Shown here piece after piece: positions 1 to 64,000 of a DNA stretch of 64,000 nt (positions are counted from its first letter, which is position 1; each line of letters begins with the position of its first letter). The position numbers were made by a program, and so were the translations under genes. The notes below the pieces were generated by a model. It ran no database searches and was not told the DNA's origin. It saw only the letters and a list, made by a program, of their open reading frames with translations. The stretch covers positions 1,054,001 to 1,118,000 of the forward strand of contig NZ_CP011120.1 in the NCBI RefSeq assembly GCF_001628715.1, given 5' to 3'. This DNA comes from Acetobacter oryzifermentans (GTDB lineage: Bacteria > Pseudomonadota > Alphaproteobacteria > Acetobacterales > Acetobacteraceae).

Positions 1-3000
1 GCGGGGCGGGGGCGTCTGGAATTCGTCAGTTACGAATTTGAAGAGCCTAAATATGATGTGGAAGAATGCATTCAGCGTGGTCTGACATATGCCGCACCGC
101 TGAAGGTTATTCTGCGCTTGATCGTGTGGGATGTGGACGAAGATACGGGGTCTCGTTCCATTCGCGATATTAAGGAACAGCCAGTCTATATGGGCGATAT
201 GCCGCTCATGACAGACAATGGCACCTTTATCGTTAACGGTACGGAGCGTGTTATCGTCAGCCAGATGCACCGTTCACCCGGTGTGTTCTTTGATCATGAT
301 AAAGGTAAAACGCATTCTTCTGGCAAATATCTGTTTGCTGCGCGTGTTATCCCTTACCGTGGTTCCTGGCTGGACTTCGAGTTTGACGCCAAAGATCTGC
401 TTTACGTTCGTATCGACCGTAAGCGTAAGCTGCCTGTCACCACGCTGCTGTATGCGCTTGAAGGTGCAGCTTCTGAGGCTGCACGCAAAGCTAAAGCGGC
501 TGAAGGCGGTGATGTTGACTCTATGGAAATCAAGGGGATGGATGCCAATGAAATCCTCTCCTACTTCTATAATGCTGTCACATTCATAAAAACAGCCAAA
601 GGCTGGGCCCGCCCGTTTGACGCGGATTCCTTCCGTGGTCTCAAGCTGCTGGCGCCGCTGGTGGATGCAGAAACAGGTGAAGTGGTGGCGGAAGCCGAAA
701 CCAAGCTGACAGCCCGCATGGTGCGCAAGATCGCGGAAAAAACGCGTGAAGTGCTGGTGGGTGAGATCGATCTGCTTGGCCGTTACATTGCCCATGATAT
801 CGTCAATATGCAGACTGGCGAAATCTATGGCGAAGCTGGTGAAGAAATCACTGAAGCACGTCTTGCTGCTTTGGAAGAAGCCGGAATTACGGAACTTCCC
901 TTGCTGGCAATTGACGCAGCTAACGGACCGTGGATCCGTGATACGCTCACAGTAGATAAAAACAGCACGCGTGATGAAGCGCTGATTGATATCTACCGTG
1001 TAATGCGCCCCGGTGAGCCGCCAACGGCTGAAACAGCCGAAGCCATGCTGAATGGCTTGTTCTTTGATCCCGACCGTTATGATCTTTCCGCTGTTGGCCG
1101 CGTGAAGATGAACATGCGTCTGGATATGGACGTGCCAGACACAGTGCGTGTGCTGCGTAAAGAAGATATTCTGCGCACCATTAAAACACTGTGCGACCTG
1201 AAAGACGGTCGCGGTCAGATTGACGATATTGATAACCTTGGTAACCGCCGCGTGCGCTCGGTTGGTGAACTGATGGAAAATCAGTACCGCATTGGTCTGT
1301 TGCGGATGGAGCGCGCTATCCGTGAGCGTATGGGTTCTGTGGATATTGATACGGTCATGCCGCATGATCTGATCAACGCCAAACCTGCTGCTGCTGCTGT
1401 GCGTGAGTTCTTTGGTTCTTCTCAGCTCAGCCAGTTTATGGATCAAACCAATCCGCTGTCTGAAGTGACGCATAAGCGTCGTCTTTCAGCGCTTGGCCCA
1501 GGTGGTTTGACCCGTGAGCGCGCAGGCTTTGAAGTGCGTGACGTTCACCCAACGCATTATGGTCGTATCTGCCCAATTGAAACGCCGGAAGGCCCGAACA
1601 TTGGTCTGATCAACTCTCTGGCAACCTATGCCAAAGTGAACAAATACGGCTTTATCGAAACACCTTACCGTCTGGTGAAGGACGGCGTGCTACAGGACGG
1701 CTGGAAGTACCTCTCCGCTATGGAAGAGGAAAAGCTGGTTGTTGCGCAGGCCGATGCCAAGGTGAATGATCAGGGTGCGCTTACCAGCGATCTGATTTCT
1801 GTGCGTCGTAACGGTGATTTCCGTCTGGTTCCGCCAACGGAAGTAACGGCGTGTGACGTTTCGCCTAAGCAGCTCGTTTCCGTTGCTGCGGCGCTCATTC
1901 CGTTCCTGGAAAACGATGACGCGAACCGTGCACTGATGGGTTCCAACATGCAGCGTCAGGCTGTGCCGCTGGTGCGTTCCGATGCACCGTTGGTTGGCAC
2001 AGGTATGGAAGCAGCTGTGGCGCGTGATTCCGGTGCAACAATTGTTGCCAAGCGCGAAGGTATTGTGGACCAGATTGACGGTGCCCGTATCGTAGTGCGT
2101 GCAACCAATGCGGCAGGTTCTACGCAGGGTGTAGATATCTACCGTCTGCGTAAGTATTCCCGTTCCAACCAGTCCACCTGTATTAACCAGCGTCCACTGG
2201 TGCATGTAGGTGACAATGTGCGGGCAGGCGATATTATTGCCGATGGTCCTTCCACAGAGCTGGGTGAACTAGCTCTGGGCCGTAACGTGCTGGTCGCGTT
2301 TATGCCTTGGAATGGTTACAACTTCGAAGACTCCATCCTGATTTCCGAACGGATTGCCAAGGATGACGTTTTTACCTCGATCCATATCGAGGAATTCGAA
2401 GTCATGGCCCGTGATACCAAGCTGGGTCAGGAAGAAATCACGCGTGATATTCCGAATGTGGGTGAAGAAGCCCTGCGGAATTTGGATGAAGCCGGCATTG
2501 TGTATGTAGGTGCTGAAGTTAATCCGGGCGATATTCTGATCGGCAAGGTAACGCCAAAAGGCGAAAGCCCAATGACACCGGAAGAAAAACTTCTGCGTGC
2601 CATCTTTGGTGAAAAAGCCTCCGATGTGCGTGATACGTCTCTGCGTCTGCCGCCTGGCACATCTGGCACAATTGTTGATGTGCGTGTGTTCTCCCGCCGT
2701 GGTGTGGATAAAGATGAACGCGCCATGGCCATTGAGCGTGCGGAAATCGAACGTCTTGCTAAAGACCGTGATGATGAACGCGCTATTCAGGAACGTTCTT
2801 TCTATAGCCGTTTGCGTGAAAAGCTTCTGGGGCAGGTTGCTGGCGCTGGGTTCAAGGGTATTCGCTCTGGAACCGAGATTACAGATGCCGTTCTGGATGA
2901 ACATCCGCGTGCTACGTGGCGTCAGATTGTTGTCGCTTCTGACAGCGTTATGGCGGAACTGGAAACTTTGCGGCGTGAATTTGATGCGGCTATTGCACGT

Positions 3001-3966
3001 ATTCAGGCACGTTTTGAAAGCAAGGTTGAAAAACTTCAGCGTGGTGATGAACTGCCACCTGGCGTGATGAAGATGGTCAAGGTTTTCGTGGCTGTTAAGC
3101 GTAAGCTGCAGCCAGGGGATAAAATGGCCGGTCGTCATGGTAACAAGGGTGTGGTGTCCCGCGTTGTTCCAGTTGAAGACATGCCGTTCCTGGAAGACGG
3201 CACGGCTGTTGATCTGGTGCTGAACCCGCTAGGTGTGCCTTCACGTATGAACGTGGGGCAGATTCTAGAAACGCATCTGGGTTGGGCTTGCGCTAAAATC
3301 GGCCGTGGCATTGGTGACATGGTGGATGAGTACCAGCGTAATGGCGAAAAACGTCAGGAACTGCTGGACCGTCTGAAAGATGTGTACGGGGATAAAGTTT
3401 ACAGCGAAGACATTGCCAATATGAGCAATGATGAGCTGATTGAACTGGCCAATAACCTGCGCAAAGGCGTGCCGATTGCAACGCCAGTGTTCGATGGTGC
3501 TTCCATTCCGGATATTGAAGCCATGCTTGAAAAAGCTGGCGTTAATAAATCTGGTCAGTCTCAGTTGATTGACGGGCGTACGGGTGAACCGTTCGAACGT
3601 AAAACAACGGTTGGCTACATCTACATGCTCAAGCTGCATCATCTTGTTGATGACAAGATCCATGCACGCTCTATCGGCCCATACTCGCTGGTTACACAGC
3701 AGCCTCTGGGTGGTAAGGCGCAGTTTGGTGGTCAGCGCTTTGGGGAAATGGAAGTGTGGGCGCTGGAAGCATATGGCGCAGCTTACACTCTACAGGAAAT
3801 GCTGACTGTGAAGTCGGATGACGTTTCTGGTCGAACCAAAGTTTATGAATCCATCGTGCGTGAGCAGGATGATTTTGAGGCCGGTATTCCGGAAAGCTTT
3901 AACGTTCTGATCAAAGAGCTGAAGTCTCTGGGTCTGAACGTAGAACTGGAGCAGGGGGCCGAGTGA
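1..3966 (+). CDS. rpoB: RNA polymerase beta subunit RpoB, 5'-truncated by the window edge
   Basis: Beta subunit of core RNA polymerase, which forms much of the active-site cleft and the rifampicin pocket. The frame is open from base 1, so about 70 N-terminal residues lie outside the window; the GTG at 58 is an internal valine, not a start. 1321 residues are visible. The rifampicin region (about 1414-1500) reads [20 protein letters not shown] with the classical D, S, H, R and S positions intact, so nothing suggests resistance. The catalytic-cleft motif [12 protein letters not shown] lies near 3115-3150. The C-terminus is complete and ends in a TGA. rpoC follows after 93 bases that contain a hairpin. 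Identity is certain; only the start is missing. Confidence 0.99.
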
Positions 3967-4004
3967 CGGTGAATTTCGCCACCACCATCCGTTCTTATTT
4001 CAAA

Positions 4005-4035
4005 GGGGAGGCTGGGGTAGAAACCTCGGCTCCCC
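4005..4035 (+). other. Hairpin between rpoB and rpoC
   Basis: The left arm GGGGAGGCTGGGGT (4005-4018) pairs with ACCTCGGCTCCCC (4023-4035) around an AGAA loop, with G.U pairs and one bulged G. No T run follows, so it is not an intrinsic terminator. An RNA processing or transcript-stability element between the two polymerase subunits is plausible. Confidence 0.5.
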
Positions 4036-4059
4036 GTTTCCCGCTGGGGGCTTCGGCAC

Positions 4060-8235
<4,176 letters not shown>

Positions 8236-8260
8236 ACGTTGCAAATATGCTTCATGAAGG

Positions 8261-8290
8261 AAGGATCAGGGGAAACCTTGGTCCTTTTTT
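8261..8290 (+). terminator. Rho-independent terminator after rpoC
   Basis: AAGGATCAGG (8261-8270) pairs with CCTTGGTCCTT (8276-8286) with one bulge and one G.U, followed by an uninterrupted T run to 8290. Its position just after the rpoC stop fits the end of the rpoBC transcript. Confidence 0.8.
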
Positions 8291-8333
8291 CATGTACAGC
8301 GTACGCAATTCTTTAAGAATCGCAGGGTAAAAC

Positions 8334-8362
8334 TTGACTCCCAGCGGGGGGAGGGTTAGGTA
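8334..8362 (+). promoter_or_regulatory. Candidate sigma-70 promoter of the str operon
   Basis: A TTGACT -35-like hexamer at 8334-8339 is followed at 17 bp by TAGGTA at 8357-8362 (a weak -10). It sits after the rpoC terminator and before the structured rpsL leader. Predicted from sequence only; the transcription start would be near 8370. Confidence 0.45.
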
Positions 8363-8433
8363 GCAGCCCTCAGCTCTGGATATCCCTGTGGATAGAAAGA
8401 GCAATTAGGTTTTCTGTGTGAGTCTAGCATGCG

Positions 8434-8470
8434 GTTGGCTTCCGGGGTGGAAGCGGGGCCGGATGCCAAC
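8434..8470 (+). promoter_or_regulatory. Leader hairpin 1 upstream of rpsL
   Basis: GTTGGC (8434-8439) pairs with GCCAAC (8465-8470), and the CCGG at 8442-8445 pairs with the CCGG at 8459-8462. A competing small stem GCTTCC/GGAAGC (8438-8443 / 8449-8454) shares bases with it. It lies six bases before the terminator-like hairpin, as an anti-terminator or regulator-binding element would. Confidence 0.4.
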
Positions 8471-8475
8471 ATAGC

Positions 8476-8509
8476 CCCATACAGGCAAATGCCTGATGGG
8501 ATCTTTTTT
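8476..8509 (+). terminator. Attenuator-like hairpin with T run in the rpsL leader
   Basis: CCCAT-a-CAGGCA (8476-8487) pairs with TGCCTG-ATGGG (8490-8500) around a two-base loop, with one bulged A. The run TTTTTT at 8504-8509 follows. It lies 64 bases upstream of the rpsL ATG and downstream of the candidate promoter, so it would act on the leader transcript rather than end rpoBC. The rest of the 338-base gap 8236-8573 holds no gene. Confidence 0.6.
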
Positions 8510-8573
8510 AATGAAAGTCGGCAGTCAGAAATAATGGCGGCCGGCCGAACTGTGTAAGGATCGGGAAAGGCGC

Positions 8574-9436
<863 letters not shown>

Positions 9437-9526
9437 TGAAAGAAGCTGCTGCATTTCCTCTTGCAGTGAGTTTGCAGGGCTTATAACAACTGCATCCCGA
9501 ATGGTTTTTGGGGCATGGAGTAAAAA

Positions 9527-10717
9527 ATGGCTAAGGCTAAATTTGAGCGGAATAAACCGCACTGCAACATCGGCACCATTGGTCACGTTGACCATGGTAA
9601 GACCTCTCTGACGGCAGCGATCACCAAGACGCTTGCAAAAAAGGGTGGCGCTGAATTTAAGGCGTATGATCAGATCGACGCTGCTCCGGAAGAACGCGCT
9701 CGCGGCATCACCATTTCCACAGCACACGTGGAATATGAAACCGACAAGCGCCACTACGCGCACGTTGACTGCCCCGGACATGCTGACTACGTGAAAAACA
9801 TGATCACGGGTGCAGCGCAGATGGACGGCGCAATCCTGGTTGTGTCCGCAGCTGACGGCCCGATGCCGCAGACCCGCGAACACATCCTGCTTGCTCGTCA
9901 GGTCGGTGTGCCGGCTCTAGTTGTCTTCCTGAATAAGGTTGATCAGGTTGATGATCCGGAACTGCTTGAGCTGGTTGAGATGGAAGTTCGTGAACTTCTG
10001 TCTTCCTATCAGTTCCCTGGCGACGATGTGCCGATCATCAAGGGGTCCGCTCTGGTAACTCTGGAAGATGGTGATCCGGAAATCGGTGAAAACCGCGTTC
10101 GCGATCTGATGGACGCAGTTGATGCCTACATCCCGCAGCCGGAACGTCCGGTTGACCGTCCGTTCCTGATGCCGATCGAAGATGTGTTCTCCATCTCTGG
10201 TCGTGGTACCGTGGTAACGGGTCGTGTGGAGCGTGGCGTGATCAATGTTGGTGACGAAATTGAAATCGTTGGTCTGAAGCCGACCACGAAGACAACCGTA
10301 ACCGGCGTTGAAATGTTCCGTAAGCTGCTTGATCGCGGTGAAGCTGGTGACAACATCGGCGCTCTGCTGCGTGGCACCAAGCGCGAAGATGTGGAACGTG
10401 GTCAGGTTCTGGCAAAGCCAGGCTCCATTACGCCGCATAAGAAGTTCAAGGCAGAAGCCTACATCCTGACGAAGGAAGAAGGTGGCCGTCATACGCCATT
10501 CTTCACCAACTATCGTCCGCAGTTCTACTTCCGTACGACTGACGTGACCGGTGTTGTGCACCTGCCGGAAGGCACCGAAATGGTGATGCCGGGCGACAAC
10601 TGCGCCATGGAAGTTGAGCTGATTGCTCCAATCGCCATGGACGAAGGTCTGCGTTTCGCTATTCGCGAAGGTGGCCGCACGGTTGGTGCTGGCGTTGTTT
10701 CCTCCATTATCGAGTAA
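9527..10717 (+). CDS. tuf: Elongation factor Tu
   Basis: GTPase that delivers aminoacyl-tRNA to the ribosomal A site. 396 residues, standard length. G1 is GHVDHGKT (19-26), G3 is DCPGH and G4 is NKVD; domains II and III follow and the protein ends in VSSIIE. It sits between rpsG and rpsJ without fusA. The 90-base gap upstream contains TTGCAG and TATAAC at a short 15-bp spacing, too weak to call a promoter. The codon use is strongly biased, as expected for a very highly expressed gene. Confidence 0.99.
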
Positions 10718-10743
10718 TCGATAGAGGATATGAGCCTAAGTGG

Positions 10744-10805
10744 CCCCGACCGATTGATTTTGGTCGGGGTCTTACTTGGCGGCCGGGATTCCCCGGATAA
10801 GTAAA
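10744..10805 (+). promoter_or_regulatory. Tandem hairpins in the tuf-rpsJ gap (S10 leader region)
   Basis: Hairpin A has a perfect 8-bp stem: CCCCGACC (10744-10751) with GGTCGGGG (10762-10769). Hairpin B follows at once: TTACTT (10772-10777) with AAGTAA (10799-10804) encloses CCGGG (10783-10787) with CCCGG (10792-10796). No real T run follows either stem. The position in front of the S10 operon suggests a leader element or a partial tuf terminator. Confidence 0.55.
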
Positions 10806-10824
10806 GTGTTGGACTAAAAAACAA

Positions 10825-11133
10825 ATGGACAACCAGAACATCCGCATTCGCCTGAAAGCGTACGATCATCGGGTGCTGGATAACAGCACGAAAGAGATCG
10901 TGAATACGGCGAAGCGTACGGGTGCGCGGGTTCGGGGTCCTATCCCGCTGCCTACGCATATCGAACGGTTTACGGTTAACCGTTCTCCTCACGTTGATAA
11001 AAAGAGCCGCGAGCAGTTCGAAATTCGAACTCATCGCCGTCTGCTCGACATTGTTGAGCCCACTCCGCAGACCGTGGACGCTCTCATGAAGCTCGACCTC
11101 GCCGCTGGCGTTGATGTCGAGATCAAACTCTAA
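10825..11133 (+). CDS. rpsJ: 30S ribosomal protein S10
   Basis: S10 is part of the small-subunit head and, as NusE, a transcription antitermination factor. 102 residues, normal length. The motifs [30 protein letters not shown] and the C-terminal VDVEIKL are diagnostic. First gene of the S10 operon. A 107-base gap with two hairpins separates it from tuf; rplC follows after 10 bases. Confidence 0.99.
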
Positions 11134-11143
11134 GGTCCAGACG

Positions 11144-11827
11144 ATGCGCACCGGATTGATCGCAAAGAAGTTGGGCATGTCCCGACTGTTCAAGGAAGAT
11201 GGCACGCATGTGCCTGTTACCGTCCTGCATGTTGATGATGTGCAGGTGGTTGATGTCCGTAACCAGGAGCGGGATGGCTACGTAGCTGTTCAGCTGGGTA
11301 TGGGTAAAGCCAAGGTGAAAAACGTAACCAAGCCGAATCGTGGGCATTTTGCTCGCACGAAGGTGGAGCCCAAGCAGGCGCTTCGCGAATTTCGTGTAGC
11401 TGATGATGCCGCTCTTGAGGTTGGTGCTACCCTTTCAGCTTCTCACTTTGTTGTTGGCCAAAAGGTTGACGTTACAGGTGTAAGCAAAGGTAAGGGATTT
11501 GCTGGCGCAATGAAGCGCTGGAATTTTGCTGGTCTTGAAGCCACGCATGGTGTGTCTATTTCGCACCGTTCGCATGGTTCGACTGGTAATCGCCAGGATC
11601 CCGGCAAGACCTTTAAGAACAAGAAAATGGCTGGTCATCTCGGTGATGAACGCGTGACCACCTTGAATCTGGAAATCGCAGCGGTCGATCCGGAAAAGAA
11701 TCTGATCATGGTTCGTGGCTCCGTGCCAGGAGCGAAGAACGGTGTTGTTCTGATCCGTGACGCCATTAAAAAAGCCCGCCATGATGACGCGCCTTATCCG
11801 GCCGGCCTCGTGAAGGCGGAGGGCTGA
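11144..11827 (+). CDS. rplC: 50S ribosomal protein L3
   Basis: L3 is an early-assembly 23S rRNA binder whose loop reaches toward the peptidyl-transferase centre. 227 residues from the ATG at 11144, which gives the canonical [13 protein letters not shown] longer in-frame opening upstream overlaps rpsJ and has no family support. The central [20 protein letters not shown] segment is the conserved loop containing the usually methylated Gln. rplD starts 4 bases after the stop, consistent with coupled translation. Confidence 0.98.
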
Positions 11828-11831
11828 GGTC

Positions 11832-12446
11832 ATGGAAATCGAAATCAAGACGCTAGATAACAGCAGCGCCGGTTCTGCAACGCTTCCGGACGAAATTTTC
11901 GCCGTTGCGCCGCGTGCAGATATCATGGCTCGTGTTGTGCACTGGCAGCTGGCTAAGCGCCGCGCAGGCACGCATAAGGTGAAGGGCATGGGCGAAGTGT
12001 CCGGCACCACCAAAAAGCCATACCGCCAGAAAGGCACAGGTAGCGCCCGTCAGGGTTCGTTACGTGCGCCACAGTATCGTACCGGTGGGGCAGTGCATGG
12101 CCCGGTTGTGCGTGACCACGGTTACGACCTGCCGAAAAAAGTGCGCCGCCTTGGCCTGATTTCTGCGCTTTCTCAAAAGGCAAAAGACGGTAAGCTTATT
12201 GTGCTGCAGTCTGCTTCTGGCGTTGATAAGACCAGCGAACTGGCAAAGAAACTGAAGTCTCTGGGTTGGACATCTGCTCTGATCGTGGATGCTGCTGTAG
12301 ATGAGAGCTTCGGTCGTGCCGCCCGTAACCTGCCCAAGATCGACATTCTGCCGACCATTGGTGCGAATGTTTACGACATTCTGAACCACGAGGTGCTTGC
12401 GATTACGCAGGCCGGCCTTGAAGGACTGAAGGAGCGCCTGGCATGA
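11832..12446 (+). CDS. rplD: 50S ribosomal protein L4
   Basis: L4 contributes a loop to the peptide exit tunnel; in enterobacteria it also represses its own S10 operon. 204 residues. The extended loop [20 protein letters not shown] and the [12 protein letters not shown] stretch are typical. The last four bases overlap the rplW start (ATGA). Confidence 0.98.
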
Positions 12447-12778
12447 CGAATATTCTTGCCATTCGCAAGAAAGCCGAGCGTCTTTCCCGTGAAGCAATGT
12501 ACGACATCGTGCGTACTCCTGTAATTACGGAAAAAGCTACGGCGCTTTCTGAAAAGAACCAGGTTGTTTTCAAAGTGGCAATGTCCGCTACGAAGCCTGA
12601 AATCAAGGTTGCGGTGGAAACGCTGTTCGGGGTCAAGGTTGTTGGTGTCAACACCTTGGTTCAGAAGGGAAAAACCAAACGCTTTAAAGGGCGTGTTGGG
12701 CAGCGTTCTGACGTGAAGAAGGCGTTCGTTCAGCTTGCGGAAGGTCAGTCCATTGATCTTACCGCCAAGCTGGCGTGA
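12443..12778 (+). CDS. rplW: 50S ribosomal protein L23
   Basis: L23 sits at the exit-tunnel rim and docks trigger factor and SRP. 111 residues, about 10 longer than usual because of an 18-residue N-terminal extension before [15 protein letters not shown]. The upstream ATG at 12443 is favoured because AAGGAG lies 8 bases before it and it overlaps the rplD stop. The ATG at 12497 lacks a good Shine-Dalgarno and is the alternative. Confidence 0.95.
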
Positions 12779-12794
12779 CCGAAGGTAGAAATTC

Positions 12795-13625
12795 ATGGCT
12801 CTGAAGCACTTTAATCCTGTCACGCCAAGCTTGCGTGGTACGGTGCTGGTTGATCGTGCTGACCTTTGGAAAGGTAAGCCGGTCAAACAGTTGACCGAAG
12901 GTAAAAATAAGACAGGCGGTCGTAATAATAATGGCCGTATCACTTCCCGTTTCCGTGGGGGTGGTCATAAGCAGTCTTACCGTTACGTAGACTTCAAACG
13001 TCGTAAGTTTGATGTTCTAGGTACGGTGGAACGTCTGGAATATGATCCGAACCGCACCGCATTTATTGCGCTGGTGAAGTACGAAGATGGCGAGCTTGCA
13101 TATATTCTTGCTCCGCAGCGTCTGAAAGTTGGTGACAATGTCATCGCTGGTGCACGCGTGGATATTAAGCCTGGTAATGCTATGCCGCTGGCTTCCATCC
13201 CGGTGGGAACGATTATCCATAACATCGAACTGAAGCAGGGTGCAGGTGGTAAGCTCGCACGTTCTGCTGGCACATATGCCCAGCTCGTTGGTAAGGATTC
13301 CGGTTACGCCCAGATCAAGCTGCAGTCTGGTGAGCTGCGTGTTGTTCGTGGTGAGTGCATGGCGACCGTTGGTGCCGTGTCCAATCCGGATAACATGAAC
13401 CAGCATATGGGTAAGGCTGGGCGTTCCCGTTGGTTGGGGCGTCGTCCTCATAACCGTGGTGTGGTGATGAACCCTGTTGATCATCCGCATGGTGGTGGTG
13501 AAGGTCGTACCTCTGGTGGCCGTCATCCGGTTACGCCATGGGGCAAGCCAACCAAAGGGTACAAAACTCGGGTCAACAAGCGGACGGACAGTCTGATTAT
13601 CCGTCGTCGAAAGACCGGCAAGTAA
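12795..13625 (+). CDS. rplB: 50S ribosomal protein L2
   Basis: L2 is essential for subunit association and peptidyl-transferase assembly. 276 residues. It shows the N-terminal [20 protein letters not shown] region, the OB-fold and SH3-like RNA-binding parts, and the C-terminal [15 protein letters not shown] loop with the conserved histidine. rpsS follows after 13 bases. Confidence 0.99.
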
Positions 13626-13638
13626 GGGGCAATAGAAG

Positions 13639-13917
13639 ATGGCACGTTCCGTCTGGAAAGGCCCGTTCGTCGACGGGTATCTGCTGAATAAAGCTGAGGT
13701 ATCCCGCGCGTCGGGTCGTAACGAAGTGATCAAGATCTGGTCTCGTCGTTCTACAATTCTTCCGCAGTTCGTCGGTCTGACGTTCGGTGTTTATAACGGT
13801 CAGAAATTTCTGCCCGTACAGGTTACGGAAAACATGGTCGGACATAAGTTCGGCGAATTTTCTCCGACCCGTACATTCCATGGGCATGGTGCTGACAAGA
13901 AGTCTAAGCGGGGCTAA
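13639..13917 (+). CDS. rpsS: 30S ribosomal protein S19
   Basis: S19 pairs with S13 in the small-subunit head. 92 residues, full length. [26 protein letters not shown] (here [13 protein letters not shown]) and [16 protein letters not shown] are family signatures. rplV follows after 6 bases. Confidence 0.99.
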
Positions 13918-13923
13918 GCAGAG

Positions 13924-14334
13924 ATGAGCAAGCCGAAGCATCCGCGCACACTCGCGGAAACAGAAGCGCAGGCAGTTACGCGCAACATCCGGGTTAGCCC
14001 CCGCAAGCTGAACCTTGTGGCCGGCCTGATCCGCAACAAGCCTGCTTCCCAGGCAGTTGCAACGTTGACGTTCTCTAAGCGCCGTATCGCTCAGGAAGTG
14101 AAAAAGACGCTGGAAAGCGCAATCGCTAATGCTGAAAACAATCACCAGCTGGACGTTGACCAGCTGGTGGTGAAAACAGCTGAAGTTGGAAAATCCATTG
14201 TCATGCGGCGTTTTCATGCCCGTGGTCGTGGGCGTTCTGCTCGTGTTGAAAAGTTTTTCAGTCACCTGAAGATTGTTGTAGCTGAACGGGCTGCTGAGCC
14301 TGAAGCAGCTTCTTCCGAACAGAAGGCGGCCTGA
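13924..14334 (+). CDS. rplV: 50S ribosomal protein L22
   Basis: L22 spans the large subunit, and its hairpin lines the exit tunnel near the macrolide site. 136 residues, longer than the bacterial norm of about 110. The extra residues are an N-terminal stretch before [18 protein letters not shown] and an Ala/Glu-rich C-terminal tail. The core motif [11 protein letters not shown] is intact. rpsC follows after 3 bases. Confidence 0.98.
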
Positions 14335-14337
14335 GGT

Positions 14338-15015
14338 ATGGGACATAAAGTCAATCCAATCGGGCTGCGGCTCGGTATCAACCGCACGTGGGATAGCCGG
14401 TGGTATGCCGATTCCGACTATTCAAAATTGCTTCATGAAGATCTGAAGCTGCGTGCATTCCTGCGTCGCAAGCTGGTTGGCGCTGGTGTGTCTCGTGTCG
14501 TTATCGAACGTCCGGCCAAAAAGCCCCGCGTAACCATTTACGCCGCCCGTCCGGGTGTTGTGATTGGTAAGAAGGGTCAGGACATTGATGCGCTCCGTAA
14601 GGAGCTGACACGTATGGCTGGCACGGAAGTTGCGCTGAACATTGTTGAAATTCGCAAGCCAGAAATCGACGCTACACTGGTTGCAGAAAACATTGCTCAG
14701 CAGCTGGAACGCCGTGTGGCTTTCCGTCGTGCCATGAAGCGTGCAGTGCAGTCTGCTATGCGTCTGGGCGCACAGGGTATTCGTATCAACTGCTCTGGTC
14801 GTCTTGGCGGTGCGGAAATCGCACGTATCGAATGGTATCGTGAAGGTCGTGTGCCTCTGCACACCCTGCGTGCTGATATCGATTATGGCACAGCAACAGC
14901 AAAGACCACCTATGGCACTTGCGGTGTAAAAGTCTGGATCTTTAAGGGCGAAATTCTTGCTCATGATCCGATGGCTCAGGATCGCCGGGCGGCCGAACAG
15001 GCTCCTCAGCGCTGA
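14338..15015 (+). CDS. rpsC: 30S ribosomal protein S3
   Basis: S3 forms part of the mRNA entry channel and has helicase-like activity with S4 and S5. 225 residues. N-terminal [13 protein letters not shown]; a KH domain with the GxxG loop IGKKG at about 76-80; and the C-terminal [15 protein letters not shown] block. An 18-base gap leads to rplP. Confidence 0.99.
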
Positions 15016-15033
15016 GGAGAGGGATAAAACAAC

Positions 15034-15450
15034 ATGCTTTCCCCGAAGCGGACAAAATTCCGTAAAGCCCACAAAGGCCGTATCCACGGTCTTGCAAAAA
15101 GTGGCACCACGTTGAACTTCGGTACGTTTGGACTGAAGGCTCTTCAGCCGGAACGTATTACGGCACGCCAGATTGAAGCCTCCCGTCGGGCTATCACACG
15201 TGCCATGAAACGTGCAGGTCGCGTCTGGATTCGTATTTTTCCTGACCTTCCGGTCTCGACAAAACCTGCAGAAGTGCGTATGGGCTCCGGTAAGGGTTCC
15301 CCAGAATACTGGGTGGCCCGTGTGAAGCCAGGTCGCATTTTGTTTGAGATCGAAGGTGTGCCCCCTGAACTGGCGCGTGAAGCGTTGGCTCTGGGTGCAG
15401 CGAAACTGCCGATCAAGACCAAGTTTGTGACCCGAATTGGAGATGCGTGA
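15034..15450 (+). CDS. rplP: 50S ribosomal protein L16
   Basis: L16 positions the A-site tRNA and completes the large subunit late in assembly. 138 residues, normal length. N-terminal [16 protein letters not shown] and the [18 protein letters not shown] loop are diagnostic. The stop is one base before the rpmC start. Confidence 0.99.
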
Positions 15451-15451
15451 G

Positions 15452-15688
15452 ATGGTAAAGGCAACTAAGCCAGCCGATTTGCGCACCAAGACTCCAGACG
15501 AGCTTGAAGCTCGTCTGGTTGAATTGAAGCGTGAGCAGCTTAATCTGCGTTTCCAGCAGGCCACGGGTCAGACTGAAGCGCAGAGCCGTATGCGTGCGGT
15601 GCGCCGTGAGATTGCACGAATCAAGACGATTGCGGTGCAAAATGCAAAGACTGCAGCAGGTGCAAAAACATCTGCTGCCAATGCCTGA
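15452..15688 (+). CDS. rpmC: 50S ribosomal protein L29
   Basis: L29 lies beside L23 at the tunnel exit. 78 residues from the ATG at 15452, with GGAG nine bases upstream (15439-15442). The TTG at 15437 and the ATG at 15443 are open too, but would place the Shine-Dalgarno too close or downstream. Two-helix core ADLRTKTPDELEARLVELKR, followed by an Ala/Lys-rich tail. Confidence 0.95.
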   Translation: MVKATKPADLRTKTPDELEARLVELKREQLNLRFQQATGQTEAQSRMRAVRREIARIKTIAVQNAKTAAGAKTSAANA

Positions 15689-15701
15689 GGAGAGTTAGCC
15701 G

Positions 15702-15971
15702 ATGCCAAGGCGCGTCCTGACCGGGCGTGTGACCAGCGATAAGATGGACAAAACCATTACGGTTCTTGTTGATCGTCGCGTCATGCATCCGCTCTATAAG
15801 AAATTCATTCGTCGCTCTAAAAAATATGCGGCGCATGATGAAGAAAATATCTGCAAGGTTGGTGACTCCGTGCGGATTGTTGAATGTCCGCCTATTTCAC
15901 GCCGCAAGACGTGGACTGTGATTTCCCGCAACGGCGAAGTCGTTGGTGTGGAAGCCGGTGCATCGGCCTAA
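15702..15971 (+). CDS. rpsQ: 30S ribosomal protein S17
   Basis: S17 is a primary 16S rRNA binder of the OB-fold type. 89 residues. The signatures are [19 protein letters not shown] and [19 protein letters not shown]. Last gene of the S10 block in the usual order; rplN starts 18 bases later. Confidence 0.98.
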
Positions 15972-15989
15972 CGTAAGGATATTTAGGTT

Positions 15990-16358
15990 ATGATCCATCC
16001 CGAGACCAACCTTGACGTCGCCGATAATTCTGGCGCACGTCAGGTGCAGTGCATCAAGGTGCTGGGCGGCTCCAAGCGGAAGTCCGCCTCGGTCGGCGAC
16101 GTGATCGTCGTTTCCGTCAAAGAAGCTATCCCCCGCGGGAAAGTGAAGAAGGGCGACGTTCACCAGGCTGTTATCGTGCGGACTTCCTATCCAGTCCGTC
16201 GGCCTGATGGTAGCGCGATCCGTTTCGATAAAAACGCAGCTGTGCTGATTAACAAGCAGCAGGAACCGATTGGTACGCGTATTTTTGGACCGGTTGTGCG
16301 CGAATTGCGTGCGAAGAAGTTCATGAAGATCATCTCTCTCGCGCCGGAGGTGTTGTAA
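15990..16358 (+). CDS. rplN: 50S ribosomal protein L14
   Basis: L14 forms an inter-subunit bridge and is the docking site of the silencing factor RsfS. 122 residues, standard. [19 protein letters not shown] at the N-terminus and the [13 protein letters not shown] block are typical. Its stop overlaps the rplX ATG by one base (TAATG). Confidence 0.99.
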
Positions 16359-16678
16359 TGGCTGCCCGTATTAAAAAAGGCGATACGGTTGTCGTCATCA
16401 GCGGTTCCTCCAAGGGGACGCAGGGAGAAGTTCTGGAGGTTCGTCCTTCCGAAAGCCGTGCTGTTGTGCGTGGTGTGGCGCTAATTAAGCGTCATCAGCG
16501 TGCGCGCCGCATGGGTGAAGAAAGCGGGATTATTACCCGTGAAGCACCCATTCACCTTTCTAACCTGAAGCTGATTGATCCAGCCTCTAAAAAGCCGACA
16601 CGAGTTGGTTTCCGAGTGCTGGAAAACGGCAAAAAAGTTCGCATCGCTAAGGCGACCGGCGAAGCTATTGAAGGTTGA
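16358..16678 (+). CDS. rplX: 50S ribosomal protein L24
   Basis: L24 is an assembly initiator of the large subunit. 106 residues with an N-terminal KOW motif ([20 protein letters not shown]) and the [10 protein letters not shown] segment. It overlaps rplN by one base; rplE follows after 10 bases. Confidence 0.98.
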
Positions 16679-16688
16679 GGGGCTACGA

Positions 16689-17258
16689 ATGAGTGCGAAA
16701 CAGGAAGGTCGTTCCCTGCCGCGCTTTCAGCAGCGGTATGAAAGCGAACTGCGTGCCAACCTGCGTAAGCAGTTTGGTTACAAAAATGAAATGCAGGTGC
16801 CTCACCTCGAAAAAATCGTCCTGAATATGGGCGTGGGTGAGGCTGCTGGCGATCAGAAGAAGCTAGATGCTGCTGTTGCAGAAATGGCGCTTATTGCTGG
16901 TCAGAAGCCTGTTAAAACAGTGGCGAAGAAAGCTATCGCTGGCTTCAAGATTCGTGAAGGTCTGCCGATTGGCTGTAAGGTCACTCTGCGCCGTGCACGG
17001 ATGTATGAATTCCTTGATCGTCTGGTAACTATTGCTATGCCACGCATCCGCGATTTCCGCGGTCTGCCGGCTACCAAAGGTTTTGATGGTCGTGGTAACT
17101 TTGCTCTGGGCTTGAAAGAACAGATCATCTTCCCCGAAATCGAATACGATAAGGTAGATGAAATCCGCGGTATGGACGTGGTGTTCGTAACCAGTGCAAA
17201 GACAGATGCAGAAGCCAAGGCCCTGCTGAAGGCGTTTGATCTTCCTTTCGTGGGGTGA
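16689..17258 (+). CDS. rplE: 50S ribosomal protein L5
   Basis: L5 binds 5S rRNA and contacts the P-site tRNA. 189 residues from the ATG at 16689. An earlier in-frame opening from 16575 runs inside rplX and has no family support. [32 protein letters not shown] and the C-terminal [13 protein letters not shown] are family motifs. A 79-base gap to rpsN holds a 7-bp hairpin (17295-17301 with 17308-17314). Confidence 0.98.
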
Positions 17259-17337
17259 TACAGACCCTGCTGGGTGTTTTAATGTGTGATCTTGGAAAAC
17301 CGTCGAAGGTTTTCGAAGGGTTCCGGAGGTAATTTGT

Positions 17338-17643
17338 ATGGCTAAGACTTCTGCCATTCTGCGTAACGCAAAGCGCGCGCGCATGGCGGCACGGGATAAA
17401 GAGAAGCGGGTAGCTCTCAAAAATATCGTTATGGATCGTTCTCTTCCCGTGGAGGATCGGTTTGATGCGTCTTTGAAGTTGGCTGAACTGCCGCGCAATG
17501 GTTCTCGCGTGCGGGTTCGTCTGCGTTGCAAACTGACAGGTCGTTCTCGCGGTAACTACCGCAAGTTTGAGCTGTGCCGTATTGCTTTCCGTGATCTGGC
17601 ATCTGAAGGCCAGATTCCGGGCGTGGTTAAAGCAAGCTGGTAA
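17338..17643 (+). CDS. rpsN: 30S ribosomal protein S14
   Basis: S14 is a small-subunit head protein. 101 residues, the long zinc-free form: the C-x2-C pairs of the short zinc form are missing. The C-terminus [24 protein letters not shown] is diagnostic (given here only in part as motifs [10 protein letters not shown] and RIAFRD). GGAGG lies 8 bases before the ATG. rpsH follows after 9 bases. Confidence 0.98.
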
Positions 17644-17652
17644 GGGCGCGAG

Positions 17653-18051
17653 ATGTCACTTTCTGATCCTTTGGGTGATATGCTCACCCGTATTCGTAAT
17701 GCTCAGCGCGCGCGTCACAATGCTTGTGTTGCTCCGGCCTCTAAGCTGCGTGTGAGTGTTTTAGAAGCTCTGCAGCGTGAAGGCTACATTCGTGGCTATA
17801 AGCGTGAAGACGTCCGTAAGGGTATTGCTCAGTTGCATATTGAGCTGAAATACACCGACGGTGAGCCGGTTATTCGCGAAATTCAGCGTGTTTCACGTCC
17901 TGGTCGTCGCGTATATTCCAAAATTAAGGAACTTCCTCGCGTTTGTGCAGGTTTGGGTGTTTCTATCCTTTCCACACCGCGTGGTGTTCTTTCCGATGTT
18001 GAGGCTCGTGCTGCCAATGTTGGCGGTGAAGTCCTCTGCCGTGTTTTCTAA
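17653..18051 (+). CDS. rpsH: 30S ribosomal protein S8
   Basis: S8 is a primary binder of 16S rRNA helix 21; in E. coli it also represses the spc operon by binding mRNA. 132 residues. It opens with [15 protein letters not shown], and the C-terminal [12 protein letters not shown] block is conserved. An AAGGAGG-like sequence at its end serves rplF. Confidence 0.98.
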
Positions 18052-18061
18052 GGAGGGGTAA

Positions 18062-18595
18062 ATGTCACGCGTAGGCAAGTATCCTGTTGAAGTGCCGGCA
18101 GGGGTAACCATCGCTATTGCAGATGGTGTTCTGAAGGCCAAAGGAAAATTGGGGGAGCTGGCTCTGCCGCTTTCTTCACATGTTTCCGTTGATGTGCAGG
18201 ATGGTAAGGTTGTTGTGCAGCCAGTGGGTACTGCTGCTCAGGCTCGTATGATGTGGGGCACAACACGTGCTCTGATCGCAACGGCTGTTAAAGGGGTTTC
18301 GGAAGGTTTTTCCAAGGCTCTGGAAATTAACGGCACAGGTTACCGTGCAGCTGTGCAGGGTTCTAATCTGGTGATGAACCTTGGGTTCTCCCATGATGTT
18401 GTGTATCCGATTCCTGCAGGCATCAAGATTTCTACGCCGCGTCCGACGGCTATTGTGGTGGAGGGGATCGATAAGCAGCGGGTAGGCCAGGTGGCTCTTG
18501 ATATCCGCAGCTTCCGTAAGCCTGAACCTTACAAGGGCAAAGGTGTTCGGTACGAAACGGAAACCATTCGTCGTAAGGAAGGCAAGAAGAAATAA
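18062..18595 (+). CDS. rplF: 50S ribosomal protein L6
   Basis: L6 is near the sarcin-ricin loop, in the factor-binding region. 177 residues, with [12 protein letters not shown] at the start and the C-terminal [14 protein letters not shown] motif. The TAATG at its end overlaps the rplR start by one base. Confidence 0.99.
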
Positions 18596-18957
18596 TGAGC
18601 ACTCAGCAGGAATTGCGGAACCGCCGTCGGGCGCGTCTCCGTTTTCAGCTGCGCCGCAAGGCAGGTGGGCGTCCGCGTCTGTCTGTTTTCCGGTCTGGCA
18701 AGAACATTTATGCTCAGGTGATCGACGATGCGCAGGGCCGTACTTTGGCCTCAGCGTCCTCCTTGGATAAGGAGCTGCAGACGGATCTGAAAAAAGGTTC
18801 CACGCAGGAAAGCGCTGGCGCTGTCGGTAAGCTGGTTGCACAGCGCGCCGTTGCTGCAGGTGTATCTCAGGTCGTGTTCGACAGGGGGTCTTATCTTTAT
18901 CACGGGCGCGTCAAGGCCCTGGCAGAGGCGGCCCGTGAGGGCGGTCTCTCCTTCTGA
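18595..18957 (+). CDS. rplR: 50S ribosomal protein L18
   Basis: L18 carries 5S rRNA into the large subunit with L5. 120 residues. [18 protein letters not shown] and [20 protein letters not shown] are characteristic. rpsE follows after 15 bases. Confidence 0.99.
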
Positions 18958-18972
18958 GGAAAGGATCACGGA

Positions 18973-19548
18973 ATGGCTCGTGAACCAAGAGAAGGCGGTC
19001 GAGGCGGCCGTGAGCGTGAACGCGAAGGGGATGAACTGGTCGATAAGCTGGTAACCATCAATCGCGTTGCGAAAGTGGTTAAGGGTGGTCGTCGGTTTGC
19101 TTTCGCTGCGCTGGTTGTTGTTGGTGACCAGAAGGGGCGTGTTGGCTACGGTGCAGGTAAGGCGCGCGAAGTTCCTGAAGCAATTCGTAAGGCTACGGAG
19201 CGCGCCAAACGTGGCATGATCCGTGTCCCGATGAAGGAAGGCCGTACACTGCATCATGATGTTGCTGGTCACTTTGGTGCCGGTAAGGTTGTGCTGCGGT
19301 CTGCCGAAGCAGGGACGGGGATTATCGCTGGTGGTCCTATGCGTGCTGTATTCGAAAGCCTTGGTATTAACGATGTGGTTGCGAAGTCTCTGGGCACCCG
19401 GAACCCGCACAACATGGTTAAGGCAACTTTTGATGCGCTGGCACGTTGTGCAAGCCCACGTTCTGTAGCTAGCCGTCGCGGTAAGAAGGTTGCTGAAATC
19501 TTCGGTAAGCGTGAACAGGCTATTGCTGCGGAGGCCGCTGATGTCTGA
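18973..19548 (+). CDS. rpsE: 30S ribosomal protein S5
   Basis: S5 acts at the decoding site with S4 and S12. 191 residues. After an Arg/Glu-rich N-terminus comes the S5 signature [20 protein letters not shown], then [15 protein letters not shown]. Its 3' end overlaps rpmD by 8 bases. Confidence 0.99.
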
Positions 19549-19726
19549 TAAAAAAACCTTTAAGGTTGTGCAGATTGCGTCCGGTAATGGACGTAAGCCT
19601 GGACAGCAGGCAACTTTGATCGGTCTGGGTCTGAACAAGATTGGCCGTGAACGCGTTCTGGAAGATACTCCGTCTGTCCGGGGTATGGTACGCAAAGTGG
19701 CCCACCTGGTGAAGGTGGAGGATTGA
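19541..19726 (+). CDS. rpmD: 50S ribosomal protein L30
   Basis: Small large-subunit protein of 61 residues from the ATG at 19541. It starts inside the last codons of rpsE, a usual translational-coupling arrangement. [19 protein letters not shown] and [19 protein letters not shown] are typical. rplO follows one base after the stop. Confidence 0.97.
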
Positions 19727-19727
19727 A

Positions 19728-20216
19728 ATGAAGCTCAACGAACTTCGTGATAACGAAGGTTCCCGTTACCGGAAAAAGCGTCTTGGGCGCGGTATTGGTT
19801 CTGGTAAGGGTAAGACGTCTGGTAGGGGTGTAAAAGGCCAGAAAGCACGTGAAGGGGTTTCCCTGAACGGGTTTGAAGGTGGGCAGCTTCCTATCTATCG
19901 TCGTCTGCCTAAGCGTGGCTTCAAAAACATCTTCCGCAAGGTTTATGCTCCTGTAAACCTTGGTGCGGTGGAAAAAGCCTTGGCTGATGGCAAACTGGCA
20001 GCAGGCACACCTGTTACTGAAGAAGCTTTGAAAAAAGCTGGTCTGGTTGGCACTGGCAAATATGCTGGCGTGCGCATTCTGGCCGAAGGTGAGCTGACAA
20101 AAGCTGTTACGTTTGAAGTCTCTGGTGCATCAGCTTCTGCTGTTGCTGCAGTAGAAAAAGCCGGAGGTAGCGTTAAGCTGCTGCAGCCTAAAGCTGCTGA
20201 AGCCAGCGCTTCCTGA
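19728..20216 (+). CDS. rplO: 50S ribosomal protein L15
   Basis: L15 organises 23S rRNA in the central large subunit. 162 residues with an N-terminal Gly/Lys-rich [20 protein letters not shown] segment and a globular C-terminal half. A strong hairpin lies just after the stop, inside the spc operon before secY. Confidence 0.99.
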
Positions 20217-20224
20217 TGTTGCAA

Positions 20225-20256
20225 AAAGGAGAGCAGTGTTCGCACTGTTCTCCTTT
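20225..20256 (+). terminator. Terminator-like hairpin between rplO and secY
   Basis: A 14-bp stem, AAAGGAGAGCAGTG (20225-20238) with CACTGTTCTCCTTT (20243-20256), is closed by a UUCG loop with one G.U pair. The downstream sequence is T-rich but interrupted by C and G, so full termination is unlikely. Partial attenuation or RNA protection, lowering secY and adk relative to the ribosomal genes, is an inference. Confidence 0.6.
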
Positions 20257-20351
20257 CTTGTTCCTTCTCAGAATGTTGTCTGAATTTTTCAGGCGATTGT
20301 GCCAGCGTCTCCACAGCCGTGGTGGCGCTGTTTGTATGAAAGGACGGATGC

Positions 20352-21710
20352 ATGGCTTCCGCGGCCGAACAACTGGCTGCCAACTTTAATGTAGGCTCTT
20401 TTGCTAAAGCGACTGAACTTAAAAAGCGAATCTGGTTTACACTGGGTGCGCTGATTGTTTACCGCTTGGGCACATACATCCCGGTTCCAGGGGTGGATGC
20501 CACAGTTATGGGGCAGCTTCTGGCGCAGCATCAGGGTGGCATTCTGGGCATGTTCAATATGTTCACGGGGGGTGCGCTTGGGCGTATGACCGTGTTCGCG
20601 CTGAACATCATGCCATATATCTCTGCGTCTATTATTGTGCAGCTTATGTCTACTGCTGTGCCTTCTCTTGAGGCTCTCAAGAAGGAAGGTGAACAGGGGC
20701 GTAAAAAGCTTAATCAGTATACACGTTACCTGACTGTCCTTATTGCGCTGTTTCAGGCGTATGGGATAGCTGTGGGGCTGGAGAACGTGCATAGCGCTGC
20801 AGGCGCTGCCGTTGTTCATCCCGGTATGTTCTTTTTGCTTTCATGCGTAACCACGCTTGTTGGCGGAACCATGTTTCTGATGTGGCTGGGTGAGCAAATT
20901 ACCGCGCGTGGTGTGGGTAATGGGATCTCGCTCATTATCTTTGCTGGTATTGTGGCAAACCTGCCGCATGCATTGGCAAGTCTCTTCCAGCTTGGTTACA
21001 CGGGCGCGCTTTCGCCGTTCTTTGTGCTGCTTTTCTTGGTTCTTGCAGCACTTACCATCATGTTTATTGTGTTCATGGAACAGGCGCAGCGTCGGGTTGT
21101 TATCCAGTATCCAAAGCGCCAGATGGGGCAGCGGATGTTTGGGGGGGACACAACCCATATGCCACTGAAAGTGAATACGGCTGGCGTTATTCCACCGATT
21201 TTTGCCTCTTCAGTGCTCCTGATTCCGGTAACGATTGCTGGTTTTATGAATGGCAAATCACTGCCGGGCTGGCTTTCCTTTCTGGGGCAGGAACTTGGGC
21301 AGGGGCAGCCACTGTATATGCTGTTCTATGCTGCCATGATTATATTTTTCTCATACTTTTATGCGGCCGTTACCTTCAATCCGACGGAAACAGCCGATAA
21401 TTTGAGAAAGCAGGGTGGTTTTATCCCTGGTGTGCGCCCAGGTGTTTCTACAGCATCGTATTTTGATAAAATTCTCACCCGCCTGACCACGATCGGTGCA
21501 GCGTATATGGTGGCAGTCTGTCTGTTGCCTCAGATCCTGATCAGTCACTACAACGTACCGTTCTATTTTGGTGGAACGAGTCTGATTATTATTGTGTCTG
21601 TAACTATTGATACGGTCACACAAATTCAGTCTCATCTGGTGGCGCATCAATATCAGGGGCTTATGCGTAAATCGCGCGGCGGTAGGAAGCAGAGGATCAT
21701 CAGACGATGA
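20352..21710 (+). CDS. secY: Protein translocase subunit SecY
   Basis: Channel subunit of the SecYEG translocon in the inner membrane. 452 residues with ten predicted membrane spans. Family motifs include GTYIPVPGVD, GGALGRMTVFALNIMPYISA and the cytoplasmic loop near NPTETADNLRKQGGFIPG. The start at 20352 gives MASAAEQLAANF. The last four bases overlap adk (ATGA). Confidence 0.99.
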   Translation: MASAAEQLAANFNVGSFAKATELKKRIWFTLGALIVYRLGTYIPVPGVDATVMGQLLAQHQGGILGMFNMFTGGALGRMTVFALNIMPYISASIIVQLMSTAVPSLEALKKEGEQGRKKLNQYTRYLTVLIALFQAYGIAVGLENVHSAAGAAVVHPGMFFLLSCVTTLVGGTMFLMWLGEQITARGVGNGISLIIFAGIVANLPHALASLFQLGYTGALSPFFVLLFLVLAALTIMFIVFMEQAQRRVVIQYPKRQMGQRMFGGDTTHMPLKVNTAGVIPPIFASSVLLIPVTIAGFMNGKSLPGWLSFLGQELGQGQPLYMLFYAAMIIFFSYFYAAVTFNPTETADNLRKQGGFIPGVRPGVSTASYFDKILTRLTTIGAAYMVAVCLLPQILISHYNVPFYFGGTSLIIIVSVTIDTVTQIQSHLVAHQYQGLMRKSRGGRKQRIIRR

Positions 21711-22375
21711 ATATTATTTTTCTGGGCCCTCCCGGCGCGGGAAAAGGTACACAGTCCAAACTTCTTGAAGAGCGGTATGGGCTGATTCAGATTTCTACGG
21801 GCGATATGCTGCGCGCAGAAGTGGCCAAGGGATCTGAAACAGGAAAGCAGGCAAAAGCTCTTATGGATGCCGGGAAACTGGTTCCTGATGAGTTGATTAT
21901 TGCGATGCTGAAAAGCCGGATTGCGCAGGCAGATTGCCAGAATGGTTTCATTCTGGATGGTTTTCCGCGCACGCTGGCACAGGCTGAAGAGCTGGACAGC
22001 ATGCTTTCTTCAGATGGGAAGAAAATTGATACTGTTCTCTTCCTGGATGTGGACGAAGAAATTCTGGCAGATCGGATTTCCGGTCGCTTTACTTGTGGCA
22101 ACTGCGGCAAGACGTACAACGAGGTCTCTAACCCACCCAAGGTGGATGGGGTCTGTGATTCTTGCGGTAGCCATGAGTTCAAGCGCCGGGCGGACGATAA
22201 GCGGGAAACCGTTGTTGAACGGCTGAAAGAGTACCGGAAACTGACGGCACCGATTCTGCCGTTTTATGAAAAAACCGGACGGCTGCACAAAATTAACGGC
22301 ATGCTGTCGGCCCCTGAAGTGACAGGCGAAATCGAAGATGCGCTTGCCAGCGAGGGGTTGATCACGAAAAAGTGA
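21707..22375 (+). CDS. adk: Adenylate kinase with zinc-type lid
   Basis: Converts AMP and ATP to two ADP in the cytoplasm. 222 residues, long form. The P-loop is GPPGAGKGT near 7-15, followed by the AMP-binding motif DGFPRT. The lid carries a four-cysteine site (C130, C133, C150, C153), the zinc-binding variant. Translationally coupled to secY, as in many bacteria. Confidence 0.99.
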   Translation: MNIIFLGPPGAGKGTQSKLLEERYGLIQISTGDMLRAEVAKGSETGKQAKALMDAGKLVPDELIIAMLKSRIAQADCQNGFILDGFPRTLAQAEELDSMLSSDGKKIDTVLFLDVDEEILADRISGRFTCGNCGKTYNEVSNPPKVDGVCDSCGSHEFKRRADDKRETVVERLKEYRKLTAPILPFYEKTGRLHKINGMLSAPEVTGEIEDALASEGLITKK

Positions 22376-22385
22376 TCCGTTTTCG

Positions 22386-22423
22386 TTGACTTGTGGCGGT
22401 GGCCGGTATATTTCGCGGCCACC
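22386..22423 (+). promoter_or_regulatory. Candidate promoter with inverted repeat before rpsM
   Basis: TTGACT at 22386-22391 lies upstream of a TATATTTC stretch at 22407-22414 (15-17 bp spacing). An inverted repeat GGTGGCC (22398-22404) / GGCCACC (22417-22423) straddles that -10-like region. It may be the alpha-operon promoter with an operator, or a weak stem ending adk. Confidence 0.4.
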
Positions 22424-22488
22424 AAGTGAAATCTGCCCCAAGGGCTATGAGCGTTCGTGGTTAAGGCGGGCGAACAGGAGTATAAGGC

Positions 22489-22866
22489 GTGGCACGTATT
22501 GCCGGCGTGAATGTCCCGACCAACAAACGGGTTGTTATCGGGCTTCAGTATATTTACGGGATTGGCGCAACTAAGGCTGCTGAAATCTGCAAGGCTCTGG
22601 AAATTCCAGAAGCAAAGCGGGTAAACGAGCTGAGCGACGACGAAATCCTGAAGGTGCGTGAACTGATCGACAGCAAGTATCGCGTTGAAGGCGATCTGCG
22701 TCGTGAAATCGCAATGAACATCAAGCGTCTGATGGATCTGGGCTGCTACCGCGGTCTGCGCCATCGTCGCGGTCTGCCTGTGCACGGTCAGCGCACACAC
22801 ACCAATGCTCGCACGCGCAAGGGCAAGGCTGTGGCGATTGCAGGCAAGAAAAAAGCAACGCGCTAA
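22489..22866 (+). CDS. rpsM: 30S ribosomal protein S13
   Basis: S13 bridges the subunits and contacts the P-site tRNA. 125 residues. GTG start at 22489 with AGGAG upstream, giving [19 protein letters not shown]. The [20 protein letters not shown] block is diagnostic. First gene of the alpha cluster. Confidence 0.99.
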
Positions 22867-22932
22867 TCCAACTGGTTAGGATGTCTAACCCTGCTGCGGC
22901 AGGCTCTGGGCAGGGACTGAGGTAGAAAAGAC

Positions 22933-23325
22933 ATGGCGAAAGCCGCAACTCCGCGTATTCGCAAAAAAGAGCGTAAGAACATTATTTCTGGCGTGGCGCA
23001 TGTGCTCTCCACGTTCAACAACACCATGATCACCATCTCTGATGCACAGGGGAATGCCATTTCTTGGTCTTCCGCTGGCGCGCAGGGTTTTAAGGGGTCT
23101 CGGAAATCTACGCCTTATGCGGCGCAGGTTGCGGCGGAAGACGCAGGTCGCAAGGCTCGCGAACATGGTATGGAAACTCTGGAAATCGAAGTTTCCGGTC
23201 CTGGGTCAGGGCGTGAAAGCGCACTGCGTGCTTTGCAGGCTGTTGGTTTCACCATCACCTCCATCCGCGATATGACGCCGGTTCCGCATAATGGTTGCCG
23301 CCCGCGTAAGCGTCGCCGCGTCTAA
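22933..23325 (+). CDS. rpsK: 30S ribosomal protein S11
   Basis: S11 lies in the platform, close to the mRNA exit and the anti-Shine-Dalgarno. 130 residues with [19 protein letters not shown] and the C-terminal [15 protein letters not shown]. rpsD, which follows in E. coli, is absent here as in other alphaproteobacteria; the next gene is rpoA. Confidence 0.99.
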
Positions 23326-23335
23326 GTCCTGAGCA

Positions 23336-23366
23336 GGAAGGCAGCTTACAATTTAAGCTGTCTTCC
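23336..23366 (+). other. Hairpin between rpsK and rpoA
   Basis: GGAAGGCAGCTT (23336-23347) pairs with AAGCTGTCTTCC (23355-23366), a 12-bp stem with one G.U and a 7-base loop. There is no T run behind it. Possible processing site or regulatory stem. Confidence 0.5.
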
Positions 23367-23434
23367 GGTTGTTGTGTCCACTTCAGAGAAATCGCTGCGA
23401 TTGCAGTGGTTTTTCGTATTGAAAGGCCGGTACC

Positions 23435-24454
23435 TTGGTCCTTCAGAAAAACTGGCAATCTCTGATCAAGCCTGAAAAGCTTGAGGTCGAATCCGGTGTG
23501 GAGCCAGCACGCATCGCAACCGTGGTTGCAGAACCTCTGGAACGCGGGTTCGGGATGACACTGGGGAATGCGCTGCGGCGTGTTCTGCTGTCCTCGCTTC
23601 AGGGTGCGGCTGTTACTGCTGTGCAGATTGACGGCGTGCTGCATGAGTTCTCGTCTGTTGCGGGCGTTCGGGAAGATGTCACGGACATCGTGCTGAACAT
23701 CAAGCAGCTGGCACTGCGTATGCATGGCGAAGGGCCAAAGCGTATGATGCTGACGGCCACGGGCCCCGGCGAAGTGCGCGCCCGCCAGATCCAGACCGGC
23801 CATGATATCGAGATCATGAACCCCGATCTTGTTATCTGCACGCTGGATGATGGCGTTAAGCTGGGCATGGAATTTATTGTTAACATGGGTAAAGGCTATG
23901 TGCCTGCCGCGGCTAACCGCCCGGAAGATGCACCAATTGGCCTGATTCCGGTGGATGCAATTTATTCCCCCGTAAAGCGCGTGTCTTATAAAGTTGAGCC
24001 TACCCGCGTGGGGCAGGTAACAGACTATGATAAGCTGCTGCTGACGGTTGAAACCAATGGTGCTGTCACACCTGAAGATGCTGTGGCTTTGGCTGCACGT
24101 ATTCTGCAAGATCAGCTTCAGCTGTTCATTAACTTTGATGAGCCGCGCCCTGTGCAGGCTGAAGAGCCTGAAGATGATCTGCCGTTCAACCGTAATCTGC
24201 TGCGTAAGGTGGATGAACTTGAACTGTCTGTTCGTAGTGCAAACTGCCTGAAGAACGACAACATCATCTACATTGGGGATCTGGTGCAGAAGAGCGAGCA
24301 GGAAATGCTCCGTACTCCGAACTTTGGCCGGAAATCCCTGAACGAAATCAAGGAAGTTCTCACTTCTATGGGGCTGTCCTTGGGTATGAATGTGCCGGCT
24401 TGGCCGCCGGAAAATATTGAAGAGCTGGCAAAGCGGCTTGATGAGCCGTTTTGA
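23435..24454 (+). CDS. rpoA: RNA polymerase alpha subunit
   Basis: Assembles beta and beta', and binds UP elements and activators. 339 residues. The start is taken as TTG at 23435, giving [19 protein letters not shown], which fits alphaproteobacterial RpoA; no ATG or GTG lies nearby in frame. The N-terminal dimerisation domain includes [17 protein letters not shown]. The C-terminal domain starts near [19 protein letters not shown] and has the DNA-binding arginine region. Confidence 0.98.
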
Positions 24455-24488
24455 TCTGACTTTTCACACGATACGTAGGAACTGAACT

Positions 24489-24914
24489 ATGCGTCACGGG
24501 ATTGCCGGCAGAAAGCTCGGCGTTACTTCTTCTCACCGCGCAGCCATGTTTCGCAATATGGCTGTTGCACTGATCAAACACGAACAGATCACCACCACGC
24601 TGCCTAAAGCTAAGGAACTGCGTCCGGTTGTTGAAAAGCTGATTACGCTGGGTAAGCGGGGCGATCTGCATGCGCGCCGTCAGGCTTTTGCCATGCTGCG
24701 TGATGATGTGATCGTGAAAAAGCTGTTTGCTGCTATTGCAGAACGCTACAAGGCTCGTAACGGCGGTTACACGCGCGTTCTGCGTGCTGGCGTGCGTTAT
24801 GGCGATGCCGCACCTATGGCTGTTATCGAACTGGTTGATCGCGATGTTTCTGCCAAAGGGCAGGACAGCGGCCCACGTCCGGAAGCAGAAGAAAAGCAGG
24901 ATCTGGCTGCATAA
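24489..24914 (+). CDS. rplQ: 50S ribosomal protein L17
   Basis: Large-subunit surface protein near the tunnel exit. 141 residues. [23 protein letters not shown] and [16 protein letters not shown] (shown as separate motifs) identify it. Last gene of the ribosomal supercluster; an excellent terminator begins 20 bases after the stop. Confidence 0.99.
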
Positions 24915-24934
24915 GCCACGTATCTGGTTTTTAG

Positions 24935-24971
24935 AAAAAAGGCTGGCTCAGAAATGGGCTGGCCTTTTTTT
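24935..24971 (+). terminator. Rho-independent terminator after rplQ
   Basis: AAAAAAGGCTGGCTC (24935-24949) pairs with GGGCTGGCCTTTTTT (24956-24970), using several G.U pairs, around a 6-base loop, and ends in a T run. It closes the alpha operon and, being A-rich on the left arm, could also work on the other strand. Confidence 0.85.
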
Positions 24972-25047
24972 ATGCTCTCATAATTGCATGAGTGGTGCGA
25001 TTTTATATCGTGAAATTGGCTGGAAAATTTACACCATTTCAACATGG

Positions 25048-25082
25048 TATATTGACAATATAGCCTTCTGGCACGTTAGTAA
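25048..25082 (+). promoter_or_regulatory. Palindrome over a consensus -35 box, ABC importer promoter
   Basis: TATATTG-A-CAATATA (25048-25062) is a perfect 7-bp inverted repeat, and it contains TTGACA (25052-25057), the ideal -35 hexamer. TTAGTA at 25076-25081 (18 bp on) is a weak -10. A dimeric repressor bound here would block RNA polymerase. No regulator gene is adjacent. The rest of the gap 24972-25119 shows nothing else. Confidence 0.5.
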
Positions 25083-25119
25083 TTGCAAAATGAATGGCGC
25101 AAACAAACACGGTGGCATT

Positions 25120-26151
25120 ATGAGGCAAGTTTTTCTGCGGATTATGCTGGTGGTCAGCCTGCTTTTTGTAGGGCTGACACAGCAGGCACGGGCCGGAACC
25201 CCGGTGCGTATTGGGTATATTCCTGTTCTGGGTTCATCCGCCCTGTTTGTTCTGGATGGTGAAGGCTGGGCCAAGCAGGCTGGTTTGGATCTGCAACTTG
25301 TGCGCTTTGGTTCTGGCCCTCAGGCTATTCAGGCTTTGGTGTCTGGGCGTATTGATGCCTACGTCGCAGGTGTGTTGCCGTTGTTGCAGGCACGTGCGCA
25401 TGGTGTGGATGTTAAGGTTGTGGCTTCTGGTTCGGTGGAGGAATTGGAGCTGGTGGCCCGTGGCCCGTTGGCTCAGATCGTGCCAGAAGGGCAGGAGGGT
25501 GGTCTGTCTGCTCAGGTCATTAAGGATGGCTTTGCCAAGTTCAAGCAGGAACAAGGGCATTTGCCGCGTGTTGCCGCACAGCCAGCCGGTTCCGTGCCGG
25601 ATATCATGCTCCGTTACTGGCTGCAAAAACGCCTTAATATTGCGCAGCCTGCCTCTGTTATCAATATTGCCGGTGTGGATATTGATGCCGCACAGCAGGC
25701 TTTTCTGGCTGGTGCGGTAGATGCCGCCGTATTGCGCGAACCTTCTTTAACAGTTGCAAAAATGCGTGTGCCGGAAGCCAGAATTCTGGCCACGGGGCAT
25801 GATATGCTGCCCGATCAGCCGGGCTCTGTTCTGGCTATTGTAAAGCCGACAGAAGTACCATGGGCAAAAACGCTTACAGGCCTGTTTGTTAAAGCCAACA
25901 CCTTGGTGTCTCAGCATCCGGACGAAGCAGCTCCTTTCGTGCGCACGGCACTGGGTGGCGGTATGCTGAAGGAAGAAGTGTTGCAAAAAGCCCTTGCACG
26001 TTCTGCCCAGCATTTTGTGAGTGATCCTGCACGTATTGTAGAAGGCGTGCGGCAGTTACAGGATTTTGAGGTTGAACAGGGGCTTTTGCGTAAGGCCGAG
26101 CCAGTGGATAGCCTGTTTGATCTGGAGATGTGGAAGCAGAGCCAGCAGTGA
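25120..26151 (+). CDS. ABC importer periplasmic binding protein, NitT/TauT-like
   Basis: Substrate-binding protein of an ABC importer. 343 residues from the ATG at 25120, which gives a clean signal peptide: MRQVFLR, hydrophobic core, then a cleavage site near QQARA-G. An in-frame ATG at 25090 would add ten polar residues and has no Shine-Dalgarno. The opening of the mature part, VRIGYIPVLGSSALFVLDGEG, and the pattern of IQALVSGRIDAYVAG and AGVDIDAAQQAFLAGAVDAAV resemble SsuA/TauA/NMT1-type proteins. The substrate (sulfonate, nitrate, pyrimidine precursor or other) cannot be read from sequence. The stop overlaps the permease start. Confidence 0.85.
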   Translation: MRQVFLRIMLVVSLLFVGLTQQARAGTPVRIGYIPVLGSSALFVLDGEGWAKQAGLDLQLVRFGSGPQAIQALVSGRIDAYVAGVLPLLQARAHGVDVKVVASGSVEELELVARGPLAQIVPEGQEGGLSAQVIKDGFAKFKQEQGHLPRVAAQPAGSVPDIMLRYWLQKRLNIAQPASVINIAGVDIDAAQQAFLAGAVDAAVLREPSLTVAKMRVPEARILATGHDMLPDQPGSVLAIVKPTEVPWAKTLTGLFVKANTLVSQHPDEAAPFVRTALGGGMLKEEVLQKALARSAQHFVSDPARIVEGVRQLQDFEVEQGLLRKAEPVDSLFDLEMWKQSQQ

Positions 26152-26912
26152 GGGATAAAGTTTCGTTTTCAACAAAATGGGCGTTAGGTCTTATCGGGCT
26201 TATCGTCTTTTTTGGAGGGTGGGAGGCAGCAGTCCGAACAGGATTGCTGCCTTCTGGTATGGTGCCTGCTCCCAGTTCACTAGGGCCAGCCTGGCTGGAT
26301 GAAGTGCGCGGGGGCTTTTGGCAGCAGGCCATTTTAGACAGTCTGCACCATTATCTGTTGGGCTTGCTTATTGGTTCCGTGCTGGGTGCTGGTTTAGGCA
26401 TTCTGTGCGGCATGGCGGCTGTTGTGGATGGCTTGCTGGAAGGTATTGTCCGGCTGCTGCGGCCTGTGCCGGGCTTGGCGTGGGTGCCTTTTGCCATTTT
26501 GTGGTTTGGCCTGAACACATCGGGCGCCACCTTTGTGATTGCCATTTCAGTTTTCTGGATCAACTTTTACGCGGCCCACAGTGCCGTGCGCGGAGTGGAC
26601 CCAGAACTGTATGAACTGGCAGCCGCTTTTGGGCATGGCAGCTTTTTGGGGCGTTTGTTCAAGGTGGTGCTGCCTGCGGCTTCTCCCGGCCTTATGTCTG
26701 GCCTGCGCACAGGTTTGGGGCAGGGCTGGATGTCTGTTGTGGCGGCGGAACTGTTTGGTGTTCCCGGTATTGGTGCGCGGATGATGCAGGCATCCAGCTT
26801 GTTGGCAACCGATGTTGTGGTTGTTTATATGCTCACCATGGCTTTGCTTTATGCGGTAACTGATTTTCTGTTCGGGTTTGTAAGAAAACGCGTGCTGAGG
26901 TGGCAACCATGA
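26148..26912 (+). CDS. ABC importer permease, NitT/TauT-like
   Basis: Integral membrane subunit with about six predicted spans, BPD_transp_1 type. The start is taken as GTG at 26148, overlapping the binding-protein stop (GTGA) for 254 residues; a GTG at 26130 is the alternative. The cytoplasmic EAA loop is seen in ELYELAAAFGHGSFLGRLFKVVLPAASPG (key residues ELAAAFG and LPAA). The last bases overlap the ATPase start, so the three genes form a tight operon. Confidence 0.88.
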   Translation: MRDKVSFSTKWALGLIGLIVFFGGWEAAVRTGLLPSGMVPAPSSLGPAWLDEVRGGFWQQAILDSLHHYLLGLLIGSVLGAGLGILCGMAAVVDGLLEGIVRLLRPVPGLAWVPFAILWFGLNTSGATFVIAISVFWINFYAAHSAVRGVDPELYELAAAFGHGSFLGRLFKVVLPAASPGLMSGLRTGLGQGWMSVVAAELFGVPGIGARMMQASSLLATDVVVVYMLTMALLYAVTDFLFGFVRKRVLRWQP

Positions 26913-27718
26913 GCGACAAACACAGCGTTGCCAGCTTGGATAATGTCGGCCTCTCGCACGATGGCGGAGCTAATTTTGTGTTGCGCAATGTGAGCCTCAC
27001 ATTGGAGCAGGGTGAATTTGTTGCGCTTTTAGGCCCATCTGGTGTGGGGAAATCCACGCTTCTGCGCGTGTTTATGGGGCTCATGCAGCTTACGGAAGGC
27101 ACAGTGGGTGGTTCGGCCTGCATAACAGATGCAGAGGAAACAGGCACCAAACGGCGTAGGCGGGCCTTGGTCTTTCAGGATGCGCGGTTGATGCCGTGGC
27201 GTTCTGTGCTGAAAAATGTTGAATTCGGCCTGGAAGGCTTGGGCCTAACGCGTGAAGAAAAGCACACACGCGCCATGGATGCGCTTAAACTGGTAGGGCT
27301 GGAGGAAGCAGCAGATAGGTGGCCCCGCCGTATGTCTGGTGGGCAGCGGCAGCGTGTAGGGGTTGCGCGTGCTTTTACAGTCAATCCTGATCTGCTGCTG
27401 ATGGATGAGCCTTTTGGTGCCCTAGACCCTATTACACGCAGCAGCTTGCAAGAGGAGCTTCAACGTATCTGGCAACAAACGCATAAAACCGTGCTGTTTG
27501 TAACGCATGATATTGAGGAAGCCTTGCGCCTTGCTACCCGTGTAGTGGTGCTTGCGGGCGGCCCACCAGCAGGTATTACGGGTGAAATTGCCATTACGAT
27601 GGATGAAAGAAACCCCGAAAGCACGGTGTTTAGAACCTATGCGGCCCGTTTGCGCGCTATGATTGCGGGGGAAAAAGACCCCGGTGGTGCTCCGTACTGG
27701 CGTTCTGCTGAAATTTAG
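26909..27718 (+). CDS. ABC importer ATP-binding protein, NitT/TauT-like
   Basis: Nucleotide-binding subunit powering the importer from the cytoplasm. 269 residues from the ATG at 26909 (GAGG 8 bases upstream, ATGA overlap with the permease). Walker A GPSGVGKST at 42-50; Q-loop in VFQDARLMPWRSV; signature MSGGQRQRVGVARAF; Walker B LLLMDEPFGALD; H-loop VTHDIEEAL. The MPWRSV stretch after the Q-loop is common in SsuB/TauB/NrtD ATPases. Confidence 0.92.
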   Translation: MSDKHSVASLDNVGLSHDGGANFVLRNVSLTLEQGEFVALLGPSGVGKSTLLRVFMGLMQLTEGTVGGSACITDAEETGTKRRRRALVFQDARLMPWRSVLKNVEFGLEGLGLTREEKHTRAMDALKLVGLEEAADRWPRRMSGGQRQRVGVARAFTVNPDLLLMDEPFGALDPITRSSLQEELQRIWQQTHKTVLFVTHDIEEALRLATRVVVLAGGPPAGITGEIAITMDERNPESTVFRTYAARLRAMIAGEKDPGGAPYWRSAEI

Positions 27719-27800
27719 TTGAAAAGCATATAAATAAAAGTCTCACGCATCCTTTTTGGGGTGTCGTGCGTTCACATGCAACAAAATGGGGAGACATCGC

Positions 27801-28034
27801 ATGAGCGATGACAACACAAAGGATTACGCGCTGGAAGAAGGTATTGGCCGTGTTCAGGATGGTGCGGAAGGCTTGTTCAGCCAGCTCCCCAGTTATGATG
27901 AAATGAACCCGGCCAAGCGTTGTGCTGCAACGGAAGCTGTTCGGGATGTGGTGATTGACCAGCCCTTCCTGATTCTGCCGGTTGTGGGAATTTTCAGCTT
28001 TATTGTTGGTGGCCTGCTCCGGCGGCGACGTTAA
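27801..28034 (+). CDS. Small tail-anchored membrane protein, DUF883/ElaB-like end
   Basis: 77 residues from the ATG at 27801, with GGGGAG seven bases upstream. An acidic, polar N-terminal two thirds is followed by one hydrophobic helix (DQPFLILPVVGIFSFIVGGL) and a terminal RRRR. That tail resembles the C-terminus of DUF883/YqjD/ElaB membrane-anchored proteins, but the coiled-coil part is short, so family membership is tentative. It precedes a second tiny membrane gene by 58 bases; both may be stress-induced, by analogy only. Confidence 0.75.
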   Translation: MSDDNTKDYALEEGIGRVQDGAEGLFSQLPSYDEMNPAKRCAATEAVRDVVIDQPFLILPVVGIFSFIVGGLLRRRR

Positions 28035-28092
28035 AATTTTGATAGATTTTCAGTCAGAAAACTCTGCCTGAAGGTGTGAAGGAGATGATTAC

Positions 28093-28269
28093 ATGCTGAA
28101 GCTGGCACTGTTTTTTCTAGTTATTTCCCTTATTGCGGGACTGTTCGGTTTTGGTGGTATTTCCTCCGCAGCCGCGGGAATGGCAAAAATCCTGTTCTTT
28201 ATCGCAATTATTCTGTTCGTTGTTTTTCTGGTGGTGGCCCTGTTGGCTGGGCGTGCCATTACAAAATAA
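28093..28269 (+). CDS. Small membrane protein, DUF1328 (YtjA-like)
   Basis: 58 residues with two hydrophobic helices: [20 protein letters not shown], then [15 protein letters not shown] and a second span. The layout and the GFGGIS-AAG-AKI pattern match DUF1328/YtjA proteins, whose function is not established. GAAGGAG lies 8-9 bases before the ATG. A bidirectional terminator follows 24 bases after the stop. Confidence 0.85.
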
Positions 28270-28293
28270 CCGCTTCTGAATAACCAGAGTATG

Positions 28294-28329
28294 AAAAAAC
28301 CCCCGGTCTGAAAAGGCCGGGGGTTTTTT
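28294..28329 (+). terminator. Bidirectional terminator between convergent units
   Basis: AAAAAACCCCCGGTCT (28294-28309) pairs with AGGCCGGGGGTTTTTT (28314-28329) around a GAAA loop. The symmetrical A and T runs let it end the DUF1328 transcript on the plus strand and the efflux operon on the minus strand. Confidence 0.92.
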
Positions 28330-28356
28330 GTTTGTGCAGCTAAAAAGCAGGCCGCC

Positions 28357-29922
28357 CTAGTTTTTATCCTTTTGGATAAAGGATGGCAGAAGCGGGTTGT
28401 CTGTTTGCATGGAATCCTTGCTAGGCAGCGAGGATGCATCCCACCCACCACCAAGAGCTTCAATAAGCGTGACGGAATCCAGAATACGGCTTTGCTGAAT
28501 TTGCAGTGCCGTTTCCGCATTGGAAAGAGCTGTTACTTCCGCCGTAATAACCGTGGTGTAAATCTGGGTGCCAGCCATGTACTGGTTGAAGGAAATCTGC
28601 ACAGCCTTGTTGGCGGCTTCTACAGCAACAGCCTGTTGGTCTGCCTGGTCTGCTAGTACGCGCAGGTTGGCAAGCTGATCTTCTACTTGTTGCAGGGCTG
28701 TCAGCACGGTCTGGCGGTAGGCGGCTACGTAGTAATTATAATTGGTGTTGGCTTCACGCACAGCGGCGGTACGTGCGCCCCCCTCAAAGAGGGTTTCCGT
28801 AGCGGAAGCACCTAGCGCCCAGATACGGTTGGCTACCTGCACCAGTGCTCCCACCGGGTCACCACTGTAGGAGTAGCTGGCTGTTAATTTTACGTCCGGG
28901 TAAAATGCAGCAAGTGCTGCGCCAATCTGGGCGTTATATTCCTCCATCCTGCGTTCTGCGGCAGAAACATCTGGGCGGCGCTGCAAAAGCTCTGAGGGCA
29001 CGGCAACAGGAATGGCCGGAATATCCCGCGTAAGCGCACCGTGGGGAATGGAAAGATCCGCCGGAGATTTGCCCATCAGAATGGCAATGGCATGTTCATA
29101 CCCTGCGCGGGCGGCATCTGTTGCGGTGGCTTGGGCGCGTGTTTGCTCAAGCTGGGTTTTGGCCTGCATCAGTGTGGTGGGGTCAGCCGTGCCTGCATCA
29201 TACTGGTTTTTGGTAATCTGGTAGGAGCGTTCGTAAAAATCTACGTTCTTTTGTAGCAGATCGTGCAAGCTATCCTGATACCGCAGGTTAAAATAAGCTG
29301 TTGCCAACTGCGCCTGATAGGAGAGTTTGGCATTGGCCAGATCAGCCGCAGAAGCCTGAGCCTCTGTTACCTGAGCCTGAATCTGACGGCGGATATTGCC
29401 CCACAAATCCAGATCCCACGAGGCGGAAGCACCCATTGCATAGGTATTTTCTGTGGTGTTGGAGGCAATGGAGGACGTTGTATCTCCGTAGTTAATAATC
29501 GTGCCTGATGAGCGCGAGCCACGGCCAGAACTCTGCCGGTTGAAGGAGAGGGCACCGCTTAATGTAGGATACAGCTCTGCCCGTATGGCGTTAATGGCGG
29601 CGCGGGCATTGCGGTATCTGGCCTCATACTGTGCGACGTTCTGGTTGTTGATTTCCACCTGAGATTCAAGCTGGTTCAGCAGCGGGTCATTATAAAGCGT
29701 CCACCATGCGCCTTTGGGAATGGCCGCCAAGCTGGGCTGTGCATAGTTCCACCCAGCCGCAGGCCGTAGCTCCTTGAACTGCGGAGAGATAATGGCCGAA
29801 GGGCGTTTATAATTGGGGCCAACCATGCAGCCCATAAGCGCCAGTGGTGCCATAAGGCTGGCAGCGCGGCGGGACAGTTTTTTGTGTTTGAGCATCATGC
29901 TGGAAAAAGAAGGCGAAACCAT
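28357..29922 (-). CDS. Outer-membrane efflux lipoprotein, NodT/OprM family
   Basis: TolC-like outer-membrane channel of the adjacent RND system. 521 residues with a lipoprotein signal ending LALMGC, so C32 is the predicted lipidated residue, followed by the MVGPNYKRP start typical of NodT/OprM proteins. Two OEP repeats are suggested by the paired SWDLDLWGNIRRQ-type and ALGASATETLFEGG-type segments. The start at 29922 overlaps the upstream RND stop by one base and has AGGA nearby. It supplies the third component that MdtABC systems usually borrow from TolC. Confidence 0.93.
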   Translation of the reverse strand: MVSPSFSSMMLKHKKLSRRAASLMAPLALMGCMVGPNYKRPSAIISPQFKELRPAAGWNYAQPSLAAIPKGAWWTLYNDPLLNQLESQVEINNQNVAQYEARYRNARAAINAIRAELYPTLSGALSFNRQSSGRGSRSSGTIINYGDTTSSIASNTTENTYAMGASASWDLDLWGNIRRQIQAQVTEAQASAADLANAKLSYQAQLATAYFNLRYQDSLHDLLQKNVDFYERSYQITKNQYDAGTADPTTLMQAKTQLEQTRAQATATDAARAGYEHAIAILMGKSPADLSIPHGALTRDIPAIPVAVPSELLQRRPDVSAAERRMEEYNAQIGAALAAFYPDVKLTASYSYSGDPVGALVQVANRIWALGASATETLFEGGARTAAVREANTNYNYYVAAYRQTVLTALQQVEDQLANLRVLADQADQQAVAVEAANKAVQISFNQYMAGTQIYTTVITAEVTALSNAETALQIQQSRILDSVTLIEALGGGWDASSLPSKDSMQTDNPLLPSFIQKDKN

Positions 29923-32900
29923 CAGCTATCCTGCCGGGAGGTGCGAGAAAAGAAAGAGCGCAGGCGTATTTTCTGAACACGCAGCCGCCACGTATCAAGC
30001 GTAAGATAAATAACAGGGGTGGTGTAAAGTGTAAGAGCCTGACTGACGAGCAACCCGCCCACAATGGCAATGCCCAACGGGTGGCGTAGTTCTGCCCCAT
30101 AGCCATTGGTGATCATTAGCGGGGCAGCCCCCAGCGCTGCGGCAGCGGATGTCATGATAATAGGGCGGAAGCGGAGCAGGCAGGCTGTACGGATGGCCTC
30201 AAGCGAAGACATGCCATGTTCACGCTCTGCCACAAGGGCAAAGTCCACCAACATGATAGCGTTTTTCTTTACAATGCCAATCAGCAGAATCACCCCGATC
30301 ATGGCGATAAGCGAGAATTCTTCCCCAGCCAGTTGCAGCGCCAACAGTGCTCCCACACCAGCAGAAGGAAGGGTGGAAAGAATGGTGAGCGGGTGCAGAT
30401 AGCTTTCGTACAGAATACCCAGAACAATATACACGGCAGCCAAGGCGGCCAGTATCAGCAGGGGTTCATCATTCACGGCTTTCTGGAACTGTGCGGCATT
30501 TCCCGCAAAACTGCCGTGGATGGTGGATGGCATATGCAGCGTAACCTGTGCGGCGTTGATAATCTGCGTTGCCGTACTAAGCGAAACACCCTTGGCCAGA
30601 TTGAAGGAGATAGTGGAAGCCACAGCCATACCCTGATGGTTGACCGAAAGGGGTGTACGTGTCTGCACAATCTGAGAAACCAGCGTAAGCGGCACCATGC
30701 TTTCTGACGATGTGCTGACAGCAGACCCGTTGGAAGCCCCGGCGCCTCCCGCCAGTGCGTTGGCAATCTGGTTTTTGAAGGATTCCGAACTTAGGGAAGA
30801 TGCTGAACTGCTTCCGGCCTCATCCAGCCCGCTGGTGTTGCGCACACGTATGGTGTTGGATTGTGTGCCACCACCCGCTGTGCCACCAGCCACACTGACC
30901 CACACCTGCATCAGGCTGTGGGGGTTGGACCACAGCACCGGGTCAGCTTCCATCACCACGCGATACTGATTGAGCCTGTTGTAGATGACAGAGGCCGCGC
31001 GTTGCCCGAAGGCATCGTACAGCGTGTTGGAAAGCAACTGCGGCGTGATGCTGACACGTGCAGAGGTATCACGGTCTATATCCACGCTCATGGCGGAACC
31101 ACCCTGCTGCACGTCGGATGAAAGATCGGTCAACTGTGGGTGGCGGCGTAATTCACTTTGGAGCTTGTCTGTCCATGTATAAAGCTCAGATGCGTTTTCA
31201 CCTTCCAATGTGTACTGGTAGGAGGCGTTGCTCTGCCGGGCGCCCGCACGTACGGCGCCGGGTTCCATCAGAAAGAAATCAGCCCCCACCAGTTTGCTCA
31301 GCCGTGTGCTGATACGGTTGATAAGGTCTGTGGGGGTATCCGAACGCTCGCTTTTGTCCTGCAACTGCAAGAACAGATTGGCTTGGTTGGAAGAGCCGCG
31401 ACCACCAATAAAGGAGGAAACACTTTTAACTTCTGATTCCGCCAGAATAGCCTTTTGCACATCAGCCAGTTTTTTGCTGAGTGCGCCAAACGAGATAGAC
31501 TGATCCCCCTGCAAATGTCCCATCAACAGGCCCGTATCTTCTACCGGGAAGAAGCCCTTGGGCATGAGAATAAACAGCGCGACAATCAGCGCCAGCGTAA
31601 AGGGCAGGCTCAGCAACACCAGCTTGCTATGCCGCAGCGCAACATCGAGTGAATACGCATATCCAGCCTGAAGTTTATCTAGCGCACGGGTAATACGTGC
31701 CGCTACACGGGCAGAAAACGGTGCGTGTTCCTGCGTTTCAAGCGCGGGCGCACGTGGGGCCAACAGGTAAGCAGCCATCATGGGGGTAAGCGTGAGAGAT
31801 AGCACCATGGAAATAATGATGGTGATGCTGACCGTCATTGCGAATTCATGGAACAACCGGCCCGCAAGGCCACCCATGAGCAAAATGGGCAGAAAAACCG
31901 CAATCAGCGAAATGGAAATGGAGAAAACGGTAAAAGCTACCTCGCCGCTACCTTTTATGGCGGCTTCTCGCGGGGGAAAGCCCTGTTCTATGTAGCGGGC
32001 AATATTTTCCACCACCACAATGGCATCATCCACCACAAAGCCGGTGGAAACCGTAAGCGCCATAAGGGACATATTGTCCAGCGAATAGCCAAACAGCGCC
32101 ATCACCCCAAATGTGGCCACAATAGAAGCTGGCACCACAATGGCGGGAATAAGCGTCATTCTAACAGAGTGCAGAAACAGCAGCACCATTAGCACAACCA
32201 GCACCACGGAAATAACCAGTGTAAGCTGTGTATCGGCCAGAGAGGCGCGGATGGTAAGGGAACGATCCAGCCCAATATGCAAATCCACCCCGCCGGGCAG
32301 AGCGGCCTTGAGCATGGGTAGCTTAGCGTTGATCTGATCCACCGTATGGATCACGTTGGCCCCAGCCTGCGGGAACACGATGGCAATAACCGAGGGCTGG
32401 CCATTGTAATATCCGGCGTTGCGCAGGTCTTCCACGCTATCACGCACTTGGGCAATATCCGCCAGCCGCACGGGCCGATTATTGCGCCATGCGATAATCA
32501 GATCCCGATAATCCTGCGCTTTGCTTACCTGATCATTCGTATCCAGGGTAAAGCGCATGCCGCCTTGGTCAATAATACCTTTGGGGGTATGGGCATTGGC
32601 CGAGGCCAAGGCTGCGCGCACGTCTTCAAAGCTGATGCCGTAGCGGTAAAGCGGCAGAGGGTTTATTTCTGCACGGATAGCTGGCAGCGCACTCCCGCTG
32701 ATTTCTACCTGACCAACACCTTCTACAGATGAAAGATGCTGCACCAGTACATTGGTGGCGTAATCATAAAGTTGTGGGCGCGTATGGGTGTCTGATGTCA
32801 GGGTTAAAATCAGAATAGGCGCGCCGTTAGGGTTGGCTTTGCGGTACGTCGGGTTTTGCCGCAGGGAGGACGGCATATCCGCATGGGCTGCCTGAAGAGC

Positions 32901-33230
32901 GGCTTCCACATCTCGCGCAGCGCCGTTGATATCGCGTGAGAGCGAGAATTGCAGCATGATGCGCGTGGTGTTCTGCGAGGATTGTGACGTCATTTCCGTC
33001 ACATCCGCAATCTGCCCCAAATGCCGCTCCAGCGGGGCCGCTACAGAACTGGCAATTTCTTCCGGGCTGCCGCCGGCCTGCGTGGCTTGCACCATAATCA
33101 CCGGAAAATCCACATTCGGCAGGTCAGATACCGGTAGGGTGCGGTAGCCTAAAATGCCCCCCAGCAACATGGCCACCGTAAGCAGAATGGTGGCCACGGG
33201 CCGGTCAATAAACAGCCGGCTTATGCTCAT
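29922..33230 (-). CDS. mdtC: RND efflux transporter subunit, MdtC-like
   Basis: Proton-driven inner-membrane pump of the HAE1 family. 1102 residues with twelve predicted spans and two large periplasmic loops. N-terminal [20 protein letters not shown] and [14 protein letters not shown] resemble MdtC. The TM4 motif [15 protein letters not shown] carries the paired aspartates of proton relay. About 70 residues longer than E. coli MdtC because of a Ser/Gly/Ala-rich insertion near residues 777-844. Its start overlaps the neighbouring RND gene by 4 bases. Identity as RND is certain; the MdtC assignment rests on order and sequence feel. Confidence 0.92.
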
Positions 33231-36200
33231 GGTGTGGAATGTCCATCAGCCGGAGGTGGGGCAGAAGGCTGGCTGTGCCGGTGCCGCATGGCGTTGAACT
33301 TGTGGGCCAGCGTATCCAGCGCCAGATAAATAACCGGCGTTGTAAACAGCGTAAGCAATTGGGAAAGTGCCAGCCCGCCAATAATGCTCAGCCCCAGAGG
33401 GTAACGCAGCTCGGACCCCGTGCCATGAGAGATGACCATGGGCACAGCACCCAACATGGCGGCAAGGGTTGTCATTAAAATAGGGCGAAAACGCAGTGTG
33501 GCGGCAGTGCGGATGGATTGAAGGGAGTCCATGCCATGCACGCGTTCGGCTTCCAGTGCGAAGTCGATCATCATGATGGCGTTTTTCTTAACAATGCCAA
33601 TTAGCAGCACAATGCCGATAATGCCCATAATATCCAGATCCACGCCCGCAATCATCAGCGTTAACAGCGCTCCAATGGCGGCGGAGGGCAGGGTGGAGAG
33701 AATGGTAACCGGATGCACAAAGCTTTCGTAAAGAATGCCCAGCACGATGTACACGGCAATCAACGCCGCAGCTACAAGGAACAACTCATTGCTGAGTGAG
33801 CCTTCAAACGCGGCTGCCGTGCCTTGGAATGATGTCTGGAAGGTGGAAGGCAGCCCAATTTCTTTTTCCACCTTGCGGATGGCGGCCGTGGCATCCCCCA
33901 GCGCATAGCCATCGCTTAGATTAAAGGAAATGGTGGTGGCGGGGAACTGCCCAAAATGTGTGAGAAGCAGGGGCGCTGTTTCCTGCGTAACGGTGGTAAC
34001 GGCATCTAGCGGCACCATGCCGGAAGTGGGTGAACGCGTAGGGCCAGAAACACTTTCCCCCGAATTGCCGCTGATACCCGGCAGATAAAGTTGGGAAAGT
34101 GAGGAAAGGTTGGTCTGGAACTTGGGGTCTGCTTCCAGAATAACGCGATACTGGTTGGACTGCGTATAGATGGTAGAAATCTGCCGCTGACCAAAGCTGT
34201 CATACAACACGTTATCAACGGTTTGCGGCGTGATGGAATAACGTGCTCCGGTGGCTCTATCCAGCGTAACCTTTGCCACCAGCCCAGATGCCTGCAAATC
34301 CGATGTGACATCAGAAAGCGCAGGTTCCTGCTTCAGGCGGTCCAGCAGCTTTGGCACCCATGTCTCAAAGGCACTGTATTCTGGGTTTTCAAGCAGGAAC
34401 TGGTATTGCGTAGCCGTAACTGTTGTATCCAGAGAAAGATCCTGAATAGGCTGCATATACAGCTTGATACCGGCTACCTGTGAGGTTTCATCGGCCAGCC
34501 GCCGGGCAATTTGCGCCGCTGTGCTTGTGCGGTCATCATGCGGTTTCAGGTTGATAAGAAACCGGCCCTGATTAAGCGTGGCGTTCTGCCCATCCACCCC
34601 AATAAAGGAAGAAAGCGAGACCACATCCGGGTCTTTCAGCAGCACTTTGGCAAGTTCTTGCTGATGCTCTTTCATGCTCTCAAACGAGATGGTTTGTGAG
34701 GCAACAGAAATACCCTGAATTACCCCCGTATCCTGCGCGGGAAAGAACCCTTTGGGTATAACCCACGCCAGCACACCTGTAAGCAGCAGTGTACCTACGG
34801 CCACGCACAAGGTTAGCACGCGGTGGGCCAGCACCACATCCAGTATGCGGTCATATCCGGCAATCAGCTTTTCCGTGTAGTCTTCCATCCGGGCAGACCA
34901 GCGCTGGAATGCTGTTGTGGCAGAACCGGCATCATGCACACGTTCAGAAAGAATACGCGCACACATCATCGGCACCAGTGTAAGCGAAACCACAGCAGAC
35001 AGAATGATGGTAACGGCCAGTGTAAGCGCAAATTCATGGAACAGGCGGCCCACAACATCGCCCATAAACAGCAGTGGAATGAGCACCGCAATCAGCGAGA
35101 TGGTGAGCGAGATAATGGTAAAGCCAATTTCCCCGGCCCCTTTCAGGGCGGCTGTCATACGGTCTTCTCCCGCTTCCACGTAGCGGGAGATGTTCTCGAT
35201 CATGACAATGGCATCATCCACCACAAAGCCGGTGGCGATGGTAAGCGCCATAAGCGAAAGGTTATCCAGCGAGAAATCCAGCAGATACATCACTGCCAGC
35301 GTGCCGATAATGGAAAGCGGCACAGACAGGCTGGGAATAATGGTGGCAGGGATATTGCGCAGGAATACAAAAATAACCGCCACAACCAGCGCGAGGGATA
35401 AAAACAGTTCGCCCTGTACATCGGACACAGAGGCGCGAATGGTGGTGGTGCGGTCTGTTAGCGGGGTAATATCAATACCCGGGGGCAGCGTTTCCCGCAG
35501 GGCAGGCAGGGTGGCTTTTACGTTGTCCACCACAGAAATTACGTTGGCGCCGGGCTGGCGCTGCACGTTCATGATCAGTGCGGGCGTAAGGTTGGACCAC
35601 GCCGCAAGCTGCGTGTTTTCCGCACCGACAACCACCGTTGCGACATCACGCAGGCGGATAGGGCCGTTGTTCTGATAGGCGATAACCTGATTAAGCAGCA
35701 CATCCGCACTGGTAATCTGCCCATCCACCTGCAACGTGGCGGCCTTTTGCGGGCCATCAAACGTACCGGTAGGGGAGTTTACGTTCACGTTGCCAATGGT
35801 GGTGCGCAACGTGTCCAGATCCATACCGTAGGATGTAAGCTTGGGAATGTTAACCCGCACCCGAATGGCTTTGCGGTTGCCACCAGAAAGCGTTACCAGC
35901 CCCACGCCGGAAATCTGGCTGATTTTTTGCGCCAGGCGCGTATCCACGTAGTCTTCCACTTCTGGCAGCGGAATGGTGGAAGATGTAATGCCCAGTGTTA
36001 GCACAGGTGTATCCGCCGGGTTTACCTTGGCGTAAACCGGAGGGGCTGGCAGATCTGTTGGCAGCAGGGAATTGGCCTGGTTAATGGCAGCCTGAACTTC
36101 CTGCTCCGCCACATCTATGGAAGTATCCAGCGCAAAACGCAGGGTAATAACCGATGCCCCACCAGATGAGCGTGATGTCATCTGGTCCAGCCCCGGCATC

Positions 36201-36418
36201 TGGCCAAACTGGGTTTCCAGCGGGGCAGTTACAGAGGTGGACATGACATCTGGCCCAGCGCCGGGGTAGAATGTTTCAACCGTAATGGTTGGATAATCTA
36301 CCTGCGGCAGGGCGGAAACGGGCAGAAAATGGTAGCCCAGCAGGCCAGCCATAAAAATGGCCAGCATAAGCAGAGTAGTGGCAACCGGCCTGCGAATAAA
36401 AAGGGCTGAGGGGTTCAC
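33227..36418 (-). CDS. mdtB: RND efflux transporter subunit, MdtB-like
   Basis: Second RND subunit, 1063 residues. [34 protein letters not shown] and the TM4 motif [16 protein letters not shown] with the two proton-relay aspartates are clear. In E. coli MdtB and MdtC form a heterotrimer working with MdtA; the tandem, overlapping gene pair here suggests the same. Overlaps of 4 bases on both sides imply one operon. Likely substrates (bile salts, novobiocin in E. coli) are not inferable for this organism. Confidence 0.92.
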
Positions 36419-37650
36419 TTTGCCGCGGAATCCGATGCTGGAGTGGTTTGTGCAGGAATGGTGACTTTAATGCCGGCACGCAGATGGTCTGTGCCATCTG
36501 TTACCACTCTGTCACCATCCTTCAGGCCAGAGGGAACAACAATGTTGGTGCCATCTGATGTGCCCGTGGTAACGGGCCGCACTTCAACGGTGTTATCGGC
36601 CTTTACAACGTAAACAAATAGGCCATTGGGGCCAGTTTGCACTGCTGTTGTGGGCAGTAGCAGCACATTGTTAAGTGTTTTAACCAACAGGCGGGCATTT
36701 ACAAACTGGTTGGGAAACAGATGCTCATCCGTGTTGGGGAAGATGGCACGCAGGCGCACGGTGCCAGTGGAGGTATCTATTTCACTATCCAGCGTGCTAA
36801 CGGTGCCATCCGCAATTTTTTGCGTATTGGAACTGTTCCATGCCTCTACGGAAAGGGATTTTTGGGTGCGTAGCTCTTCCGCCACTTCAGGAAGCTGATC
36901 CTGCGGGAGTGTGAAGATAACAGAGATAGGCTGCATCTGCGTTAGAATAGCCAACCCGCCAGATTGACCCGCCGTAACGTAATTGCCCTTATCCACAGCA
37001 CGTATGCCAATACGGCCATCTACAGGTGCAATAATATGGCAGTAAGTGATCTGGAGCTTCTGGTTATCCACCAAAGCCTGATCGGATTTTACCGTGCCTT
37101 CCAGTTGCTGCACGATAAACTGCTGATCCTTGGCCGTTTTAGCATCAATACTGTCCTGTCGGATCAGGCGCTGGTAACGCGCGCTATCTACGCGTGCCTG
37201 TGCAAGCTGGGCTTTATCTGCGGCAAGCTGGCCTTCATATTGGGCTAGCAACACCTCATAAGGGCGGGTGTCTATCAGCGCCAGCAGATCACCTTTGTGT
37301 ACGTGCTGCCCTTCCGTAAACAGCACGTTCATCAGGTAGCCTTCCACGCGGGTTTGCACGGTTACGTTGGTAATGGGGATAACCGTTCCCAGCTCGGTAA
37401 ACACCACGGGCATGGAGCCACTATGTACCGTTTGTACGGCAACGGGCTGCGCCTGAGATGTATCAGCCGTGTGGTGTTTGCCCTTTTTATGCGTTCCGCT
37501 GCTGGTGTCTCCATGCGGGCGCAGGAAGGCAAAGGCCAGCACGCATGCACCTGCCAGAGCTATGCCTGCAAGTAACATCCGTTTTTTACGGGGAGGGCGC
37601 GGAGATGGTGAAGACGGAGAAACGGGAGTGGCTGGCTGATGTTCATCCAT
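36415..37650 (-). CDS. mdtA: RND periplasmic adaptor, MdtA-like
   Basis: Membrane-fusion protein linking the pump to the outer-membrane channel. 411 residues: cytoplasmic Pro/Arg-rich N-terminus, one membrane anchor (about 28-44), a His/Lys-rich linker, then lipoyl, hairpin and beta-barrel domains. [44 protein letters not shown] and [12 protein letters not shown] parallel E. coli MdtA closely. First gene of the minus-strand efflux operon. The Shine-Dalgarno is weak. Confidence 0.93.
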
Positions 37651-37755
37651 GTGGCGCGCTGCGTATTACCTAAAAATAAGGAATATTGGTTCAGATAGGA
37701 AAATAAAGGCCAGAATAAGGTTTTATAATCCATCTGAGAGAAGTGATGGGAGCTG

Positions 37756-37777
37756 GAAAGCAGGAAGTTCTGCTTTC
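37756..37777 (-). repeat. 8-bp inverted repeat upstream of mdtA
   Basis: GAAAGCAG (37756-37763) and CTGCTTTC (37770-37777) are perfect arms six bases apart in the 173-base gap between the MFS gene and mdtA. With no T run it is a better candidate operator than terminator. A TATAAA-like -10 lies on the minus strand just downstream (about 37725-37735). Confidence 0.45.
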
Positions 37778-37823
37778 ACCGTAAAACGTACCACATGGAT
37801 ATGGGAAGGGCTTGTTACGTTTT

Positions 37824-39218
37824 TTAACGTTTGTTTCCGCTCATGGAGGCCCCGGCAGAAGGTGCAAGGCTTGCCGCAAATGGCACAGCCAGAAGAGATA
37901 CAGCCCCAGTTGCCAGAAAACCTGCGGAAAAATCGCCCAAAGTGGGTGTTGTGTGGCCATATATTTGCCCCAGCACGGTAAGCGTGCCCGCAGCAATACA
38001 TATGCCAGCAGAAAGCATGATCTGCTGCATGGTGGAATACAGGCTGGTTGCAGCGCTCATGTTACTTGCTGGCACATCAGCATAGGCAATGGTGTTGTAA
38101 GCGGAAAACTGGATAGCTTGCGCAGCTCCGGCACATGCTAAAATAAGCGAAAAAAGCCACAAGGCATGCGGTAGCCGAAAGCTCGCTACCAGTGTAAAAA
38201 CGACAGCAGCGGAAATGCCATTGAACATCAGCACCTTCCGAAAGCCCCAGCGCCGCAAAATGGCGGGTACAAAGGGCCGCGTTATTAACGCCCCAATGGG
38301 GGCTGTAAATGTGACCAGCCCGCTTTGGGCAGCGTTGAGCCCCATGCCGATTTGCAGAAAGGATGGCATGAGAAAGGGCAGCGAGCCCACTGCCACGCGT
38401 GAGGCCGCGCCCGCTAAAACAGAAATCCGAAATGTGGGAATGCGCATAAGCCGGAAATCTAGCAATGGCGCGGGAATGCGGAAGGCATGAATGCAGTAAA
38501 GGGCCATCAGAAGGCTGCCTGCGCCCAGCATAAGCACGCGCAAAGTTATTGAACCTTCTGCGTGGCTGAACAGTTCTGCAAAAACAGAAAGCAGCGCCAG
38601 CCCACCCCCGGCCAGCACCATGCCCTTTAAATCAAACGGCGCAGGTGAGGGCTCGCGAATTTGTGGAATAAAGCGCCATGTAAGCCCTAGCCCGACCAGC
38701 CCGATAGGAATGTTGAGGTAAAAATTCCACCGCCATGAAAACCATGTGGTGATAAATCCACCAACCACCGGGCCAAGCAAAGGGCCAAGCGTTGCGGGCA
38801 ACATCATCCACGTCATGGTGCGCACAAGCTGATCACGCGGTGTGCTGCGGATAATCACAAGCCGCCCTATGGGCACCATAAGGGCGCCGCCAATACCTTG
38901 CAGCGTACGCATGCAGGCCAGAAAGGGAAGGGAGTTTGCTTGAGCGCAAAACAGAGAGCTGGTGACAAAAATGCAAATGGCCACCATCAGCACAGACCGG
39001 CTGCCCAGCCGGTCTGCCAACGCACCAGAAGCCGGTATGAAAATAGCTAACCCAATAATATAGGATGTGAGTGCAACAGAGGTTGCAACTGTATCAACGT
39101 GTAAACTGTTAGCAATAGAAGGCAGAGCTGTTGCCAGAATGGTGCCATCAAGCTGTTCCATAAACATCATGGAGGCAACGATCAGGGCGGTGAACTGCGC
39201 TTTGGTCGGGCGTGGCAT
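37824..39218 (-). CDS. MFS drug transporter, DHA2 family, MdtD-like
   Basis: Drug:H+ antiporter, 464 residues with 13-14 predicted spans. It has the motif-C region GPLLGPVVGGFITT, motif A LADRLGSRSVLM, and RTLQGIGGALMVPIGRL, very close to E. coli MdtD, which is encoded in the mdtABCD operon. Here it lies upstream of mdtA on the same strand with a 173-base gap, so it may be co-regulated but is probably not in the same primary transcript. No BaeSR-like two-component system is next to it. Confidence 0.9.
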   Translation of the reverse strand: MPRPTKAQFTALIVASMMFMEQLDGTILATALPSIANSLHVDTVATSVALTSYIIGLAIFIPASGALADRLGSRSVLMVAICIFVTSSLFCAQANSLPFLACMRTLQGIGGALMVPIGRLVIIRSTPRDQLVRTMTWMMLPATLGPLLGPVVGGFITTWFSWRWNFYLNIPIGLVGLGLTWRFIPQIREPSPAPFDLKGMVLAGGGLALLSVFAELFSHAEGSITLRVLMLGAGSLLMALYCIHAFRIPAPLLDFRLMRIPTFRISVLAGAASRVAVGSLPFLMPSFLQIGMGLNAAQSGLVTFTAPIGALITRPFVPAILRRWGFRKVLMFNGISAAVVFTLVASFRLPHALWLFSLILACAGAAQAIQFSAYNTIAYADVPASNMSAATSLYSTMQQIMLSAGICIAAGTLTVLGQIYGHTTPTLGDFSAGFLATGAVSLLAVPFAASLAPSAGASMSGNKR

Positions 39219-39330
39219 GCCTAGTCAGAAACGTGTTTTTGCGGTCTGATGCAACCTATGATCCTGCAAGCACTGTTTTGTTACGGCAAGCAGGCGGGTA
39301 GGATTGCACTCAAAGTTTAAGGAAAAAGTC

Positions 39331-39636
39331 ATGGCTGAAGATAAAATCAAGAATGTTGAAAGCAAGGTTGAAGGCGCAGCAACAGATGCCAAAGGCCATG
39401 TTAAAGATGCCATCGGCGGTTTGACAGGTAATATTGGCATGCAGGCCGAAGGTAAGTTCGATCAGTTTGCTGGCCACATGCAGCAGGATTTTGCAGATCT
39501 GTACGAAGAAGGTGAAGGCGTGCTGGAAAAGGCAGCAACCTTTGTGCGGGATAAGCCCCTGCTTTCATTGGGTATTGTATCCGCTATTGGCCTTGTTCTG
39601 GGCTGGCTGATCTTCCCCCGTCGCAAGCGTTCTTGA
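39331..39636 (+). CDS. CsbD-like stress protein with C-terminal membrane anchor
   Basis: 101 residues from the ATG at 39331, with AAGGA seven bases upstream. The N-terminal half (KIKNVESKVEGAATDAKGHVKDAIGGLTGN) is CsbD-like; key repeats are VKDAIGGLTGN and QAEGKFDQ. The C-terminal half adds one hydrophobic helix preceded by VRDKPLLSL and ended by RRKRS, as in DUF883 proteins. CsbD proteins are general-stress proteins; the membrane-anchored form is common in proteobacteria. Divergent from the MFS gene (112-base gap with nothing else recognisable). Confidence 0.85.
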   Translation: MAEDKIKNVESKVEGAATDAKGHVKDAIGGLTGNIGMQAEGKFDQFAGHMQQDFADLYEEGEGVLEKAATFVRDKPLLSLGIVSAIGLVLGWLIFPRRKRS

Positions 39637-39652
39637 AAAATTAGTTTACCGG

Positions 39653-39735
39653 GACTCTTGCGCTCCTAGGTAAAAAAATGCTTCTCCTTCCCTGCGGAGT
39701 CGCAGTTGATGCGACTCGGTTAATTTAGCCGAGTC
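39653..39735 (+). promoter_or_regulatory. Cluster of four GANTC sites upstream of rnhB-ccrM
   Basis: GANTC occurs at 39653-39657 (GACTC), 39697-39701 (GAGTC), 39713-39717 (GACTC) and 39731-39735 (GAGTC). GANTC is the target of CcrM methyltransferases, and the predicted ccrM lies two genes downstream. In Caulobacter, CcrM and the regulator GcrA act through methylated GANTC in promoters. Chance expectation for any 83-bp stretch is about 0.3 sites. The exact promoter could not be placed. Confidence 0.65.
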
Positions 39736-39760
39736 GCATCAAATGGATGGAAAGAGAAGC
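39680..39760 (+). repeat. Nested inverted repeats with GANTC arms before rnhB
   Basis: Inner palindrome: TTGATGCGACTCGG (39706-39719) and CCGAGTCGCATCAA (39729-39742), a perfect 14 bp, continued by partial pairing of the 9-base centre. An extra copy GAGTCGCA (39697-39704) can pair with TGCGACTC (39710-39717) instead, so two hairpins exclude each other. Outer arms GCTTCTCCTTCC (39680-39691) and GGAAAGAGAAGC (39749-39760) pair in 11 of 12 positions and enclose the whole block. No T run follows, so this is not a terminator. Confidence 0.75.
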
Positions 39761-39761
39761 A

Positions 39762-40394
39762 ATGCCGGACTTTACGCGGGAACAGCAGCTGGGTGGCCGA
39801 GTGGCCGGGGTGGATGAAGTGGGCCGTGGTCCGCTGGCAGGCCCCGTGGTTGCTGCCGCCGTGGTGTTTGGGGCTGGTGTACCTGCTGATCTTGCCGCCG
39901 TTATTGATGATTCCAAAAAATTAAAACCAGCTGTGCGCGAAGCCATAGCGGAACGCCTGCCGCAAGTGCCGGGTATTGAAATCGGCATTGGGGCAGCTTC
40001 CACTGCGGAAATCGATAAGCTGAACATTCACCATGCAGCCCATCTGGCCATGCAAAGGGCGGTAGGCCGCCTGCCGCGCCTGCCAGACCACGTGCTGGTG
40101 GATGGCAACAAGCTGCCGGATTTTGGCTGCGCTGCACAGGCTATTGTGGGCGGAGACAGGGTAAGCCTGTCTATTGCTGCGGCATCTATTGTGGCCAAAG
40201 TGGTGCGAGACCGCGCTATGGCTCGGCTGGATGCGCGCTGGCCTGATTACGGCTGGGAGAAAAACGCGGGCTACGGCACGGCTGTTCATCGCAAGGCGCT
40301 GATCAGCGTGGGCATTACACCGCACCATAGAAAGACGTTCGGCACAGTGCGCCGGCAGCTAGAAGAACATTATTCGGCGGAGAAGCAGGTATGA
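39762..40394 (+). CDS. rnhB: Ribonuclease HII
   Basis: Removes ribonucleotides and RNA primers from DNA-RNA hybrids. 210 residues from the ATG at 39762; ATG at 39747 would add five residues and place the start inside the purine-rich Shine-Dalgarno stretch GGAAAGAG, so 39762 is preferred. [16 protein letters not shown] holds catalytic D18 and E19; LVDGN and [17 protein letters not shown] complete the DEDD site. Its ribosome-binding region lies in the outer arm of the nested inverted repeat. The end overlaps ccrM by 4 bases. Confidence 0.96.
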
Positions 40395-41494
40395 GCGGCG
40401 CAAAATCAGCATCCATGGAACTCCCTATTGATCAGATCCTCCGTGGTGAATGCGTGGAAACCATGCGTTCCCTGCCTTCTCGTTCTGTGGATTGTGTGTT
40501 TGCAGATCCGCCATACAACCTCCAGTTGCGTGGAGAACTGCGCCGCCCAGATGATACGCTGGTGGATGGCGTGGATGATGACTGGGACAAATTCTCTGAT
40601 CTGGAAGAATATGACCGTTTCACCCGTGCATGGTTGGCAGAGGCCCGCCGTGTGCTGCATAAGGATGGCACAATTTGGGTGATTGGCTCCTATCATAACA
40701 TCTATCGCATTGGCGCCATTTTGCAGGATCTGGGCTTCTGGATTCTCAATGACATTGTGTGGCGTAAATCCAACCCCATGCCCAATTTCCGTGGTCGGCG
40801 TTTTACCAATGCACATGAAACCCTTATCTGGGCCGCACGTGGGCAGGATAGCCGGTACCGTTTTAACTACCAGGCCATGAAGGCGCTGAATGATGATGTG
40901 CAGATGCGCTCAGACTGGTATCTGCCCCTGTGCACAGGCAATGAGCGCCTGCGGAATGAACACGGGTTGAAGCTACATCCGACCCAAAAACCAGAAAGCC
41001 TGCTGCATCGCGTGCTGCTGGCTTCCACCACGGTAAATGATGTTATTCTAGACCCATTCTCCGGCACAGGCACCACGGCTGCTATGGCGCGCCGTTTGCG
41101 GCGGCATTTTATCGGTATTGAACGCCACCCGGATTATGTAGAAGCTGCCATGGCGCGTGTGGCCGCTGAAACGCCGCTGGAAGCCGATGCCGTGCAGACC
41201 ACGCAGGATAAGCGTGAAGCCCCGCGTATTCCTTTCGGCTCATTGGTGGAGCAAGGGGTTATTGCTGCTGGTACGGTAGTGTGTGACAAAAAACGCCGTG
41301 TACATGCGACTGTTTCGCCTGATGGCACGTTGGTAAATGGCACCAAGCGCGGTTCTATCCACAAGTTGGGTGCGCAGCTTACAAATGCTCCTTCCTGCAA
41401 TGGCTGGACATTCTGGTATTTTGAACGGGCAGGGGAATTGTTGCAGCTTGATGTGCTGCGGCAGGAAACACTGCATAAAACAGCGCAGGCATAA
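40391..41494 (+). CDS. ccrM: Cell-cycle DNA adenine methyltransferase CcrM (GANTC)
   Basis: N6-adenine methyltransferase expected to modify GANTC, as in Caulobacter and other alphaproteobacteria. 367 residues, beta-class order: catalytic DPPYN at 39-43 first, then a target-recognition segment, then the AdoMet motif [15 protein letters not shown]. The start of the catalytic domain, [19 protein letters not shown], is characteristic. The C-terminal about 90 residues (from [14 protein letters not shown]) form the extra RAMA-like domain typical of CcrM and absent from Dam. Co-transcribed with rnhB; expression presumably cell-cycle controlled. Confidence 0.96.
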
Positions 41495-41508
41495 CTGCGC
41501 TGTTTTAT
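41475..41508 (+). terminator. Terminator overlapping the ccrM stop codon
   Basis: AAAACAGCGCAG (41477-41488) pairs perfectly with CTGCGCTGTTTT (41495-41506); two more A/T pairs extend it. The ccrM stop lies in the loop. The TTTT then ATAT makes a moderate T run. Confidence 0.75.
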
Positions 41509-41540
41509 ATGGCGTAAGAAAATACTTTAAAAACAGAATA

Positions 41541-41567
41541 TAAAAAGGCAGCGTTTTAGCTGCCGCC
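41541..41567 (-). terminator. Terminator of the ankyrin-like gene, minus strand
   Basis: GGCAGC (41559-41564 on the minus strand) pairs with GCTGCC (41547-41552), followed on the minus strand by TTTTTATA. The stop codon of the minus-strand gene is in the loop. It faces the ccrM terminator. Confidence 0.7.
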
Positions 41568-42149
41568 AAAGCCCAAAAAGCCCACAGAAGGTTGTGCGGT
41601 GCCGCCTGTGCTATCGTACCGCCGTTCTTGTATTTGCTTCTGTTCGTCCTGCTCATAACGGGCATTATTGATACCGCCAGAAACAACAGGTTCCGAACCA
41701 CCATCCATGCTGCCACCGTAAGAATGCGGGTTATCAGCCGGAGTGCGGAGGGAAAGCAGAAGGAAGGTAATGGGGTTACGGTTAAGGTCGATAGACATAT
41801 CCAGAGGTGTCTGACCCAGAATATTATGCCCGTTCAGATCCGCCCCACGGTTAATGGCATCTTTTGCAGCAGAAATGCTGCCACGGTTAATGGCATCAAA
41901 CAGGGCGGCTGTGGGTTCCACATCCTTATTGGATTTATCCCCGTCATCTTCATCCAAGCCTGATGCACCGGGAATATTGGTGGGCGGGGCAGCCTGTTTG
42001 GCAGCCTGCGCGGCTTCCGCCTTTTTGGCGTCTTCAGCAGCAGCAGCTTCATCGCCCCCTTGTGCCTGCGCCCAGACGGGAGTGGTGGCAAAGCAGGCAA
42101 AACTGCCCATAAGCACGGCAGAAGAAGCAAGGCGGCAGAAACGGGTCAT
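41556..42149 (-). CDS. Secreted ankyrin-repeat-like protein
   Basis: 197 residues from the ATG at 42149, which opens a signal peptide (MTRFCRLASSAVLMGSFACF) with cleavage near VWAQA-Q. An Ala/Glu/Lys-rich acidic linker follows, then about two ankyrin-like units (ALFDAINRGSISAAKDAINRGADLN; key residues INRGADLNG and GQTPLDMSI), and a Gly/Gln-rich C-terminal tail. The frame stays open to 42248, but that part has no signal sequence. Periplasmic location is predicted; function unknown. It lies 95 bases from the vWA membrane gene and could belong to its transcript. Confidence 0.75.
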   Translation of the reverse strand: MTRFCRLASSAVLMGSFACFATTPVWAQAQGGDEAAAAEDAKKAEAAQAAKQAAPPTNIPGASGLDEDDGDKSNKDVEPTAALFDAINRGSISAAKDAINRGADLNGHNILGQTPLDMSIDLNRNPITFLLLSLRTPADNPHSYGGSMDGGSEPVVSGGINNARYEQDEQKQIQERRYDSTGGTAQPSVGFLGFGGS

Positions 42150-42244
42150 TGTCTGTCCATCATTACACGTATGCGTCATGCTATCACACCGCATAATGGT
42201 GTGAAAGTGGAGAGACCGCACACCCCACTCTTTCCCTGTTGTTA

Positions 42245-44389
42245 TCAATTCCGGCCTTCACGCCACCATCCTGCAAAAAGGAAGGCGAGAGATACCAGCA
42301 GCATGCTCCATGTTGGCAATAAGGGTTCTGCACTTTTGCCCGTTACAATATGCGCGCCACGTTGCGGGAAGGCCAGCCAATTTGCGCCGTGCAGGGTGGA
42401 GGATTCTGCCATCCGAATGGTGGGTATGGCCAAATGTCCGGGCGTACCCAGCCAGAACACACCACCGCCAGACTGCTGCACAATAGGCGCCAGCTTGGTG
42501 GCTGTGGCCCGTAAATCCGTCATTTCACGGATATCGCTTTGCACTGGAGCTGCGTAGGCGGTGTGGGTGCCATCTGTTACCTGCCAGATTCCTGCTTCAT
42601 TGGCGGGCATGGTTGCTGTCTGGCTGCCATCCTGTGGGGCAGCATGCAGGTGCGGGGATGTTTGCGTGCCCGAAGGCGCCGTGATGGTGACACCGGGCAG
42701 AGTGGCTTCGGTGCTGATACTGTGGCGCGTTACGGTTAACACGTTGTCTGTAATGCTGGCAGCCAGTTGTTCTTCTTCCAGCTCTGGCTCTTTCATCAGC
42801 CAATGGGAAATCCGGCGCAGTAATTCCGCCTGCGGTCCGCCACCACCTTCACCGCGAGACCAAAGCCAGATCTGGTCAGAAAGCAGGAGGGCCACACGGC
42901 CCTGATCCACTCGGTCTAGAACCAGCAGAGGGGCGGCATCTGGTCCGCTCATCAGCACTTCACCATGTGTGCTGTCTGGTTTGAGAGCGCGGTACCAAGG
43001 CCCCCATGCGCCAGCAACGGTTGTGGTGCTATCTGGCACGTTGGCATCGGGCGTACCAGAAAGAGCAGCCGTAACAGGGTGTTGGCGGCCTTGCGCAGTT
43101 AACCGAGGGCGGAACTGGCGCTCAACCATGCCTGTTTCTGGCGGCACATGCGCGGGCAGCACATCGCCTACAGGGGTTTCCTGTAATGATCCGGGGCCTA
43201 CAAATTCCGGCCCAGCGGTTAGCAACAACCCACCACCACGGCGCACAAAGTTGGCAATGTTTTCCAGATAGCTGTGGGGCAGAATGCTGCGGTTTTCAAA
43301 ACCATCCAGAATGATCAGGTCAAACTGGTTGATCTTGTCCTGAAATAGTTCCTTTACGGGAAAAGCAATGAGCGCCAGATCAGATAGCGGCGTGCCATCA
43401 TCTTTTTCTGGTGGACGCAGAATGGTGAAGTGGATCAGATCCACTGCCGGGTCTGCTTTCAGCAACCGGCGCCAGACACGCTCCCCTTGGTTGGGGGTGC
43501 CGGAAATCAGCAAAACCCGCAGCCTGTCCCGAATACCCATAATATGGGTGATGTTTTGATTATTCAGTTGTGAGATTTCCCCCGACAGAGGGGAAACCGA
43601 AAGGCTGATAAGCATCTGCCCCGGCCGTGCAACAGGGATGCTGATATCTTGCGGCGTGCCTGTAACAACAGGGATGACCACAGGCTCTTCCCCATTCACG
43701 CGTAAGGTAAGTTCCGCTGGTGTGCCAGTATGCGTGCCGGGGCCGGAATCTTCGGCCAATACGCGTAAATGTGCGGGTTGTCCGGCAATGGCGTAGGGCG
43801 GTGCTTCTAGTATCTGGAGCTTGCGGTCTATTTCCTCACCTTTGGCGGTCAGCAACACATGCAGGGGTAGGGGAGTTTGTTCTCTCGCAGCAGTGTGCGG
43901 GCGCAGGCGATCTGGCAGGCTGGCCGGAATATCAGCAACCTGACCATCTGTAACCATCATGGCGCCAGCAAGCTGATCGGGTGGAATATCTGCTGCAGCC
44001 TGATCCAGGGCTTCAAACAGGCGGGTGCCGTCATGCCCGTTCTGGCGCACTGTAACGGTACGAATATTCAGCCCTTCCACCTGCATGTGGGCCAATGCAT
44101 CTGCCGCCTGCCGGGCAATAGCTGCCCGTTGTCCGATAGACATGGAAGGAGATTGATCTACCAGCATAAGGGCGGTTTGGGGCAGGCTATGCCAGCTTTC
44201 ACGCAGATGCTGCGGGCCCGCCAGCCAGAACAGAAGCGAGGCAAGAGCAGCCAAGCGCAGCAAGGCCCCGCGCGCGCCGTTATACAGGCTCCACGCACAA
44301 AGTATCAGGCCCCCAATGCCTAGTAGAGCCAGCAGCCATAAAGGCAGAAGTGGCGCAAAACCAATGGATTGCATTAGATTGTTTATCAT
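42245..44389 (-). CDS. Membrane protein with vWA and amidotransferase-like domains
   Basis: 714 residues. Two N-terminal spans (about 12-60) are followed by a von Willebrand A-like region with an intact MIDAS DQSPS near residue 78, a DUF4350/GATase-like fold (DLIILDGFENRSIL, NFVRRGGGLLLTAGPEF) around 350-400, a large periplasmic beta-rich part, and one C-terminal span (LLVSLAFLFAGWW). It ends the MoxR-led operon, overlapping the upstream gene by 4 bases. Such proteins accompany MoxR/DUF58 in alphaproteobacteria; their job is not established, with envelope-stress or complex-assembly roles proposed. Confidence 0.8.
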   Translation of the reverse strand: MINNLMQSIGFAPLLPLWLLALLGIGGLILCAWSLYNGARGALLRLAALASLLFWLAGPQHLRESWHSLPQTALMLVDQSPSMSIGQRAAIARQAADALAHMQVEGLNIRTVTVRQNGHDGTRLFEALDQAAADIPPDQLAGAMMVTDGQVADIPASLPDRLRPHTAAREQTPLPLHVLLTAKGEEIDRKLQILEAPPYAIAGQPAHLRVLAEDSGPGTHTGTPAELTLRVNGEEPVVIPVVTGTPQDISIPVARPGQMLISLSVSPLSGEISQLNNQNITHIMGIRDRLRVLLISGTPNQGERVWRRLLKADPAVDLIHFTILRPPEKDDGTPLSDLALIAFPVKELFQDKINQFDLIILDGFENRSILPHSYLENIANFVRRGGGLLLTAGPEFVGPGSLQETPVGDVLPAHVPPETGMVERQFRPRLTAQGRQHPVTAALSGTPDANVPDSTTTVAGAWGPWYRALKPDSTHGEVLMSGPDAAPLLVLDRVDQGRVALLLSDQIWLWSRGEGGGGPQAELLRRISHWLMKEPELEEEQLAASITDNVLTVTRHSISTEATLPGVTITAPSGTQTSPHLHAAPQDGSQTATMPANEAGIWQVTDGTHTAYAAPVQSDIREMTDLRATATKLAPIVQQSGGGVFWLGTPGHLAIPTIRMAESSTLHGANWLAFPQRGAHIVTGKSAEPLLPTWSMLLVSLAFLFAGWWREGRN

Positions 44390-47181
44390 GGCCGGTCTTC
44401 CAGCCGTTTCAGCAGCATGGGCACATGCACTTGGTCTGCCTTATAACTGCCGGTAAGCGCGTAAATGACAATATTTAGTCCAAAGCGATAAGCCAGTAAC
44501 CGCTGCTCTGCGCCACCAGGAATAACCGCAAAGGGCGTATTGCCAGATGGATCAACCGCCCAAGCGTGTGCCCAGTCTGCCGAGCCGATAATAATGGGGC
44601 TGACTTCATCATTTCCGGCATCGCCTTCCCGCGCCACCCAGATGGGCTGGCCAGCGTAACGGCCCGGAAAGTCATGCAGCAGGTAAAAAGTATGCGCCAG
44701 TAGGTGGTGGTCATTCATGGTTACGAGGGGCGGCACTGTTAGCCCTGTTGTAGCACGGCGCAGGGCGGCACGCGTGCCCGGAGCATCTCCGGCAAAGCTG
44801 GCATCATCTGTGGTGCCGTCTGGCGTGTCCTGTCCTTGGGTATCAATGAGCAAAATGCCACCATGCGCCATAAAACGGTTGAGTGCGGCTATCATGGCGG
44901 GAGAGGTATGAGCATCTGGCGTAATCGGCCAGTATAGCAATGGATAGTAGGCTAGATCATCCGTTTCGGGGTGCACGCCATCAGGGTGGCCCAGCACGGC
45001 AGATGTGCGGGCATTCGTAAAATCCGCCAAACCCTGAAGCCCTTGGCGCGAGGCTTCATCTACATCTTCATGCCCGGTCAACACGTAGGCCAGACGTGTT
45101 TCAAGTGCTGCTCCGGGCACGGAGGGTAAGGTTTGTTGTGCAGGAACCGGCGGTTGTGTATCTGCTGCATGGGCCGGAGCGGCCATGCCGAACAGCAGCC
45201 CGCCTATAACCAATGCAGCCGTATGAGCGCGGTTGGTAACCAAAAGCCCTTTGCGCATCAGCAGAACCACAGCGCCATCAAGCAACAGCAGAACAATGGC
45301 TGCCAGAAGGCAGAAGCGCCCCAGAGGCACATCCGGCTGTTGTCCTGCCGGATCTGTAATAAGACCCACGGCGCTTTCAGGATGCAGCGTGGCAACGTGG
45401 TCCGCGGCATTTAAGGCGCGGCGGCCAGAACCGGGGCCATACAGGCCCGGAGGGTGCGCGGGGGAAACATCCGTGCTGGCAAAGGCGGAAGCTTTTAGGC
45501 CGCGCGCATAAGGTGGCGGAGGGCCAGCAATACCTGCACCATCCAGCGTAAGGGCTGGTTGCAATATGGCATCATCCGCTGGCACACTTACGCCGTTTGC
45601 GTGGTCTGTCAGCCTTTGCAGCATGGAGACAAACAACCCGGAAAGCGGCAGGTTAGACCAATCTGTCGTGCTGCTGACATGGAACAGCACAATTTCACCT
45701 TTGCCCAGCGCGGCATGTGTAACCAGAGGCGTGCCATCTGCCAGCCGTGCCCATGTATGCTCAGTAAGTGTGGCGGAGGGGCGTGCCAGAACCTGCCGAG
45801 AGACTGTGACATCATGAGGAGGCACTAAACCAGCGAATGGGGAGGTGGCATCAAACTTGGCAAGTTTTTGCGGGGTGCCCCATGTCATGGAGCCGCCGAG
45901 TTGGCGTGCACCATCCAGCAAAGCGACGGGAAGCAGATCTTGCATGGTCTGCTGGGTATTGTCGTTCTCGGTGGTTTCAGTCGCATCATCATGCTGGGCA
46001 CCGGCAAGGGCTGGTCCTGCAAAGCGGATGAGTGTGCCGCCATTTTTAACCCATTCACGCACTTTTTCTCGTGTTTCCGGGTCTGCCAATGTGCCATCAG
46101 GCGCAATTAAAACAGAAAGCGGGCGGCTTAAAAGCGCCAATGGCGTGCCTTCATGCAATTCGGCAGAAGGGGCAAGAGCGCGGCGCAAATAGAACAAAGA
46201 CCCCACTAAAGGTGTATCCGCTCCGCCGGAAGCCAGAAGCCCTACCGGATGCAGGCGGCTGCTTTCATCCATTAGCACTGTGGTGGCAGCGCTAGCTGTG
46301 CCTGCAAGCGTAAGCGTATCTATGCGGTTGCGCACGGCGGCAGGCAAGTTCACAGCAATATTGGCGTGACCAGATTGTGCGGGCAGGGTTACGGGTACAA
46401 CGGCCAGTGTGCCCCCATCTTGCGTATGCGCAATAACATTAAAACTGCGTGGAGCCGCAGCAGGCATCGCCACCAGCCGTGCCATGACGTTATTGCCTTT
46501 ATCGACCACCGGAGCCAGAGCCACAGCGTTTTGATGCGGAAAGCGCACTTCCCGCACGCGCCCTAAACGTTGCAGGGTGTGCGTAAACGCGCCATCGCTG
46601 GGGGTGGCAACACCATCCGCCAGATACAGAATACTGCCAAATGTTTGTGCCGCTAGATGTTCCAGTGTGTGGGCGGCAGCTAAGCGATCTACTTGCCAAG
46701 GTTCTGGGCGCAACGCGTTTAGATGCTGCCGCACTTGAGCAACTGGCAAGGGGGCGAGGCTTTCTGCCACAGATGTTTCGGCTTCCGGCGCGGTGGTAAG
46801 CAACAGCACGGGACGTTTGGCGCGTTCGGCATCATCCAGAAAATTCTGGGCAGCGGCTAAACGTTCGTTCCAGTCTGCGGCGCTGAACATGCCGTTATCT
46901 ATAATAAGCAACACCGGGCCAGATCCTTGCTGGGCGGCATTGTGCCCCGGTAGCACTGGCCGGGCCAAGCCAAGAACCAACAAAGTAACAGCGAGCAGCC
47001 GGAGGAGCAGCAACCACAGCGGAGAGCGTGCAGCCTCGGTATGGCGTGGTTTCAGGCTGGCCAACAGTTTTACAGGCGGAAACACTTGTTGGCGTGGGCG
47101 CGGGGGTATTGCACGCACAAGCCACCACACCAACGGCAGCGTAAGCAGGCCCAGTAGGGCAAGGGGAGCCAGAAAAATCAT
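44386..47181 (-). CDS. BatA-like N-terminal / DUF4159 membrane protein
   Basis: 931 residues. It begins with the double-span aerotolerance-type N-terminus (MIFLAPLALLGLLTLPLVWW, then a second helix near 57-78). Next is a vWA-like fold whose MIDAS is degraded (LLIIDNGMFSA instead of DxSxS). Two spans follow near 625-680, and a C-terminal DUF4159 region from about 700 (TRLAYVLTGHEDVDEAS, YPLLYWPITPDA, GGILLIDTQGQD). Overlaps of 4 bases at both ends. The domain make-up matches DUF4159 proteins linked to MoxR clusters; function unknown. Confidence 0.82.
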   Translation of the reverse strand: MIFLAPLALLGLLTLPLVWWLVRAIPPRPRQQVFPPVKLLASLKPRHTEAARSPLWLLLLRLLAVTLLVLGLARPVLPGHNAAQQGSGPVLLIIDNGMFSAADWNERLAAAQNFLDDAERAKRPVLLLTTAPEAETSVAESLAPLPVAQVRQHLNALRPEPWQVDRLAAAHTLEHLAAQTFGSILYLADGVATPSDGAFTHTLQRLGRVREVRFPHQNAVALAPVVDKGNNVMARLVAMPAAAPRSFNVIAHTQDGGTLAVVPVTLPAQSGHANIAVNLPAAVRNRIDTLTLAGTASAATTVLMDESSRLHPVGLLASGGADTPLVGSLFYLRRALAPSAELHEGTPLALLSRPLSVLIAPDGTLADPETREKVREWVKNGGTLIRFAGPALAGAQHDDATETTENDNTQQTMQDLLPVALLDGARQLGGSMTWGTPQKLAKFDATSPFAGLVPPHDVTVSRQVLARPSATLTEHTWARLADGTPLVTHAALGKGEIVLFHVSSTTDWSNLPLSGLFVSMLQRLTDHANGVSVPADDAILQPALTLDGAGIAGPPPPYARGLKASAFASTDVSPAHPPGLYGPGSGRRALNAADHVATLHPESAVGLITDPAGQQPDVPLGRFCLLAAIVLLLLDGAVVLLMRKGLLVTNRAHTAALVIGGLLFGMAAPAHAADTQPPVPAQQTLPSVPGAALETRLAYVLTGHEDVDEASRQGLQGLADFTNARTSAVLGHPDGVHPETDDLAYYPLLYWPITPDAHTSPAMIAALNRFMAHGGILLIDTQGQDTPDGTTDDASFAGDAPGTRAALRRATTGLTVPPLVTMNDHHLLAHTFYLLHDFPGRYAGQPIWVAREGDAGNDEVSPIIIGSADWAHAWAVDPSGNTPFAVIPGGAEQRLLAYRFGLNIVIYALTGSYKADQVHVPMLLKRLEDRP

Positions 47182-48161
47182 ACCCGGCGGCCCATCAAAT
47201 TATGCAGGGCCAGCAAGGTGGGCGTGGCTGGAGTATCGGTAACATGGCAAATATAATCATGCCCAAGGCTTGTAGCCATTTGCTCAATCTGGCTGCTACG
47301 TGCAGATGCCAGATGGGTGTAATCTGCACGCAATGTTTGCACATGGGGCAGCTCAATGGGCGGTTCCTGCTCCAGCCCCGTAAACTCAACGCGCCCTTCA
47401 TAGGGCAGGGAAAGCTCTGCCGGATCTGCGATATGGAGAATATGTGCACGCACGCCCTGCGCTGCACATTGATGCAGCAGACCGCGCAGGGCCTCTGTTT
47501 CACACAGCAGATCACTGGTCAGCAGTAAATGTGCATGGCGCGGCAGCGCGACAGCGGCAGGCAGCGTATTTTTTTGCGGCGAGGAAGCCTGAAACACCAA
47601 AGCCAATGCCAGACGCTCCAGAAGGCTGCCTCCAGAGGGTAGATGCACCATACCGGATGAAGAAAGCAGCCGAATGCGTTCTCCCCCACGAGCAAGAGCA
47701 GCGGCCATTGCCAGCGTGAGTAGAATGGCGCTTTCCAGCTTGGTGGGCATGTTGGTGCGGGAGTGCCAGTTCATGGAGCCAGAAAGATCACACCACAACA
47801 GAATGGTTTGCGCGCTTTCGGCTTCTGTTTCGCGCACATAAGCATGGGTGCTGCGGGCGGACTGTCGCCAGTCTATATGCGCAGCAGGCTCTCCCGGCTG
47901 GGCTGGGCGATATTGCCAGAAGGTATCTCCCCACCCCGCGCGATGTTGCGGGTGCTGCCCGGCCGCCAGTGTGGCGGCGGTGCGATTGGCCTGCACAATT
48001 AAATCGGGCATGCGTGCCGCCAAGGCCTGTGCTTGTTGAGTAAGCGTGGCAGGTTGCCCGATGGCAGCAGAACTATCTGCCAGCGCGGCAAAATGCGGAG
48101 CCTGTGTGGTGCCAGCCTTATTGCGGCGGAATGCGGCGGTAAGAAAGGAGGGGCCGCGCAA
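47178..48161 (-). CDS. DUF58 domain protein
   Basis: 327 residues, soluble. The DUF58 hallmark is seen in GWGDTFWQYRPAQPGEPAAHIDWRQSARS; the key residues are YRPAQPGEPAAHIDWR. It is followed by a vWA-like fold with MIDAS DLSGS (LLWCDLSGSMNW). DUF58 proteins are partners of MoxR ATPases. Starts 5 bases after the moxR-like stop and overlaps the next gene by 4. Confidence 0.9.
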   Translation of the reverse strand: MRGPSFLTAAFRRNKAGTTQAPHFAALADSSAAIGQPATLTQQAQALAARMPDLIVQANRTAATLAAGQHPQHRAGWGDTFWQYRPAQPGEPAAHIDWRQSARSTHAYVRETEAESAQTILLWCDLSGSMNWHSRTNMPTKLESAILLTLAMAAALARGGERIRLLSSSGMVHLPSGGSLLERLALALVFQASSPQKNTLPAAVALPRHAHLLLTSDLLCETEALRGLLHQCAAQGVRAHILHIADPAELSLPYEGRVEFTGLEQEPPIELPHVQTLRADYTHLASARSSQIEQMATSLGHDYICHVTDTPATPTLLALHNLMGRRV

Positions 48162-48166
48162 TGGCT

Positions 48167-49186
48167 TTAACCCAGTTGTTGCAGAAGGCGAGAGATTACA
48201 TCCTGAATTTGCACACCTTCAGCGCGGGCGGCAAAAGTAAGCGCCATACGGTGGGCCAGAACAGGCTGGGCCAGTGCCGCAACATCATCCATGCTGGGGG
48301 AAAGTCTGCCATCCAGCAAGGCGCATGCGCGGGTGGCCAGCATAAGCGTTTGTGCGGCACGCGGGCCGGGGCCCCAAGCAATTTGTTCACGCAAGGTGGC
48401 ATCTTGCGTGGTTTCTGGCCGGGCGTTGCGCACCAGGTTGAGAATGGCATCCAGCACTTTTTCACCTACCGGAATACGGCGCACCAGTGCCTGTGCTTCC
48501 AGCAGGCTTGCGGCATCCATAAGGGTTTGGGGCTGTTCTGTTTGTGCGCCGGTGGTGGCCAGCAGCATCTGCCGTTCCGCAGCTTCATCAGGGAAGGAGA
48601 GCGGAATTTGCAGCATAAAGCGGTCAAGCTGCGCTTCTGGCAGCGGGTAGGTGCCTTCCTGCTCCATAGGGTTCTGGGTGGCCAGAACATGAAAAGGGCG
48701 TGGCAAAGGGTATTCTGTTCCGGCTACGCTTACGCGGTGTTCCTGCATGGCTTGCAGCAGCGCAGACTGTGTACGGGGGCTGGCGCGGTTGATTTCATCC
48801 GCCATCAGCAACTGGCAGAATACCGGGCCGGGCACAAAGCGGAAGCTTCGGTGGCCAGAGGCATCTTCATCCAGAATTTCACTGCCCGTAATATCGGAGG
48901 GCATAAGGTCTGGCGTAAACTGCACGCGGCGCGAATCAAGCCCCAGCACTGTTCCCAAAGTTGTGACCAGCAATGTTTTGCCTAAACCGGGCGCCCCCAC
49001 CAAAAGCGCGTGGCCACCAGCAAGAATGGTGGCAAGCGTTTGGCGGATAACCTGTTTTTGGCCAAAAACAATGCGAGAGGTTTCCTGCTGCACGGCTTGC
49101 AGCCGTTCGCAGATACGGTCTGCCTCCCGCACTTCGGGAGGAGATGAGGGCTGTTGCGCGGGCTGCGATGCGTCTGATGCGGTCAT
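48167..49186 (-). CDS. MoxR-family AAA+ ATPase
   Basis: 339 residues from the ATG at 49186; a GTG at 49204 would add six and neither has a strong Shine-Dalgarno. AAA_3 domain: Walker A GAPGLGKT (64-71), the RVQFTPDLMPSDITGSEIL segment, Walker B LLMADEIN, sensor ATQNPMEQEGTYPLPEAQLDRF. MoxR ATPases act as chaperones that mature or remodel partner complexes with vWA proteins. First gene of the four-gene cluster. Confidence 0.93.
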   Translation of the reverse strand: MTASDASQPAQQPSSPPEVREADRICERLQAVQQETSRIVFGQKQVIRQTLATILAGGHALLVGAPGLGKTLLVTTLGTVLGLDSRRVQFTPDLMPSDITGSEILDEDASGHRSFRFVPGPVFCQLLMADEINRASPRTQSALLQAMQEHRVSVAGTEYPLPRPFHVLATQNPMEQEGTYPLPEAQLDRFMLQIPLSFPDEAAERQMLLATTGAQTEQPQTLMDAASLLEAQALVRRIPVGEKVLDAILNLVRNARPETTQDATLREQIAWGPGPRAAQTLMLATRACALLDGRLSPSMDDVAALAQPVLAHRMALTFAARAEGVQIQDVISRLLQQLG

Positions 49187-49228
49187 GGTTCCAGTGTGAA
49201 GCACATACGGGGCTTACATCAAGCGGGG

Positions 49229-49281
49229 TATCATCCCTATATCATCAGGATGACGGTATGGACACGTATTACAGGATGATA
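49229..49281. repeat. Repeated TCATC/GATGA motifs in a divergent promoter region
   Basis: TATCATCC (49229-49236) has its exact reverse complement GGATGATA at 49274-49281. Between them is TCATC-AG-GATGA (49242-49253), a 5-bp inverted repeat. The region separates the moxR-like gene (minus) from the DUF1285 gene (plus), so it may hold an operator shared by both. Confidence 0.4.
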
Positions 49282-49286
49282 GGCCA

Positions 49287-49892
49287 GTGAAAGGCGAACA
49301 CGCAGTGAGTGGCGACAGTCTTGCCTGTTCGGGGCATCAGGAAAGCCCGGAAAGAAAAAGGCATGACTTGGGATACCTGCCTTTTCTGGTGCGGCGCGAT
49401 GGCGTGTGGCTTTATAGGGGCACGCCCATAAAACGTAAGGCCATGCTGTGCATGTTTGGCTCCATGCTCACGCGGGATGAAAAAGGGGCATACCTGCTAC
49501 GCTCTCCTTTTGAGACCGGGTATATTGAAGTGGAAGACGTGCCTTTTCTGGCGGTAGAGCTGGATTGGACAGGCTGCGGCAGAATGCAGCGTCTGTGTTT
49601 TCGCACCAATATGGATGAAGTGGTGGTGGCTGGGCCAGAGCACCCGATTCGGACAGATTGGAACATGCCGCCAGAAGCGTGCCCGGAGAGTTGCCCACCC
49701 TATATCCGCTTGCGAGAGGGGGATGATAGGCGCTTTCCGTTAGAAGCGCGTCTGTCTCGCCCAGTGTGGTACGAGCTGGCCGCTTTGGCAGAACCAGGCG
49801 TGTGCCAAGGGGTTCCCTGCATGGGCGTGTGGAGTTGCGGGTGCTTTTTTCCGCTTTCCAGGCAATCATCCGGCACAGATTGCGACGCATGA
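49287..49892 (+). CDS. DUF1285 domain protein
   Basis: 201 residues; start GTG at 49287, with a GTG at 49305 possible. LPFLVRRDGVWLYRGTPIKRKAM and YLLRSPFETGYIEVEDVPFLAVEL (key residues RDGVWLYRGTPI and IEVEDVPF) are characteristic of DUF1285 of proteobacteria. Function is unknown. The C-terminus is Cys-rich. Its stop overlaps the CCA-transferase start by 4 bases, an arrangement I know from other alphaproteobacteria. Confidence 0.85.
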   Translation: MKGEHAVSGDSLACSGHQESPERKRHDLGYLPFLVRRDGVWLYRGTPIKRKAMLCMFGSMLTRDEKGAYLLRSPFETGYIEVEDVPFLAVELDWTGCGRMQRLCFRTNMDEVVVAGPEHPIRTDWNMPPEACPESCPPYIRLREGDDRRFPLEARLSRPVWYELAALAEPGVCQGVPCMGVWSCGCFFPLSRQSSGTDCDA

Positions 49893-51082
49893 CTCGCACT
49901 TTATTGCACCGGCTGGCTCCTGCACGTTTGCATGCGCTGGAGCAGATATGGGCCGTGCTGCCTGAAGCACGGCTTGTTGGCGGTGTGGTGCGTGATTTGA
50001 TGGTGGGGCGCGCTATTGCAGATGTTGATCTGGCAGTGCCGCAACCGCCCGAAGAGGTTATGCAAGGCCTGAAGGCGCAGGGCATTACAGTTGTGCCTAC
50101 CGGGTTGGCGCATGGCACAGTGACAGCGGTTATCGATTCCGCGCCCTATGAAATTACCACCCTACGGCGCGATGTGGAAACAGATGGACGGCACGCCGTG
50201 GTGTGCTGGACAGACAACTGGCAGGAAGATGCCGCGCGCCGAGATTTTACAATCAACGCCATGTCCTGTGACAGCACAGGTGCTGTGCATGATTATTTTG
50301 GCGGCCAGCAAGATCTGGCAGAAGGAACTGTGCGTTTTGTAGGCGATGTCACGCTGCGGATACAGGAAGATGCGCTGCGTATTCTGCGGTTTTTTCGCTT
50401 TTGGGGGCGCTATGGGCAGGGGCGGGCAGATGCACAGGCCATGCAGGCCATTACTGCGCAGGCGGCGTTGCTGAACGGCCTGTCTGTTGAGCGGGTATGG
50501 TCTGAACTTAAACGTATTCTGGCTGGGCCGAAGGCGCAGGATGTTGTGTATTTGATGCAGCAGGCCGGTATTCTGCCTGTTCTGTTGCCAGAAGGTGCAA
50601 ATGTGCCTTTGTTTGCACGGTTGATGGCGTTTAATCCGCCAGCAGATGCACTGCTGCGGCTTGCTGCTTTGGTGCCGAATAAAAGCGCAGATATGGCACG
50701 CCGCCTCAAATTTTCTCGCGCTGAAGCCGCACGCCTCAAAGCCATGCAGGCTGAACCCGTACCTTTGCCCAAGATGTCCGATGCGCAATTACGCCATTTA
50801 TTGGCAGATACTCCGCCAGATATTCTGGCTGCACGCAGTTGGCTGCATCAGGCGCGGTATTCTGATGTTTTGGGCGAAGAACTGCGGCAACGTTTAGCGC
50901 AGCTTGAAATCCCTGTGTTTCCGATAGCAGGGCGAGATTTGCTAGAGGCAGGCTGCCAGCCGGGGCCGCACGTTGGGCAGGTGCTGAAAGATGTGCGTAA
51001 CTGGTGGCAACAGGGTGGTTGCAGCGCAGATAAACAGGCTTGTCTGGCCTATGCGTTAGAGCTGGTGAAAGCGTTGCCATAA
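49889..51082 (+). CDS. CCA tRNA nucleotidyltransferase
   Basis: Class II nucleotidyltransferase that adds or repairs the 3' CCA of tRNA. 397 residues from the ATG at 49889; the open frame upstream runs inside the DUF1285 gene. GGVVRD at 31-36 and the metal-binding DVD at 45-47 form the active site. RRDFTINAM and the RIQEDALRILRFFRF helix follow. A poly(A) polymerase of the same family cannot be fully excluded, but length and context favour CCA addition. Confidence 0.92.
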   Translation: MTRTLLHRLAPARLHALEQIWAVLPEARLVGGVVRDLMVGRAIADVDLAVPQPPEEVMQGLKAQGITVVPTGLAHGTVTAVIDSAPYEITTLRRDVETDGRHAVVCWTDNWQEDAARRDFTINAMSCDSTGAVHDYFGGQQDLAEGTVRFVGDVTLRIQEDALRILRFFRFWGRYGQGRADAQAMQAITAQAALLNGLSVERVWSELKRILAGPKAQDVVYLMQQAGILPVLLPEGANVPLFARLMAFNPPADALLRLAALVPNKSADMARRLKFSRAEAARLKAMQAEPVPLPKMSDAQLRHLLADTPPDILAARSWLHQARYSDVLGEELRQRLAQLEIPVFPIAGRDLLEAGCQPGPHVGQVLKDVRNWWQQGGCSADKQACLAYALELVKALP

Positions 51083-51089
51083 TAAAACC

Positions 51090-51140
51090 ATGCGTCAGCC
51101 TCTTACGCGAAAGGGGGGGAGGCTGTTAGAGAAGACGCAT
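51090..51140 (+). other. Extended stem reaching the ABC exporter start codon
   Basis: ATGCGTCAGCCTC (51090-51102) can pair with GAGGCT (51119-51124) and GACGCAT (51134-51140), with an 9-base bulge between the two right arms. The right arm ends inside the ATG at 51139. It has no T run. It may tune translation of the exporter. Confidence 0.35.
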
Positions 51141-52932
51141 GACGTCACAAGCATCTGCTTCCTCTACCCGTTCGTCCCGTTCTTCCCGCGATTTATTGCC
51201 GGATGATACCCGCGTGCTTCTGAGGCGGTTATGGCGGCAGCAGGTGCGCCATTTTCCCGGTAACCTTACGGCTGTTGTGCTGCTTACGGTATTAACAGCC
51301 GGGCTTACTGCATTGTACCCGCTGGTTATTCAGCGTGCGCTGGATATGTTTTCCAGCCATGATTCCCGCATTCTGTATCAGGTGCCGCTGTTGGTGGTGC
51401 TGATTACGGTTGCCAAATCCATTTCTCAATACGCGCAAACGCTGGCGTCTCAGGGGTTGGTGCTCAAGGTTATTCGTGGTTTGCAAAGCGAGATGTTTGC
51501 GCATCTGATGCAGGCGGATATTACCGATGTAGAGCGTGAAGCTCCGGCCAAACTGGCAGCACGTTTTACCACGGATGCCGTTTCTATCCGTGAAGCCATG
51601 ATCCGCGCAGTAAACTCGCTGGGTGATGTTGTGACCGTGGTGGGGCTGATTGCCTCCATGTTTTACATGGATTGGGAACTCAGCCTGATAGCCGGTCTGC
51701 TTTACCCCATTGCCGCAGTGCCTATTCAAAAGCTGGGCAAACGCGTGCGGCGCGCTTCTGGTGGCATGCAGGAACGGATTGGGGAAACCGCTGCTTTTCT
51801 AACAGAAAGCTTTAGCCAGGCTCGTACTGTGCGCGTGTATCGGCTTGAACAGCGCGAGGAAGAACGCGCGGCCATTTCCTTCGATCATCTGCATCAGGCC
51901 ATGCTGCGTATTACGCGCGGTCGTGCACGTGTTGACCCCTTGTTAGAAGCGCTGGGTGGTTCTGCCGTGGCTGCGGTATTAGGTTTTGCAGGGTGGCGGG
52001 CCGCTATGGGCGGGGCCACATTGGGGGATTTTTCCGGCTTTGTGGCGGCTTTGTTGCTGGCAGCACGCCCCTTACGTGCATTAGGGGCCTTGAACGCCGC
52101 TTTGCAGGAAGGGTTGGCCGGGCTTGTGCGTATTTTTGAAATTATTGATGAAAAACCCGCCGTGGCAGATAGCCCCAATGCTGTGCTTCTTGGTGCCGGG
52201 CAGGGTGATCTGGTTTTTAAAGATGTCGGCTTTGTTTACCCAGATGGTCGCGTTGGTCTTTCCGGCCTTAATTTTGAGGCCAAGCCGGGCTTTACCGTAG
52301 CGCTGGTGGGGCCATCTGGTGCAGGTAAGTCCACTGCGCTTTCCCTTGTGCCGCGGCTGCATGATGTCACATCGGGCTGCATTTTACTGGATGGGCAAGA
52401 TCTGCGGGATATCACACTGGCCAGCTTGCGAGATGCCATCGCTTATGTCAGCCAAGATCCGCTGCTGTTTGACCTTTCTGTGCGCGACAACATTCTGATA
52501 GGCCGCCCCACCGCCACGGAAGAAGAGGTTCAGGCAGCGGCCAAAGCAGCCGCAGCCGAAAAGTTTATTCTGGCCTTGCCCGCAGGGTATGAAACCATAG
52601 TGGGGCCGGGTGGGCAGCGCCTTTCTGGCGGGCAGAGGCAGCGTGTGGCCTTGGCGCGCGCTCTACTGCGCAACCCACGCCTTCTGCTGCTGGACGAAGC
52701 GACAAGCGCACTGGATAGTGAGAACGAAGCCGCAGTGCAGGACGCTTTGGTGACCCTGCGTAAAGGGCGTACAACGCTTGTGGTGGCGCATCGTCTTTCC
52801 ACCGTACGGTCAGCAGATCTGGTGGTGGTCATGCAGGAAGGCCATGCTGTGGAATGCGGAAACCATGATGAACTCATGGCGCAAAACGGTCTATATGCGC
52901 GGCTGGTTAGAACACAGGGGTTGGAACGTTAA
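51139..52932 (+). CDS. ABC exporter, fused membrane and ATPase domains (MsbA-like)
   Basis: Half-size type IV ABC exporter acting as a homodimer in the inner membrane. 597 residues: about six spans in residues 30-320, then the ATPase. Walker A GPSGAGKST, Q-loop AYVSQDPLLF, signature RLSGGQRQRVALARALL, Walker B LLLLDEATSALD, H-loop VVAHRLSTV. Resembles MsbA and ABCB-type lipid or drug exporters; the substrate is not readable. It has its own leader with a stem and may be monocistronic. The gap 52933-53137 holds the operator described next and no gene. Confidence 0.93.
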   Translation: MTSQASASSTRSSRSSRDLLPDDTRVLLRRLWRQQVRHFPGNLTAVVLLTVLTAGLTALYPLVIQRALDMFSSHDSRILYQVPLLVVLITVAKSISQYAQTLASQGLVLKVIRGLQSEMFAHLMQADITDVEREAPAKLAARFTTDAVSIREAMIRAVNSLGDVVTVVGLIASMFYMDWELSLIAGLLYPIAAVPIQKLGKRVRRASGGMQERIGETAAFLTESFSQARTVRVYRLEQREEERAAISFDHLHQAMLRITRGRARVDPLLEALGGSAVAAVLGFAGWRAAMGGATLGDFSGFVAALLLAARPLRALGALNAALQEGLAGLVRIFEIIDEKPAVADSPNAVLLGAGQGDLVFKDVGFVYPDGRVGLSGLNFEAKPGFTVALVGPSGAGKSTALSLVPRLHDVTSGCILLDGQDLRDITLASLRDAIAYVSQDPLLFDLSVRDNILIGRPTATEEEVQAAAKAAAAEKFILALPAGYETIVGPGGQRLSGGQRQRVALARALLRNPRLLLLDEATSALDSENEAAVQDALVTLRKGRTTLVVAHRLSTVRSADLVVVMQEGHAVECGNHDELMAQNGLYARLVRTQGLER

Positions 52933-53057
52933 GGCCAGCGCAGCAGATTGGGCGAGGCAAACTGCGTCTTTTTTACAGCAAAACATTAAAAACCCAGGTT
53001 GCATGTGTGCTGAATGCCATGTGCGACTTGATGCCTGCTTGTGAACATGCCACAAAA

Positions 53058-53093
53058 CTGACCGACCAGTTCGGTCAGAGATGAATTGACCGA
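53058..53093 (+). promoter_or_regulatory. TetR-type operator upstream of the EmrAB pair
   Basis: CTGACCGA-CCAGT-TCGGTCAG (53058-53078) is a perfect 8-bp inverted repeat of the GACCGACC/GGTCGGTC kind often bound by TetR-family repressors. A third half-site TTGACCGA lies at 53086-53093. No TetR-like gene is nearby. Confidence 0.55.
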
Positions 53094-53137
53094 AAAAGCA
53101 GGGTATGCGCCGTGCGTTTGAGATGGCAGGGAACAGT

Positions 53138-54304
53138 ATGACAGACGACCACAACGACCAGTCTTCCGCAAATACCGGCGCACCAGCCAAGCCAGAAGAA
53201 AAGAAAAAAGAGAATCCTCGCCGCAAGATTATTCTCACTGGTGTTATTGCCGTGCTGGCTGTGGGGGCCGGTGTTTACTGGTTTATGACTCGCAATGAAG
53301 TTGAAACCGATGATGCTTTTACCGCCGGGCGCGCCATTACCATTGCGCCGCATGTTAGCGGGTATGTGACAGAACTGCTGGTGAACGATAACCAGTTTGT
53401 ACGCAAAGGGCAGCTTCTGGCGCGTATAGACCCGCGAGACTGGAAAGCCGCGCGAGATCAGGCTGCTGCACAGGTTGAAAGCGCGCAGGCCTCCAAGAAC
53501 GCCAGTGACATGATGCACATGGTGGCTATGCTGGAGTTTCCCGGTAAGCTGTTGCAGGCAAAAGGCCAGCTAGAAGCCGCCAAGGCTCAGGAATTTAAGG
53601 CGCAAACAGATTTCCGCCGCCAGCATGTGGTGGAACGTGCAGCAACTTCGCAGCAGGATATAGATTCCGCTCGTGCTGCGTTGGATGCCGCCAAAGCCCG
53701 CGTGATAGCCGCACAGGGTGCCGTGCAGATGGCCATGCCTGTGCAACCCAATATTCAGAACACCGCTATCCAGATCACTCAGGAAGAGGCCGCAGTTAAA
53801 ACCGCACAGGCCCGGCTGGAAACGGCAAACCTGAATCTGGAATGGACAGAAATTCGTGCCCCGCATGATGGCTGGATTTCCCAACGTAATCTGGAACAGG
53901 GCAACTATGTGCAGCAGGGGCAGAATATACTGTCCATTGTGGAGCCGGAAGTATGGGTAGTGGCCAACTACAAGGAAACCCAGATTACCCGTATGAAGCC
54001 CGGCCAGAAGGTGGATATCAAGGTAGATGCCTATCCATCCCTTAAGGTGCATGGGCATATTGATTCACTGCAAAAAGGCACGGGCGCGCAGTTCAGTGCC
54101 TTTCCGCCAGAAAACGCAACCGGCAACTACGTAAAAATTGTGCAGCGCGTGCCAGTTAAAATCCTGATCGATGATGGGCTGGACCCCAACCAGCCGTTGG
54201 CACTTGGTATGTCCGTGGTGCCCACTGTGCATGTTGATACAGAAGGGCACTCTGATTCGCCGCCGCGTGATGGGGCAGAACCAGCAACCCCGGCTGCGCA
54301 ATGA
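53138..54304 (+). CDS. emrA: Membrane-fusion protein, EmrA-like
   Basis: Periplasmic adaptor of an MFS-type tripartite efflux pump. 388 residues from the ATG at 53138, with AGGGA 5-6 bases upstream; an earlier open frame from 53105 is less likely. Charged N-terminus, one membrane anchor (about 31-50), then the EVETDDAFTAGRAITIAPHVSGYV lipoyl start (key VETDDAF), a coiled-coil hairpin, and NLEWTEIRAPHDGWIS. Overlaps emrB by 4 bases. Confidence 0.92.
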   Translation: MTDDHNDQSSANTGAPAKPEEKKKENPRRKIILTGVIAVLAVGAGVYWFMTRNEVETDDAFTAGRAITIAPHVSGYVTELLVNDNQFVRKGQLLARIDPRDWKAARDQAAAQVESAQASKNASDMMHMVAMLEFPGKLLQAKGQLEAAKAQEFKAQTDFRRQHVVERAATSQQDIDSARAALDAAKARVIAAQGAVQMAMPVQPNIQNTAIQITQEEAAVKTAQARLETANLNLEWTEIRAPHDGWISQRNLEQGNYVQQGQNILSIVEPEVWVVANYKETQITRMKPGQKVDIKVDAYPSLKVHGHIDSLQKGTGAQFSAFPPENATGNYVKIVQRVPVKILIDDGLDPNQPLALGMSVVPTVHVDTEGHSDSPPRDGAEPATPAAQ

Positions 54305-55878
54305 GCACACAGGCCGAAGTAGCCCCCGGCGGGTGGAAGCCGAAGCATAATCCGTGGACAGTCGCCTTTGTTGTGACCATGGCGGCGTTCATGGAAATTC
54401 TGGATACAACCATTGTGAACGTCTCCCTGCCACATATCGCAGGGAGCCTGTCCAGCACGTATGATGACGCTACATGGACATTGACCGCCTATCTGGTGGC
54501 CAACGGGATTGTGCTGACAATTTCCGGTTGGCTGGGTAAGGTTTTTGGCCGTAAAAACTACTTTCTTATCTGCATTGTTATGTTCACCGTATCGTCGTTT
54601 TTGTGCGGTACGGCCACCAGCCTTGCAGAACTGGTTGTTTTTCGTCTGTTACAGGGCTTTTTTGGCGGAGGGCTTCAGCCCAACCAGCAGTCCATTATTT
54701 TGGATAGTTTTCCGCCCGAAAAACGTGCCGCAGCGTTTGGCCTTACCGCCATTGCAGCCGTTGTGGGGCCGGTTATTGGGCCAACGCTGGGTGGGTGGAT
54801 TACCGATAACTTCTCTTGGCGCTGGATTTTCTTCATCAACGTGCCATTCGGGTTTTTAACAACCGTTGGCGTTATGGCGTTGGTGGAAGATCCACCATGG
54901 GCGCGCAAACAAAAAGCCCCAGTGGATGCCATTGGTATCAGCCTGATTACCATTGGGTTTGCCAGCCTTGAAGTGATGGTGGACCGTGGTGAGGATGCAG
55001 ACTGGTTTGGCTCCACCTTCATTCGCATTATGGGTGTGCTGGCGTTTTTGGGCATTGGTGGCGCTGTTTTGTGGCTGTTGCACGCCAAAAACCCGGCAGT
55101 GGATTTGCGTGTGTTCAAGGATCGTAACTTTGCGGTGGGCACAGCACTTATGGGGGCAATGGGGGCGCTGCTTTATGCATCCGCTATTATTGTTCCGCAG
55201 TTTGCCCAGCAGGTTATGGGGTACACGGCCACTATTTCCGGTTTGCTGCTTTCTCCGGGGGGAATTGCCGTTATCTTCCTGATCCCCATAGTGGGTAAGC
55301 TTATGACGCTCATGCCTGTGCGGAATGTGATTGCGCTTGGTTTTGGGCTTATGGGCATTGCTCTGTTTTGGTCAGCCCATTTGTTGCCATTGCTGGACTT
55401 CCATCATCTCATGCTGTTCCGCATGAGCCAGACGGCCTGTTTGGCTTTTCTGTTTGTGCCGCTTTCCACTATTGCGTATTCCACCATTCCGGAAAAACTG
55501 AATGCAGATGCTTCGGCATTATTCAGTATGGCGCGTAACGTGTTGGGGTCTTTGGCTATTTCTGGTGCCACGGCACTGCTTACAGAGCGGCGGCAGGCGC
55601 ATCAGTCCTACATGGTGCAGTGGATGACGCCGTACCATCAGCCGTATAATGATTATCTGGCGCAGGCCAAGGGTGTTGCCACAGCCCACGGATACGCCCC
55701 CGGCGCGGCACAGGCCATTGCACAGCACACCCTGTTTCAGGAATTCACCCGGCAGGTGGCTATGTTGTCTTACAATGAAGTGTTCATGATCTTGGGTATA
55801 GGTTCGTTTCTTTGTGTGCCGTTCTGCTTCCTGTTTTCTGCCATTACAGGCAGTGGCAAGACGACTGGCGCACACTAA
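54301..55878 (+). CDS. emrB: MFS multidrug transporter, EmrB-like (DHA2)
   Basis: 14-span proton antiporter, 525 residues. AAFMEILDTTIVNVSLPHIAG is the motif-D region (key LDTTIVNVSLP); motif C is AAVVGPVIGPTLGGW; RLLQGFFGGGLQPNQQ is typical of EmrB. It pairs with the adaptor just upstream; an outer-membrane partner is not in this operon. A strong terminator follows. Confidence 0.93.
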   Translation: MSTQAEVAPGGWKPKHNPWTVAFVVTMAAFMEILDTTIVNVSLPHIAGSLSSTYDDATWTLTAYLVANGIVLTISGWLGKVFGRKNYFLICIVMFTVSSFLCGTATSLAELVVFRLLQGFFGGGLQPNQQSIILDSFPPEKRAAAFGLTAIAAVVGPVIGPTLGGWITDNFSWRWIFFINVPFGFLTTVGVMALVEDPPWARKQKAPVDAIGISLITIGFASLEVMVDRGEDADWFGSTFIRIMGVLAFLGIGGAVLWLLHAKNPAVDLRVFKDRNFAVGTALMGAMGALLYASAIIVPQFAQQVMGYTATISGLLLSPGGIAVIFLIPIVGKLMTLMPVRNVIALGFGLMGIALFWSAHLLPLLDFHHLMLFRMSQTACLAFLFVPLSTIAYSTIPEKLNADASALFSMARNVLGSLAISGATALLTERRQAHQSYMVQWMTPYHQPYNDYLAQAKGVATAHGYAPGAAQAIAQHTLFQEFTRQVAMLSYNEVFMILGIGSFLCVPFCFLFSAITGSGKTTGAH

Positions 55879-55901
55879 AAAGCGCAGCAAAAAGCCAATA
55901 T

Positions 55902-55941
55902 AAAAAAGCTCCCTGATTATAGGCGGTCAGGGAGCTTTTTT
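55902..55941 (+). terminator. Bidirectional terminator between emrB and rppH
   Basis: AAAAAAGCTCCCTGA (55902-55916) pairs perfectly with TCAGGGAGCTTTTTT (55927-55941) around a 10-base loop. A and T runs on both sides suit the converging emrAB and rppH transcripts. Confidence 0.93.
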
Positions 55942-55956
55942 ATCGCGCGTTATTTT

Positions 55957-56469
55957 TTATGAGCGCGGTTTTGTAAACTGTGCGAAATCCTGCACCAAGC
56001 GATCATAAATTGGTTTTTTAAACCCCACATTCTGCTGGGGTAGGGTGGCAAGATCTATCCATTGCCATGCGTCAAATTCCGCAGGGGTTTGGGCATCTAG
56101 CCGGATATCGACATCTGTGCCTTCAAAAGCCAGAGCAAACCATTTTTGGGTCTGCCCCCGATACTTGCCTCCCAATGCACGACCTATAAGCTGCTGTGGC
56201 AGATCATACGTAATCCATTCGGGATGTTCGGCCAAAATACGCACTTTGTCTGTGCCAATTTCTTCTGCCACTTCGCGCAGCACAGCTTTTTCTGGTGCTT
56301 CTCCGGTATCAATACCACCTTGAGGGCATTGCCATGTGCCTTCATTCAAGGGGCCGCCAGCGCCGGGCATATCCGTACGCCGAGCAATAAAAATGCGCCC
56401 ATCAGCATGAAAAATCATGGCCCCAACATTAGGGCGATACGGAAGGGGCGTGGCGCTTGCATCTCTCAT
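55957..56469 (-). CDS. rppH: RNA pyrophosphohydrolase (Nudix)
   Basis: Removes pyrophosphate from mRNA 5' ends and starts decay. 170 residues. YRPNVGAMIF near the N-terminus, WQCPQGG, then the full Nudix box G51 to G72 with E57, R65, E66, E69 and E70. Length and the GGPLNEGTWQCPQGGID stretch match RppH. Overlaps the upstream gene by 4 bases. Confidence 0.93.
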   Translation of the reverse strand: MRDASATPLPYRPNVGAMIFHADGRIFIARRTDMPGAGGPLNEGTWQCPQGGIDTGEAPEKAVLREVAEEIGTDKVRILAEHPEWITYDLPQQLIGRALGGKYRGQTQKWFALAFEGTDVDIRLDAQTPAEFDAWQWIDLATLPQQNVGFKKPIYDRLVQDFAQFTKPRS

Positions 56470-57557
56470 TGTTGCGGTTGGCCTTGCTGCTGCACCCGTG
56501 GGTTGGAGAGGTTGACATGCATGCTGCCATCTGCGGCGGCAGGGCCATAGGCGGACATATCCGGCGGTAGAACAATCTGGCTAACTGGCACCAAGGCAAT
56601 GCCCATATCTTTCAGGTGTGGTAACCATGCGCGCAGGCAGGCCATGGCCACTGGCCGTAATGGCCCCAGAATGCCAATGGCGCGCCCATTCTGCCGTGCC
56701 ATTTGCTGAAGTTTCAACAACTGGATATCAATATTTACAATATCGGTATCCGTATTCACCACAACATCCGCGGTAGCAGCGCTACTGGCGCCTTCGGTTT
56801 GTGTGCCCGGTGTAGCATCCAGATAAAGCAGGCCGCGCTGATCTATGGCTTTTACCAAAGATTTAAAGCTTTCAGATTGCGGGAAGCTACCGCCATTTTG
56901 CCCTGCAAAGGCATTGGTAACCCCCACATATCCCGCCAGATGAGAAAGCGCCCAGTTCAGATTATCCATGTTCTGTTGGGGGGAAAGTAGCAGCCCAAGC
57001 GCTTTGGGCCCGGCATCTGTATTCTTGCTGGCGTTATCCTGAATGGGGAGAGAAAGCAGCGTTTCATGCCGATGTTGGCGTGCTGCGTTCATCAGTTCTT
57101 CAGGGTTGGCGGCATAGGGTGAAATACCCAGAGAAACCGAACCGGGCAGGGAGTTTATGGCTTCTGTTGTCAGATCATCTGTCTGATCTATGCCATCAAT
57201 CAGCAAAGCCACCATGGGGGTGCCGGGCGGCACATCCACAGCAGGTGCGGCATAAACCTTTTTAGGTGTGCGATCATGTGCACCCACTTTGGGAAGCGGA
57301 AAGCCCCCCGGGCCATTCTTGCTTTCCAGTAGATCGGCTTGCGGGCCGGGAATGGTGGTGCGCTGGATGGGGGAGGATTGTTTGGCAGCGGAATCTGCCG
57401 AAACATCAATATCCTGCCCCTCAATGGAAAGGCCGGGCGGCCCCATAACCTCCAACCCTATGGCCAGCGCCACGGCGGCTGTAGCGCACCCGCCCCAAAA
57501 GCGAATAAAGGTGCGCCCGTTAGAGGGCAGTTGCTGCCAGAGCGATGGAGTGTGCAT
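56466..57557 (-). CDS. Divergent polysaccharide deacetylase family protein (YibQ-like)
   Basis: 363 residues: one N-terminal membrane segment (about 18-36), a variable linker, then a NodB-like barrel. The usual IDD start of the barrel appears as LLIDGIDQ, and the typical GVTNAFAGQNGG, LLYLDATPG and RPVAMACLRAWLPHLKD-like segments follow. Such proteins lie beside envC and ctpA in many proteobacteria, which points to a cell-envelope role; activity is unproven. Overlaps rppH by 4 bases. Confidence 0.85.
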   Translation of the reverse strand: MHTPSLWQQLPSNGRTFIRFWGGCATAAVALAIGLEVMGPPGLSIEGQDIDVSADSAAKQSSPIQRTTIPGPQADLLESKNGPGGFPLPKVGAHDRTPKKVYAAPAVDVPPGTPMVALLIDGIDQTDDLTTEAINSLPGSVSLGISPYAANPEELMNAARQHRHETLLSLPIQDNASKNTDAGPKALGLLLSPQQNMDNLNWALSHLAGYVGVTNAFAGQNGGSFPQSESFKSLVKAIDQRGLLYLDATPGTQTEGASSAATADVVVNTDTDIVNIDIQLLKLQQMARQNGRAIGILGPLRPVAMACLRAWLPHLKDMGIALVPVSQIVLPPDMSAYGPAAADGSMHVNLSNPRVQQQGQPQQ

Positions 57558-57577
57558 GGCCTTTCCCTTTCGCGCCC

Positions 57578-59023
57578 TTAGTGGTGCGTTGCACTATCCG
57601 TTTTAGCGGGTTGCTTGGCAGGCGGCAGAGATGCAGCCGGATCTGGAGAAGGCAGGCCAGCCATAAAGCGCACAATACGCAGGCCTTCCTGAAGCTGGAA
57701 GTCTGTTGCAGGCTTATCGTATTCAAACTCCGGCCAGTTTGCCGGTGGTTCGTTTGGAATATCCTTGGCAATGGCTGGCAGATCCGTGCGCGGCTGTGCC
57801 TTGGTCTGGTTGCCGCCCTGATTTTTCAGAATATGCTCCAGATCAGCTTCGCGCAGGCTGAAGGCCGGATCTTCCCGCGTTTCCTTCACCACAATATCCG
57901 GTGTGATGCCCAGTGCCTGAATAGAACGGCCAGAAGGCGTATAGTAACGCGCAGTGGTTAGGCGTACGGCACCATTACCCGGAATGGGGATAATAGACTG
58001 CACAGAGCCCTTACCAAAGGAGCGCGTGCCAATCAGCACCGCACGGTGATGATCCTGCAATGCGCCAGAAACAATTTCGGAAGCCGAGGCGGAGCCACCG
58101 TTAATCAGCACGACCAGAGGCAGGCCATCTGTAATGTCGGTGCCGTGCGCATCCCAACGCTGGCTGTCTTTGGGGTTGCGCGAGCGGGTGGAAACAATCT
58201 CACCCGAACGGATGAAGTTGGAAGAAACATCCACAGCCTGATCCAGCAGGCCACCCGGATCGTTCCGCAGATCCAGCACTAGCCCGGCCAGCTTACCGCC
58301 AGCCTGCTGCTTGAGGCTGTTATAAGCTTTCAGCAGCTCTTTTTCCGTGGTTTCGTTAAACTGTGCTACGCGGATGTAACCTACCCGATCATACAGTGCA
58401 GATTTCACAACATCGATGTGAATCACTTCACGCGTTAGCGTTACCACAATGGGTTTAGGTGTTTTTTCGCGCACCAGTGTCAGGGTAATTTTAGTGTTGG
58501 CCTTGCCGCGCATTTTCTTCACGGCTTCATCTAGCGGGGTGCCGTCAATCGGGTGGCCATCTACGGCAATAATGTAATCACCCGGCTTGATGCCAGCCCT
58601 AAAGCCCGGCGTGCCATCAATAGGGGAAACAACGCGGATATGCCCATCCTGCTGCTGAAGTTCCAGACCAAGGCCGCCAAATTCGCCCTTCATCTGTACC
58701 ATCATGTCATCATACTGTTTTTGCGTCATGTAGGAGCTGTGCGGGTCTAGCCCGCTCAGCATACCGTTTAGCGCATTGGTAATCAGATCACGGTCTGAAA
58801 CAGGTTCCACATACTGTTGGCGGATCATGTCCATAACCGTGCCAAACAGCGTTAGCAGTCGGTATGTTTCAGCGTGGTTTGTGGTGGGCGTGGCATCTGG
58901 CGCCGTGGCAGCCTGCGCAGGGGCTGCAACAAGGGCGGAGCCAGAAAAATGGCCCGGATGAAAAGCCAGGGCAAGGCCGGTTAAGGCAGTGGCGCCGAAC
59001 ATCAGACCTGTGCGGAACTTCAT
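57578..59023 (-). CDS. ctpA: Carboxy-terminal processing protease, S41 (CtpA)
   Basis: Periplasmic serine protease that trims envelope proteins. 481 residues from the ATG at 59023, preceded by AGGAGAG; the open frame continues to 59092 without family support. Signal sequence in the first about 40 residues, PDZ domain (GLGLELQQQDGHIRVVSP, GIKPGDYIIAVDG), then the S41 domain. The catalytic Ser is the middle Ser of SASASE (about S313), with Lys in SFGKGSVQ (about K338). Lies between the envC-like and deacetylase genes. Confidence 0.94.
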   Translation of the reverse strand: MKFRTGLMFGATALTGLALAFHPGHFSGSALVAAPAQAATAPDATPTTNHAETYRLLTLFGTVMDMIRQQYVEPVSDRDLITNALNGMLSGLDPHSSYMTQKQYDDMMVQMKGEFGGLGLELQQQDGHIRVVSPIDGTPGFRAGIKPGDYIIAVDGHPIDGTPLDEAVKKMRGKANTKITLTLVREKTPKPIVVTLTREVIHIDVVKSALYDRVGYIRVAQFNETTEKELLKAYNSLKQQAGGKLAGLVLDLRNDPGGLLDQAVDVSSNFIRSGEIVSTRSRNPKDSQRWDAHGTDITDGLPLVVLINGGSASASEIVSGALQDHHRAVLIGTRSFGKGSVQSIIPIPGNGAVRLTTARYYTPSGRSIQALGITPDIVVKETREDPAFSLREADLEHILKNQGGNQTKAQPRTDLPAIAKDIPNEPPANWPEFEYDKPATDFQLQEGLRIVRFMAGLPSPDPAASLPPAKQPAKTDSATHH

Positions 59024-59201
59024 GCGATCGTCTCTCCTGTCGCAGGGCTGTATGTGGCCCGTGCGTGTTCTTCCTGTCTTTTCAGCCAGCACAATAGGGG
59101 TGCGGCCAAGGTTTTACGCGCATAACCAGATGTTCTGGCGCTGGTTGGGCAGAGTAACCTTTGTGATCCTGCTTGGCAAAGAGCCAGCGTGTTTTCTGCC
59201 A

Positions 59202-60668
59202 TTACAGAAAAGGCGCGGGATTGATGGTTTTCTGCCCATGGCGCAACTGAATGAACAGCGTGCCAGAGCCTCCGGAACTGCTCATCTGTCCTATAGGTGC
59301 GCCCTTTGTCAAACTCTGGCCCATATCTACGGCCAGTCCGCTTAGGCCCGCCATGATAAAGCGGTAATGGCGGCCGCAATTCAGAATAAGCATTTGCCCA
59401 TAAGTGCGGAAAGGGGCTGCAAAATCTACCGTGCCAGCACAGGGGGCACGCACACTGGCACCGGGGGGCGTGCGGTATGTCATGCCCGTAGCCGGGCCAG
59501 ATTCGGTAGCAGAGCCCCAGGTAGAAATAAGTGTGCCTGCAACGGGTCGCAGGCCAGATCCAGCAGAAGGATGCTCTGTAAGCCCCGGCCCTTGTGTTTT
59601 TACCATAGCGGCCATTTTACGGCGTGCAGCTTCAGCCCGCGCGGCCTCATGCGCGCGTTCTGCGGCAGCTATTTCTTTTTGCAGGGCAGATTCGGCCTGT
59701 GCCTGTAGGGCATCCAGTTTAGAAACAGCATCCTGCAAACTGGCAGCCCGCTGTGTTGCAGTTTGCAGTTGATGGTTGGTGTTTATGGCAGTGGCAGACG
59801 CCTGCTTCTGGGCTTCTCGCGCAAGGGCGGCCTGTTGGCGCACGGTATCGCGCTGGTGGCTTTGGGCTTGTTCAAGCTGGTTCAGTTCAGCCAGCTTGTT
59901 TGTTAGCGTGGTGTTGAGTGCCGTCAGCCGGGTTTGACGGGCGCGCATGCCTTTGGCTTCCTGCTCCATTTGGCGGGAAAGCCCGCGCAAAACCAAAAAG
60001 CCGGTAATGGCATCACCCTGCGGCATGGGCGCAGCCAGTAAAGTATCAGACGGATAAAGAGAAAGACGTTCTGCCAAGGGAAGGATAGGGGCAAGCGCGT
60101 GGGCATCTTGCACTAAGGCGGCTTGAAGCGAAGCCTGCTCTTTTTTTACATCCGAGATCTGATCTTGCAGATCAGAAAGCTGCTGTTCTGTGCTTTGAAG
60201 TTGCGATGTGGCGCTAACTGTTGCAGCAGAAAGCGCAAGTGCGCGGTTTTTGGCTTCTGCCGCTGCAGCCTGCGCAGCCTCATTCTGGCTACGGGATTGT
60301 GCAACAGCAGCGGCTTGCCGGGCTTTTTCCTGCTCCATGGCCTCGTGCTGCGCATGGGCTGCGTTGACGGCAGCCTGAGCTTCTCGCACAGAACGATCCG
60401 ACATTACGGAAGGTTCTGCGGCCTTTTTGCTTTTGCGCGTATGTGTGCTGCGGGGCTTGCTTTCCCGCACAGAGGTTTTGGCTGCAGTTTGCGTGGAATG
60501 ATGTGCTGTTGCTATTTTTTTATGATGTGTGGTTGCAGCCTGCAAAGGCATTGCCGGATAGCCCACCAGCAAAGCAGGCGCTGCAACCAGAACCGCCGTA
60601 TATCCGGCCAGTTTCCCCCAATGGAAAGACGGGCAGATAGAAGAAGAAAAAGGCCGGATACGTTTCAT
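59202..60668 (-). CDS. Murein hydrolase activator, EnvC-like (degenerate M23)
   Basis: 488 residues: signal or anchor near 18-45, a long Ala/Gln-rich coiled coil (about 80-340), and a C-terminal LytM/M23 domain. The zinc ligands of active M23 peptidases are lost: the first motif reads GMTYRTPPGASV and the last TLFIQLRHG, with no HxH. EnvC-type proteins use this domain to activate amidases at division. The start codon abuts the gpmI stop with no gap. A 178-base stretch to ctpA shows nothing else. Confidence 0.88.
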   Translation of the reverse strand: MKRIRPFSSSICPSFHWGKLAGYTAVLVAAPALLVGYPAMPLQAATTHHKKIATAHHSTQTAAKTSVRESKPRSTHTRKSKKAAEPSVMSDRSVREAQAAVNAAHAQHEAMEQEKARQAAAVAQSRSQNEAAQAAAAEAKNRALALSAATVSATSQLQSTEQQLSDLQDQISDVKKEQASLQAALVQDAHALAPILPLAERLSLYPSDTLLAAPMPQGDAITGFLVLRGLSRQMEQEAKGMRARQTRLTALNTTLTNKLAELNQLEQAQSHQRDTVRQQAALAREAQKQASATAINTNHQLQTATQRAASLQDAVSKLDALQAQAESALQKEIAAAERAHEAARAEAARRKMAAMVKTQGPGLTEHPSAGSGLRPVAGTLISTWGSATESGPATGMTYRTPPGASVRAPCAGTVDFAAPFRTYGQMLILNCGRHYRFIMAGLSGLAVDMGQSLTKGAPIGQMSSSGGSGTLFIQLRHGQKTINPAPFL

Positions 60669-62207
60669 TCAGCGTTCAAGCAGGGAAGAGCCTGTCATTT
60701 CCGCAGGTTTGGGTAAGTTGAGGAGAGCCAGTAGCGTGGGGGCAATATCTGCCAGCCTGCCACCATCACGCAGGGCGGATGCGCCCGAGCCATAGGCAAT
60801 AAAGGGTACAAGGTTGAGTGTGTGCGATGTGTGCGGCCCGCCGGTTTTGGGGTCTTTCATGGTTTCGCAGTTACCATGATCTGCCGTTACCAGCAGCGCA
60901 CCATGTTGTTCTGCTATAGCCTGTGCAATACGGCCCAAGCCGGTATCTACGGCTTCTACCGCTTTTACGGCAGCATCCAGCTTGCCCGTGTGGCCGACCA
61001 TGTCCGGGTTGGCAAAGTTGAGAACAAGCAAATCATATTCACCACTTTTAATGGCGGCTACGGCTTTGTCTGTTAATTCCGGGGCGGACATTTCGGGTTG
61101 AAGATCATAGGTGGCTACTTTGGGGGATGGCACCAGAATACGATCTTCCCCTTCAAACAGTGTTTCGCGTCCACCGTTCATGAAGTAGGTGACATGCGGA
61201 TATTTTTCCGTTTCCGCCATGCGCATCTGTTTAAGGCCAGCGCGGGAGACAACCTCGCCCAACAGGTTTGTCAGTTCCTCTGGCGGGAACAGAATGGACA
61301 TGCGTTTGGAAAGCGTATCGCTGTAATGTGTCATGGCCACAGCGGCAGCAAACTGCACAACCTTGCCACGTGCAAAGCCGTTGAAATCAGGCTCCAGCAA
61401 GGCATCCATCAGTTGGCGGATACGGTCTGCACGGAAGTTGAAGGAGAGAATGCCATCTCCATCCTTCATGCCAGTGTAGCCTTCCAGCACGGTGGGGACA
61501 ATAAATTCATCTGAAATATCGGCCTGATAGGCGTTGTTCACCGTCTCTTCTGGTGTTGCAGCCGTTGGGCCTTCTGCGCTTACAATAGCGTTGTAGGCTT
61601 TTTCCACCCGGTCCCACCGTTTGTCACGATCCATGGCGTAGTAGCGACCAGAAATAGTGGCGAGCGTTGTGGAAGAAGGCAGATCAGCCCGTAGTTTTTT
61701 CAAAAACTCCAGCGCAGAGCGCGGGGCGGTATCGCGCCCATCGGTAAACAGGTGGAACGCCACCGGCACGCCGGCTTGCGTAACAATGTGTGCAAGAGCT
61801 GCGGCATGATCCTGATGAGAATGTACGCCACCGGGAGAAACAAGGCCCATTAGGTGGCAGGTGCCACCGGTTTTTTTTAGCGTGGCAATAAAGTTTTCTA
61901 TCACCGGGTTGCGGGCAAGGCTACCATCCCGAATGGCGGTGAAAATGCGCGGCAGTTCCTGCATGACCACACGGCCAGCCCCAATATTTAAATGACCAAC
62001 TTCGGAGTTGCCCATTTGCCCTTCAGGCAAGCCCACATCTTCGCCACTGGTGCGTACAAAGTTGTGCGGGTTGTTCTGCCACAGCTTGTCAAAATTGGGG
62101 GTGCGGGCAATTTGTACAGCGTTGTCTGATTGATCCTCTCGCCATCCAAACCCATCAAGGATGACAAGCATAACTGGTCTCTTTTGTGGCTGGGATGTCG
62201 AGGTCAT
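60669..62207 (-). CDS. gpmI: Phosphoglycerate mutase, cofactor-independent
   Basis: Interconverts 3- and 2-phosphoglycerate using two metal ions. 512 residues from the ATG at 62207; the frame is open further upstream without support. D18 in ILDGFGW and the phosphorylated S68 in MGNSEVGH are visible. TADHGNCE near the C-terminus gives further metal ligands. AAGG lies 9-10 bases before the start within a 12-bp palindrome. Confidence 0.97.
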   Translation of the reverse strand: MTSTSQPQKRPVMLVILDGFGWREDQSDNAVQIARTPNFDKLWQNNPHNFVRTSGEDVGLPEGQMGNSEVGHLNIGAGRVVMQELPRIFTAIRDGSLARNPVIENFIATLKKTGGTCHLMGLVSPGGVHSHQDHAAALAHIVTQAGVPVAFHLFTDGRDTAPRSALEFLKKLRADLPSSTTLATISGRYYAMDRDKRWDRVEKAYNAIVSAEGPTAATPEETVNNAYQADISDEFIVPTVLEGYTGMKDGDGILSFNFRADRIRQLMDALLEPDFNGFARGKVVQFAAAVAMTHYSDTLSKRMSILFPPEELTNLLGEVVSRAGLKQMRMAETEKYPHVTYFMNGGRETLFEGEDRILVPSPKVATYDLQPEMSAPELTDKAVAAIKSGEYDLLVLNFANPDMVGHTGKLDAAVKAVEAVDTGLGRIAQAIAEQHGALLVTADHGNCETMKDPKTGGPHTSHTLNLVPFIAYGSGASALRDGGRLADIAPTLLALLNLPKPAEMTGSSLLER

Positions 62208-62219
62208 AGGTTTAAACCT
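62208..62219. repeat. Perfect 12-bp palindrome at the gpmI ribosome-binding site
   Basis: AGGTTTAAACCT is self-complementary and ends one base before the gpmI start codon on the minus strand, covering the Shine-Dalgarno. It could be a protein site or simply chance. Confidence 0.35.
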
Positions 62220-62310
62220 TTTTATGTTTTTGTTTATGCGTGAATAATGCCACCAAATTGCATGAAGACAAAGAGGGCAAGTGCAGCAGGTGCCCGCATG
62301 CCCAAACACA

Positions 62311-62340
62311 AAGGGCAGCCCCCATACAGAAGCTGCCCTT
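62311..62340 (-). terminator. Hairpin between ilvA and gpmI
   Basis: AAGGGCAGC (62311-62319) and GCTGCCCTT (62332-62340) form a 9-bp stem with a 12-base loop, 26 bases after the ilvA stop on the minus strand. The following TGTGTTT is a poor T run, so it probably terminates or attenuates only partly. Confidence 0.55.
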
Positions 62341-62366
62341 GTAAAAGCCTTAACGCCTAAAAGTTT

Positions 62367-63563
62367 TCAGGCGCGGCGCACAATGTAAGATTTACCCAGT
62401 TCCTGCGTGATAAGGGCAGCGTGTTCCGGGTCTCGCGCTTCTATCATCACTTCCAACTGAGCAGCCTGCACGGAAGGGGCAGCAAACAGGCGCTGGTGCG
62501 AAACTTCGATAATATTGCCGCCAGCTTCCCCAATGCTTTTGGAAATATCGGCCAGAACGCCCGGGCGGTCTGGAATTTCCATAATCAGGCGCAAAATGCG
62601 GCCATCACGCAGCATGGCGCGCAGCAGGGTGTTGGCCAGAATACGGCTATCAATGTTTCCGCCAGAAATAGGCAGGGCAACTTTTTTACCGCGGAACATA
62701 TCCGGGTAAGTCAGCAGGGCGGCAAGCCCGGCAGCGCCTGCGCCTTCACTTACCTGTTTGGCGCCCTCAGCCAGCAGGGTAATGGCGTTTTCAATAGCAG
62801 ATTCAGAAACAACCAGAACCTGATCAACCAGCTTGCGGATGACCTCATCCGTTTGGCGGCCAATTTGCAGAACGGCAATACCTTCTGCAATGGTGGCGCC
62901 ACCATTAGGGCGCGTGGCCGGGCCGGGGAAAGCACACAGAGAATCATACTTTTCCACCTGCACGCCAATCAGCTTAATATCCGGGCGCATGGCGCGGGCT
63001 GCCACGGCACAGCCAGAAAGCAAGCCACCACCACCAATTGGCACTACCAGCGCATCCAGCGGCCCTGCGTCCTGAAAAAGCTCCAGCGCACAGGTGCCTT
63101 GGCCCGCCATAACTGCGGGATCATCATACGGATGGATAAAGGTGCGGCCTTCACGCGCTTGCAGGTCTTCTGCAAACATCAGGGCTTCTGCAAAGCTTTC
63201 GCCTTCCAGAATAACACGCGCCCCCCAATTGCGGGTGCGCACCACTTTGCCTGCCGGTGTAAACTTGGGCATGACAATAACGGCATCAATACCCAGCAGG
63301 CTGGCATGGCGCGCCACGCCCTGCGCATGGTTGCCAGCAGATACGGCAATGACACCACGGCTGCGTTCTTCGGGGGAAAGCAGTGCCAGCTTGTTGGCGG
63401 CACCACGTTCCTTGAACGACCCAACAGCCTGAAGGTTTTCAAGCTTAAGGGTAATATCAGCCCCAGTTGCTTTGGAAAGCGCGTGGGAAGCAATGGTGGG
63501 CGTACGGATCACATTGCCGCGGATACGATCTGCCGCGACTGTGACATCCTGAAACGTGATCAT
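62367..63563 (-). CDS. ilvA: Threonine ammonia-lyase with ACT domain
   Basis: PLP enzyme that turns threonine into 2-oxobutanoate, the entry to isoleucine. 398 residues from the ATG at 63563; an extended frame to 63650 overlaps greA and is not real. PLP lysine in GSFKERGA, phosphate loop GGGGLLSG, and a single C-terminal ACT domain (LIMEIPDRPGVLADISKS). The short single-ACT form is as long as TdcB-type enzymes, so biosynthetic or catabolic use is not settled. Starts one base after greA. Confidence 0.93.
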   Translation of the reverse strand: MITFQDVTVAADRIRGNVIRTPTIASHALSKATGADITLKLENLQAVGSFKERGAANKLALLSPEERSRGVIAVSAGNHAQGVARHASLLGIDAVIVMPKFTPAGKVVRTRNWGARVILEGESFAEALMFAEDLQAREGRTFIHPYDDPAVMAGQGTCALELFQDAGPLDALVVPIGGGGLLSGCAVAARAMRPDIKLIGVQVEKYDSLCAFPGPATRPNGGATIAEGIAVLQIGRQTDEVIRKLVDQVLVVSESAIENAITLLAEGAKQVSEGAGAAGLAALLTYPDMFRGKKVALPISGGNIDSRILANTLLRAMLRDGRILRLIMEIPDRPGVLADISKSIGEAGGNIIEVSHQRLFAAPSVQAAQLEVMIEARDPEHAALITQELGKSYIVRRA

Positions 63564-63564
63564 A

Positions 63565-64000
63565 TTAGATGAATTTGACGGAAAGGATTTCGTAAGTCCG
63601 ATCTCCACCCGGTGCGGGCACAGAAACGGTATCGCCTTCTTCCTTGCCAATCAGCGCCTTGGCAAGTGGGGAGGAAATGGAAATGCGGTGCTGTTTGATG
63701 TCTGCTTCGTGCAGGCCAACAATCTGGTACGTAATTTCCTTGTCCGTATCTTCGTCCACAAGGCACACAGTGGCCCCGAACTTGACCTGCTTGCCGGAAA
63801 GAGAGGTGGGCTCAATAACTTCTGCGGTGGAAATAAGTTCTTCCAGCTCCAGAATACGGCCTTCAATAAAGGACTGTCGTTCTCGTGCTGCGTGATATTC
63901 CGCATTTTCAGAAAGATCGCCGTGGCTACGGGCTTCCGCAATGGCGCGGATAACTGCCGGACGTTCTTCTGCTTTCAGCTTGCGCAGCTCATCTTCTAGC
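63565..64000 (-). CDS. greA: Transcription elongation factor GreA, N-terminus cut by window edge
   Basis: Rescues backtracked RNA polymerase by stimulating transcript cleavage. 144 residues visible; about 13-15 N-terminal residues lie beyond 64000. The coiled coil holds [20 protein letters not shown] with the acidic tip D and E residues. The C-terminal domain ends [13 protein letters not shown] (here [13 protein letters not shown]) and [15 protein letters not shown]. Next to ilvA and apparently co-transcribed with it. Confidence 0.96.

Follow-up and report, generated by a model that had tools for sequence, protein, structure and literature searches.

The window analysed here is a stretch of 64,000 nucleotides from Acetobacter oryzifermentans. 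It contains a gene for ribonuclease HII (rnhB, 39762..40394, plus strand; Pfam RNase_HII E 2e-42; NCBIfam NF000595 227.4 bits against a cut-off of 167), which overlaps by 4 bp with a ccrM homologue on the same strand (40391..41494). The start of rnhB was set at 39762 according to a conserved ATGCC start; the list of open reading frames has 39747. The CcrM homologue comprises the Pfam domains N6_N4_Mtase and RAMA, scores 627.9 bits with NCBIfam NF050803 (E 3.9e-189), which is under the model cut-off of 830, and is 99% identical to the CcrM of locus L003. On the other side lies a gene for a small CsbD/DUF883_C protein (39331..39636, plus strand; Pfam CsbD E 4e-15, DUF883_C E 1.5e-6), which also adjoins the GANTC array in those Acetobacter loci whose sequences were inspected. 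A first-pass annotation of this DNA had described a cluster of GANTC sites directly upstream of rnhB and a predicted GANTC methyltransferase gene, and the two downstream genes are indeed rnhB and the CcrM homologue. The control region of rnhB-ccrM is single-copy.

The four GANTC sites reported within 83 bp are all present, with starts at 39653, 39697, 39713 and 39731. Site 1 (GACTC, 39653..39657) abuts a CTTGCGC element; among the 48 genus loci (L001-L048), 45 have a GANTC immediately 5' of TTGC. Site 2 (GAGTC, 39697..39701) lies in the 5' arm of a first hairpin, and its position is occupied by GANTC in all 43 anchored Acetobacter loci, as GAGTC in 37 and as GAATC in six. Site 3 (GACTC, 39713..39717) reads CGAGTCG on the reverse strand, as does site 4 (GAGTC, 39731..39735) on the forward strand. 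Three of the sites are located inside copies of the 8-mer GAGTCGCA (39697-39704 forward, 39710-39717 inverted, 39731-39738 forward), as had been described. All three copies found in the window are here, with an average of 1.65 in window shuffles, and the whole 3.1-Mb genome contains ten copies, three of them at this locus. The copy number alone is ordinary; the grouping of the copies is unusual. The window is poor in GANTC (72 observed, 163 in shuffles), and random placement of 72 sites gives P = 0.0066 for at least four of them in some 83-bp stretch. A second, looser group was seen at 8317, 8336 and 8420 (stretch 8317-8424) between open reading frames resembling RNA polymerase beta' (to 8235) and ribosomal protein S12 (from 8574), both identities being judged by eye.

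The cluster is conserved in relatives. An rnhB gene was found in 186 of 187 loci (the remaining locus, L077, is the gcrA locus), and 127 of the upstream regions are distinct. These contain on average 4.31 GANTC per 150 bp, where the rate in the coding DNA further downstream would predict 0.22; most of them hold four to seven sites and only eight hold none or one. Of 24 pentamers built in the same way, GANTC is the most frequent in these regions (548 vs 137). The cluster is not due to chance, and the set is weighted to close relatives because the loci of the best matches were taken. Among 60 further stretches from the family, 46 have an rnhB, with no GANTC in 24, one in 11 and two to four in 11 (mean 0.89, expected 0.43).

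The methyltransferase itself is more widely distributed. A CcrM match is found in all 49 genus genomes, though G035, which is 68% complete, gives a weak match only (E 1.2e-8). Of 150 genomes from the family, 142 have a match at E <= 1e-80, and of 115 genomes from the class 86 have one at E <= 1e-60. The class-level set comprises 28 new loci, 27 of them with an rnhB match. When GANTC was counted in the 200 bp 5' of rnhB, none of these 27 loci had at least two sites (mean 0.19, expected 0.75), a count beyond which Caulobacter-type leader sites could lie in other orders, inside rnhB just 5' of ccrM. The class-level locus that has no rnhB match, whose contig begins about 340 bp before ccrM, carries four GANTC before ccrM. 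By these counts the rnhB-ccrM pair is older than the array, and the array is a mark of the acetic acid bacteria.

The arrangement of the sites varies between clades. Most Acetobacter loci have a site at GACTC-CTTGCG and then, 3' of a block with the pattern TGNTTYTC, three sites spaced by 16 and 18 bp. In some clades (e.g. L006, L020, L028, L031) a GATTC lies within the TGNTTYTC block, and others (L032, L037-L040, L044) have GAATC and additional GATTC sites. Komagataeibacter, Novacetimonas and Gluconacetobacter contain a pair of sites upstream of CTTGC together with a GAATC...GATTC pair, or a relic of it, in the leader. In Gluconobacter the series is GAGTC-GATTC-GATTC with spacings of 10 and 11 bp, and similar groups occur in Asaia and others. 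Four members of the genus group (L035, L043, L045, L046) have no GANTC or two before rnhB, though CcrM and GcrA are present, and these represent natural controls for the array. The genomes of L045 and L046 are 1.5 and 1.7 Mb in size. Between the upstream gene and the array of L039, L037, L038, L040 and L044, reading by eye showed a terminator-like stem and T run, with GACTCgtgaaGAGTC behind them.

Methylated GANTC recruits GcrA, which is reported to be dimeric and to prefer the methylated site (PMC3667746). A GcrA protein is encoded in the same genome (PF07750 E 1.3e-30, above cut-off) and in 48 of the 49 genus genomes (all but the incomplete G035). For Caulobacter the extended motif YGAKTCK was proposed for GcrA, and Brevundimonas is reported to be without such a preference (PMC7987155). 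This motif is matched by 306 of 548 array sites and by 114 of 590 coding sites, numbers that come from related sequences and are not independent. In the window it is present at two of the four sites, namely at sites 3 and 4, which face each other. The binding box of CtrA is TTAA-N7-TTAA. A box of that type is absent from the region, and matches with at most one mismatch are found in the window only at 19549 and 56852. Across the whole window such matches are depleted (2, compared to 13.7 in shuffles). Cluster D Rhodospirillales are described as lacking parts of the CckA-ChpT-CtrA pathway (PMC2877005).

Two elements could belong to a promoter. CTTGCGC (39657..39663, plus strand) is a candidate -35 element, and TGCTTCTC (39679..39686, plus strand), the TGNTTYTC block of the window, is a candidate extended -10 element that could in addition pair with the end of the rnhB Shine-Dalgarno region. 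CTTGC stands 15 or 16 bases 5' of the block in 81 of 81 loci; the regular expression TGNTTYTC was written to fit the block as seen. The constant spacing suits a promoter. A scan for consensus sigma-70 promoters found none; promoters in G. oxydans are reported as lax (ttGnnn and nAtnnn, PMC5756330), and therefore sequence alone cannot settle where the RNA starts. CTTGCGC is enclosed by an imperfect inverted repeat, hairpin A (39645..39674; TTTACC...GGTAAA around GACTCTTGCGC). Its own arms pair with -9.3 kcal/mol and swapped arms with -6.0 kcal/mol (0/1000 permutations at each thinning). Hairpin A is not strong in the window (z -1.4) and is missing or weak in L030, L033, L034, L041, L042 and most loci of other genera; in L006, L007, L028, L029 and L031, which carry a second CTTGC, and in their kin its z-scores are mis-anchored. 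If CTTGCGC is the -35 element, hairpin A would not be transcribed from that promoter.

Covariation points to structure in the second of two hairpins noted earlier, here called H2 (39706..39742, plus strand), which includes GANTC sites 3 and 4. It has the perfect 14-bp stem attributed to it (39706-39719 with 39729-39742), and the RNA fold of 39705-39742 reaches -27.4 kcal/mol (z -9.8). Its evolution was followed on a quick maximum likelihood tree of 83 loci from four genera, built from rnhB-ccrM DNA with less than half of the columns filled in 17 loci. H2 was anchored by GA[AC]TC and GA[GT]TC at a distance of 18-20 bases, which 64 of the 83 loci passed; the 19 unanchored loci are L035, L043, L045 and L046 and 15 that were looked at separately. 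Because the anchor demands these pentamers, a test of the N base within GANTC is biased and is not evidence. In the outer pairs, which lie outside GANTC, 358 of 448 cells are paired (281 simulated; 0/400 simulations as high). Eight branches of the tree are compensatory, compared to 0.9 in tree-simulated columns (0/400 reach that number), and 30 branches break pairing. The inner pairs are paired in 179 of 192 cells (141 simulated; 0/400) with two compensatory branches (6/400 simulations as high) and seven breaking ones. When the outer pairs are shifted by -2, -1, 1 or 2 positions, only one compensatory branch or none is left.

Permutation of the arms gives the same picture. The own arms of the outer part are better than swapped ones (0-2/2000 permutations down to 18-20 representatives), with a weaker signal at 14-15 well-separated representatives (2-45/2000), and those of the inner part at all thinnings (0-5/2000). 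For Acetobacter alone the values are 0-4/2000 outer and 0-12/2000 inner. RNAalifold predicts H2 as the sole structure of the A1 alignment (54 sequences), in which its covariation score is 0.339 (0.159 shuffled) and 88.3% of the cells are paired (76.7 shuffled). According to these comparisons H2 covaries across Acetobacter, Komagataeibacter and relatives, as the alignment check proposed with the first-pass annotation had asked for.

The departures from Watson-Crick pairing in H2 are 18 of the G.U type and five of the A.C type (p 0.011), in addition to 30 other mismatches. The excess of G.U over A.C fits RNA on the sense strand. Of the 15 loci in which the 3' arm has lost GANTC, 14 still have the stem: it comprises 10 or 11 pairs with a mismatch in ten Gluconacetobacter loci and is retained via G.U in L163 and in three of four Novacetimonas loci, and only L050 folds poorly. 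Hairpin and methylation site are therefore separable. These patterns lend good support to H2 as an RNA structure, and the DNA cruciform that had been considered for the locus is not needed to account for them.

R1, the hairpin model, was run on the 49 genus genomes and at E <= 0.1 finds the rnhB leader, or the strand opposite to it, in 44 of them, most of these leaders having belonged to its training set; one weak match lies off the locus (G020:C1, E 0.05). In a search of 67 sources it matches nine loci outside the training set, from Novacetimonas and Gluconacetobacter and including L163; L043 is hit at E 0.29, and L035, L045 and L046 give no match. None of 54 loci from other genera is matched at E <= 1, though most of those inspected carry GANTC arrays, and hence the DNA and RNA layers are separate. 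No Rfam family exceeds its cut-off in 39200-39900, the best match being on the minus strand (E 0.13, 21.8 of 52 bits).

H2 is enclosed by a second predicted helix, P1, which goes beyond what had been noted before. Its 5' strand is an anti-Shine-Dalgarno pyrimidine tract (39679..39691, plus strand), complementary to the Shine-Dalgarno region GGAAAGAGAAGCA (39749..39761, plus strand), which forms the 3' strand just 5' of the start codon at 39762. P1 closes the fold that is predicted for 39678-39770 (-50.2 kcal/mol, z -8.9). Over 81 loci (51-53 representatives) the own pairing of P1 is about -17.6 kcal/mol and the swapped one -14.3 kcal/mol, with 0/1000 permutations as good at each thinning from 0.1 to 0.4; a control segment of rnhB coding sequence exhibits no coevolution in this test. 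As an example, CTCTTTCCAC goes with GTGGAAAGAG in L020 and CTCTTTCTAC with GTAGAAAGAG in L021. The signal comes mostly from the 11 bases 3' of the TGNTTYTC block (0 to 57/1000 over all thinnings). The block itself coevolves feebly with the Shine-Dalgarno region (0-6/1000 at the lightest and 88-270/1000 at the strongest thinning), and P1 is weak in L006, L007, L028, L029 and L012 (-10.3 to -14 kcal/mol). Coevolution of the tract with the rnhB Shine-Dalgarno region is fairly well supported by these comparisons.

Compared with shuffles, the whole leader folds strongly in Acetobacter (mean z -5.1, 44/47 under -2), Komagataeibacter (-5.6, 19/19) and Novacetimonas (-4.6, 4/4), less so in Gluconacetobacter (-2.3, 7/13) and hardly in the other 44 loci (-0.8, ten under -2). 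How far the ribosome-binding site would be hidden depends on the 5' end. In an RNA that includes the block, the Shine-Dalgarno region is predicted to be unpaired with a mean of 0.20 in 45 Acetobacter loci and 0.21 in 36 others. The values rise to 0.37 and 0.30 for an RNA from just after the block and to 0.63 and 0.62 for one from nine bases later. For the window they are 0.21, 0.67 and 0.82. If its RNA starts just after TGNTTYTC, the Shine-Dalgarno region would be mostly open according to the model, and this counts against P1.

Hairpin 1 (39697-39717) folds to -12.5 kcal/mol (z -5.3) and shares its middle arm with H2. The first-pass annotation had proposed that the two are mutually exclusive and act as a switch. 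That interpretation holds in part: the cluster is conserved and the arms of H2 covary, and both hairpins can form in the window, but as a conserved feature the switch was rejected. The test covered all 64 loci, including genera that have no site 2 there, and then Acetobacter alone. The covariation score of hairpin 1 is equal to that of shuffles (0.120 vs 0.119). Its inner cells are paired in 146 of 256 cases (134 simulated; 64/200 as high) with zero compensatory branches, its outer cells in 95 of 192 (71 simulated; 18/200 as high). The own arms of the inner flank are no better than swapped ones, neither over all genera nor in Acetobacter alone. In Acetobacter the outer flanks give a faint signal at light thinning (18-44/2000) that fades at stronger thinning (203-419/2000). 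Of the 43 anchored Acetobacter loci 37 have matching GANTC arms, and such constant arms are no evidence for pairing; in the other six the first arm is GAATC, for which full pairing with GACTC is impossible. A species-level switch may exist in the window, where the model lets hairpin 1 form.

Taken together, the stretch upstream of rnhB-ccrM is best read as the promoter and 5' leader of an operon, in which a promoter with a GANTC array feeds a structured leader able to hide the ribosome-binding site. We hold this reading of two separable layers, taken as a whole, with slightly better than even confidence. The branches on which H2 loses pairs, the four loci that retain GcrA and CcrM with hardly any array, and the missing YGAKTCK preference in Brevundimonas speak against it. 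The first layer would be DNA. The array and its conservation are firm observations, and its sites are enriched in the GcrA-type extended motif; the array would span the promoter and the transcription start, and methylation by CcrM, read by GcrA, would feed back on CcrM synthesis, both the effect of methylation and its direction being our assumption. A role of the array in a CcrM/GcrA feedback is probable. The second layer would be RNA. In the leaders of Acetobacter, Komagataeibacter, Novacetimonas and Gluconacetobacter H2 would be enclosed by P1, and the pairing of the pyrimidine tract with the Shine-Dalgarno region would throttle translation of rnhB and the overlapping ccrM. The throttle would be lifted if the leader opens or if transcription starts a few bases further downstream. 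The comparisons show coevolution of both helices; presence of the tract in the RNA and control of translation by P1 are our inference. In the window, sites 3 and 4 would be part of both layers.

An ordinary GANTC-methylated promoter as in Caulobacter, with H2 merely protecting the 5' end of the mRNA, is a simpler and in our opinion unlikely alternative. GANTC effects on ccrM are described for that organism (PMC3973325, PMC2217572), and a stem as stable as H2 close to the presumed 5' end would fit; however, coevolution of the pyrimidine tract with the Shine-Dalgarno region is left unexplained. It is also quite improbable that a dimeric protein sensitive to methylation uses sites 3 and 4 as a palindromic operator in the DNA, with the covariation a by-product of symmetry selection or of template switching between the arms. 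Two facing YGAKTCK matches and a dimeric protein such as GcrA that prefers methylated GANTC (PMC3667746) would suit an operator, and hairpin A coevolves too, though a transcript from the proposed promoter would not include it. The predominance of G.U-type departures in H2 and the survival of the stem after loss of the 3' GANTC, partly via G.U, nevertheless argue against a DNA dyad, and freely changing flanks would not be read by a protein. An attenuator, that is the proposed switch at the RNA level with hairpin 1 as terminator-like stem and H2 as antiterminator or the reverse, is very improbable: the arms overlap and a scan marks hairpin 1 followed by GGTTAATTTA as terminator-like (three such in the region, 0.7 expected), but the T run is weak and interrupted and, of the two alternative stems, hairpin 1 neither covaries nor can pair fully in the six Acetobacter loci with GAATC.

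Returning to the promoter with a structured leader, GANTC marks might move the start of transcription slightly, by a few bases, and so decide whether the mRNA has the anti-Shine-Dalgarno tract at its 5' end. We offer this coupling as a speculation that is improbable at present. If it were true, a closed leader would mean little CcrM and an open leader much CcrM, and the efficiency with which ccrM is translated would reflect how its control region is methylated.

The control of ccrM has been described from Caulobacter crescentus, where CtrA and GANTC sites act: methylation in the control region most probably affects transcription of ccrM itself (PMC3973325), and CtrA is described as activating ccrM when the chromosome is hemimethylated (PMC2217572). 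The locus studied here likewise has GANTC in the promoter and leader. In contrast to Caulobacter, the array precedes rnhB and not ccrM directly, a CtrA-type box is lacking, and the leader is structured with a potentially hidden Shine-Dalgarno region, a feature unmentioned in the portions of the Caulobacter accounts at hand. It resembles GcrA/CcrM-dependent sigma-70 promoters in having GANTC near the candidate -35 and -10 elements, enriched YGAKTCK and a GcrA, and differs from them by the four to seven sites of most counted regions. Leaders that sequester the Shine-Dalgarno region (riboswitches, RNA thermometers, autogenous operators) share with it the anti-Shine-Dalgarno strand, the enclosed stem-loop and the covariation, so that a covarying helix (H2) and predicted pairing with the Shine-Dalgarno region (P1) would place it among structured cis-regulatory leaders; here, unlike in those, the methylation sites are embedded in the stem and no Rfam family reaches its cut-off. 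Our literature search brought up no account of the ccrM leader in acetic acid bacteria; we make no wider claim of absence.

The acetic acid bacteria may thus represent a candidate for another solution to the control of ccrM, with a GANTC array and a structured leader 5' of the methyltransferase gene. The locus adds a candidate to the leader RNAs that have no Rfam match, and with it laboratory strains would allow direct tests of whether a DNA methyltransferase is subject to methylation feedback and to control at the RNA level. A conserved array, an RNA hairpin and a helix over the ribosome-binding site hint that in these bacteria the supply of CcrM could be controlled via both DNA methylation and RNA folding.
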